Below, in pieces: positions 1 through 43,219 of a DNA stretch of 43,219 nucleotides (positions are counted from its first letter, which is position 1; each line of letters starts with the position of its first letter). The notes below the pieces were generated by a model. The model made no database searches, had not been told where the DNA came from, and worked only from the letters and a program-made list of their open reading frames with translations. The stretch spans positions 1 to 43,219 of the forward strand of contig JAQXZD010000056.1 of assembly GCA_029227035.1 (NCBI GenBank), given 5' to 3'. Position numbers and translations under genes: made by a program. Origin of the DNA: Lachnospiraceae bacterium. GTDB lineage: Bacteria > Bacillota > Clostridia > Lachnospirales > Lachnospiraceae.

Positions 1-31
1 TCCATCATCCAGTGACAGCAAATGTCGCTGT

Positions 32-54
32 GTCATCAATCGAAGATTGACGAC
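32..54 (+). repeat. 23-nt palindromic repeat, copy 1
   Basis: Two 10-nt arms around a GAA loop, with one A.C mismatch at stem position 4. It lies just upstream of the tRNA-Asp gene. Two further copies occur at 549-571 and 4901-4923, and the arms differ by paired changes. The function is unknown. Confidence 0.6.
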
Positions 55-87
55 AATGTATGAAGTTTTGAAGGTACAAACCTTTAT

Positions 88-161
88 GGCCTAGTGGCTC
101 AGTTGGTTAGAGCGCCGCCCTGTCACGGCGGAGGTCACGGGTTCGAGTCCCGTCTGGGTCG
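88..161 (+). tRNA. tRNA-Asp (GTC)
   Basis: A cloverleaf can be drawn: acceptor GGCCTAG pairs with CTGGGTC, the anticodon stem CCGCC/GGCGG encloses CTGTCAC with anticodon GTC, and the T-arm contains GGTTCGAGTCC. CCA is not encoded. It is the first of six tRNAs in one direction. Confidence 0.95.
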
Positions 162-213
162 TTGTAGTGAGCAATGATTGATAAGTTCTTGATTCTCACT
201 ATAGGTAATATGT

Positions 214-286
214 GGGATCTTAGCTCAGCTGGGAGAGCATCTGCCTTACAAGCAGAGGGTCATAGGTTCGAGCCCTATAGGTCCCA
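214..286 (+). tRNA. tRNA-Val (TAC)
   Basis: Acceptor GGGATCT pairs with AGGTCCC including one G-T pair. The anticodon stem TCTGC/GCAGA encloses CTTACAA, giving anticodon TAC. The T-loop is TTCGAGC and the discriminator is A. CCA is not encoded. Confidence 0.95.
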
Positions 287-295
287 TTTTCATAT

Positions 296-368
296 GCCGA
301 TGTGGCTCAATTGGCAGAGCAGCTGATTTGTAATCAGCAGGTTATCGGTTCGAGTCCGATCATCGGCT
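296..368 (+). tRNA. tRNA-Thr (TGT)
   Basis: Acceptor GCCGATG pairs perfectly with CATCGGC. The anticodon stem GCTGA/TCAGC encloses TTTGTAA, anticodon TGT. It starts only 9 nt after tRNA-Val, so the two are almost certainly co-transcribed. Confidence 0.95.
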
Positions 369-399
369 TTTATACAATTTCATATTGAAATGTATATTT

Positions 400-481
400 G
401 GGCAGATTCCCGAGTGGCCAAAGGGGACAGACTGTAAATCTGCTGCAACTTGCTTCGGTGGTTCGAATCCACCTCTGCCCA
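400..481 (+). tRNA. tRNA-Tyr (GTA), long variable arm
   Basis: Acceptor GGGCAGA pairs with TCTGCCC. The anticodon loop TGTAAAT gives GTA. The extended variable arm around 444-458 and the 82-nt length mark it as a class II tRNA, as expected for bacterial tyrosine tRNA. Confidence 0.93.
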
Positions 482-548
482 TTGTAATTATTTATTGAAT
501 AATTGCATATAATTATGTTAACAACATTTGTAAAGCAGATGTTGCAGA

Positions 549-571
549 GTCTTCAATCAAAGATTGAAGAC
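549..571 (+). repeat. 23-nt palindromic repeat, copy 2
   Basis: A perfect 10-bp inverted repeat around an AAA loop, lying between tRNA-Tyr and tRNA-Met. Compared with copy 3 at 4901-4923, stem positions 4 and 6 change on both arms so that pairing is kept. No U-run follows, so it is not a canonical terminator. Confidence 0.65.
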
Positions 572-583
572 ATTATATAATAT

Positions 584-657
584 CGCGGGATGGAGCAGTC
601 TGGAAGCTCGCCGGGCTCATAACCCGGAGGTCATAGGTTCAAATCCTATTCCCGCAA
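584..657 (+). tRNA. Initiator tRNA-fMet (CAT)
   Basis: Anticodon CAT in loop CTCATAA. Two initiator hallmarks are visible: an unpaired C1-A72 at the end of the acceptor stem (CGCGGGA against TTCCCGCA) and three consecutive G-C pairs (GGG/CCC) next to the anticodon loop. This separates it from elongator Met and from tRNA-Ile with modified CAT. Confidence 0.93.
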
Positions 658-687
658 CTCTTGTGATGCTATCACAAAATATGTTAT

Positions 688-760
<73 letters not shown>

Positions 761-767
761 TTTGTAG

Positions 768-802
768 AAGATAATTACTGCGTTGTAGTAGTTATCTTTT
801 TT
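768..802 (+). terminator. Terminator of the tRNA cluster
   Basis: GATAATTACT and AGTAGTTATC form a 10-bp stem with one G-U pair around a short loop, followed by TTTTTTG. It directly follows tRNA-Phe. Confidence 0.85.
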
Positions 803-807
803 GTTTA

Positions 808-843
808 TAAAAAAATAAGAGGTAAATCGAAATCTACCTCTTA
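808..843 (-). terminator. Terminator after the FliD-tail-like gene
   Basis: The 9-bp perfect arms TAAGAGGTA and TACCTCTTA lie 7 nt beyond the minus-strand stop at 850. On that strand they are followed by a run of T (the A-run at 808-815). Confidence 0.8.
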
Positions 844-849
844 CATTCA

Positions 850-1428
850 TTACATGGTGATGTTAATGTGCAATCCCTTGCCGTTAATTTGCGAATATAT
901 ATCATTCTGTATGGCGAAATTCAATTTGTTGGCGAATTTCATGACCTGTTTTGAAAATTCATTGTCAGAAGAAAAAATCTTTTCAACCTTTGAATTATCG
1001 GAAATCTTAAGAAGGTCTTCATTGACGGTAAGTTTACCGTCTTTTTCTATCGTGATACCGATATCTTCCAGCTCATCTGCATGATTTTTTGTCATGGTTC
1101 TCAGGCGCTTAATATAATGCTGGGTATCATAGTCAGTGGAACTTTTTCCGGAATCCAGAGTATTGTTGTAAACACTGACAAAAGCCTGAATGGATGCCTT
1201 AGTTGTATCGTTAATGTTGTCGTCCTTGGTATCCTCTTCCTTGCTGCCGTAATCGTTCTGAGGAAGACGTTTGGCAGCTTTGGAAAGAGCCCGACTGTCC
1301 TCGTATGAGAGTTCCAACTTGGAATAGTCATTGCGGTTGTTCTTTTTAATTACGTTACGGTTGTTGCTGTAAAAATTATTTAAGAAAAAATCCGATGATA
1401 AGTAAAGCCCGGATGATATTTTTGCCAT
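850..1428 (-). CDS. Small protein resembling the FliD (flagellar cap) C-terminal region
   Basis: This gene codes for 192 residues, starting at an ATG preceded by AGGAGG at good spacing. I do not recognise an established family. The first third is rich in Asn, Lys, Asp and Ser. The last 80 residues (ELEDIGITIEKDGKLTVNE onward, then a segment of the form FSKQVMKFANKLN) recall the C-terminal D1/D0 region of flagellar cap proteins, where an (I/L)GIT-DGKL stretch precedes a helical tail. It is far shorter than FliD (about 450 or more residues), lacks a recognisable N-terminal helix pair, and no flagellar gene lies nearby. There is no signal peptide or membrane segment. It may be a FliD-derived or unrelated coiled structural protein. 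It has its own terminator and is transcribed away from galM. Confidence 0.7.
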   Translation of the reverse strand: MAKISSGLYLSSDFFLNNFYSNNRNVIKKNNRNDYSKLELSYEDSRALSKAAKRLPQNDYGSKEEDTKDDNINDTTKASIQAFVSVYNNTLDSGKSSTDYDTQHYIKRLRTMTKNHADELEDIGITIEKDGKLTVNEDLLKISDNSKVEKIFSSDNEFSKQVMKFANKLNFAIQNDIYSQINGKGLHINITM

Positions 1429-1517
1429 AGACTGCCTCCTGTAAAATATTATACTAACTATTCGAGCTGCCTTGTGAACAGTTACTTATTATTTTAATAT
1501 ACTTATCGGCATTTTCC

Positions 1518-1546
1518 TTTACAACTTTAGCGAAAAGAATTAAAAT
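1518..1546 (+). promoter_or_regulatory. Likely sigma-A promoter of galM
   Basis: TTTACA at 1518-1523, a 17-nt spacer, and TAAAAT at 1541-1546. The start codon of galM follows 41 nt downstream of the -10 box. Confidence 0.55.
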
Positions 1547-1587
1547 TATATTGATTGTATCTGAGTTCTATACATGAGGAGGACAAC

Positions 1588-2637
1588 ATGAATAAGAAGT
1601 CATTTGGACAAATTGCAGATGGAACGGAAGCGAATCTATATACCATATGCAATAGTAATGGAATGAAGGCAGAAGTTACGGAGTTTGGTGCCTCTTTGGT
1701 GTCACTGACCGTAAAGGATGCACAAGGGAAGGATACAGATGTTATACTGGGGCACGATAATGCATTGGGATATCAGAAAGAAATGAGTTGTTTTGGTTCG
1801 GTAGTTGGGCGCAACTGCAATCGAATTTCATTTGCGGAGATAGAGATTGACGGAGTAAAGTATTCCTTGGAAGCAAATGACAATGATAACATGTTGCACA
1901 GCGGTTCACAGGGAACAGCGTGGAGGATGTGGAAAGTCACGGAGTACACAGAAAATAAGATTGTTCTGGCGATTGAAGATGCGCATTTACAGCAGGGATT
2001 TCCGGGAAATGCACAGATATCGGTTACTTATGAGGTAACCGAGCAAGGGGAGCTCAGCATTCGCTATCATGCAACTGCGGATAAAAAAACGGTGTTTAAT
2101 TTTACAAACCATGCGTATTTTAATTTGAATGGAGCAGGTTCGGGAACCGCTTTGAATCACACCCTTCAGATTATGGCGTCGCATTATACGCCGGTGGAAA
2201 ATTCGCATGCGATTCCGACGGGAGAGATTGCGGAAGTAGCAGGAACTCCGTTTGATTTCAGGGAACCAAAACCGATAGGGAAGGACATTGCGGCGGATGA
2301 TGCGCAGTTAAAATATACAAGTGGATATGATCATAATTTTGTGATTGATAAGAAACAGAACGGAGTGGAGCTGGCAGCCATTGCCCATAGTGACAAATCC
2401 GGAATTCGGATGGAAGTGTGGACAGATTGTGTTGGGATGCAGCTTTATACCGGAAATCATCTTGATGGAGAGCAGGGAAAGAACGGTATCATATATCATA
2501 ACGCAGATGCTTTTTGTCTGGAGACACAATACTTTCCAAATGCGGTCAATGAGCCAAACTTTGTATCTCCATTGACCGATGCCGGCGCAGCTTATGATTC
2601 ACAGACGATTTACCGTTTTATGACAGATGAGGGATAG
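1588..2637 (+). CDS. galM: Aldose 1-epimerase (galactose mutarotase)
   Basis: The product (349 residues) interconverts alpha and beta anomers of galactose and glucose, feeding the Leloir pathway in the cytoplasm. The family signature NFTNHAYFNLNG holds the catalytic His (about residue 175), and the C-terminal ETQYFPNAVN holds the catalytic Glu. Length matches the family. I chose the ATG at 1588 because GAGGAGG precedes it at 6-7 nt; an in-frame ATG at 1555 would give an 11-residue extension without a ribosome binding site. No galK, galT or galE is nearby, so it acts as a single housekeeping gene, possibly sharing a transcript with the dehydrogenase 57 nt downstream. Confidence 0.93.
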   Translation: MNKKSFGQIADGTEANLYTICNSNGMKAEVTEFGASLVSLTVKDAQGKDTDVILGHDNALGYQKEMSCFGSVVGRNCNRISFAEIEIDGVKYSLEANDNDNMLHSGSQGTAWRMWKVTEYTENKIVLAIEDAHLQQGFPGNAQISVTYEVTEQGELSIRYHATADKKTVFNFTNHAYFNLNGAGSGTALNHTLQIMASHYTPVENSHAIPTGEIAEVAGTPFDFREPKPIGKDIAADDAQLKYTSGYDHNFVIDKKQNGVELAAIAHSDKSGIRMEVWTDCVGMQLYTGNHLDGEQGKNGIIYHNADAFCLETQYFPNAVNEPNFVSPLTDAGAAYDSQTIYRFMTDEG

Positions 2638-2694
2638 AGAATTGAGAGTACATATTCGTTAGAAAACGGACGGGGAGTTGAAAGGAGAAAAGGG

Positions 2695-3642
2695 ATGAAA
2701 ATAGTATTTCTTGATGCAAAAACAATTGGAGACGATATGGATTTGTCCGGTTTTGCATCACTTGGCGAAGTGATTGAGTATGATTTTTCTACGGCACAGC
2801 AGGCCAGAGAGAGAGCAAAGGAAGCGGACGTGATTGTCGTAAATAAGGTGGAGATGAATGAGCAGACGCTGGGAGATGCGGAACACCTTAAGCTGATTTG
2901 TGTGACTGCAACCGGAACCAATAATCTGGATAAGAATTATCTGAAACAGCGGGGAATTGCCTGGCGCAACGTTGCAGGCTATTCCACGGAAATTGTGACA
3001 CAGCATACCTTTGCCATGCTGTTTTACCTGTTGGAAAAACTTCCGTATTATGACGAATATGTAAAGTCTGAAAAGTACGTCGGAGATATTATGTTCTCGC
3101 ATTTTGCCAAGCCGTTTCATGAATTAAACGGGATGACTTACGGAATTATAGGACTTGGAAATATCGGAAGGCGTGTGGCAGATATTGCAAAAGCATTCGG
3201 CTGTAAAGTTATCTATTATTCTACATCCGGAAGAAATTCACAGCCGGGTTATGAGCGGGTGGAGTGGAATGAACTGCTGAGACGGTCGGATATCGTATCG
3301 GTGCATGCGCCTCTTGATGAGAACACAAAGGGATTGATGAACAAGGATGCCTTTTCCAAAATGAAGAAATCGGCAATCTTTCTGAATTTGGGGAGAGGAC
3401 CGATTGTTGTGGAGCAGGATCTGGCAGACGCTTTGAATAAGGGCGAAATTGCGGCAGCGGGATTGGATGTATTGACAGTGGAACCAATGAGTCCGAAAAA
3501 TCCGTTAAGAACCATAAAGGACAGCACCAAGCTTTTGATTACTCCGCACATAGGCTGGGCAAGCGTTGAAGCGCGAACCCGCCTTATGAACATTGTGTTG
3601 GAACAGATTAAGGATTACATGCGTGAGAATCCGTCAGCATAA
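2695..3642 (+). CDS. D-isomer-specific 2-hydroxyacid dehydrogenase
   Basis: A cytoplasmic NAD(P)-dependent enzyme of 315 residues that interconverts a 2-keto acid and its D-2-hydroxy acid. The Rossmann motif GLGNIGR (about residues 152-158) binds the nucleotide. The catalytic Arg (NLGRGP), Glu (VEPMS) and His (PHIGW) are all present in the usual order. The sequence is closest in feel to the glycerate dehydrogenase/hydroxypyruvate reductase branch, but substrate cannot be read from sequence alone. The ATG is preceded by AAAGGAGAA. It may be co-transcribed with galM. The gene ends 38 nt from the convergent phospholipase-like gene. Confidence 0.88.
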   Translation: MKIVFLDAKTIGDDMDLSGFASLGEVIEYDFSTAQQARERAKEADVIVVNKVEMNEQTLGDAEHLKLICVTATGTNNLDKNYLKQRGIAWRNVAGYSTEIVTQHTFAMLFYLLEKLPYYDEYVKSEKYVGDIMFSHFAKPFHELNGMTYGIIGLGNIGRRVADIAKAFGCKVIYYSTSGRNSQPGYERVEWNELLRRSDIVSVHAPLDENTKGLMNKDAFSKMKKSAIFLNLGRGPIVVEQDLADALNKGEIAAAGLDVLTVEPMSPKNPLRTIKDSTKLLITPHIGWASVEARTRLMNIVLEQIKDYMRENPSA

Positions 3643-3680
3643 TGCAAACAGAAGTAAAGGAATAGGAATCAGGCTGTAGA

Positions 3681-4634
3681 TTAGCCGCAGGAGAGACCGC
3701 TCAGAAATGAGCGGTTTCCGTATTCTTTCAGGAAATTATTCAAGTCGGCAGAGCCTGACTTTCCTATTATATGATAATAAGAACGAAGGCGTTTCAGGTA
3801 ATGATGCAGCGCTTTGCGGTACAGTTCACGGAAAGAGGCAGAAGAAGCCTGTCCTGTCCATGGGTGTACCCAGGTGCGGTGCGTCCTATTCAAAGGATCC
3901 TGAATGAAACGATAATGATCGCTTGCAACCATGGGTGAGAGGAATGGTTTTCCGAGAAAAATTTTCTCAATCAGACGCGCCAGTACCTTTTTTTGACCGG
4001 ACGGATCATTTAAAAGCTGTGTTCCCCGCTTCATCCAAAACGGAGCACCGCCAAGCAGAACTTCGCTGGCAAGGATATCCGGATAAGTATTGCGGTAAGC
4101 ATATACCAGCATCTGGACAATGACCTTGCGCTGCAGAGGGCTCAGATGAATCGTTGCATTCTGGTGAAACTGGGATGGATACATGTGTTTTTTGAGACGC
4201 AGAAGTTCGTTGTCAATTTCTGTTTCAAAATATGCATGTTGTCCGAAGTATTGGATATTAGAAGGTGGATTCTGCGGAGTATACCCTGTGAAAGCGTATA
4301 CATACGGGTGAATGGCGCAGTCCAGTGTATAATGCCCGATAAAACCGCTGATATATGCATCTGCGATGCCAAGTGAATGCTTTTTCCGGAGAAAAAGATT
4401 ACGGCTTTCCAGAAGATTGGAAAAAAACAGGCCGGTATCTTTGCGGTGGGCAAGAGCTCCGATATTTTCATGATGCATCAGGTAAGACGGAAGATAATAG
4501 AAAAACAGATCAGGTCCCTGGAGACCAAGGGTAAATGCACTGTGGTTCCGTCTCAGGTTTTCTCGTATATTTTGATTGGCAATGCTGTGAAAAGCATCTA
4601 CGCCAAACAGATAATGTGTAGTAAATCCGGGCAT
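3681..4634 (-). CDS. Zinc-dependent phospholipase C-like protein
   Basis: 317 residues. The N-terminus (MPGFTTHYLFG, then GLQGPDLFFYY, then a GFIGHYTLDCAIHPYVY segment and HAYFETEID) carries the spaced His and Asp residues typical of the zinc-dependent phospholipase C/S1-P1 nuclease-like fold found in many Clostridia. Unlike secreted alpha-toxin or PlcB, no signal peptide is visible, so it is probably an intracellular member of unknown substrate; toxin activity should not be inferred. The start is supported by AGGAGAGG 7-8 nt upstream. A 7-bp hairpin (ACCGCTC/GAGCGGT) lies inside its last codons. Confidence 0.8.
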   Translation of the reverse strand: MPGFTTHYLFGVDAFHSIANQNIRENLRRNHSAFTLGLQGPDLFFYYLPSYLMHHENIGALAHRKDTGLFFSNLLESRNLFLRKKHSLGIADAYISGFIGHYTLDCAIHPYVYAFTGYTPQNPPSNIQYFGQHAYFETEIDNELLRLKKHMYPSQFHQNATIHLSPLQRKVIVQMLVYAYRNTYPDILASEVLLGGAPFWMKRGTQLLNDPSGQKKVLARLIEKIFLGKPFLSPMVASDHYRFIQDPLNRTHRTWVHPWTGQASSASFRELYRKALHHYLKRLRSYYHIIGKSGSADLNNFLKEYGNRSFLSGLSCG

Positions 4635-4843
4635 AAGTATACCTCTCCTATTAGTTGTGACTATCTATTTTGAACTTTCCTCGTAACTGTATGGGTACTG
4701 AACAGTTACCTTTTTCAATAATTATAGTATAACCTGTGAATAAGGTAAATATTGCAGGCATAAAAATATTAGTAAAACCGAATTATTCACAACAGCAAAG
4801 AGAAATCTGTAATTCGGGGTAAAACCGGCAAGGCATAAAAAGG
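4635..4843. other. Intergenic stretch, upstream half
   Basis: No gene is seen between the divergent phospholipase-like gene and the radical SAM promoter. Near the phospholipase start is an imperfect palindrome, GTAACTGT and ACAGTTAC at about 4684-4709. The rest is AT-rich without recognisable signals. Confidence 0.5.
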
Positions 4844-4871
4844 TTGACTTTGGTTATGATAGTGATATAAT
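4844..4871 (+). promoter_or_regulatory. Sigma-A promoter of the radical SAM gene
   Basis: TTGACT at 4844-4849, a 16-nt spacer and a perfect TATAAT at 4866-4871. The resulting leader is roughly 170 nt long before the ATG at 5049. Confidence 0.7.
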
Positions 4872-4900
4872 GAAACGTGGTATTGAAAACTACATCATAG

Positions 4901-4923
4901 GTCGTTAATCAAAGATTAACGAC
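4901..4923 (+). repeat. 23-nt palindromic repeat, copy 3
   Basis: A perfect 10-bp inverted repeat around AAA inside the transcribed leader of the radical SAM gene. Relative to copy 2, stem positions 4 and 6 have changed together with their partners (T-A to G-C, C-G to T-A). Confidence 0.65.
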
Positions 4924-4942
4924 AATAGACAAATAAGTGGAA

Positions 4943-4963
4943 ATGTATATTGTAAATATACAT
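4943..4963 (+). promoter_or_regulatory. Second hairpin in the radical SAM leader
   Basis: ATGTATATT and AATATACAT form a perfect 9-bp stem with a 3-nt loop. It sits between the repeat copy and the ribosome binding site. No known riboswitch core was recognised. Confidence 0.4.
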
Positions 4964-5048
4964 GGTTTCGTGATTGAATATGTTTATTCGACAAATAATT
5001 TAATATACTTGAATATAAAGTCAAACGAGAAAAGTGGAGGAAAGAGAA

Positions 5049-6446
5049 ATGGCAAGTTTAAAAGAGGCTGCAGAAAGACAGGCATTTTCAGTGGCAATTG
5101 ATGCTACATTAAAAAGCATGAAAAAGGATAGAGAGAAAGCCTTACTCAATATCGTAAATCTTGCACAGAAATTCATGGGTGATAATTTTACACCGGAAGC
5201 ATACGAAGGCGCGAAAAAGATGATTCAGAATCCGGATCAGAAATGGATGCGCTATGTGGATCGCCTTCTTGACGAGACAGATCCGCATGTTGCCAAGATG
5301 ACAGCATTGAATCTTGGATATCAGGCAGCATTTGCCGGAACGAAGAAGATTCGTAAGATGAGAGAGGTACACGATTGCAATATTCCGTGGTTGATTCTGA
5401 TGGATCCGACCAGTGCATGTAACCTTCATTGCACCGGATGCTGGGCGGCAGAGTATGGACATAAGCTCAACCTTACTTTTGAGGAAATGGACAGCATCGT
5501 TACACAGGGTAAGGAAATCGGTGTATATTTTTATATGATGACCGGAGGAGAGCCGCTGGTTCGTAAGGCAGATATTATCAAGCTTTGCGAGAAGCATAAT
5601 GATTGTGCGTTCCACTGTTATACCAACGGAACTTTGGTTGATCAGGCATTTTGTGATGAAATGAAACGTGTCGGAAATCTTTCACTTTCCATTTCTTTGG
5701 AGGGCTTTGAGGAGGCAAACGATTTCCGCCGTGGAGATGGTGTATATAATAAAGTAATCAAGGCAATGGATTTGCTTCATGAGAATGGATTAATTTTTGG
5801 TAACAGTGTATGTTATACCAGCAAGAATATGGAAGCGGTTACCAGTGATGAATTCTTCGACCTGCTGATTGAGCACGGTTCCCGTTTTGCATGGTATTTC
5901 CATCTGATGCCGGTTGGAATGAAGGCTTCACCGGAATTGATGCCGACCAAGGAGCAGAGAGAGTATATTTATCACAGACTGCGTGAAGTTCGCGGATTCG
6001 AGGGCGGAAAAGAAATCTTTGTTATGGATTTCCAGAATGATGGTGAGTATGTCGGAGGATGTATTGCCGGAGGACGTAACTACTGCCACATCAATCCAAA
6101 GGGAGATGTGGAACCTTGTGTATTTATTCATTATTCAGGAGCAAACATTCGTGAGAAGACTTTGCTTGAATGTTTGAAGCAGCCGTTGTTCATGGCTTAC
6201 AGAGACAATCAGCCATTCAATGACAATATGTTAAGACCATGTCCGATGCTTGAAAATCCGGAGATTCTGCAGAGAATGGTTCATGAGACGGGAGCACACT
6301 CCACGGATGTGGAAGAGGCAGAGCCGGTTGAACATCTTTGCGGAAAATGTGTTGCTTATGCAGAAGAGTGGAAAGGAACCGCAGATAAGTTGTGGGAAGC
6401 TCATCCACATCAAATTAAAGGTTACACAAATTTTAAGAAAAAATAA
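5049..6446 (+). CDS. Radical SAM protein with SPASM-like C-terminus
   Basis: 465 residues. C124, C128 and C131 form the CX3CX2C motif (CNLHCTGC) that binds the 4Fe-4S cluster for S-adenosylmethionine cleavage, followed by the MMTGGEPL glycine-rich segment. The C-terminal third has further Cys residues (GGCIAGGRNYCHINPKG, EPCVF, LRPCPM, LCGKC) as in SPASM/twitch domains that hold auxiliary clusters. An N-terminal region of about 95 residues of unknown role precedes the SAM core. The substrate is unknown. No peptide substrate gene is adjacent, so ribosomal-peptide maturation is not supported. The ATG at 5049 has GGAGG 8 nt upstream; an in-frame GTG at 5034 overlaps that site and is rejected. 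It has its own promoter, a structured leader and its own terminator. Confidence 0.88.
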   Translation: MASLKEAAERQAFSVAIDATLKSMKKDREKALLNIVNLAQKFMGDNFTPEAYEGAKKMIQNPDQKWMRYVDRLLDETDPHVAKMTALNLGYQAAFAGTKKIRKMREVHDCNIPWLILMDPTSACNLHCTGCWAAEYGHKLNLTFEEMDSIVTQGKEIGVYFYMMTGGEPLVRKADIIKLCEKHNDCAFHCYTNGTLVDQAFCDEMKRVGNLSLSISLEGFEEANDFRRGDGVYNKVIKAMDLLHENGLIFGNSVCYTSKNMEAVTSDEFFDLLIEHGSRFAWYFHLMPVGMKASPELMPTKEQREYIYHRLREVRGFEGGKEIFVMDFQNDGEYVGGCIAGGRNYCHINPKGDVEPCVFIHYSGANIREKTLLECLKQPLFMAYRDNQPFNDNMLRPCPMLENPEILQRMVHETGAHSTDVEEAEPVEHLCGKCVAYAEEWKGTADKLWEAHPHQIKGYTNFKKK

Positions 6447-6471
6447 AAGAAAATTAAGACTAATATACAGG

Positions 6472-6502
6472 ATTCCCGGTTTACATGCCGGGAATTTTGT
6501 TG
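6472..6502 (+). terminator. Terminator of the radical SAM gene
   Basis: ATTCCCGG and CCGGGAAT form a perfect 8-bp stem with the loop TTTACATG, followed by TTTTGTTG. It separates the radical SAM gene from the sulfatase gene. Confidence 0.8.
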
Positions 6503-6514
6503 TATGGTAAAGGA

Positions 6515-8470
6515 ATGAAATTAGAGATTAAAATTGGATTGGAATATGATAAAAATAATAATATAAGAGCTGCAATTGCAGTCTTTTTTGCGATTGTCAT
6601 GTATTTTACCATCGGTTTTCATGTCGCTGCACTGATTGCTTATGGTCTTTTGTATTATCTGATAAAAAGTCTGAAAATTGATCTGGATGAACGGGTTCCA
6701 TGGCTGTGGACACTGATTCTGTTTATTGCAGGAGCCTGTCTGACCACATTTTCCATTCAGTATATGCTGTTGGAACCTGAAAATTTTGTTAAGACAAGTG
6801 ATATGAAGCTGTTCTTAAATGTGCTTTGCTGTCTGGTATTTTATCTGGTGGTACAGTTGTTTACCAACAACAGTGGATTAACCTGTATTATTTCTCATGT
6901 GACGCTTTTGTCCTTTGGTTTTATCAATTATTTTGTATATATGTTCCGGGGAAATGAGTTTGCATTTTCGGATATCCGTTCCATTGGAACGGGGTTGAGC
7001 GTTGCGGAAAATTATAAGCTGCAGTTGAACAGCCGTGGAGCATATGTGATTTTCCTGGCGGCGTTGTTTATTGCTTTTGTTCGGAAATGTCATGTAAAGT
7101 TTGAAAAGAAATGGACGATGCGTCTGGTTTCGGTTCTGACGGCGGGACTGTTGGGAATCATAGTTGCAATCAACGTCTATGATGTGAATACAGAGACTTG
7201 GGAGCAGAAGGGAACTTACCGGAACGGCTATATTCTGAATTATATACTGGGAATTCGTGACAGTTTTATCTCTGCACCGAAGGGCTATTCGGAGGAAGCA
7301 ATTGCAGGTCTGGAGAAGCAGTACAAAGAAGACAATAAGGATTATTCCAAGGCAGATGTGGAGGATCCGACCATCATTGTGATTATGAATGAGTCTTTTG
7401 CAGATCTGAGTGTTCTTGGTGAATTGAACACAAATCTTCCACTTACGCCGTTTTTGGATTCCATGGAAGAAAATGTCACAAAAGGTTACGCTTTATCCTC
7501 CGTATTCGGAGCGAAGACACCGAATTCCGAGTGGGAATTTATGACCGGCAATTCCATGGCATTTTTGCCGGAGGGATCGGTTGTCTATCAGCAGTATATC
7601 AATGATACACCGGCGTCCGTTGTGTCAAATCTTAAGGAGCTGGGGTATACCTGCGTGGCGATGCATCCCTATTATGATACCGGTTGGAGCAGGAGTCAGG
7701 TGTATCCGGATATCGGATATGATGAGATGTACTTTATTGATTATTTTGATCAGACAAAAGTTTTGCGTGAATATATTACCGACCAGGAATTGTATGATAA
7801 AATCATTGAAAGATATGAGAACCGTAAACGGAATGAGAAGCTGTATCTGATGGGAATTACCATGCAGAATCATGGCGGATATACCGAGACCTACGATAAT
7901 TTTGAAGAAAGATATTACAAGATCGGGCGGTCCTATACGGACGCCAATCAGTATCTGTCACTGGTGCATGAAAGTGATGAGGCGGTAAAGAATCTGATTA
8001 CGTATTTTTCAGAGGTGGATGAGCCGGTGGAAATTGTGTTTTTTGGAGATCACCAGCCAAGTTTAAACAGTAATTTCTATCCGATTCTCAACGGAAAAGG
8101 ATTATCGGGGCTGACAGAGGATGAACTGGAACAATTATATACAGTTCCGTTCTTTATCTGGACGAATTACGATACTCCGGAGGAGAAGGTGGATATTACA
8201 AGCCTGAATTTCCTGTCAACGCTGATGCTTGAGCGGGCGGGAATCCAGCTTCCGGAATACAATAAGTTTCTGGCTGAAATGATGGAAACAGTACCGGCAA
8301 TCAATTCCAGAGGTTACTATTCGAAACAAAAGGGCTGTTATCTGCATATTGATGAGGCAGAGGGGGAGGAAGCAGAATGGATTAACCGTTACCATATGCT
8401 TCAGTACAACTCTATGTTTGACAGGAAGAACCGGAGTGATGTATTCTTTCCATATAGTATTAAGAAATAG
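6515..8470 (+). CDS. LTA synthase family membrane sulfatase (phosphoglycerol transferase-like)
   Basis: About 651 residues. Five hydrophobic segments fill the first 230 residues, followed by an extracytoplasmic alkaline-phosphatase/sulfatase-type domain. The MNESF segment (metal-binding Glu), GAKTPNSEWEF (nucleophile Thr, the site that takes up glycerol phosphate in LtaS) and FFGDHQP (metal-binding Asp-His) are present. The likely role is polymerising or transferring glycerol phosphate to an envelope glycolipid or glycan. Start choice is uncertain: the in-frame ATG at 6485 lies inside the upstream terminator hairpin and is unlikely, while the ATG at 6515 has only an AAAGGA directly against it. 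A second family member lies at 35609-37723. It begins a long co-directional run. Confidence 0.82.
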   Translation: MKLEIKIGLEYDKNNNIRAAIAVFFAIVMYFTIGFHVAALIAYGLLYYLIKSLKIDLDERVPWLWTLILFIAGACLTTFSIQYMLLEPENFVKTSDMKLFLNVLCCLVFYLVVQLFTNNSGLTCIISHVTLLSFGFINYFVYMFRGNEFAFSDIRSIGTGLSVAENYKLQLNSRGAYVIFLAALFIAFVRKCHVKFEKKWTMRLVSVLTAGLLGIIVAINVYDVNTETWEQKGTYRNGYILNYILGIRDSFISAPKGYSEEAIAGLEKQYKEDNKDYSKADVEDPTIIVIMNESFADLSVLGELNTNLPLTPFLDSMEENVTKGYALSSVFGAKTPNSEWEFMTGNSMAFLPEGSVVYQQYINDTPASVVSNLKELGYTCVAMHPYYDTGWSRSQVYPDIGYDEMYFIDYFDQTKVLREYITDQELYDKIIERYENRKRNEKLYLMGITMQNHGGYTETYDNFEERYYKIGRSYTDANQYLSLVHESDEAVKNLITYFSEVDEPVEIVFFGDHQPSLNSNFYPILNGKGLSGLTEDELEQLYTVPFFIWTNYDTPEEKVDITSLNFLSTLMLERAGIQLPEYNKFLAEMMETVPAINSRGYYSKQKGCYLHIDEAEGEEAEWINRYHMLQYNSMFDRKNRSDVFFPYSIKK

Positions 8471-8505
8471 CACAATTGGGTGTTGAAGAACAGAAAGGAA
8501 AAGCG

Positions 8506-10722
8506 GTGGAATTACGGGATTTACTGGAATATGAAGATATTATGATACAGTGCCATGATAATCCGGATGCCGATGCGCTGGCCAGTGGGTATGCGGTATA
8601 TCTGTATTTGGTGGCAAATGGGAAGAAACCTTCCCTGATTTATGGGGGGAATAACATCATTCGTAAGGCGAATCTGCTTATGGTGATAGAGGATCTTCAG
8701 ATTCCGATTGAACATGTGGACACGGTGAACCGACCGGAACTTCTGGTGATGGTGGATTGCCAGTATAAGGGTGGTAATTCGGCTGTTTTTCCGGCAGAAA
8801 ATATCGCGGTTATCGACCACCACCGGGTCAATACAGAACTTCCGAGACTGGCAGAGGTCAGGAGCAATCTGGGCGCATGCTCGACACTGGTGTGGAAAAT
8901 GCTCAAAGATGTCGGGTATGATGTGGAACATGACAAAAAGCTTTCGACGGCACTTTATTACGGCCTGTATACGGATACAAGCGGCTTTGCGGAGATTGCG
9001 CATCCGTTGGACAGGGATTTGCGTGATGAGGCAAAGTTTGATTCCGTGCTGATACGCAAATACCGGAATGCGAATATGACTCTGGAGGATCTGGAGGTGG
9101 CGGGTGCAGCGCTTCTGCATAATGATTATATGGAGGAGTACCGGGCGGCGATTGTAAAGGTGGCACCTTGCGATTCGAATATCCTTGGCATCATCAGTGA
9201 TCTGGTGTTGGAAGTGGACGCGATAGATGTCTGCATTGTTTTCAATGAACAGCCGAACGGAGTAAAAATTTCTGTGAGAAGCTGTATCAAGGAAGTGAAG
9301 GCAAATGAGCTGGCGGCAGAGCTCTGCAAAGGAATCGGAGCCGGCGGCGGGCATGTTACAAAAGCCGGCGGCCTGATACAGATGGAGCTTTTGACAACGG
9401 AATATCTGCAGTTGTGTGAGACAAATCATTTTAAGCCGAGAATGGAGCTGGATGCCAATGGAAAAAGAGAGCAACCGGCGGCTTCCGGTATCAAGGCAGT
9501 GCTGAGTGACCGTTTCAGTGAATACATGGAGAATACGGATATCCTGTATGCAGATGAATATGAGCTGAATGAAGAGAATGCAGAGCATTATTGCAGCCGA
9601 CCGGTTCCGTGGGGGTATGTCCGGGCAACCGAATTTTATCCGGAGGGAACGGAGATTTCTGTCCGTACTCTGCAGGGAGACTTTGACAGGACACTGAGGA
9701 CGGAGGATGTGATGACAATCGGTCCGAAAGGCGAAATACACTTTGTGGACCGGGACAAATTCGAGCGTCAGTACCGTGTATATGAGGAGTGGCAGTATAC
9801 TTTGCATGATGCGGAATATGAACCTACTATCCGAAATAAGAGGACGGGGGAGATTATTTCACCTATGAGTAAGGTTCGGGTGTGCGTTCCAAACGGAATT
9901 AAGACGGTGCTTGCGCAAAAACTTTCCCGTAAAGTAAAACTGTTTCGGAAAGAAGATCCGGAGCAGCAGTATACACTGGGAAGAGTGGGAGACTATCTGC
10001 TCCAGGATCCGGATGGAAAGAGTGGAATCCGTGTGATGCGGGAAGAGAGATTTCAGAAATTGTACCGGAAAAAGGACGAGAAGGAGAAATCGGTCATCTT
10101 TGATCTGGACGGAACACTTCTGGATACCCTTGAAGATTTGAAAAATGCTGTCAATGCGGCGTTGGAGGCAACGGATATGCCGACCTGCACGCTGGAGCAG
10201 GTGCGCCAGTATGTGGGAAACGGAGTCAGGAAGCTGATGCTTCGTGCCGTTAAGGATGGGGAAAACAATCCGAGATTTGAGGAAGCGTTTGCATATTTTA
10301 AGGAATATTACAAAGAGCACTGTCTGGACAATACCAGATTGTATCCGCAGGTGGAATATCTGTTGCGGGAGTTGCAGACGCGCGGAGTTAAGATGGCGAT
10401 TGTTTCCAATAAATTTGATCCGGCGGTAAAAGAACTGAATGAGCGGTTTTTCGGGAAGTATATGGCAGCGGCAATCGGAGAGATGGAAGGGGTTGCCAGA
10501 AAGCCGGAGCCGGATATGGTATACAAGGCGCTGCGGGAGATGGGAGCAGATTCAAAGGAGGCTGTGTACGTCGGAGATTCGGAAGTGGATATTGCCACAG
10601 CACGGAATGCGGGACTGCCATGTTTCTCGGTGACCTGGGGATTTCGGGAGGTACCGTTTCTGCGGTCACATGGTGCAAAGTTCCTAATTCATACGCCGTT
10701 AGAACTATTGTATCTTATATAG
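8506..10722 (+). CDS. DHH phosphoesterase / PGDYG-like / HAD phosphatase fusion
   Basis: 738 residues with three parts. Residues 1-310 are a DHH/DHHA1 phosphoesterase of the NrnA type (HDNPDADA, VMVDCQ, DHHR at 103-106, GLYTDTSGF, GAGGGHVTKAGG), a family that degrades nanoRNA and phosphoadenosine phosphate. Residues about 365-520 hold two similar blocks, the second with VGDYLLQDPDG, resembling the PGDYG domain. Residues 528-738 are a complete HAD phosphatase like phosphoglycolate phosphatase (DLDGTLLD, IVSNK, RKPEPD, VGDSEVD). All active-site motifs look intact in both enzymes. I prefer the GTG at 8506 because AAAGGA lies 6-7 nt before it; a TTG at 8476 has no ribosome binding site. It follows the sulfatase by 35 nt. 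Confidence 0.85.
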   Translation: MELRDLLEYEDIMIQCHDNPDADALASGYAVYLYLVANGKKPSLIYGGNNIIRKANLLMVIEDLQIPIEHVDTVNRPELLVMVDCQYKGGNSAVFPAENIAVIDHHRVNTELPRLAEVRSNLGACSTLVWKMLKDVGYDVEHDKKLSTALYYGLYTDTSGFAEIAHPLDRDLRDEAKFDSVLIRKYRNANMTLEDLEVAGAALLHNDYMEEYRAAIVKVAPCDSNILGIISDLVLEVDAIDVCIVFNEQPNGVKISVRSCIKEVKANELAAELCKGIGAGGGHVTKAGGLIQMELLTTEYLQLCETNHFKPRMELDANGKREQPAASGIKAVLSDRFSEYMENTDILYADEYELNEENAEHYCSRPVPWGYVRATEFYPEGTEISVRTLQGDFDRTLRTEDVMTIGPKGEIHFVDRDKFERQYRVYEEWQYTLHDAEYEPTIRNKRTGEIISPMSKVRVCVPNGIKTVLAQKLSRKVKLFRKEDPEQQYTLGRVGDYLLQDPDGKSGIRVMREERFQKLYRKKDEKEKSVIFDLDGTLLDTLEDLKNAVNAALEATDMPTCTLEQVRQYVGNGVRKLMLRAVKDGENNPRFEEAFAYFKEYYKEHCLDNTRLYPQVEYLLRELQTRGVKMAIVSNKFDPAVKELNERFFGKYMAAAIGEMEGVARKPEPDMVYKALREMGADSKEAVYVGDSEVDIATARNAGLPCFSVTWGFREVPFLRSHGAKFLIHTPLELLYLI

Positions 10723-10765
10723 ATTTCATGCTATACTGACGAGAGGAGAAAAGAAAGGAAGGAGC

Positions 10766-11644
10766 GTGTCAGATTTGGAGAAAAGAATATCGGGAACAAC
10801 CGGTTTATTGGCATTGATCGGTTCACCGGTGGGACATTCGGGTTCGCCGGCGATGTATAATTACAGTTTTGAAAGGCTGGGACTTGACTATGCATATGTA
10901 GCCTTTGACATTAAGGAGAATGAGGTAAAGCAGGCGGTTGATGCGATGCGTCTGTTTCATATGCGGGGAGGCAATGTCACGATGCCGGATAAGACGGAGG
11001 CAGCAAAATATATGGACGAGCTGTCACCGGCGGCGCAGATTATCGGTGCGGTCAACACCATTGTCAATGAGGATGGAAAACTGAAGGGTTACATCACAGA
11101 CGGTGAGGGCTTTGTTCACAACCTGAAGGATCACGGAATTGACATACAGGGTAAGAAGATTGTTGTTGCGGGCGGCGGCGGCGCGGCTACGGCAATTCAG
11201 GTACAGTGTGCGCTGGATGGTGCGCGGGAGATTACAATTTTTAATATCAAAGATGCATTTTTTGAGAGGACACTTGCCACAGCGGATAAAATTCGTGCAG
11301 CAGTTCCGGGGATTACGGTAAATGTGTATGATATTGCGGATACGGAGAAAATGACACAGGAGATTGCCGAAAGCGATATCTTTGCCAATGCAACGATTGT
11401 CGGCATGAAGCCGATGGACGATCAGAGTGTCGTTAAGGATGTGAGCGCATTCCGCCCTGGACTGGTGGTGTGTGATGCGGTATACAATCCGGTGGAGACG
11501 AGACTTCTTCGCGAAGCAAAGGAGAAAGGCTGTACCTGCATTGGTGGAAAAGGAATGTTGTTGTGGCAGGGCGTTGCAGCGTTCCGCCTGTTTACAGGTC
11601 AGGAGATGCCGGTAGAGGAAGTGAAGGAGAAGTTCTACTCATGA
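10766..11644 (+). CDS. aroE: Shikimate dehydrogenase
   Basis: 292 residues. It reduces 3-dehydroshikimate to shikimate with NADPH in the chorismate pathway. VGHSGSPAMYN matches the substrate-binding region, NVTMPDK holds the catalytic Lys, GAVNTIV follows, and VAGGGGAA is the nucleotide loop. The usual NTDG motif reads ITDG here: the catalytic Asp is kept but the preceding Asn is replaced by Ile. The GTG start is preceded by AAAGGAAGGAG, so a TTG three codons later is also possible. The gene overlaps aroK by 4 nt (ATGA), so the two steps are translationally coupled. A quinate/shikimate (YdiB-like) enzyme is an alternative. Confidence 0.88.
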   Translation: MSDLEKRISGTTGLLALIGSPVGHSGSPAMYNYSFERLGLDYAYVAFDIKENEVKQAVDAMRLFHMRGGNVTMPDKTEAAKYMDELSPAAQIIGAVNTIVNEDGKLKGYITDGEGFVHNLKDHGIDIQGKKIVVAGGGGAATAIQVQCALDGAREITIFNIKDAFFERTLATADKIRAAVPGITVNVYDIADTEKMTQEIAESDIFANATIVGMKPMDDQSVVKDVSAFRPGLVVCDAVYNPVETRLLREAKEKGCTCIGGKGMLLWQGVAAFRLFTGQEMPVEEVKEKFYS

Positions 11645-12162
11645 AAAAGACAGTAGATTACAATATTTATCTGATAGGATTTATGGGGGCAGGCAAGAGC
11701 ACAATTGCCCGCACACTTGTCCGGGAGCAGGGATGTTCCCTGGTTGAGATGGATGAACGGATTGTCGAGGAACAGGGAATGTCCATCAATGAAATTTTTG
11801 AAAAGTACGGAGAAGATCATTTCCGCGACATAGAGAGCCGTCTGGTGGAAGATTTGGGAAAGAAAAGAGGTATGGTTGTCTCCTGTGGCGGTGGAGTTGT
11901 CGTGCGGAAAGAGAACGTACAGAACATGAAAAGCAGCGGCAAAATCGTATTTCTTACGGCAACACCGGAGACGGTTTACGAACGTGTGAAGAACAGTACG
12001 GATCGTCCGATTTTAAATGGACACATGAACGTTGAATACATTGCCGGACTGATGGAAAAACGAAGAGCGCTTTACGAAGAGGCAGCGGATCTTACCATTG
12101 CTACGGATGGGAAGACAAGAGATGAAATCTGCAGGGAAATTCTGAAAAAGCTGGAGGGATAA
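11641..12162 (+). CDS. aroK: Shikimate kinase
   Basis: 173 residues. It phosphorylates shikimate at the 3-hydroxyl using ATP, the step after AroE. The P-loop GFMGAGKST lies near the N-terminus, followed by the DxD-like EMDE segment, an FRDIE segment with the shikimate-binding Arg, and the CGGGVV loop. RPIL in the lid region is also as expected. The ATG overlaps the aroE stop codon, with GAAGGAG upstream. A longer in-frame start inside aroE is rejected. Length is normal for the family. Confidence 0.93.
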   Translation: MKKTVDYNIYLIGFMGAGKSTIARTLVREQGCSLVEMDERIVEEQGMSINEIFEKYGEDHFRDIESRLVEDLGKKRGMVVSCGGGVVVRKENVQNMKSSGKIVFLTATPETVYERVKNSTDRPILNGHMNVEYIAGLMEKRRALYEEAADLTIATDGKTRDEICREILKKLEG

Positions 12163-12165
12163 GAC

Positions 12166-12816
12166 ATGAAATTTAATTTTGATAACAAATTCATAAACGG
12201 ACTGGGAAAGATCGTAGATTGTGCCTGGCTTAGTATTTTGTGGGTACTTTGTTGTATTCCGATTGTGACAATCGGAACTTCCTGTACTGCGCTGTATTAC
12301 ACAGTGCACAAGTCCATTCGCGGAAACAGAGGATATACGACGCGCACATTTTTTACGGCATTTAAAGACAACTTTAAACAGTCGATTCTTTCCTATCTTG
12401 TCTGGCTGGTAGTTATGGTGGTTCTGGTTATGGATCTGCTTATTACACGCCAGGTTCTTCAGACAGGAAGTTCACTGGGCATGTTTTTTTACTTTTTCAT
12501 AGTGGTTATCTTATTTGCGGTAATGTGGGGCATTTATTTGATGGCTTATGTTGCAAGATTTGAGAATACGGTAAAGGCAACCCTGAAGAATGCGGTTCTT
12601 TTGGAAATACGTCATCTTCCGTGGTCGCTTTTGATTTTGCTTATCAGCCTTATTTCATGCTTCCTTATCTGGCTGATACCGATATTGCTGATACTTGTGC
12701 CGGCAGCAGCATTTTTGCTGTTTGACCTGATATTAGAGAGAATTTTCCGATTGTATATGTCACCGGAAGATTTGGAGAGAGAACTTGAAAACGACAAACT
12801 AGATGAGTTGGGTTAG
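12166..12816 (+). CDS. DUF624 (YesL-like) membrane protein
   Basis: 216 residues with about five hydrophobic segments. The N-terminus (FINGLGKIVDCAWLSILW, then IPIVTIG and a TALYYTVHK-like segment) is characteristic of the DUF624/YesL family of Firmicutes. These proteins often lie beside carbohydrate ABC transporters or their solute-binding proteins, but their function is unknown. No transporter lies here, although a gene with a sugar-type solute-binding domain starts two genes downstream. GGAGGG precedes the ATG, and the gap to aroK is only 3 nt, so it is in the same operon. Confidence 0.82.
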   Translation: MKFNFDNKFINGLGKIVDCAWLSILWVLCCIPIVTIGTSCTALYYTVHKSIRGNRGYTTRTFFTAFKDNFKQSILSYLVWLVVMVVLVMDLLITRQVLQTGSSLGMFFYFFIVVILFAVMWGIYLMAYVARFENTVKATLKNAVLLEIRHLPWSLLILLISLISCFLIWLIPILLILVPAAAFLLFDLILERIFRLYMSPEDLERELENDKLDELG

Positions 12817-12825
12817 GAGGAAAAT

Positions 12826-14001
12826 ATGAACGTTACAATTTCAGATGCAGTGAAGTACATAGGAGTTGATGATAAAACAATCGATTTGTTTGAGAGCCAG
12901 TATGTGGTTCCGGACGGAGTTACTTACAATTCTTATCTGATTCTGGATGAGAAGGTGGCATTGATGGATACGGTGGATGCACGCGGAATGGATGAGTGGG
13001 AGCAGAACCTGAAGGCAGCACTGGGAGACCGTAAGGTGGATTATCTGGTGATTTCCCATCTGGAGCCGGATCATGCGGGAAGTATTGCAAGATTTATGGA
13101 ACTGTATCCGGAAGCTGCACTTGTGGGAAATGCCAAGACATTTCAGATGCTGCCGCAGTTTTTTGAAGTTGATGCAGACAGAGAGCTGATCACCGTGGCA
13201 GAGGGAGAAACGCTCTCACTTGGAGCTCATACCCTGCATTTTTATATGGCACCGATGGTACATTGGCCGGAGGTAATGGTGACTTACGAAAGCAGCGAGA
13301 AGATTCTTTTCTCTGCAGACGGATTCGGAAAGTTCGGGGCAATGGATGCTGAGGACGATGAAGGCTGGGCATGTGAGGCGAGAAGATATTATTTCAATAT
13401 TGTCGGTAAGTACGGAGCTCCGGTTCAGGCACTTTTGAAAAAGGCAGCGACATTGGACATTCAGACCATCTGTCCGTTGCATGGTCCGATTTTGAAAGAG
13501 AATTTGGGATATTACATTGATTTGTACGATACATGGAGTAGCTACAAGCCGGAGAATACGGGCGTGCTGGTCGCATATGCATCCATTCACGGAAATACGG
13601 CAAAGGCAGCGGAGAAGTTTGCCGAGATGCTTCGGGAAAAAGGCGAGGAAAAAGTAGTTGTCAGCGATTTGTCGCGTGCAGATATGGCAGAGGTTGTCGA
13701 GGATGCATTCCGCTATGACCGGATGGTATTGGCTGCTGCAAGTTATGACGGTGGAGTATTCCCGTGCATGCAGGACTTTTTGCACCATCTGCAGTCAAAA
13801 GCATACCAGAATCGTAAGGTGGGAATGATTGAAAATGGTTCGTGGGGACCGACTGCAGGCAGAAGTATGAAGGCAATTCTTGAAACCATGAAAAATGTAA
13901 CCATTCTTGAGCCGATGGTAACAATTAAATCTACGATGAAGGACACTGATCTACCGGCAATGGAACAACTGGCAGAGGCAATTGTGAATGAGAGGATATA
14001 A
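12826..14001 (+). CDS. fprA: Flavodiiron protein (FprA, A-type flavoprotein)
   Basis: 391 residues. The N-terminal metallo-beta-lactamase-like domain binds a di-iron centre through HLEPDH, a later His (MVHWPE), an Asp (SADGFG) and a His (CPLHGP). The C-terminal domain (from about residue 245, starting VLVAYASIHGNTAKAAE) is a flavodoxin that binds FMN. The family reduces O2 or NO to water or N2O and protects anaerobes. No rubredoxin or reductase domain is fused, so electrons must come from a separate partner. TAGGAGG precedes the ATG. The last 14 nt overlap the start of the next gene. Confidence 0.93.
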   Translation: MNVTISDAVKYIGVDDKTIDLFESQYVVPDGVTYNSYLILDEKVALMDTVDARGMDEWEQNLKAALGDRKVDYLVISHLEPDHAGSIARFMELYPEAALVGNAKTFQMLPQFFEVDADRELITVAEGETLSLGAHTLHFYMAPMVHWPEVMVTYESSEKILFSADGFGKFGAMDAEDDEGWACEARRYYFNIVGKYGAPVQALLKKAATLDIQTICPLHGPILKENLGYYIDLYDTWSSYKPENTGVLVAYASIHGNTAKAAEKFAEMLREKGEEKVVVSDLSRADMAEVVEDAFRYDRMVLAAASYDGGVFPCMQDFLHHLQSKAYQNRKVGMIENGSWGPTAGRSMKAILETMKNVTILEPMVTIKSTMKDTDLPAMEQLAEAIVNERI

Positions 14002-16984
14002 GCGGCGGATTATTAGAAGAATACAGGCACTGATATTGGCAGTTCTGCTATGCATTCCCTGTCTGGAGGCAAAAACGGTTGATGCGGCGCCAAAAGAGAA
14101 GATTACGGTTATGTCCAATATCGGCAAGGAGACCATGGAGCCATACCTGGAGGCTTTTGAGAAGAAATATCCGGACATCTGTGTGAAATACTGCTATTAC
14201 TCGGATTATGAGACGGATATGAAAGAAAAAGCTGCAGAGGATGATTTGGGTGATGTTCTGTTTGTGCCGGGATGCATAACCACTGACGAGTATTCGCAGA
14301 GGTTTGAAAAGCTGGGAAATTATGAGGAACTGGCAGATAAGTATTATTATATGGAGGGAAGCAAGTACATTGAAGATGATGTATATGGCATTCCGTCCTC
14401 TGCTTATCTGGTAGGAATCCTGTATAACAAGGAAGTGTTTAATAAGGCAGGAATTACAGAGACACCGAAGTCCATGGATGATTTTATGCAGGATCTGTAC
14501 AGAATCAAAAATCGGACGGATGCCGTTCCTTTTTATCTCAATTATTCAGCCGGATGGCCCCTGCAGTTCTGGGAGACCTTCACGTATTTGGAGATGACAG
14601 GAGATCCGGATTATCGGAATAATGGATTTTTATATGATAAGAATCCTTTTTCGACAGGTTCTTACCACTATCAGGTGTATAAATTATTATACGATATTGT
14701 GAACCAGCATTTGAGTGAGGGAGACCTGAAGACGGATGACTGGGAAAAGTCCAAGGGGATGTTGAATGAAGGCGAAATTGGCTGTACGGCAATTGGCTCA
14801 TGGGCGATTCAGCAGTTTGAGGAAGCCGGGGACAATGGAGATAATATTGGATTCATGCCATTTCCGAATACGGTGAACGGCAAGCAGTATATGACCATAT
14901 CCACGGATTACTGCTATGCAATCAATGCAAAAAGCGAGCATAAAGAGGCGGCGAGAGCATATATTAACTTTATGCTGGATGAATCCGGTTACGCATTGGA
15001 TCAACAGAATCTGTCCATTCTTAAGACGGATCCGTATCCGGACATATATGAGGAGCTGGACAATGTTGAGCTTGCGATGAACAAGCAGGCAACGACAAAA
15101 AATGCACAACGGAAGGCAGCTTTGTCACAGAACCTGAATCTGGAGGATTATGCACAGGCGGTTCGTGTCATTGATGCCGCCGCAGGGTATTCCGATGAAA
15201 ATTTTGATGAGATTATGGAGGACTGGAATACCAGATGGGAAGCAGCACGTCCGGCGGACATGGAAGATGAACTTAAGGACAGTGCAGAGGACAATGTGAT
15301 TGGCAGCAGACTGCCGAAACAATATGAGCTGGAACTCTCACTGACGGAGAAAGAATATATAAACTCTCAGGATTTTGTGAAAGTTGGCTACTTAAAAAAC
15401 CTTGCACCTTTTCAGTATGAAAAAGATGAGGAATTTTGCGGTCTTTCCAGAGAATTGCTGGATCAGATGAGTGCGATGGTTGATATCAAATTCGAGTATG
15501 TTGGATTTGACAGTCAGACAAAACTCATGGAAGCACTGGAAAACGGGGATATTCAGATGGCGGCGGGTGTGGATCCGGACAGTTATGGTAACGGTGGAGT
15601 TTATTTTTCCAAAAGCTACATGGATTACATGAAGGTCATTGTTAAGAATGATACCGTCGAAGTGGAGGATCTCAGCGGGAAAAAACCGGCGTATGTGGAA
15701 GGAGATCTGGAGAAACCGGAAGGAAAAGCGGTTCGAAGAAAAACTTTTCCGTCTGCGATAAAAGCAGTGGATGCGGGAGAGGCAGATTATGTTTTGGGGA
15801 ATTTTTACAGTGCGGATTACTATCTGAAAGCGCTGGAGTGTGAACATGCAACCATAATTCCGATGTCGGATCAGGGAAGCATGGCATTTGGTTTTTACGG
15901 TGGAACGGATACAAGAATGCTGTCCATCAGTAATAAGTGTCTGTATGGAATCGGACAAAGTCAGATACAGGTGATGCTGATGGACAATCTGGATCCTCCG
16001 CCGAAAGAGATTACGGTAACGCAGTTTATCCGAGCGCGGCCTATGCTGGTGGTAGGCGTAATCCTGTTTATTATTGCTCTTATTGTCCTGACATGGTTTA
16101 TTGTGCTGCGTCAGAAGTGGCTCAGTGCCAGAACACATGCCGTGGATGTTAAGCGGTATGAAATATTGGCGACGTTGACGGACGAATATATTTTTGAGTA
16201 TGATGATAACAGTAGGATTTTGCGCCTGGACGGAAAGGCGGCAGAGCGGTTTCATGTTGCCCGCCAGATAGATATGGCATTGTACAGGAAAGAGTATCCG
16301 TGGCTGAATGAGTTGATTGAGCGATTCAAGGAGATGATGGAAAATCAGGAAAACGAGTCGAAGCCATTTCAGATGGAGCAGGAGGATGGCGTTTCGGAAT
16401 GGTATCGGCTGGTTGTGCACTCATTGGAGAATGAGGGAGAGAAAAAGCCACATGTGATTGGAAAACTTGTCAACATTCAAAAAGAGATAGAAGATCAGCA
16501 GCGGATGCTGGATCGTGCGCAGAAAGATCCATTGACGGGGTTGTATAACAGAAAGCGGTTTTCAAAAGAATTCGAAAAAATTGAGCCGAAAGAATCGATT
16601 GCATATGCAGTGCTTGATATAGATAATTTTAAGCAGGTAAACGATACCCTTGGACATGCGGGAGGAGATGAAGCCCTGAAATGTCTGGCGGGTAAAATTC
16701 GTAATATATTTAAAGGGAAGGTGATATATGGACGATTCGGCGGCGATGAATTTGTGATTTGTACTTATGATATGTCAAGGGAAAAGGTGGAAAGTCTTTT
16801 CGAGAAACTGGTACAGGAGATGAAGTGTAAATTGGAGTACCAGGGGAAGGAGAAAGACCTGTCTATCAGCCTTGGTGCGGTGTACCGACAGAGAAAACTG
16901 CCATTGGAGACTCTGTTAAAGGACGCAGATGCCGTCCTGTACGATGTGAAGGAAAATGGTAAGAATAGTTGGAAAATGGATTAG
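13988..16984 (+). CDS. Membrane diguanylate cyclase with two solute-binding domains
   Basis: 998 residues. A basic N-terminus and hydrophobic stretch (residues 12-28) look like a signal peptide or anchor. Residues about 35-430 resemble a type 1 (sugar-type) ABC solute-binding protein. Residues about 455-670 resemble a type 3 (polar amino acid-type) solute-binding domain beginning VKVGYLKNLAPFQY. One membrane helix lies at about 684-707. A PAS-like linker (about 725-835) leads to a GGDEF domain with DPLTGLYNR and intact GGDEF at 918-922. The RxxD inhibitory site is absent (K and V at the expected positions), so product inhibition by that site is unlikely. The likely role is making c-di-GMP in response to extracellular ligands. 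The gene starts inside fprA (14-nt overlap), with GAGG 9 nt upstream. Confidence 0.87.
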   Translation: MRGYKRRIIRRIQALILAVLLCIPCLEAKTVDAAPKEKITVMSNIGKETMEPYLEAFEKKYPDICVKYCYYSDYETDMKEKAAEDDLGDVLFVPGCITTDEYSQRFEKLGNYEELADKYYYMEGSKYIEDDVYGIPSSAYLVGILYNKEVFNKAGITETPKSMDDFMQDLYRIKNRTDAVPFYLNYSAGWPLQFWETFTYLEMTGDPDYRNNGFLYDKNPFSTGSYHYQVYKLLYDIVNQHLSEGDLKTDDWEKSKGMLNEGEIGCTAIGSWAIQQFEEAGDNGDNIGFMPFPNTVNGKQYMTISTDYCYAINAKSEHKEAARAYINFMLDESGYALDQQNLSILKTDPYPDIYEELDNVELAMNKQATTKNAQRKAALSQNLNLEDYAQAVRVIDAAAGYSDENFDEIMEDWNTRWEAARPADMEDELKDSAEDNVIGSRLPKQYELELSLTEKEYINSQDFVKVGYLKNLAPFQYEKDEEFCGLSRELLDQMSAMVDIKFEYVGFDSQTKLMEALENGDIQMAAGVDPDSYGNGGVYFSKSYMDYMKVIVKNDTVEVEDLSGKKPAYVEGDLEKPEGKAVRRKTFPSAIKAVDAGEADYVLGNFYSADYYLKALECEHATIIPMSDQGSMAFGFYGGTDTRMLSISNKCLYGIGQSQIQVMLMDNLDPPPKEITVTQFIRARPMLVVGVILFIIALIVLTWFIVLRQKWLSARTHAVDVKRYEILATLTDEYIFEYDDNSRILRLDGKAAERFHVARQIDMALYRKEYPWLNELIERFKEMMENQENESKPFQMEQEDGVSEWYRLVVHSLENEGEKKPHVIGKLVNIQKEIEDQQRMLDRAQKDPLTGLYNRKRFSKEFEKIEPKESIAYAVLDIDNFKQVNDTLGHAGGDEALKCLAGKIRNIFKGKVIYGRFGGDEFVICTYDMSREKVESLFEKLVQEMKCKLEYQGKEKDLSISLGAVYRQRKLPLETLLKDADAVLYDVKENGKNSWKMD

Positions 16985-17008
16985 TATGACGCATATAAGG
17001 AGAGCAAA

Positions 17009-18424
17009 ATGAGAAAAACTAAAATTATTTGCACGATTGGGCCCGCAAGCGAAAACGAGGAAGTGCTGACACAAATGTTTCAGGCCGGCATGGATGTTGC
17101 ACGCTTGAATTTTTCTCACGGAGGAGCCGAGGAGCATCAGAAGAAAATCGATTTAATCAAAAAAGTACGAAAGAAAATGAATCTTCCAATTGCCATTATG
17201 TTGGACACCAAAGGACCGGAATATCGTATCAAAACCTTTGAAGATGGTAAGATTACCCTGAAGGAAGGCGACACGTTTACTTTAACCACGGAAGATATCG
17301 TAGGAAATCAGGAGAGAGTGGCAGTAAATTACAAAAACCTGATTGAAGAATTGCGTGTCGGAGACAGAGTTCTTGTAAATAACGGATTGATTATTCTGGA
17401 GGTTGTGAAATTAAAAGCGCCGAATGCGGTCTGCAAGGTTATTGCAGGAGGAGAACTGTCTAACCGCAAGAGCATGAACTTCCCGAATAAAGTTATGACA
17501 CATGAGTACCTGAGCGAGCAGGATAAGCAGGACTTACTGTTTGGAATCAAAAATGATGTGGATTTTGTGGCAGCATCCTTTGTTTCGACGAAGCAGGATG
17601 TGGAAGATGTCCGCAAGTTTTTGGATGACAATGGTGGACAGGATATTGATATCATTGCAAAGATTGAGAATCGGGCAGGAGTGGACAACGTTGAAGAAAT
17701 CTGTGAGATTGCCAATGGAATCATGATTGCCCGAGGAGATCTGGGCGTGGAAATTCCAGGGATGGAAGTGCCGGCAATCCAGAAGTACCTGATCAACAAG
17801 TGCCGTATGCTTGGCACACGGGTAATCACAGCGACGGAGATGCTGGAATCCATGATTCACAATCCGCGTCCGACGCGTGCAGAGCTTTCGGATGTGGCAA
17901 ATGCCGTATACGACGGTTCATCTGCCATTATGCTTTCCGGAGAATCCGCAGCAGGAAAGTATCCGGTGGACGCAGTGCGCAACATGGCAGAGATTGCAGA
18001 GTATACGGAGTCGCAGATTAAGTATACAAAGCGTTTTCAGAATTCGGAATTTGAGATTAACAGTATTCTGGATGCCATTTCCCACTCCACTTGCGCAATG
18101 GCGATTGATGTGCAGGCAAAGTGTATTGTTGTAAGCACCTTAAGCGGAACAACAGCCCGCATGGTCAGCCGTTTTCGCTGTCCGGTAGATATCATCGGAA
18201 TGACAACCTCCGAAAAGGTATGGAGAAAGCTGAACTTAAGCTGGGGTGTGACACCGGTTCTGTGTGAGGAATTCAGCTCCATGGAAGTGATGTTCTACCA
18301 TGCCATGAATGAAGCAAAAGATATTTTTAAGCTGAAGGCAGGAGAGACAGTTGTATTGACTGGTGGACTTGTGAACGGGCAGGTTGGCAACACCAATGTA
18401 ATTAAAGTGGAAACAGTTAAATAA
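17009..18424 (+). CDS. pyk: Pyruvate kinase
   Basis: 471 residues. It converts phosphoenolpyruvate and ADP to pyruvate and ATP in glycolysis. IICTIGPAS, the substrate-binding NFSHG, LDTKGPE, IAKIENRAGV and MIARGDLGVEIP (metal-binding acidic residues) are all present. The C-terminal allosteric domain is complete, but the extra PEP-utiliser-like tail found in Bacillus enzymes is missing. AAGGAGAG precedes the ATG. The gene ends in a hairpin that also carries the ribosome binding site of spoVT. Confidence 0.96.
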   Translation: MRKTKIICTIGPASENEEVLTQMFQAGMDVARLNFSHGGAEEHQKKIDLIKKVRKKMNLPIAIMLDTKGPEYRIKTFEDGKITLKEGDTFTLTTEDIVGNQERVAVNYKNLIEELRVGDRVLVNNGLIILEVVKLKAPNAVCKVIAGGELSNRKSMNFPNKVMTHEYLSEQDKQDLLFGIKNDVDFVAASFVSTKQDVEDVRKFLDDNGGQDIDIIAKIENRAGVDNVEEICEIANGIMIARGDLGVEIPGMEVPAIQKYLINKCRMLGTRVITATEMLESMIHNPRPTRAELSDVANAVYDGSSAIMLSGESAAGKYPVDAVRNMAEIAEYTESQIKYTKRFQNSEFEINSILDAISHSTCAMAIDVQAKCIVVSTLSGTTARMVSRFRCPVDIIGMTTSEKVWRKLNLSWGVTPVLCEEFSSMEVMFYHAMNEAKDIFKLKAGETVVLTGGLVNGQVGNTNVIKVETVK

Positions 18425-18440
18425 TAGATTGAATAAAAAC

Positions 18441-18497
18441 CCTTCATTTACAAATACTAGCTTCGAACAGCTAAAAATTGTAAATGGAGGATTTTTT
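18441..18497 (+). terminator. Terminator-like hairpin overlapping the spoVT ribosome binding site
   Basis: CCTTCATTTACAA (18441-18453) pairs with TTGTAAATGGAGG (18478-18490), 13 bp with one G-U pair. An inner hairpin TAGCT/AGCTA sits in the loop and a T-run follows at 18492-18497. The GGAGG that serves the spoVT start at 18502 is the end of the 3' arm. Confidence 0.75.
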
Positions 18498-18501
18498 ATA
18501 T

Positions 18502-19050
18502 ATGAAGGCGACAGGAATTGTACGACGCATAGATGATCTGGGAAGAATCGTGGTACCAAAAGAAATACGAAGAACCCTCCGGATCAGAGAGGGAGATCCC
18601 TTGGAGATTTTTACGAATCGGGAGGGGGAGATCATGCTCAAAAAGTATTCACCGATTGGGGAACTTGGGGAGTTTGCCGCCTGCTATGCACAGGCGCTGG
18701 CGCAGACGGTAGAAGCGTTGGTGTGCATCAGTGACAGGGATTATATTATTGCGGCGGCAGGTACCGGGCGCAAAGAAGTGGAAGGCGAGCATTTAAGCAG
18801 TGAAGTGGAAGCTCTGATAGAGCAAAGGGGAACGTATCTGACCAAAAAGGCGGACGAGGAACTGCCGATAGTGGAGAAAGATTGCATTACGGATCGCAAG
18901 GGCGCTGTGGTTTCGAGCATTATCTGTAATGGGGATTGTCAGGGCTCCGTAATTATGGTGGAAAAGAGCGGGGAGCCGGAAAAGCTGGAAGTATTAAAGA
19001 CGCTGGCAATTGCGGCATCTAATTTTCTTGGAAAAAATATGGAACAGTAG
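18502..19050 (+). CDS. spoVT: Stage V sporulation protein T (AbrB-family regulator)
   Basis: 182 residues. Residues 1-50 (ATGIVRRIDDLGRIVVPKEI, then RRTLRIREGDPLEIF) are an AbrB swapped-hairpin DNA-binding domain; the remaining part is the GAF-like domain of SpoVT. In Bacillus it tunes SigG-dependent genes in the forespore; in Clostridia it is needed for normal spore development. The ATG at 18502 follows GGAGG at 18486-18490, which lies within a strong hairpin. An in-frame ATG at 18484 lies in that hairpin and is rejected. A clear terminator follows. Its presence suggests that the organism or its recent ancestor sporulates. Confidence 0.92.
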   Translation: MKATGIVRRIDDLGRIVVPKEIRRTLRIREGDPLEIFTNREGEIMLKKYSPIGELGEFAACYAQALAQTVEALVCISDRDYIIAAAGTGRKEVEGEHLSSEVEALIEQRGTYLTKKADEELPIVEKDCITDRKGAVVSSIICNGDCQGSVIMVEKSGEPEKLEVLKTLAIAASNFLGKNMEQ

Positions 19051-19060
19051 GGAATGAAAA

Positions 19061-19092
19061 ACAGACATATGAAAAAGTATGTCTGTTTTTTT
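19061..19092 (+). terminator. Terminator of spoVT
   Basis: ACAGACATA and TATGTCTGT form a perfect 9-bp stem followed by seven T. Confidence 0.9.
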
Positions 19093-19147
19093 GCGTATAT
19101 GATATAATGCAGAAGATACCATAGAACACAGTTTGATTGGAGAAATA

Positions 19148-19915
19148 ATGTTAAATCAATTTTCACGAACAGAGTTATTAATCGGAAAAGAGGGAATGGA
19201 GCGGCTGGCAAATGCCAGGGTAGCGATATTTGGGATTGGCGGTGTCGGTGGTTATGCAGTAGAAGCTCTGGCACGCAGTGGTGTAGGAACATTGGATCTG
19301 ATTGATGATGACAAAGTATGTCTGACCAATATCAACCGGCAGATTATTGCCACCAGAAAAACAGTCGGAAAGTATAAGGTAGATGTGGCGAAGGAACGGA
19401 TTCTGGATATCAATCCGGACGCACAGGTAAATACTTATAAGACCTTTTATCTGCCGGACACCGCAGACCAGTTTGATTTTTCCGAATATGATTATGTGAT
19501 AGATGCCATTGATACGGTAAGCGGAAAGATTCAGTTGGTAGAACAGGCCCAAAAGCTTCATACGCCAATTATCAGTTCCATGGGAGCCGGAAATAAAATG
19601 GATCCGACTGCATTTGAGGTGGCAGATATTTATAAAACTTCGGTCTGCCCGCTCGCAAAGGTGATGCGCAGGGACTTGAAAAAGCGCGGGATTAGGAAAT
19701 TAAAGGTGGTTTATTCAAAGGAAAAGCCGTTGGTACCGATAGATGATATGGCAATCAGTTGCAAGTCACACTGTATTTGCCCACCGGGAGCGGTACGCAA
19801 ATGTACACAACGTCGTCAGATTCCGGGAAGCAATGCGTTTGTGCCGTCTGTAGTGGGACTGATTATTGCCGGGGAAGTGGTGAAGGACCTGATTGCAGCA
19901 GGGGATAAAAAGTAA
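19148..19915 (+). CDS. tcdA: tRNA threonylcarbamoyladenosine dehydratase
   Basis: 255 residues of the ThiF/HesA/E1-like family. It catalyses the ATP-dependent cyclisation of t6A37 to ct6A in ANN-decoding tRNAs. GIGGVGGYAVEALARSG is the nucleotide-binding loop, DDDKVCLTNINRQ the adenylation site region, DAIDT follows, and the C-terminal CKSHCICPPG supplies Cys residues typical of the TcdA branch rather than MoeB or ThiF. GGAG precedes the ATG at 19148. It is a single gene bounded by terminators on both sides, with a TATAAT at 19103-19108 as a possible -10 box. Confidence 0.88.
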   Translation: MLNQFSRTELLIGKEGMERLANARVAIFGIGGVGGYAVEALARSGVGTLDLIDDDKVCLTNINRQIIATRKTVGKYKVDVAKERILDINPDAQVNTYKTFYLPDTADQFDFSEYDYVIDAIDTVSGKIQLVEQAQKLHTPIISSMGAGNKMDPTAFEVADIYKTSVCPLAKVMRRDLKKRGIRKLKVVYSKEKPLVPIDDMAISCKSHCICPPGAVRKCTQRRQIPGSNAFVPSVVGLIIAGEVVKDLIAAGDKK

Positions 19916-19946
19916 ATTTCTTAAGGATGTGAATTTACTTTTATTT
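19910..19946 (+). terminator. Terminator of tcdA
   Basis: AAGTAAATT, which includes the stop codon, pairs with AATTTACTT over 9 bp and is followed by TTATTT. Confidence 0.7.
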
Positions 19947-19974
19947 AGGACAAACAGTTACGGAAAAACAATGT

Positions 19975-20003
19975 TTGCATATATGCTGTAAAAGAGATAA
20001 AAT
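19975..20003 (+). promoter_or_regulatory. Likely promoter of the penicillin-binding protein gene
   Basis: TTGCAT at 19975-19980, a 17-nt spacer, and TAAAAT at 19998-20003, 27 nt before the start codon. Confidence 0.55.
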
Positions 20004-20030
20004 ACAAAGGACGAGTAATAAGGAGAGCAT

Positions 20031-22316
20031 ATGGCAAACAGTAAAAGTAAGAAGAAAAAGAAGAAAAAGCAGCATCGCGTATTCTGGTTTTTTATTAAAC
20101 TGCAGATTGTTCTGATGCTGGTTGTTCTTGCAGGCTTTGGATATTATTATTTTGGCGGATATGCGGATGAAGTTCAGCAGCTTAAGAGAGAGGCTGTTCA
20201 GGAAGTAGCGGATACGGATGAGTCGTTTTTTATTCCGTCCCAGACCTGCTTTGTCTATGATGCGGATGGGAATCTGATTTCCGAGAGGAAGGGAACGAAA
20301 GACGCCCAGTACGTAAAGTATGAGGATATCCCGAGTGATTTTGTCACGGCAATCATCAGTATTGAGGACAAGAAATTTTATCGTCATAGCGGGGTAGATT
20401 TCAAAGCGGTTCTTAGAGCGGCGAAGGCGGCGGTCGAGGCAAAGGTGCTGAACAAGAACGACGGAAAGGTAACGCAGGGAGCCAGTACGATTACCATGCA
20501 GCTTGCCAAACTGATGTATATGGAGCCAAATAAGACCTGGCAGTATAAAGTAAAACAGATGTTTTTGGCAATGGAGCTGGAGAAGCGGTACAGCAAGGCG
20601 AAGATATTGGAGTTCTATCTGAATAATATCTATTTTTCAAACGGATATTATGGAGTGGATGCAGCGGCGCACGGTTATTTTAACTGTGAACTGAATGAGC
20701 TTGATATCTCACAGATTGCATATCTGTGTGCAATACCGAACAGCCCGACCTATTACGATCCGGTTACGAATCCGGATCATACGATAACCAGGCGTAATCT
20801 GATCCTTGAAAATATGTATAATGACGGCAAGCTTTCCGAGGAAGAGTATTATAAGGCCGTGAAGGAAGAGATTAAGCTGGATCGCCCGAAGGAGACGGCA
20901 AAAGAGAAGATTAATAACTATGTGGATACTTACACATATTATTGTGCAACTCTGGCGCTGATGGAGCAGGAAGGTTTCACATTCCAGTATTATTTTGATA
21001 CGGATGAGGAGCAGGAAGCTTACGAGAACGAGTATAATGAGCTGTACAGTGTATGTCAGAAGAAGCTGTATTCTGGCGGTTACAAGATATATACCAGCAT
21101 CGATATGGATAAGCAGAAGGCGTTGCAAAAGTCTGTAGATGATGCGCTGGCCGGATTTACGAAGAAGAATGATGAGGGGACATACAAGATGCAGGGGGCA
21201 GGTGTCTGCATTGATAACGAGACGGGATACATTGTGGCAATTGTGGGTGGACGTGACCAGGATTTTACCACCTACACGTTAAACCGTGCTTATCAAAGTC
21301 ACAGACAGCCGGGAAGTTCCATTAAGCCGTTGATTGTGTATACGCCGCAACTGGAGCGTGGATATACGCCGGAGACGGTGGTAAATGACCATAAATTTAA
21401 AGACGGTCCGTCAAACGCAACCAATACATATGCGGGAAAAGTTCCGTTAAGATATGCGGTTGCACATTCTTTGAATACCGTTGCATGGCAGCTATATGAA
21501 GAACTGACACCGGAAGTGGGACTGCAGTATCTGAAAAACATGAATTTTACTGCAATCGATGAGAATGATTATACGCAGGCAACATCCCTCGGCGGTTTTA
21601 CAAAAGGTGTGTCACCGGTTGAGATGGCATCTGCATATGCTGCCATTGAGAATGACGGTATGTATCGGAAGCCAACCTGTATTAAGTCGATTATCGATTC
21701 GGATGAGAACGTAGTGTACACCTCTTCCATGACGGAAGTATCTGTGTATAAGCAGGATGCGGCACGAACGATGACGGATATGCTGACGACGGTTATGGAA
21801 AGCGGAACCGGACGTTCACTCAAATTAAAGAATATGCCTTGTGCGGGTAAGACAGGAACAACCAATGACCATAAAGATGGATGGTTCTGTGGTTTTACCA
21901 GATATTATACTACCAGTATCTGGGTAGGATGCGATTATCCAAAGGCGATTAGCGGACTAAGCGGAAGTACCTATCCGGGAACCATCTGGAAGAATTTTAT
22001 GAATGCCATTCATGAAGGGCTGTCTCCGATGGATTTCCTGCCTTATGCACAGTTGTCGGATGAGTTTAAGGAAGAGCAGGAAAAAGCGGAGCAGGAGCAC
22101 GATAAGATGCGGGAGGAGAATCAGAAACCGCAGGATGAAAAAGAGCAGGACGCAGAGGATGAACCGGCCGACAATGAGAGTGGGGATAATCAGGAAGAAA
22201 ATCCGGATGACACGGTTGTGGATGAGCCGGAGGCGGATGAACCGAATCAGGACAATCCGGATGAGATAATTCCGGAGGAGCCGGGAAACCAGGATGAGGA
22301 TGATGCAGACGAATAG
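20031..22316 (+). CDS. Class A penicillin-binding protein (bifunctional)
   Basis: 761 residues. After a Lys-rich cytoplasmic tail comes one membrane helix (about residues 17-38). The glycosyltransferase 51 domain includes ISIEDKKFYRH (catalytic Glu) and a QGASTITMQLAK segment. The transpeptidase domain has SSIK (S429, K432), the AHSLN triad and KTGTTND (around 606). The last 60 or so residues form a very acidic tail of Asp, Glu, Asn and Pro on the outer face of the membrane. It polymerises and cross-links peptidoglycan. A GGAGAG precedes the ATG. The glucokinase gene follows by 24 nt and is probably in the same transcript. Confidence 0.94.
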   Translation: MANSKSKKKKKKKQHRVFWFFIKLQIVLMLVVLAGFGYYYFGGYADEVQQLKREAVQEVADTDESFFIPSQTCFVYDADGNLISERKGTKDAQYVKYEDIPSDFVTAIISIEDKKFYRHSGVDFKAVLRAAKAAVEAKVLNKNDGKVTQGASTITMQLAKLMYMEPNKTWQYKVKQMFLAMELEKRYSKAKILEFYLNNIYFSNGYYGVDAAAHGYFNCELNELDISQIAYLCAIPNSPTYYDPVTNPDHTITRRNLILENMYNDGKLSEEEYYKAVKEEIKLDRPKETAKEKINNYVDTYTYYCATLALMEQEGFTFQYYFDTDEEQEAYENEYNELYSVCQKKLYSGGYKIYTSIDMDKQKALQKSVDDALAGFTKKNDEGTYKMQGAGVCIDNETGYIVAIVGGRDQDFTTYTLNRAYQSHRQPGSSIKPLIVYTPQLERGYTPETVVNDHKFKDGPSNATNTYAGKVPLRYAVAHSLNTVAWQLYEELTPEVGLQYLKNMNFTAIDENDYTQATSLGGFTKGVSPVEMASAYAAIENDGMYRKPTCIKSIIDSDENVVYTSSMTEVSVYKQDAARTMTDMLTTVMESGTGRSLKLKNMPCAGKTGTTNDHKDGWFCGFTRYYTTSIWVGCDYPKAISGLSGSTYPGTIWKNFMNAIHEGLSPMDFLPYAQLSDEFKEEQEKAEQEHDKMREENQKPQDEKEQDAEDEPADNESGDNQEENPDDTVVDEPEADEPNQDNPDEIIPEEPGNQDEDDADE

Positions 22317-22340
22317 TCTGAAGAATAAGGAGGAAAAATA

Positions 22341-23279
22341 ATGAAGAAATATGGATTTGGTGTTGATGTGGGAGGAACTACGGTTAAGATTGGTTTTTTT
22401 GAGACCGATGGAAAGCTTTTGGACAAATGGGAGATTAAAACCAATACGCAGGATAACGGAAAGGAAATTCTTCCGGATATTGCACAGGCGATTGATAATA
22501 AGCTGGCACAGGAGAGCATAAGCAAGAGCGAAGTGGAAGGAATCGGAATCGGAGTTCCGGGGCCGGTAAGAAGTGACGGAGTGGTAAATATCTGCGTGAA
22601 CCTCGGCTGGGGCGTTGTCAATGTGGCGGAAGAACTGGGCAAGCTTACAGGCCTGAAAGTCAAAGTTGGAAATGATGCCAATGTAGCAGCTCTTGGAGAG
22701 ATGTGGCAGGGCGGAGCAAAGGGAAGCCGGGATGTTATCATGGTGACACTGGGAACCGGTGTCGGAGGCGGAATTATCGTGGATGGACATATTGTGGCAG
22801 GCTACAACGGAGCAGGCGGTGAAATCGGACATATCACGGTGAACAATGATGAAATTGAGCCATGTAATTGCGGGCAGTACGGTTGTCTGGAACAGTATAC
22901 TTCTGCAACAGGCATTGTGCGGATGGCAAAAAGAAAGCTGGCAAAGACCGCAGAGGAAACCGCTTTGCGCAAATATGATGAACTGACCGCAAAGGATATC
23001 TTTGACGAGGCAAAGGCCGGAGACCAAGTGGCAATGGTTCTGGTGGATGAGCTGGGAGAAATTCTTGGATCGGCACTGTCGAATATGGCATGTGTTGTGA
23101 ACCCGGAGGTTATCGTAATCGGTGGAGGTGTATCCAAGGCCGGACAGATTCTGATTGATACCATTCAGAAGCATTATGTGGAAACCTCATTTCATGCCTG
23201 CCGTGATACAAGATTTGAGCTTGCATCGCTGGGAAATGATGCAGGAATGTACGGTTGCATGAAACTGGTGGTAGAATAA
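22341..23279 (+). CDS. glcK: ROK family glucokinase
   Basis: 312 residues. It phosphorylates glucose to glucose 6-phosphate with ATP. VDVGGTTVKIG is the phosphate-binding motif, VPGPV and NDANVAALGE carry the catalytic Asp, TLGTGVGGG follows, EIGH and the CNCGQYGCLE zinc-binding motif are typical of ROK enzymes. It could also be another ROK hexokinase; ROK repressors are excluded because there is no N-terminal helix-turn-helix. AAGGAGG precedes the ATG, and a strong terminator follows. Confidence 0.92.
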   Translation: MKKYGFGVDVGGTTVKIGFFETDGKLLDKWEIKTNTQDNGKEILPDIAQAIDNKLAQESISKSEVEGIGIGVPGPVRSDGVVNICVNLGWGVVNVAEELGKLTGLKVKVGNDANVAALGEMWQGGAKGSRDVIMVTLGTGVGGGIIVDGHIVAGYNGAGGEIGHITVNNDEIEPCNCGQYGCLEQYTSATGIVRMAKRKLAKTAEETALRKYDELTAKDIFDEAKAGDQVAMVLVDELGEILGSALSNMACVVNPEVIVIGGGVSKAGQILIDTIQKHYVETSFHACRDTRFELASLGNDAGMYGCMKLVVE

Positions 23280-23299
23280 TTAAATATTAAAATTGACAG

Positions 23300-23327
23300 G
23301 GAGCAGCGCAAATTGCTGCTCCTTTTT
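23300..23327 (+). terminator. Terminator of glcK
   Basis: GGAGCAGC and GCTGCTCC form a perfect 8-bp stem followed by five T. It isolates the fatty acid operon promoter from upstream transcription. Confidence 0.9.
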
Positions 23328-23354
23328 GATTGTTCTATAAATTTCCAAAAATAT

Positions 23355-23412
23355 CTTGACAATCAAACTATTATAAAATATACTTTGATAGACAAATAGT
23401 TTGATTGTCAAA
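23355..23412 (+). promoter_or_regulatory. fab operon promoter with three FabT-type palindromes
   Basis: The promoter is TTGACA (23356-23361), a 17-nt spacer, and TATACT (23379-23384). Three 13-nt sites of the form TTTGA-N3-TCAAA overlap it: 23355-23367 (CTTGACAATCAAA, over the -35), 23384-23396 (TTTGATAGACAAA, at the -10) and 23400-23412 (TTTGATTGTCAAA, perfect). Sites 1 and 3 are part of a perfect 17-bp inverted repeat, 23356-23372 against 23395-23411. The pattern matches the streptococcal FabT box as I know it. Binding would block polymerase. The regulator is probably the gene at 30710-31201. Confidence 0.8.
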
Positions 23413-23442
23413 GAATTAAAGAGAACAAAAGGAGATAAGAAT

Positions 23443-23676
23443 ATGTTAGAGAAGTTAAAAGAGTTAATCGCAGATCAGTTAAATGTGGACGCAGCAAATA
23501 TTACTGCAGAGTCAAGATTCAAGGAAGATCTTGAGGCAGATTCCTTAGATCTTTTTGAGCTGGTTATGGCATTGGAAGAGGAGTACGGAGTAGAGATTCC
23601 GTCTGAGGATCTTGAAAATATTTTAACAGTACAGGATGTTATTGATTATCTTGAGAATAAAGGTGTAGAGGCATAA
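23443..23676 (+). CDS. acpP: Acyl carrier protein
   Basis: 77 residues, acidic. It carries growing acyl chains on a 4'-phosphopantetheine arm attached to S34 in the motif EADSLDL. Length and the four-helix pattern are typical. The ATG at 23443 follows AAAGGAGA; a TTG at 23401 would run through the operator and is rejected. It is the first gene of the fab operon and ends 2 nt before fabK. Confidence 0.95.
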   Translation: MLEKLKELIADQLNVDAANITAESRFKEDLEADSLDLFELVMALEEEYGVEIPSEDLENILTVQDVIDYLENKGVEA

Positions 23677-23678
23677 AT

Positions 23679-24602
23679 ATGAAAACAAGAGTGACAGAAC
23701 TTCTTGGAATTGAATACCCAATTATCCAAGGCGGAATGGCCTGGGTAGCTACACACGAACTCGCCAGCGCAGTATCAAACGCTGGCGGTCTTGGCATTAT
23801 AGGAGCAGGCGGAGCACCGGCAGAATGGGTGAGAGAACAGGTTCGTGCTGCAAAAGCAGAGACGGACAAGCCTTTTGGTGTTAATCTGATGCTTCTGAAT
23901 CCGGAGGCAGATGCAATTGCCCAGGTTCTTGTAGAGGAAGGTGTCAAGGTAGTTACCACAGGAGCCGGTAACCCGGCAAAATACATGAGCATGTGGAAAG
24001 AGGCCGGAATCAAGGTGATTCCTGTTGTAGCCAGTGTCGCACTGGCAAAGCTCATGGAGAGAGGCGGAGCAGACGCGCTGGTTGCAGAGGGAATGGAGTC
24101 CGGCGGACACATCGGAGCGCAGACTACAATGACACTGGTTCCACAGGTGGTGGATGCTGTTTCTATTCCGGTTATTGCAGCAGGCGGTATTGCAGACGGC
24201 AGAGGTTTTGCCGCATCCATGATGCTTGGTGCGGAGGCTGTTCAGATGGGAACACGTTTTGTTGTAGCAAATGAATCTATTGTGCATGAGAACTATAAGC
24301 AGCGTGTGATCAAGGCAAAGGATATTGATTCGGAGGTTACAGGTACATCTACCGGACATCCGATTCGTGTAATCCGAAACAAGATGACGAGAGAATATCT
24401 GAAAATGGAAAAAGAGGGAGCTTCTTTTGAAGAGCTTGAGCAACTGACTCTCGGCGGACTGCGTAAGGCAGTTGTGGAAGGCGATGTCATGGAAGGAAGT
24501 GTCATGGCAGGACAGTCTGCAGGACTGGTGAAGAAAGAGGAAAGCTGTGCGGATATTATTAAAGATGTTATGACGCAGGCAGAGAAGCTGTTAGGCAGAT
24601 AA
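23679..24602 (+). CDS. fabK: Enoyl-ACP reductase II (FMN-dependent)
   Basis: 307 residues of the nitronate monooxygenase-like TIM-barrel family. It reduces the 2,3-double bond of enoyl-ACP, the last step of each elongation cycle. PIIQGGMAW starts the barrel, SGGHIG places the catalytic His at 144, and AAGGIADGRG and GAEAVQMGTRF form the FMN-binding region. Its place between acpP and fabD supports FabK over a nitronate monooxygenase. FabK-type enzymes are intrinsically insensitive to triclosan. No fabI is seen in the window. Confidence 0.94.
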   Translation: MKTRVTELLGIEYPIIQGGMAWVATHELASAVSNAGGLGIIGAGGAPAEWVREQVRAAKAETDKPFGVNLMLLNPEADAIAQVLVEEGVKVVTTGAGNPAKYMSMWKEAGIKVIPVVASVALAKLMERGGADALVAEGMESGGHIGAQTTMTLVPQVVDAVSIPVIAAGGIADGRGFAASMMLGAEAVQMGTRFVVANESIVHENYKQRVIKAKDIDSEVTGTSTGHPIRVIRNKMTREYLKMEKEGASFEELEQLTLGGLRKAVVEGDVMEGSVMAGQSAGLVKKEESCADIIKDVMTQAEKLLGR

Positions 24603-24628
24603 AATTTGGATGGAGCGGTGAGAAGACA

Positions 24629-25552
24629 ATGAAGAGAGTATTTATGTTTCCGGGACAGGGTTCCCAGTATGTTGGAATGGGAAAGGAGTTTTACGACGCC
24701 ATGCCGGAGGCAAAGGCAGTCTATGATTTGGCATCTGAAGCCAGCGGACTGGATGTTGCCGCACTTTGTTTTGAGGAAAATGACAAAATCAATATTACGG
24801 AGTATACCCAGATATGTATGCTGACAACTGAGGCGGCAATCTATGCGGCACTGAAGGCAAAGGGAATTGACTGTGATGTGACGGCAGGTTTGAGCCTCGG
24901 TGAGTATGGAGCGCTGATTGCATCCGGAACCATGAGTATGAAGGACGCTTTTGCGGTTGTAAGAAAAAGAGGAATTTACATGCAGGAAGCATATCCGACC
25001 GGCGGTGCAATGTCTGCCATTCTTGGTCTGGATGCGGATCGCATCGAAGAAATCTGTAAGGAGACGGCAGCGGAAGAGTCTGCGGTAGTTTCCATAGCAA
25101 ATTATAACTGTCCGGGGCAGATTGTGATTACCGGAGAGGCAAATGCAGTGGAGAAAGCCGGCGACAAGTGTAAAGAAGCAGGCGCAAAGCGTGTGGTACC
25201 TCTTAAGGTAAGCGGACCGTTCCATTCACAGTTATTGACGGGAGCAGGCGAGAAGCTGGGAGAAGCCCTGAAGGATGTTGAAATCAGGGAGGCAGAGATT
25301 CCGTATCTTGCAAATGTAACTGCGGATTATGTAACGGATAAGGCAGAAGTGAAGGAGCTTCTGACTCGTCAGGTTTCTTCTTCTGTTCGTTGGCAGCAGA
25401 CGGTTGAGAGACTGATTGCGGATGGAGCGGATGAGTTCGTGGAAATCGGACCGGGACGTTCCCTTTCCGGATTCATGCGTAAAATCAACCGCGATGTGGC
25501 AACCTATAATATTGACAAGATGGAGGATTTTGAGAAATATGTTAACCGGTAA
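24629..25552 (+). CDS. fabD: Malonyl-CoA:ACP transacylase
   Basis: 307 residues. It moves malonyl from CoA to [15 protein letters not shown] is the N-terminal signature, [10 protein letters not shown] holds the nucleophile S89, and GPFHS holds the catalytic His. A GGTGAG-like site precedes the ATG, which is weaker than elsewhere in the operon. The last 14 nt overlap the start of fabG, so translation is probably coupled. Confidence 0.95.
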
Positions 25553-26279
25553 GATTGCGCTTGTGACAGGCGCGGGCAGAGGAATCGGCAAAGCGATTGC
25601 AAAGGAGCTTGCGGCAAACGGCGCTTTTGTGATTGTCAATTATAATGGTTCCAAGGAAGCGGCAGATGCAACTGTCGAAGAGATTAAGACAGCAGGTGGC
25701 GATGCGGTAAGCTACCGGTGCAATGTGACAGATTTTAATGCCTGCAAGGATATGGTTGATGCATTGATTAAGGAATATGCACACATTGACATTTTGGTCA
25801 ACAATGCGGGAATTACAAGAGACGATTTGTTAATGCGTATGAAGGAAGAAGATTTTGATGCGGTTATTGACACAAATCTGAAGGGTGCCTTCAATACCAT
25901 CCGCCATCTGTCCCGGTATCTGCTGAAGCAGCGTGCCGGAAAAATTATTAACATTTCCTCCGTGTCCGGAATTCTTGGCAATGCGGGACAGGCAAATTAT
26001 TCCGCAAGTAAAGCGGGAATTATCGGACTGACCAAGGCAGTGGCAAGAGAACTGGCAGGACGGGGAATCAACGTGAATGCCGTAGCACCGGGATTCGTGC
26101 AGACGGAGATGACGGATGTTTTATCGGACAAGGTAAAAGAGGAACTTGTAAAGCAGATTCCGCTTGGAAGAGTGGGACAGACAGAGGATATTGCAAAAGC
26201 AGTTGCATTTCTTGCATCTCCGGCATCGGATTATATTACCGGTCAGGTATTATCTGTGGACGGAGGCATGGCAATTTAA
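25539..26279 (+). CDS. fabG: 3-oxoacyl-ACP reductase
   Basis: 246 residues, short-chain dehydrogenase fold. It reduces 3-ketoacyl-ACP with [14 protein letters not shown] binds the nucleotide, NNAGIT follows, and the catalytic Ser (NISSVSG), Y154 and K158 (YSASK) are present. The ATG at 25539 lies inside fabD, with GGAGG about 12 nt upstream. The reading frame is open well upstream inside fabD, but no better start exists there. Family length is normal. Confidence 0.95.
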
Positions 26280-26302
26280 TGCCGGAAAGGAAGTAGTAGG
26301 AT

Positions 26303-27538
26303 ATGAGCAGAAGAGTTGTTGTAACAGGATTGGGAGCAATTACCCCGATTGGTTTAAATGTGAATGATTTTTGGAAAAACATTAAAGCGGGAGAGACCGG
26401 ATTCGGCGAGATTACAAAGTTTGATACTACAGACTATAAGGTGCATCTGGCAGCGGAAGTAAAAGGATTTGATCCAAAAGAATTTATGGATTTTAAATCA
26501 GCAAAACGTATGGAGCCGTTTTCACAGTATGCGGTTGCTGCGGCAAAAGAAGCTTTTGCGGATGCAGGACTGGATATGTCCAAAGAAGATCCGTTCCGTG
26601 TTGGTACGGCAATCGGATGTGGAGTGGGAAGTCTGCAGGCAATAGAGCGGGAATATACAAAGATTGTGCAGAAAGGACCGGGAAAGGTAAATCCGATTTT
26701 TGTACCTCTTATGATTTCTAACATGGCAGCAGGTAACGTATCCATTCAGCTTGGATTGCGCGGAAAATGCACTAATGACGTAACCGCATGTTCAACAGGA
26801 ACCAACAATATCGGTGATGCATTCCGCAGCATCCAGTATGGAGAAGCGGATGTAATGGTTGCAGGAGGAACAGAGGGTGCTGTCTGCCCATGTGCAATCG
26901 CAGGATTTACAGCGCTTACCGCTTTATCGACTTCTGATGATCCGAAGAGATGCTCACTTCCGTTTGATAAAAACCGCAGTGGTTTTGTCTTAGGAGAAGG
27001 TTCCGGAGTGGTAGTACTGGAGGAATTAGAGCATGCAAAGGCAAGAGGTGCAAAGATTTATGCAGAGGTTGTAGGATATGGCTGTTCTGCAGATGCTTAC
27101 CACATTACCTCGCCGATAGAGGATGGTTCCGGTGCTGCCCGTGCCATGACAAATGCCATTGATGATGCAGGCATTAAGCCGGAGGATATTACCTATATCA
27201 ATGCACACGGTACGGCAACACATCATAATGATTTGTTTGAAACCCGTGCGATTAAGCTTGCATTTGGAGAGCATGCAAAGGATCTGAAAATCAATTCCAC
27301 AAAGTCTATGATTGGACATCTTCTTGGTGCAGCAGGTGCAGTGGAATTCATCACCTGTGTCAAAGAGATCGAAGAAGGATTCATCCACAAAACAGTCGGA
27401 TATGAGACGGTGGATGATGAAATAGATTTGAATTACTGTAAGCAGGAATATCAGGAAGAAGTGCCATATGCTCTGTCCAACTCTCTGGGATTTGGCGGAC
27501 ATAATGCAAGTATCCTTTTGAAAAAGTACGAGGGATAG
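26303..27538 (+). CDS. fabF: 3-oxoacyl-ACP synthase II
   Basis: 411 residues. It condenses malonyl-ACP with acyl-ACP in elongation. The nucleophile is C163 in TACSTGTNNI, with the two His residues in NAHGTATHHND and KSMIGHLLGAAG, and the GFGGHNAS loop near the end. GGAAAGGAAG lies upstream of the ATG. No fabB is present, so FabF probably does all elongation condensation steps. Confidence 0.96.
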   Translation: MSRRVVVTGLGAITPIGLNVNDFWKNIKAGETGFGEITKFDTTDYKVHLAAEVKGFDPKEFMDFKSAKRMEPFSQYAVAAAKEAFADAGLDMSKEDPFRVGTAIGCGVGSLQAIEREYTKIVQKGPGKVNPIFVPLMISNMAAGNVSIQLGLRGKCTNDVTACSTGTNNIGDAFRSIQYGEADVMVAGGTEGAVCPCAIAGFTALTALSTSDDPKRCSLPFDKNRSGFVLGEGSGVVVLEELEHAKARGAKIYAEVVGYGCSADAYHITSPIEDGSGAARAMTNAIDDAGIKPEDITYINAHGTATHHNDLFETRAIKLAFGEHAKDLKINSTKSMIGHLLGAAGAVEFITCVKEIEEGFIHKTVGYETVDDEIDLNYCKQEYQEEVPYALSNSLGFGGHNASILLKKYEG

Positions 27539-27550
27539 GAGAGACAGAAC

Positions 27551-27976
27551 ATGAGTATGACAACACAGGAAATTATGGAGATTCTGCCACACAGACAGCC
27601 ATTTCTTCTGATAGATACTGTGGAAGAAGTGGAACCGGGCGTGCGTGCGGTTGCCAAAAAGAATGTTACTTTTAACGAACCGTTTTTTGCCGGACATTTT
27701 CCGGGCAATCCGGTGATGCCGGGGGTTTTGATTGTGGAAGCACTGGCACAGACCGGGGCTGTTGCAATTCTGTCACAGCCGGAATGGAAGGGAAAGACTG
27801 CATATTTTGCAGGTATTAACAATGCAAAGTTTAAGCAGAAGGTACTGCCGGGTGATACGCTCGTGCTGGAAACAGAGATTATCAAGGTAAAGGGACCGAT
27901 TGGTGTCGGGAAAGCAGTTGCTCGTGTAAACGGAAAGCTTGCATGCTCCGCAGAACTGACCTTCGCAATCGGATAA
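27551..27976 (+). CDS. fabZ: 3-hydroxyacyl-ACP dehydratase
   Basis: 141 residues, hot-dog fold. It removes water from 3-hydroxyacyl-ACP. [11 protein letters not shown], the catalytic-His motif [12 protein letters not shown] and the following EALAQTG with the catalytic Glu are all present. GGAGAGA precedes the ATG. No fabA, fabN or fabM is seen here, so the source of unsaturated fatty acids is not explained by this operon. Confidence 0.95.
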
Positions 27977-28001
27977 AATCGGATTGAAAGAGGGAAGATT
28001 T

Positions 28002-29717
28002 ATGCTATTTAAAAAGTATATACCATTGAATAAAAAAGAGCCGGAGAGTCCGGCACCGCAGACAGCGGAGACTCCGGTGGTTGAGACTGTAACCTGCAAG
28101 AGCTGTAAAAAAGAGCTGGATAAAAAGCGGGTAGTAAAGAACAAGTATGTCTGCTATGAATGCGGATACTATTTCCGTGTTCGTTCCAAGAACCGTATCA
28201 AGATGGTGGCAGATGCCGGAACTTTTGAAGCCTGGGATGAGGATTTAAAAACAGGAAATCCTTTGAACTTTCCGGAATATGAAGAAAAGGTTGCGGCAAC
28301 GCAGGAGAAGACCGGTTTAAAGGAAGGCGTTACCATCGGAAAATGTACGGTAAACGGAGAAGAGACGGTACTTGGTGTGATTGATGCAAGATTCATGATG
28401 GGAAGTATGGGACATGTGGTAGGCGAGAAGATTACACATGCCGTGGAACGTGCCACAGAGGAGAGACTTCCGGTTATTTTGTTCTGCTGTTCAGGCGGTG
28501 CAAGAATGCAGGAAGGAATGATATCCCTGATGCAGATGGCAAAGACCTCTGCAGCCATCAAGAGACATTCGGATGCGGGACTTTTGTATGTTCCGGTTCT
28601 GACAGATCCGACGACAGGTGGAGTGACGGCGAGCTTTGCCATGCTGGGAGATATTATTCTGGCGGAGCCGAAGGCTCTTATCGGTTTTGCGGGCGCACGA
28701 GTGATTGAGAATACCATCGGACAGAAACTGCCGGAAGGATTTCAGCGTGCGGAATTTCAGTTGGAACATGGATTTGTAGACGCAATTGTGGAGCGCGACA
28801 ACTTGAAACAGACACTTGCACAGATACTGAAAATGCATAAGCCTCTGCAGGGATATGCGAATTTTGATCCGGCACATGACAATGACCGGTATGATCCGAC
28901 GGAGCTTATGCGCGAACGAAATGCAAAGGCTAAGCCTCTTTCCGCATGGGAAAAGGTATGTGCAGCCCGTCAGATTAAGAGACTTGCATCGGTTGACTAT
29001 ATGGATGCTGTTTTTGATGATTTTATGGAACTGCATGGAGACCGTTACTTCAGGGATGATCCTGCTATTGTGGGAGGAATCGCTTATCTGGATGGCCAGC
29101 CTGTAACGGTAATCGGAGTGCATAAGGGAAAAGATCTCAAGGATTGTGCATACCGCAATTACGGAATGCCGTCACCGGAAGGATACCGTAAGGCGCTTCG
29201 GCTGATGAAACAGGCAGAGAAGTTTCATCGCCCAATTATTACTTTTGTGAATACATCCGGTGCTTATCCGGGAACAGAGGCGGAAGAAAACGGACAGGGA
29301 GAGGCAATTGCCAGAAATCTCTATGAAATGTCCGGAATCAAAGTGCCGATTCTCTGCCTGATGATTGGTGAAGGCGGAAGCGGCGGAGCGCTTGCACTGG
29401 CTGTTGGTAATCAGGTATGGATGATGGAAAATGCAACGTATTCCATTTTGTCACCGGAAGGATTTTCATCAATTCTGTGGAAAGACGGAAGCCGGGCGCA
29501 GGAGGCTGCGGGTGTGATGAAGATTACGGCACAGGATCTGAAGGATCTTGCGATTGTGGATGATATTATTCCTGAGTATGGAGGAGCGGATGAGGATGCC
29601 CTGTCTTCCATTGCAAATTATATGAAGGGCCACATGAAGGAATTCTTAAGAGCGCAGAACAATAAGAGCGGGGAGCAACTGGCGCAGGAGAGATATGACC
29701 GCTTCCGGAAGTTTTGA
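28002..29717 (+). CDS. accDA: Fused acetyl-CoA carboxylase carboxyltransferase (beta + alpha)
   Basis: 571 residues. Residues about 28-290 are AccD: a four-Cys zinc ribbon (CKSC, CYEC), then [11 protein letters not shown] and a [12 protein letters not shown] segment. Residues about 310-571 are AccA ([14 protein letters not shown], a THP-like [17 protein letters not shown] region, [21 protein letters not shown] and GEGGSGGAL). In most bacteria these are separate subunits of an alpha2beta2 complex; here one chain does both. It transfers CO2 from carboxybiotin to acetyl-CoA, giving malonyl-CoA. The ATG at 28002 follows AGAGGGAAG; a TTG at 27984 is rejected. No accB or accC lies in this operon. 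Confidence 0.94.
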
Positions 29718-29732
29718 TTAGGAGAATGATAA

Positions 29733-30698
29733 ATGAAGATTTTAGGAACAGGAAGTGCGCTTCCGAAAAAAGTAGTAAGCAATGACGATCTTGCACAGGT
29801 GATGGATACCTCAGATGAGTGGATCCGCACCCGTACAGGAATCGAGCGGCGGCATATTGCGGTGGAGGAGACCACAACATCATTGGCGGTAGAGGCCTGC
29901 AAAAAAGCATTGGAGCAGTCCAAGGTTTCCATAGATGAACTGGATCTGATTGTTGCGGCAACCGTTTCGAGCGATTATATATATCCGACACTTTCTTGTG
30001 AAATTCAGGCTGCAATCGGAGCAAAGAATGCAACTGCTTTTGATATCTCGGCGGGCTGCTCCGGTTTTCTGTTTGCACTGGCTACGGCAGATGCATATCT
30101 TAGAACGGGCAGATATAAAAACGCACTGATTCTCGGAGCGGAGACGCTTTCGAAAATGATGGACTGGAGCGACCGCAGCACCTGTGTGCTGTTCGGAGAC
30201 GGTGCGGGAGCCGCTGTGGTTAGTGCCGAAGGAAATCAGCTTCTGGGCATGGTGCAGGGTTCTGACGGTGCCAGAGGTACGGTGCTGAAATGCAAAAACC
30301 GTCCGGTACATAATTTGTATAAGCAGGAAGCAGGTCAGAGTCTGGCTTATTCCTATACGGAGATGGATGGTTCCGCGGTATACAAGTTTGCGGTAAGAAC
30401 GGTTCCGAATGCAATCGCCAATGTGTTGGAGCAGGCAAAGGTACCTGTGGCAGATGTAAAGTATTTTCTTTTGCATCAGGCAAATCTCCGCATTATTGAG
30501 GCAGTGGCAAAGCGTATGAATCAGCCGTTGGAAAAATTCCCTACAATTCTTGAAGAGTGTGGAAACATTTCGGCAGCAAGCGTGCCTTCTTTGCTGGATC
30601 AAATCCATAGAGAGGGAAAACTGAGCAAGGGAGACAAGATTGTGATGGCAGGTTTTGGCGCAGGACTGACCTGGGGCGCCTGTGTGCTGGAATGGTAA
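29733..30698 (+). CDS. fabH: 3-oxoacyl-ACP synthase III
   Basis: 321 residues. It starts fatty acid synthesis by condensing acetyl-CoA (or a branched primer) with malonyl-ACP. The nucleophile C109 sits in SAGCSGF, the His in LLHQANLRI and the Asn in ECGNISAAS, where GNTSAAS is usual. TAGGAG precedes the ATG. FabH is usually first in such operons; here it is next to last, before the regulator. Confidence 0.95.
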   Translation: MKILGTGSALPKKVVSNDDLAQVMDTSDEWIRTRTGIERRHIAVEETTTSLAVEACKKALEQSKVSIDELDLIVAATVSSDYIYPTLSCEIQAAIGAKNATAFDISAGCSGFLFALATADAYLRTGRYKNALILGAETLSKMMDWSDRSTCVLFGDGAGAAVVSAEGNQLLGMVQGSDGARGTVLKCKNRPVHNLYKQEAGQSLAYSYTEMDGSAVYKFAVRTVPNAIANVLEQAKVPVADVKYFLLHQANLRIIEAVAKRMNQPLEKFPTILEECGNISAASVPSLLDQIHREGKLSKGDKIVMAGFGAGLTWGACVLEW

Positions 30699-30709
30699 GG
30701 AGATAGCAG

Positions 30710-31201
30710 ATGACACTGGAAGAAACATTAAATGAGCTTCTTGTAAAGCTGTTCAAGGATATTCTGGAGATTGAATCCAAGTGTCTGATTACGGAGGAGT
30801 TTAAGGATATTTCTTATAATGATATGCACATCATTGAAGCAATCGGGGTAGAGGAGCCCAGAAACATGAAGACGGTTGCAAATCTGATGTCGGTCACGAC
30901 GGGAACATTGACGAAGGCGATTGATGCTCTCTGCGATAAAAAGTATGTGATTCGTGAACGAAGCGCGGAGGACAAACGAGTGGTCAAGCTGAAGCTGACG
31001 GATAAGGGAAAATCAGCCTATTATCACCATGAGCAGTTTCACAGGCAGATGATTAAGAATATTGCCGGAGAGATGTCGGAAAAGGAAACCGAAGTGCTGG
31101 TATATGCCCTGGCAAAAATGGTTGATTATTTTCAGCTTAACTATTATGATACGGATGAGGAATCGGAATTTGTGGATTGGTCCAAGATTCAGAGCGAGTA
31201 A
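30710..31201 (+). CDS. fabT: MarR-family repressor of fatty acid synthesis (FabT-like)
   Basis: 163 residues with a winged helix-turn-helix (about 50-100, including MKTVANLMSVTTGTLTKAID and the wing RSAEDKRVVKLKLT). The segment EFKDISYNDMHIIEAIG closely recalls streptococcal FabT, which binds DNA with long-chain acyl-ACP as co-repressor. It is the last gene of the fab operon, 11 nt after fabH, with AAGGAGAT upstream, and the operon promoter carries matching palindromes, so autoregulation is likely. The acyl-ACP response is inferred from the family, not seen. A weak stem-loop and a TTTTTT follow the stop codon. Confidence 0.87.
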   Translation: MTLEETLNELLVKLFKDILEIESKCLITEEFKDISYNDMHIIEAIGVEEPRNMKTVANLMSVTTGTLTKAIDALCDKKYVIRERSAEDKRVVKLKLTDKGKSAYYHHEQFHRQMIKNIAGEMSEKETEVLVYALAKMVDYFQLNYYDTDEESEFVDWSKIQSE

Positions 31202-31316
31202 CTCTTGCTTTTTTGTTAAATAACCATATAAAGTACCAGAAAACTATTGTATATTTTGACATTTTCGTTTAAAATAAAAACGTTGATGTATACTATTTAA
31301 TAAAAAAGGAGAATAG

Positions 31317-32654
<1,338 letters not shown>

Positions 32655-32678
32655 TTATATAGTTAATTGGAAATAGTA

Positions 32679-32718
32679 ATCCCGCACGTTGCCGGAAACG
32701 GCATAAGTGCGGGATTTT
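32679..32718 (+). terminator. Terminator of gdhA
   Basis: ATCCCGCAC and GTGCGGGAT form a 9-bp stem with an inner GCCG/CGGC hairpin, followed by six T. Confidence 0.9.
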
Positions 32719-32743
32719 TTGATGTTCTTCTTTGTCTTATCCA

Positions 32744-32772
32744 TAGGCAAAAAGGCAAAGATGTGTTATACT
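32744..32772 (+). promoter_or_regulatory. Likely promoter of lepB
   Basis: TAGGCA (32744-32749), a 17-nt spacer and TATACT (32767-32772) with a TG one base before the -10 (extended -10). Confidence 0.5.
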
Positions 32773-32818
32773 GTAAACGGTATTGTTAATATATGTCAGT
32801 CAGGATAATGGAAGAATT

Positions 32819-33379
32819 ATGAGAAATAATAAGAAAAACAAGAAGAGTGGAGTATTGCGTGAAGTGATTAGCTGGATACTCACTTTTGCTCTCGCGATTG
32901 GACTTGCCACAATTCTAAAGAATTTTGTGATAATCAATGCAACCGTCCCGACGGGATCGATGGAGCATACGATAGAACCGGGTGATGATATCTTAGGTTT
33001 GAGACTTGCGTATAAGTTCTCAAAACCGGAGAGGAAAGATATTATTATTTTCCGGTTTCCGGATGATGAAACGCAGAAATATGTCAAGCGCGTGATTGGG
33101 CTTCCGGGTGAGAAAGTAACGATTAAGGATGGTTGTGTGTATATCAATGATTCCGAGACACCGTTGGATGAACCTTATTTGAAGGAAGAGTGGGTAGAAG
33201 ACAATGATTCGCGTGTATTTAATGTGCCGGAAGGCTGTTATTTTGTGATGGGGGACAACCGCAATGATTCCTATGATGCGCGGTATTGGGAGCATACCTA
33301 TGTGACAGAGGACCAGATTATTGGGAAAGCGAATTTCATATATTATCCGTTTGACCGGCTGGGAAGTTTATACAAGTAA
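32819..33379 (+). CDS. lepB: Signal peptidase I
   Basis: 186 residues. It removes signal peptides from exported proteins at the outer face of the membrane. A basic N-terminus (RNNKKNKKSG) precedes one membrane helix (about 15-37). The catalytic Ser is S47 in PTGSMEHT and the general base Lys is K90 in YVKRVIGLPGE; GDNRNDSYDARYW is the conserved C-terminal box. The short single-helix form is typical of Gram-positives. The ATG at 32819 has GGAAG close upstream, and a TTG at 32783 would add 12 residues without support. Confidence 0.94.
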   Translation: MRNNKKNKKSGVLREVISWILTFALAIGLATILKNFVIINATVPTGSMEHTIEPGDDILGLRLAYKFSKPERKDIIIFRFPDDETQKYVKRVIGLPGEKVTIKDGCVYINDSETPLDEPYLKEEWVEDNDSRVFNVPEGCYFVMGDNRNDSYDARYWEHTYVTEDQIIGKANFIYYPFDRLGSLYK

Positions 33380-33403
33380 TAGAAAAGAAAAGGAGTAAAA
33401 AAG

Positions 33404-34249
33404 ATGGCAGAGAATTCAAGTTGCAGCAGCGCTTCAAGCTGTTCCAAGGAGAGTTGTGAAGGATGCGCAAGCAACCAGAACAACAAGCAGAGTATGCAGG
33501 AGGCGATGAATGCATATTCGGATATTAAGCATGTGATTGGAGTTGTTAGTGGAAAGGGTGGCGTAGGAAAATCCTTTGTGACTTCATCCCTTGCCGTGCA
33601 GATGGCAAAAGCAGGATATAAGGTGGGAATTCTGGACGCGGATATTACAGGACCGTCCATTCCGAAGATGTTTGGAGCGCATGGACAGATTGTCGGAGAC
33701 GAGAAAGGAATGTATCCATTTGAGACAGAAGGCGAAATTAAGATTATCTCCATCAATCTTCTGATGGATGATGAGGAAGCGCCGGTTGTATGGAGAGGAC
33801 CTGTCATTGCCGGGGCGGTAAAGCAGTTCTGGAATGAGACCGTGTGGGGAGATATTGATTACCTGTTTGTGGATATGCCGCCGGGAACCGGAGACGTTCC
33901 GCTTACCGTATTCCAATCGCTTCCTGTGGATGGAATCGTCGTTGTGACATCTCCGCAGGAGTTGGTACAGATGATTGTCCGCAAAGCCTTTAATATGGCA
34001 AATATGATGGATATACCGGTGCTTGGAGTGGTTGAGAACTTCAGCTATCTGAAATGTCCGGACTGTGGTAAAGAGATAGAACTTTTTGGTGAAAGCCATA
34101 TTGATGAGGTGGCAGCAGAAACCGGAACGAAGGTGCTGGGCAAGCTTCCGCTGAATCCGGAGTATGCAAAGATGGCAGATGCAGGAAAGTTTTTTGAATT
34201 GGAGAATCCTTATCTCGATAAGGCGGTTGAAGTGTTAAAACAGTTATAG
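33404..34249 (+). CDS. Mrp/NBP35-type iron-sulfur carrier ATPase
   Basis: 281 residues. GKGGVGKS (about 49-56) is the deviant Walker A motif of the MinD/Mrp family, with LDADITGPSIPKM and DMPPGTGD following. The CPDC motif near residue 213 is the dimer-bridging cluster site of Mrp/ApbC proteins. The N-terminal 25 residues hold four Cys (CSSASSCSKESCEGC), as in eukaryotic NBP35 and some clostridial Mrp proteins, and could hold a second cluster. It is thought to carry 4Fe-4S clusters to apo-proteins. AAAGGAG precedes the ATG. Confidence 0.9.
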   Translation: MAENSSCSSASSCSKESCEGCASNQNNKQSMQEAMNAYSDIKHVIGVVSGKGGVGKSFVTSSLAVQMAKAGYKVGILDADITGPSIPKMFGAHGQIVGDEKGMYPFETEGEIKIISINLLMDDEEAPVVWRGPVIAGAVKQFWNETVWGDIDYLFVDMPPGTGDVPLTVFQSLPVDGIVVVTSPQELVQMIVRKAFNMANMMDIPVLGVVENFSYLKCPDCGKEIELFGESHIDEVAAETGTKVLGKLPLNPEYAKMADAGKFFELENPYLDKAVEVLKQL

Positions 34250-34250
34250 A

Positions 34251-34295
34251 AAAAAGGCGATAGGAGTGGATGTCCACGGAACTATCGCCTTTTTA
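34251..34295. terminator. Bidirectional terminator between mrp and liaF-like genes
   Basis: AAAAAGGCGATAG and CTATCGCCTTTTT form a 13-bp perfect stem with an inner GTGGA/TCCAC hairpin. It provides T-runs on both strands for the convergent genes. Confidence 0.88.
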
Positions 34296-34311
34296 AATGC
34301 AAGGTCGGCAA

Positions 34312-35010
34312 TTATTCAAAGATGACCTGGATTTCTCCGAAACTTGCGTCAAGAATCAGATTGATATGCGGTGCATCTTCAGAGGTGTTTCCGCGTCCCT
34401 GAAAGTGAATGTTGCCAAATGCGGTATTCTGACGGGTGGTAACGAACCATGTGGACGGAAGATAGATACGGGTCTGTCCAAAGGTGTTTTCCACGCGAAT
34501 GGTTGCCTCAGAGCCGCCAAGAGAGGCGTTGTTGAAATATACGTTACATTCTCCGAAGCTGTTCTTGATCTGAGCCTCGCGAAGAGAGTCGGAGTTGACA
34601 TATTTGCTTATGGAACCAAAGGAATTATCCACATTGACAAAATCACCGTCGGCACCGTTCTCCATGTGGGTCGTGCCGGCATAGGAGGTATATTGATCGT
34701 CTGTTTTGCGGGAGTTGCGGAAAAGCATGTCCAGTGCAATTCCAATCAGGCAGCAGGCGAATATGAGCGTTACAGGGGTGATGGCTTCAATCCCCAGAAG
34801 CTTATCATTGATGCAGCCTATGAGGGCGAGGGACAGGAATGCTTCAAAAAAGTGAAGCCGGAGAAAGCCCCTGATTGCCGTATAAGCAAAAATCACCGTG
34901 AATAAAATCGGAAAGAACGGAACGTGTGATATTAAGTGCATGCGGCTTAAGATTAAGTATACTGCAATCAAAATCAGTATAATGGGAATGGCAATATGAT
35001 TTTTTTTCAT
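34312..35010 (-). CDS. LiaF-like membrane protein
   Basis: 232 residues. Four hydrophobic segments fill residues 5-95. The C-terminal part (about 115-232) shows five repeats of the form N-(S/T)-F-G with a hydrophobic end (NSFGSISKYV, NSFGECNVYF, NTFGQTRIYL, NTAFGNIHF, DASFGEIQVIF), which suggests stacked beta-strands as in the LiaF/YvqF C-terminal domain. In Bacillus LiaF holds the LiaRS envelope-stress system off. Here the partner is not a two-component pair but a LytTR protein, whose stop codon overlaps this start by 4 nt. The likely role is a membrane sensor or inhibitor of that regulator. Confidence 0.78.
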   Translation of the reverse strand: MKKNHIAIPIILILIAVYLILSRMHLISHVPFFPILFTVIFAYTAIRGFLRLHFFEAFLSLALIGCINDKLLGIEAITPVTLIFACCLIGIALDMLFRNSRKTDDQYTSYAGTTHMENGADGDFVNVDNSFGSISKYVNSDSLREAQIKNSFGECNVYFNNASLGGSEATIRVENTFGQTRIYLPSTWFVTTRQNTAFGNIHFQGRGNTSEDAPHINLILDASFGEIQVIFE

Positions 35011-35468
35011 TTTTTTAACCTCTTTTCATCTAATTTATCTGTTAAGACTTTAAAGTAACTGCGGGAAACAAAGGCCTTTTTTCCGGTTCCGCGGAAATCC
35101 ACCTCGCTTGCGCCGGTGATGTTTTTGCGTACAGAACGAATCTGCTCGATGTTCAATATGGTTGATTTGGATACCCGAAGAAAATTGCCGGGCAACAGCT
35201 CTTCCAGTTCATATAAGCGCAGGTGTGTCTCATAAATCTGGTTTACGGTATGAACCGCAACACTGCTTCCTGCTGTCTCGAAGAACAGAATTTCCGGCAG
35301 CTCCAGATAATATTCCATGTCGGATCTGGTGACGGTCAGTTTTAAACCGGAGTGCAGAGCCTCGGATATCTTTTTCTGGAGAGCAAGGGTTTCATCATTC
35401 GGTTCACGACAGCGAATCACGATTTCTTCTTCTGTTAAGTTTTCATCAAATTCCACTTTTATCTTCAT
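35007..35468 (-). CDS. LytTR-family DNA-binding regulator
   Basis: 153 residues. The C-terminal 100 residues (ILFFETAGSSVAVHTVNQIYE, LRLYELEELLP, FLRVSKSTILNIEQI and FVSRSYFKVLTDKL) form a LytTR domain, which binds spaced direct repeats. There is no receiver domain, so it is not phosphorylated as a response regulator. Stand-alone LytTR genes paired with a membrane protein are known as LytTR regulatory systems in streptococci. GGAGCGG precedes the ATG. The upstream region carries a promoter and a 21-bp-period direct repeat, so autoregulation is likely. Confidence 0.85.
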   Translation of the reverse strand: MKIKVEFDENLTEEEIVIRCREPNDETLALQKKISEALHSGLKLTVTRSDMEYYLELPEILFFETAGSSVAVHTVNQIYETHLRLYELEELLPGNFLRVSKSTILNIEQIRSVRKNITGASEVDFRGTGKKAFVSRSYFKVLTDKLDEKRLKK

Positions 35469-35488
35469 TTCCGCTCCTTACAGTAGCA

Positions 35489-35517
35489 ATCATACAGGGA
35501 AAAAAGAGAGTTGTAAA
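35489..35517 (-). promoter_or_regulatory. Promoter of the lytTR-liaF-like operon
   Basis: On the minus strand TTTACA (35517-35512), a 17-nt spacer and TATGAT (35494-35489), 20 nt before the start codon. Confidence 0.6.
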
Positions 35518-35529
35518 TACGATTTTGCC

Positions 35530-35559
35530 AAGAGGTAAAAAATGACCGCTAAGAGGTGA
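35530..35559 (-). promoter_or_regulatory. LytTR-type direct repeat operator
   Basis: On the minus strand, TCACCTCTT and TTACCTCTT are separated by 12 nt, so the period is 21 nt (two helix turns). This is the geometry known for LytTR binding sites. The proximal copy ends 12 nt upstream of the -35 box, an activator position. Confidence 0.65.
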
Positions 35560-35571
35560 ATTATTGACTGC

Positions 35572-35603
35572 AAAAAAAGAATGCCGCATAAAACGGCATC
35601 CTT
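35572..35603 (-). terminator. Terminator of the second LTA-synthase-like gene
   Basis: ATGCCG and CGGCAT with flanking pairs form a stem 5 nt beyond the stop codon, followed on the minus strand by seven T. Confidence 0.8.
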
Positions 35604-35608
35604 TTGTA

Positions 35609-37723
35609 TTACTGTTTTGTATTTTCAGAAGATTCCGGCATCTGGCTGTCAGCAACAGGTGCATCCGGATCCACATAGGTAAATTCATTGGAACTTCGGA
35701 AAACCGTATTACCGGATCCCATCTGGCAAACCTGAATGGTATCGCCGTTTTGAATGTCTTCTTTGTTGATGACCAGACAATCGGTTCCGCTGAAAATGGT
35801 GTTTACCTTCTTGCCGTTGACAAAAACTTTACTCCATTTTGTAAAATTCTCGCCATAGATAATGACTTCGGATTCTCCGATGGAATTGATTGCGTCGGTT
35901 ACTTTTACTTCGTCAATTCCCATGACAATGTCTGTTGCAGGGTACTTATCTTCGCCGTTGTAGCAGTAACGTTTGCCGTAGAGAATGTCATACTGAAGAT
36001 TCTCCAGACCCTCGGAATAAGTTCTGCTGTTTGTCTGTGTCTGATGATAGGTAAGAATCGTTCCCTCATGGATGCCAACGGAATCGGTGATGCTTGCCAT
36101 AAGCTGGTAAGCGTAAAGGTCTGCATCCTTTTTCTCCAGATTCATGTTGTTCCAGGTAACGTATTTTGTCTTATAGATATCACCGGACTTCATATCCGTA
36201 TCTTCCAATCCCATGGTTGGGAGATGATCACCGAAGAATACCACAATCGTATCTTCGTCTCTTGCACTCAGTTTGTTGATTAAGTCTGCCATAAAGGTAT
36301 CAACTTCATTCAACTGGTTAACATAATAAGTCCACTGGTTGGCTTTTTCCGTATCCTCCACACCGCTGATGGTGTATTTTGGATTGACAATCACCGGTTC
36401 TGTCGGATAATCTCCGTGGGTTCCCACGGTAATGGTATAAGTAAAATCCGGCTGCTTCGGAGTTGCGTCCAGAGTTTTGATGGTCTCGTCCACAAGGATA
36501 TCATCTGTTGACCAGCTTCCGTTCGGAGTATAGGCTTCAATATTCATCAGCTCTTTGCTGGTAAAGGTATCAAATCCCATCATGGAAAAAGCATTCACAC
36601 GGCTGTAGAAATTACCGCCGTTGTTGTGCACGGCGTGAGTTCCGTATCCGATAGAAGCAAGTGCGGAAGCGGTGCTTTCACAATCTGTTTTCTTTAAGAC
36701 GGTTTTGTACGGATATTCTCCGGTTCCGAAGTACTGCATACTCATTCCGGAGAGAACCTCAAATTCGGTGTTGGCTGTTCCGGCTCCGACAACAGGTACT
36801 GTCAGATAACCGCTGGTATATTCCTTTTCCAGCTTATGGAAGGTAGGAATCGGATCCTTATTATAATCAAGGAAATTAATCTCATCCGGATCACAGAAAG
36901 ATTCCAGCAGAACACAAATAATGTTCGGAGCATTCTTTTTGCTGACAGTTGTCTCTTCCTTTGTCTGATCCACAGTGGTCTCGATGGATGCGATGGTCTC
37001 TTCGGAATAAGAATCCGGTTTATTCATGCCGCGATCCACCACACTGGAAGAAAATCCATAAATAAATCCGTAGTTCTCATATCCCTGTGCAATGTTGGAA
37101 AAATAACTTGCCACAATATTGCTCTTCTGAGCGGCAGAAGTTGTAACCGGAAGTGCAACGAACATAACGGATACAACAGTTGCAAGCATTACAACTTTAT
37201 GTATTTTTCCCTGGTAGCGAGGTCCTTTGATAAAAAGAACCGCACAGAACAGAAAGAACAATCCTAAACCGATGACAACCAGAGTTGCCTCCTGTGCCGT
37301 AAAATAACTTGTGTTATTCATTGCCAGCAAATCATTGATGCATTTCAGATCCGTAAAACCAAAAGGTGTCACACGGTTGGAAAGAATGCAGCCGTTGATA
37401 ACGCCCAGGATAATCCAGAATCCGCTGATAATGATTCGCATAAAAGCACGTCTGCGGAATAAATAGACCAGACACAGGGACGTAAATACAATAAACGCAT
37501 TATAGAAGTAAGCCCCGGTGTGGCTGCCCACAAAGCTGCATGCCGACAGGAAGTTTCTTCTGGAGATGACCTCCACGATAAAAACAATCGCACACGAAAT
37601 CAGCAGGTGGAACAAAATGGAATATTTATTTAAAAATGCAATGCGGCGCATGTAAGCCTCGGAATGCTCTTTTTCAGTACGTGTAAAAAGCTTTTCCTTT
37701 ATAATACCAAAAATTCTCTTCAT
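35609..37723 (-). CDS. LTA synthase family sulfatase with C-terminal IPT-like domain
   Basis: 704 residues. Five hydrophobic segments lie in residues 25-205. The sulfatase-type domain (about 265-590) has LLESFCDPD (metal Glu), GAGTANTEFEV (nucleophile Thr), HNNGGNFYSR and FFGDHLPTMG. It would transfer glycerol phosphate or a similar group to an envelope polymer. Residues about 600-695 (a beta-rich stretch with SEVIIYGENFTKWSKVFVNG and DTIQVCQMG) resemble an IPT/TIG immunoglobulin-like domain, which is unusual for this family. GGAGAGG precedes the ATG. It differs clearly from the relative at 6515-8470, so the two probably act on different substrates or glycan carriers. Confidence 0.87.
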   Translation of the reverse strand: MKRIFGIIKEKLFTRTEKEHSEAYMRRIAFLNKYSILFHLLISCAIVFIVEVISRRNFLSACSFVGSHTGAYFYNAFIVFTSLCLVYLFRRRAFMRIIISGFWIILGVINGCILSNRVTPFGFTDLKCINDLLAMNNTSYFTAQEATLVVIGLGLFFLFCAVLFIKGPRYQGKIHKVVMLATVVSVMFVALPVTTSAAQKSNIVASYFSNIAQGYENYGFIYGFSSSVVDRGMNKPDSYSEETIASIETTVDQTKEETTVSKKNAPNIICVLLESFCDPDEINFLDYNKDPIPTFHKLEKEYTSGYLTVPVVGAGTANTEFEVLSGMSMQYFGTGEYPYKTVLKKTDCESTASALASIGYGTHAVHNNGGNFYSRVNAFSMMGFDTFTSKELMNIEAYTPNGSWSTDDILVDETIKTLDATPKQPDFTYTITVGTHGDYPTEPVIVNPKYTISGVEDTEKANQWTYYVNQLNEVDTFMADLINKLSARDEDTIVVFFGDHLPTMGLEDTDMKSGDIYKTKYVTWNNMNLEKKDADLYAYQLMASITDSVGIHEGTILTYHQTQTNSRTYSEGLENLQYDILYGKRYCYNGEDKYPATDIVMGIDEVKVTDAINSIGESEVIIYGENFTKWSKVFVNGKKVNTIFSGTDCLVINKEDIQNGDTIQVCQMGSGNTVFRSSNEFTYVDPDAPVADSQMPESSENTKQ

Positions 37724-37776
37724 TTTTACCTCTCCTTTACTCTTCGAATAGATTACTCAAAAAGTAGCACAAAAAC

Positions 37777-37785
37777 AAGAGGTAA
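37777..37785 (-). promoter_or_regulatory. Single LytTR-like half-site upstream of the sulfatase gene
   Basis: On the minus strand, TTACCTCTT is identical to one copy of the repeat before the lytTR gene. It sits against a weak promoter-like TTGTTT, 17-nt spacer, TAATCT. No second copy was found 21 nt away, so this is tentative. Confidence 0.25.
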
Positions 37786-37792
37786 AATTTAT

Positions 37793-37823
37793 AAAAAAAC
37801 CCCGGCAAAGCCGAGGTTTTTTT
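37793..37823 (-). terminator. Terminator of the CoA-transferase gene
   Basis: CCCCGGC and GCCGAGG around AAA form a 7-bp stem with one mismatch. T-runs on both strands make it usable in both directions. Confidence 0.8.
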
Positions 37824-37838
37824 GCAGAATGTATAATC

Positions 37839-39179
37839 TTAGCGGTTAGAACGTCTCCAAATATGCATTTTTTCCGCTTCCTTAATTAAGTCATCTCGGA
37901 AATCCGGATGTGCAATGGAAATCAGTTTCTCGGCTCTCTGCCAAGCAGATAAGCCTTTGAGGTTTACCATACCGTACTCTGTTACGACGTATTGTGTATT
38001 GGCACGGGTGTCGGTTACAACAGAGCCCTCTGCCAGAGTCGGACGGATTCTGGAATGCATCTGTCCCTGCTTGTCTGTGAAGGTTGAAGAGCAGCAGATA
38101 AAGCTCTTACCACCGTTGGACAGGTATGCGCCAAGCACGAAGTCAAGCTGACCGCCGGCTCCGCTGATCTGCTTAATACCGGAGGATTCGGAACTGATCT
38201 GTCCGAACAGGTCGATATCTACACAGTTGTTGATGGAGATAAAGTTGTCCAAAGCTGAGATGGAACGGATGTCGTTGGTGTAGCTGACAGGTGCGCTCAT
38301 AAGCTCAGGATTCTCGTCCAGATAGTCATACATCTTCTTGGTTCCGGCACCAAAGCCATATACCTGACGGTAACGGTCGATGTTCTTGCGGGCACCGGTA
38401 ATCTTACCTGCTTTTGCAATATCAACAAAAGCATCTACATACATCTCGGTATGTACACCAAGATCCTTTAAGTCAGACTCTGCAATCAGTGATCCGACAG
38501 CATTCGGCATACCGCCGATACCAAGCTGTAAGCAGGCACCGTTTGGAATCTGATCCACAATAAGCTCTGCAACTTTTTTGTCTACCTCTGTGGCAGGACC
38601 GCCGGCTCCCAGCTCGCCGATTGGAGGATTGTCACCTTCCACGATAGCATCAACCTGAGAGATATGCACGCCATATTCCGTGCCGCCGAGACAGCGAGGC
38701 ATATTCTCGTTTACCTCAACGATGATATGCTTTGCAGTTTCGCACATGGCGCCGAGATGAGAAGCACTCGGACCAAAATTGAAATAACCGTGCTTGTCCA
38801 TCGGGGCAACCTGGAACATTGCCACATCATCCGGGCAGTCAAGATCACGGTAGTAGCGTGGAAGCTCCGAATAACGAATCGGAGCATAGTAAGCACAGCC
38901 GCGGCTGATTAACCGGCGCTCGATACCGGACATATGCCAGGAATTCCATGTAAAGTGCTCTCCGGCATCTTCTCTTTCAAATACTGCAAGCGGCTTCATA
39001 ATAATACCGCCGCGCAGATTAACATCTTTTAATTCGTCAGTACGTTTGGCAAGTGCCTTATCAAGTGCATCAACGGTGTTGGTACACCAGCCATAATCTA
39101 CCCAGTCACCGGATTTGATGACCTTGACCGCTTCGTCAGCGGAGACAAGTTTCTGTTTGTATTCTTCGGAATAATCCAT
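37839..39179 (-). CDS. but: Butyryl-CoA:acetate CoA-transferase
   Basis: 446 residues of the acetyl-CoA hydrolase/transferase family. It moves CoA from butyryl-CoA to acetate, the final step of butyrate formation in many Lachnospiraceae. The segments [46 protein letters not shown] and [12 protein letters not shown] are very like those of Roseburia and Eubacterium rectale; the [11 protein letters not shown] stretch lies where butyrate-gene primers bind. A 4-hydroxybutyrate or propionyl-CoA transferase is the main alternative. GGAGG precedes the ATG. It is a single gene with its own promoter and terminator; the other butyrate genes are not in the window. Confidence 0.9.
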
Positions 39180-39215
39180 TTGATATAGCCTCCTTCATTT
39201 TTACACTCTGTCTGT

Positions 39216-39244
39216 ATTTTAGCATGATGGGAGGGGAAATACAA
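39216..39244 (-). promoter_or_regulatory. Likely promoter of the CoA-transferase gene
   Basis: On the minus strand TTGTAT (39244-39239), a 17-nt spacer and TAAAAT (39221-39216), 37 nt before the start codon. Confidence 0.6.
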
Positions 39245-39318
39245 CAGGGCATAATTTCCGTTCTTTCTTTTTTTGCCGCAAATTTACGAAAATTGCATGA
39301 TTGCTTTACGAGGAACTC

Positions 39319-39347
39319 TTGTCAAAAAGTTTGCAACATGCTATTCT
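39319..39347 (+). promoter_or_regulatory. Likely promoter of the broken GGDEF-EAL gene
   Basis: TTGTCA (39319-39324), a 17-nt spacer and TATTCT (39342-39347), about 50 nt before the ATG at 39399. GGGGGAGG serves as ribosome binding site. Confidence 0.5.
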
Positions 39348-39398
39348 CTAATCAAGGCATATCGGTTGGATAAGGGATATGGGGGAGGCGGTATACAT

Positions 39399-41617
39399 AT
39401 GAGAAAAGAGATCGGAAAGAAAGCAAAGTTTCTGATTGTTATATCGGCTGCAGTTCTGGTTCTGATTACGATTCTTTTTTTCACGAATAAGGTAGAAGAA
39501 AATGTACGGGCGCAGTTGGAACAGAATTTGGAGGATGTGGCAAATCAGAATGCGATGGCATTACGAAATCAGATTCACAGCAATGAGCTTTTGCTTAACG
39601 GACTTGCTGCGGAGCTGATGGAAAGTGAAGATCAGACAGAGGCGGTCACGAAGTACTGCAATTTTGTGGAGAGTTACGGTTTAAAGAGGCTGGGATACTG
39701 TCAGCCGGATGGAATAACGACCTCCACGGACGGAGTAAAAGTGGATCTCTCTCACAGAAACTTTTTTCAGAGAGGAATGCAGGGGAAAGCTACGATTACC
39801 GGGGTTCTGACAGATGCGATGAGCGAGGAACACGGTCAGGTTACCGTTATGAGCATACCGATGAAGGATAATGCGGGACAGGTGCAGGGAGTTGCCTGTA
39901 TGACCTACGACTCGGATGCTTTTAATGATACGTTACAGATGCGGAGCTTCGAAGGAAAAGGCTACAGTTTCGCGGTTAATGAGAACGGTGAGGTTATGGT
40001 CAGTATGGGCAATGATGGTTTGCGACTGACAGCGAATCTCTTTGATATATTGGAACAGAACCCGGAAAATGACAAGTTTTAGAGAATATAGAAAAAGAAA
40101 GAAAAACGGGAGGAAAGTTATATCTTTCGCAGGAAGAGTATTTTTACGCAACGCCGGTAAAACTGATGGGAGGCGAAGTCACCTGGTATATGTTTACCGT
40201 GGTACCGAGTGATTATTTTGAGGAGCGGTTTGGCGAAACCCGTCGGAATCTTTATCGGATGGACCTGTTGGTAATACTGCTTATAGTGGTCAGTGTATGG
40301 GTGTTTATGTGGATTTCCAGAGAACAGCGTCTGGAAACCATACGGCTTGCCTATACGGATCCGCTTACGGGAGACGCAAATTATGCCAAATTCTGTCAGG
40401 TTGTGAATTCCCAGCATGGCAGACAGGGATATCTGATATCGATGAATGTTCAGAATTTCAGTAATGTCAATATAGCTGCTGGGCGGGCAGTCGGAGACAG
40501 CATGCTTATGAACATATGGCAGGTTTTGAAGAATGCGGTTGGAACGAATGAGATGGCGGCAAGGGTAAGGGAAGATTACTTTGCCGTATTTATGGAAGCT
40601 TCAACGGAGGAGAGACTGATTCAACGGACGGAAGCGATCTCTGCAAAAGTTCATGGGCTTGCGAAAAAGATACAGGTGCCGGGCGTCTATCTGCAGTATT
40701 GAATCTGTGAGTTGAAAGAAGACGAACTGGTGGAAGACGGATACGCGAAAGCACGGCTGGCCTGTGATTTTGCAGGAGGTGATCACACAAAGCGTTATGT
40801 ATTTTACCGGGATATCAATCAGGCAGCACTGTACGAAGACCAAGAGCTTGAGGAGCGGTTTGATGAAGCTTTGGAAACGCATGAATTTGAGGTATGGTAT
40901 CAGCCAAAATACAGTGTAAGCGGAGCGGAAATGGTTGGAAGTGAAGCGCTTGTACGTTGGAGAAACAAAGACGGCAGCCTGATTTCGCCGGGACGTTTTA
41001 TTCCGCTGTTTGAGAAGAACGGAATGATTGCAAGGCTGGATGAGTATATGTTTCGGAGTGTCTGCTGTCAGCAGGCAAAGTGGAAGGAAGAGGGCTATCC
41101 GATACTTCCGGTTTCCGTGAATCTGAGCAGAGCGTCTCTTTATTATTCGGATCTGGTGGAAAAATATGAAAATATTATCAAGGAATATCAACTGGATGCC
41201 AGATATGTTCAGATTGAAGTGACAGAGAGCGCTATGGAGGGAAAAACAGATATCCTGAAAGTGCTGGGACAATTTAGGAAGATCGGCGTGCAGATTCTGA
41301 TGGATGATTTTGGAACCGGGTATTCTTCTCTGGCGGTTTTGAATACGAGATGCTTTGACACGCTGAAGCTGGATAAGAGCCTGATTGATCATATCGGGGA
41401 AGAAAAAGGAGAGACTCTTCTGTACCATGTGATCAGTATGGGAAAGCAGCTTGGTCTGAATATTACCGCGGAAGGTGTGGAGAATACGATGCAGTTGGAA
41501 TATCTGCAAAAATTGCATTGTGATGATATACAGGGATTCCTGTTTGCACGGCCGATGCCAAAGGCAGATTTTGAGAAAGAGATGAAGAAAAAGTGTGAGG
41601 AACAAATTCGTGAGTAA
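39399..41617 (+). pseudogene. Disrupted membrane GGDEF-EAL protein (frameshift and nonsense)
   Basis: Three open pieces make one gene. Piece 1 (39399-40082) has a membrane helix and an extracytoplasmic Cache-like sensor domain. It stops at a TAG in GTTTTAG at 40077-40082; one extra T there would restore DKFLENIEKERK and join piece 2, which carries the second membrane helix and a degenerate GGDEF domain (REDYF in place of GGDEF). Piece 2 ends at TGA 40700-40702 and piece 3 continues in the same frame; a Gly (GGA) would fit the usual GI-E pattern there. Piece 3 is an EAL phosphodiesterase with EAL (40943-40951), DDFGTGYSSL, the KLDKS Lys and AEGVE intact. Two independent lesions make a sequencing error less likely. 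The EAL part might still be made. Confidence 0.82.
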
Positions 41618-42536
41618 GAAAGATAGTTTTATGACCAGACCGCTTGTGGTATGGGCAGGAGCATTGATTTGCTGTGTGCTGTGGGGCAGTGCTTTTCCAT
41701 GTATTAAAATTGGATATGGGCTGATGCAGGTGGCGGCAGAAGATTCGGCAACCCAGATTCTCTACGCGGGCTGCCGCTTTTTCCTGGCAGGAATTCTTAC
41801 GATTCTGATAGGGAGCTGTCTGCAAAAAAAAATTTTGATTCCGCGTCGGAAGCAGCTTGGAAAAATAGGGTGTCTGGCAATGTTCCAGACGATTCTGCAG
41901 TATCTCTTTTTTTATATCGGACTGGCACATACGGGTGGAGTAAAAGCGTCCATTATCAATGGAGTGAGTGTGTTCATTGCGGTACTGGTGGCAGGATTTA
42001 TTTTTCATCAGGAAAAAGTGACCGCACAGAAAATGCTTGGATGTGTGCTTGGATTTGCAGGAGTGATTCTGGTCAACCTGTCAGGGGGACTGGACATCCG
42101 CTTCAGTTGGAACGGGGAAGGATTTATGCTTCTATCTGCGGTTTCTTATGCGTTTTCGTCTACTTTTTTGAAAGAATTTTCCAAAGAGAATGATCCGGTG
42201 CTGCTAAGCGGCTACCAATTCCAATTGGGCGGACTGGTTATGATTATCTGTGGTCTGCTTCTTGGAGGAAAGATTACGCATTTTCCGGTACAGGCAGGAT
42301 TGGTTCTGCTTTATCTTGCGCTGGTATCTGCAGTGGCATATTCCCTGTGGGGAATTCTGCTTTGCTATAATCCGGTATCGCGCGTAGCGGTGTTCGGATT
42401 CATGACGCCTGTGTTCGGAGTTCTGTTGTCTGCACTTTTATTGCAGGAGACAGATGCACTGGGCTTGACCTGTCTTCTGGCATTAGTGCTGGTGTGTGTG
42501 GGAATCTATATTGTCAATAAGGATGCAAAATTGTAA
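41610..42536 (+). CDS. EamA/DMT-family transporter
   Basis: 308 residues with about ten hydrophobic segments in two similar halves, as in drug/metabolite transporters of the EamA type. CVLWGSAFPCIKIG near the N-terminus and the second-half segments SAVSYAFSSTFLKEF and PVFGVLLSALLLQE are typical. It probably exports a small metabolite; the substrate cannot be read. I favour the GTG at 41610, which has GAGG 9 nt upstream; the ATG at 41631 is an alternative with a poor site. The start overlaps the end of the EAL piece, so the two were one operon. It converges with the next gene with only 8 nt between them and no clear terminator. Confidence 0.82.
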   Translation: MSKKDSFMTRPLVVWAGALICCVLWGSAFPCIKIGYGLMQVAAEDSATQILYAGCRFFLAGILTILIGSCLQKKILIPRRKQLGKIGCLAMFQTILQYLFFYIGLAHTGGVKASIINGVSVFIAVLVAGFIFHQEKVTAQKMLGCVLGFAGVILVNLSGGLDIRFSWNGEGFMLLSAVSYAFSSTFLKEFSKENDPVLLSGYQFQLGGLVMIICGLLLGGKITHFPVQAGLVLLYLALVSAVAYSLWGILLCYNPVSRVAVFGFMTPVFGVLLSALLLQETDALGLTCLLALVLVCVGIYIVNKDAKL

Positions 42537-42544
42537 GGCTTTGT

Positions 42545-43033
42545 TTATTTGCGAAGACCTTCCGGAAGCGGGCGGCGCTTGGCAGTATAATCGGACACAT
42601 GAATTTCGATGACACTTACGATGGAAACCATCCGCTCGTCGAAGGTGAAATCTTTTTCGGTCTGTGTTTTCATGATAATAGAAAGCGCCCGTTTTTTCTC
42701 ATCCACGTCGGTGATGATTTCCGCAGTGCCTCTTCCGATAATTGAGGAATAGCAGATTCCATACTGACATGCCACTTCTCCCTCGAAGGGAACCACATCA
42801 CATTCCATTTCAAAGCAGGCAGTCGGGTTGGCGCGGATGACATCCAGCTTGTATCCTGTCGTGGCGCCGTGCAGATACAGGGTCAGTTCTCCATCGTCCA
42901 TAGTATATCCGTAACACATGGGAAGGACATAAGGCTGTCCATCATCCACCAGTCCTACATGGACAATTTTGCAGGTGTCTAATATTTTCAGAATTTCATT
43001 TAGATCGGTTACTTCACGTTCTCTTCTGGTCAT
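42545..43033 (-). CDS. Pyridoxamine 5'-phosphate oxidase-like flavoprotein
   Basis: 162 residues with the split-barrel FMN-binding fold. VGLVDDGQPYVLPMCYGY, the LYLHGATTGYKLD segment, NPTACFEME and IGRGTAEII are as in the NimA-like branch of this family. These proteins bind flavin or haem and are often annotated as nitroimidazole-resistance-like; no such activity can be inferred from sequence. The ATG at 43033 has GGAGG 8 nt upstream, so longer in-frame starts are rejected. Confidence 0.85.
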   Translation of the reverse strand: MTRREREVTDLNEILKILDTCKIVHVGLVDDGQPYVLPMCYGYTMDDGELTLYLHGATTGYKLDVIRANPTACFEMECDVVPFEGEVACQYGICYSSIIGRGTAEIITDVDEKKRALSIIMKTQTEKDFTFDERMVSIVSVIEIHVSDYTAKRRPLPEGLRK

Positions 43034-43081
43034 AGTACATTCCTCCATTTGCTCATAATATAGCATAATCGAGGATTTCAA

Positions 43082-43219
43082 TCAATGTTCTCTTACTTTT
43101 TTGAATATTTCAAACTGTCTTTGAAGTTCTGCATCCTCGTCCATAAGAAGATTCTTTGCTTCAAGGATTCTCTCTATTGCCTGTGCCGGATCCATTGTAT
43201 GATATGGCAAAAACAAACC
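43082..43219 (-). CDS. C-terminal end of an unidentified protein, cut by the window
   Basis: The minus strand stays open from the window edge to a TGA at 43084-43082, giving 45 residues including DPAQAIERILEAKNLLMDED and ending FKKVREH. The stretch is helical and charged. The family cannot be told from this piece. Codon use looks like that of the neighbours and the next gene starts 48 nt further on, so the two are probably co-transcribed. A separate short gene starting at the ATG at about 43195 is possible but has no clear ribosome binding site. Confidence 0.6.
   Translation of the reverse strand, partial: GLFLPYHTMDPAQAIERILEAKNLLMDEDAELQRQFEIFKKVREH

Follow-up and report, generated by a model that had tools for sequence, protein, structure and literature searches.

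The receptor cyclase gene and its domains

The window, the whole 43,219-nucleotide stretch of contig JAQXZD010000056.1 from a Lachnospiraceae bacterium, carries on its forward strand (13988..16984) a gene whose 998-residue product combines SBP_bac_1, SBP_bac_3 and GGDEF domains. Its reading frame opens with ATG and has no internal stop. The gene start overlaps by 14 bases the preceding gene (12826..14001, forward strand), encoding an ODP-type beta-lactamase plus flavodoxin. In the Rfam scan of the window only tRNAs exceed the thresholds, and scans for promoters and terminators give signals no more than chance.

The domains follow one another on the forward strand. A hydrophobic amino-terminal helix (14006..14089, about residues 7-34 by hydropathy), signal peptide or anchor, has no lipobox discernible by eye. 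It precedes the SBP_bac_1 domain, or SBP1 (14102..15283, residues 39-432; Pfam match at 48-334, E 6e-28), and the SBP_bac_3 (Venus flytrap) domain, or SBP3 (15332..16057, residues 449-690; Pfam match from residue 464, E 9e-9, 35.6 bits for a cut-off of 26.4). A transmembrane helix (16058..16129, about residues 691-714; placed within 677-713 by hydropathy) leads to a PAS-like region (16145..16510, about residues 720-841) and to the GGDEF domain (16520..16966, residues 845-993; Pfam E 8e-32). A sequence search of the whole protein against solved structures gives, in its best 60 of 101 matches, many cyclases aligned to residues 839-994 and thereabouts. Two structure predictions with mean pLDDT of 38.8 and 39.5 were left out of the evidence. 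The first-pass annotation had proposed two binding domains, one membrane helix and a GGDEF domain in a single chain, an architecture borne out by Pfam and hydropathy.

Seven relatives have the identical domain order, bringing the set of fused proteins to eight with the window protein. One of them (G343) is 54% identical to the window protein and its gene has identical upstream neighbours. The eight proteins form one clade in trees of both halves. The first-pass annotation had named an assembly join of two genes as a finding that would undo it; the fragmented assembly (121 contigs) leaves some room for such a join, or for a decayed gene, but the seven relatives, the neighbours shared with G343, the uninterrupted frame and the single clade on both halves make this reading practically negligible and the gene genuine. 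The SBP1-SBP3-GGDEF fusion, a membrane protein, is rare and occurs in gut-type Clostridia.

The PAS-like character of the linker finds weak support. No Pfam PAS match is present in the window protein itself, but PAS_3 is found in three and PAS_9 in two of eight aligned sequences (E <= 0.1). The best PDB profile match of the region is a sensory-box protein (E 0.011), with PAS proteins and also ribosomal L23 at lower ranks, and G305 lacks the region altogether. The GGDEF domain corresponds to its first description as intact and free of the RxxD inhibitory site. Its signature is preserved in 8/8 fused proteins; residues -9 to -6 before GGDEF read KGKV in the window protein, hence no RxxD I-site, and RxxD is likewise missing from the whole set. 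With a GGDEF match over the cut-off and an intact signature, the window protein is a predicted diguanylate cyclase. Its sequence supports assignment as a membrane receptor cyclase in which two binding domains of different kinds precede an intact output domain without the I-site.

Two unlike binding domains

Residues 49-420 match BlMnBP1 with E 2e-68 in the whole-protein search of solved structures. All four BlMnBP1/BlMnBP2 structures match SBP1 at E <=9e-67. The next solved relatives score only E 4e-16 against 3e-69 for the best match, which places SBP1, by sequence kinship, in the beta-manno-oligosaccharide binding-protein family and not among generic sugar binders. This sequence family comprises BlMnBP1, RiMnBP and FpMOBP (PMC8106489, PMC6385246, PMC8262883), the comparison made here being with BlMnBP1/2. 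These are separate transport proteins, whereas SBP1 is fused to a cyclase and encoded away from permeases. RiMnBP binds M3-M5 at 2.55-3.89 uM, and Roseburia uses a permease/GH130-type locus for beta-mannan (PMC6385246). One stand-alone relative, from genome G082, shares 44% identity with the window protein and reaches E 1.5e-91 against BlMnBP1.

A tree of near relatives, 47 stand-alone proteins and the fused ones, sets the fused SBP1 clade apart from all 47 with support of 100/99. Conservation in 90% or more of the stand-alone proteins marks 79 positions, of which the window protein retains 70, including W190, W195, W252 and W272. Only 38/79 are retained in all eight fused proteins, one of which is cut at its amino terminus at the cost of a few positions. 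A conserved Thr is Leu at position 184 of the window SBP1, and several fused members have Asn or Ser for conserved Asp at 246 and 251. Attempts to map the BlMnBP1 ligand contacts onto the window SBP1 failed, Asn63 of BlMnBP1, a residue whose role has been tested, being unplaceable in the alignments. SBP1 is the constrained part of the fused proteins, with a mean identity of 47% versus 32% for SBP3, invariant columns amounting to 68/395 versus 13/257, and a conservation exceeding that of SBP3 in 28/28 pairs and that of GGDEF in 21/28. The G334/G299 pair may have a different ligand, as its sequences are strongly diverged and no stand-alone protein is related to them at E <= 1e-50.

In all eight proteins the SBP3 domain passes the Pfam cut-off. 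Its best solved matches are BvgS flytraps (E 6e-17 for the domain; residues 451-661 at E 2e-15 in the whole-protein search); the CdgH structure 5GZS matches weakly (E 0.0012). In flytrap clefts an Arg holds the carboxylate of the alpha-amino acid and an Asp its amino group (PMC5431781). By alignment position both are absent from SBP3 in 8/8 fused proteins: a BvgS Arg is aligned to Gly in the window SBP3 in the solved-structure match, and an invariant N-[FY]-Y motif occupies the usual Asp position in every member. The absence of these residues from a poorly conserved domain leaves the initial proposal that two nutrient signals are sensed without support. It also weighs, together with the small number of invariant columns, against a receptor with dual input in which SBP1 would sense a sugar and SBP3 a small molecule, both setting the c-di-GMP output. 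This reading can call on the Pfam scores of SBP3, on the N-[FY]-Y motif, which could belong to another kind of pocket, and on CdgH, whose two flytraps both bind amino acids, the second with a preference for Gln and His (PMC5431781); we consider it improbable. The missing Arg and Asp and the low mean identity of SBP3 relative to SBP1 are more in keeping with a relay than with another nutrient receptor, and SBP3 might still bind another ligand.

Genomic surroundings of fused and stand-alone genes

An ABC permease is encoded near 43 of the 47 stand-alone relatives in the tree (flanks mostly of 1.5 kb each side). Twelve of them have wider flanks, with permeases in 11/12 and GH130 and/or epimerase genes, as is usual in mannan utilisation, in 9/12, a count in which the near-copies L046 and L047 both figure. 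The stand-alone gene of G082 adjoins genes for GH130, an epimerase, permeases and LacI. None of the three functions, ABC permease, GH130 or epimerase, is found beside the fused genes (0/8 contexts, with one side only for G122 and a 12-kb contig for G532); no fused gene lies inside a mannan locus, and their surroundings are varied.

It had also been suggested that the cyclase might replace the binding protein of a transporter. The window genome contradicts this with a separate mannan-type ABC locus that has its own binding protein, and replacement is ruled out there. A separate stand-alone relative is present in 5/7 of the fused genomes searched (E <= 1e-40 or 1e-50), and its co-occurrence at E <= 1e-50, 3/5 fused versus 22/57 other genomes of the genus, displays no clear enrichment. 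The DUF624 gene does lie two genes upstream of the cyclase gene, as annotated; such genes are near two of the eight fused genes and one stand-alone mannan-type locus (L081), which makes it at most a faint hint. Carriage on a plasmid was considered and set aside, a distant blastn search having found no match in a plasmid collection.

A second SBP1-cyclase association exists in L045, where an orphan SBP1-family gene stands 22 bases before a dCache-GGDEF gene and no such permease is found within 14.5 kb. The locus, the only one to resemble a two-gene arrangement, is not a two-gene form of the fused chain, its second gene encoding dCache-GGDEF instead of SBP3.

Candidate ligand, signalling and known systems

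The joining of a mannan-type sugar binder to a c-di-GMP enzyme suggests that an outside sugar is probably reported directly to the signalling network. We favour, with some reserve, the hypothesis that the protein is an extracellular glycan receptor in one piece. Its outer SBP1, related to the proteins that bind substrate for mannan ABC transporters, would close on a beta-manno-oligosaccharide and move the membrane-proximal SBP3 flytrap. SBP3 would serve mainly to form dimers and relay the movement, in line with proposals for BvgS and CdgH (PMC5431781). The signal would then cross the membrane helix and the PAS-like linker and change the pairing of two GGDEF domains, and with it the synthesis of c-di-GMP.

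It is rather unlikely, though a more serious contender than dual input, that SBP1 of the receptor cyclase has moved to another glycan, for instance gluco-oligosaccharides or a host or self cell-wall glycan. The distinctness of the fused clade, the varied surroundings without mannan genes and the changes at 184, 246 and 251 all speak for such a shift; the strong constraint on SBP1 and the conserved positions kept by the window protein speak against it.

The closest known systems are CdgH and BvgS. CdgH of Vibrio cholerae also has tandem periplasmic-binding domains, a membrane part and GGDEF, with a model of signalling by dimers, but both its binding domains are of the amino-acid type (PMC5431781), whereas in the window protein a complete SBP_bac_1 from the manno-oligosaccharide family forms the outer domain. 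The window protein shares the tandem binding domains, the transmembrane helix and the GGDEF domain of this type and lacks the two type 3 flytraps. BvgS of Bordetella (4q0c, 3mpl, 3mpk) has tandem flytraps followed by PAS and an output domain (PMC5431781); it differs in its histidine kinase output and in its outer domain, which is again a flytrap of the same type. Within the same family of bacteria, five GGDEF proteins (G046, G015, G149 and two in G162) have two SBP_bac_3 stretches each. Their second SBP3, transmembrane helix, PAS-like region and GGDEF can be aligned to those of the fused proteins, but their outer domain is SBP3 instead of SBP1 and the I-site is kept in 2/5. Binding proteins also drive membrane sensors in the CuaD-CuaSR and NspS-MbaA systems (PMC10384115; PMC9993111), in separate chains as opposed to the one chain found here. 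CuaD is not the binding protein that serves transport and CuaSR is a two-component system (PMC10384115), while NspS senses polyamines and NspS-MbaA acts on c-di-GMP (PMC9993111).

A wider scenario, to which we give slightly less than an even chance, is that the receptor clade reads plant mannan fragments from outside the cell directly into c-di-GMP and arose once, when a binding protein of the mannan-transporter type took the place of the outer flytrap in a CdgH/BvgS-like cyclase. Such a replacement would let one cell have two copies of this binding protein, one for sensing and one for transport.

Only SBP_bac_3, of 27 families in the periplasmic-binding clan, has been studied in c-di-GMP networks according to a 2022 review of c-di-GMP sensing (PMC8846402). 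SBP_bac_1 on sensors is as such not new, the domain being listed among the sensing domains of Azospirillum two-component systems (PMC4618731). We saw no description of an SBP_bac_1-GGDEF fusion in the papers inspected; one may be listed in the architecture tables that supplement PMC8846402. The window protein provides a defined case of SBP_bac_1 in a c-di-GMP setting with a named candidate ligand. If the proposed function is correct, fragments of plant fibre would be linked directly to behaviour controlled by c-di-GMP, such as attachment or motility, in gut Clostridia. A genome scan for the RF01051 riboswitch gave no match, and likewise none in its control, which leaves the negative without meaning; the c-di-GMP network of the genome comprises 22 GGDEF, 9 EAL and 4 PilZ matches.

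Architecture and distribution of the fused cyclase

The ORF at 13988-16984 (+) is free of stops and encodes a 998-residue protein that comprises, from N- to C-terminus, a hydrophobic helix, an SBP_bac_1 domain (SBP1), an SBP_bac_3 domain (SBP3), a single membrane helix, a PAS-like stretch and a GGDEF domain. The window is the entire contig C56 of a 2.4 Mb genome in 121 contigs with a completeness estimate of 85.6%. Reading frame, Pfam and hydropathy bear out the first-pass annotation of a cyclase with two binding domains in one chain. Its PAS-like linker holds in part: Pfam gives no PAS match in the window protein itself, but among eight aligned members PAS_3 is matched in three and PAS_9 in two at E <= 0.1. 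The top solved structure for this stretch is a sensory-box protein (E 0.011) and the stretch is absent from the fused relative of genome G305. The PAS-like assignment of the linker is a weak prediction.

The GGDEF motif is intact in all eight fused proteins (window protein and seven relatives), with the usual surrounding Asp, Lys and Asn. The RxxD inhibitory site, already noted as missing from the window protein, is absent from all eight and present in two of the five tandem relatives, which are SBP3-SBP3-GGDEF proteins. The window's genome has 22 GGDEF, 9 EAL and 4 PilZ matches, so the signal could be read and erased. Pieces of dCache, GGDEF and EAL domains are spread over three consecutive ORFs at 39273-41617 (+), which look as if a frameshift and a stop had split one dCache-GGDEF-EAL gene.

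Full-length relatives are found in the same genus (G343, with 54% identity, G305, G334 and G299; 5/62 genomes), in other genera of the family (G122 and G054; 3/299) and in another family of the order (G532; 2/392), each count including the window's genome. The class (391 genomes) and phylum (398 genomes) samples gave no full-length match at E <= 1e-80 beyond the window's genome; from family to phylum, at most two candidates were scored per genome and samples overlap, making the counts rough lower bounds. SBP_bac_1, SBP_bac_3 and GGDEF exceed Pfam cut-offs in all seven relatives, that of G122 being N-terminally incomplete at a contig end. The architecture, described at first as uncommon, is that of a rare but real family.

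One branch (support 100/99) separates the eight fused proteins from 47 stand-alone binding proteins in the SBP1 tree; another with identical support separates them from the five tandem proteins, each with two SBP_bac_3 stretches in Pfam, in the SBP3-to-GGDEF tree. Since the fused proteins form one clade on both halves with the same pairings (window with G343, G334 with G299), the trees fit a single fusion event; they are unrooted, and an origin inside or beside transport proteins is possible. The predicted protein is a variation on the tandem-flytrap cyclase, assembled from known parts.

Kinship of SBP1 with manno-oligosaccharide binding proteins

SBP1 matches four PDB entries of the beta-manno-oligosaccharide binding proteins BlMnBP1 and BlMnBP2 at E 9e-67 to 3e-69, the next entry scoring 4e-16. 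Its mannan link rests on the stand-alone relatives. A mannan-locus-type permease gene lies near 43 of the 47 in the tree, the surveyed DNA being mostly 1.5 kb each side (exceptions: L033, L035, L039 and L045). Wider DNA at 12 loci (L045, L046, L047, L049 and L074-L081, with L046 and L047 near-copies of one another) reveals permeases in 11 and GH130 and/or epimerase genes in 9, names that hold at family level only as the NCBIfam matches fall under curated equivalog cut-offs. L076 has permeases and neither GH130 nor epimerase; L049, also devoid of both, combines permeases with a LacI regulator and two esterases, one of CE2 type. L045 lacks permeases, GH130 and epimerase, the sought mannan-type permeases being absent within 14.5 kb. 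A gap of 22 bases separates its stand-alone SBP1-family gene from a downstream dCache-GGDEF gene (L045:5785-8575), and the two may represent a two-gene pairing of a mannan-family binding protein with a cyclase.

Contig C89 of the window's genome carries a mannan-type locus that has a binding protein of its own, sharing 39% identity with the window SBP1, together with two GH130 genes, an epimerase, permeases, LacI and a GH36 alpha-galactosidase. This locus resembles the beta-mannan gene set described for Roseburia intestinalis (PMC6385246).

The window protein retains 70 of the 79 positions conserved at >=90% across the 47 stand-alone proteins, and 38 are retained by all eight fused proteins. 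Mean identity among the latter is highest in SBP1 (47%), followed by GGDEF (42%), SBP3 (32%) and the PAS-like stretch (31%). These figures are evidence of selection acting on SBP1 rather than of any particular ligand. SBP1 is much changed in the G334/G299 pair, whose genomes have no stand-alone relative at E <= 1e-50.

SBP3 and a possible signalling route

The top solved matches of SBP3 are the BvgS flytraps (E 6e-17); CdgH (E 0.0012) and amino-acid transport proteins (E 0.003 and 0.008) score lower. The CdgH paper assigns ligand roles in flytraps to an Arg and an Asp (PMC5431781). In our own mapping on the alignment, the carboxylate-binding Arg site of amino-acid binders falls in a short gap without Arg and the Asp site is Asn in all eight fused proteins. 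One of the five tandem relatives has the Arg (alignment, by eye), so its loss is not peculiar to the fused clade. SBP3 is taken as a putative relay, a ligand of another kind being possible. The earlier interpretation, a receptor turning two nutrient signals directly into c-di-GMP, was right in part, with no support for two signals, and is sharpened by naming a specific candidate ligand family, that of manno-oligosaccharide binding proteins.

We propose, as the most likely mechanism, that SBP1 would close upon a manno-oligosaccharide, that in a dimer SBP3 would relay this motion to the membrane helix and that the GGDEF pair would be rearranged as a result, with either activation or inhibition. 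A similar route for tandem flytraps is a hypothesis of the CdgH authors (PMC5431781), and CuaDSR has a separate sensing binding protein alongside the transport binding protein (PMC10384115). The predicted fused cyclase offers a clean, testable example of a domain class that is unstudied in a c-di-GMP setting according to one review (PMC8846402).

Gene surroundings

Permease, GH130 and epimerase genes of the mannan-locus families are absent from the eight fused contexts (one side only for G122, a 12-kb contig for G532). The fused gene of the window shares a 14-base overlap with the 3' end of an ODP/flavodoxin gene and is followed by pyruvate kinase. Among fused contexts the ODP/flavodoxin and DUF624 genes are shared only with G343; a DUF624 relative lies also near one stand-alone locus, L081. 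G334 and G299 have neighbours in common that differ from the window's, including, adjoining the fused gene, one for a long coiled-coil protein with a ZapA domain at its N-terminus (L069:9914-12589 in G334; L070:3827-6595 in G299). The neighbours of the fused cyclases give no hint of the ligand. In G305 the fused gene overlaps a second GGDEF gene of 374 aa (L068:5117-8909). Elsewhere in the window, six tRNA genes cluster at the contig end (88-760, +) and a DHH/DHHA1 phosphoesterase and a HAD hydrolase are fused in a single ORF at 8476-10722 (+).
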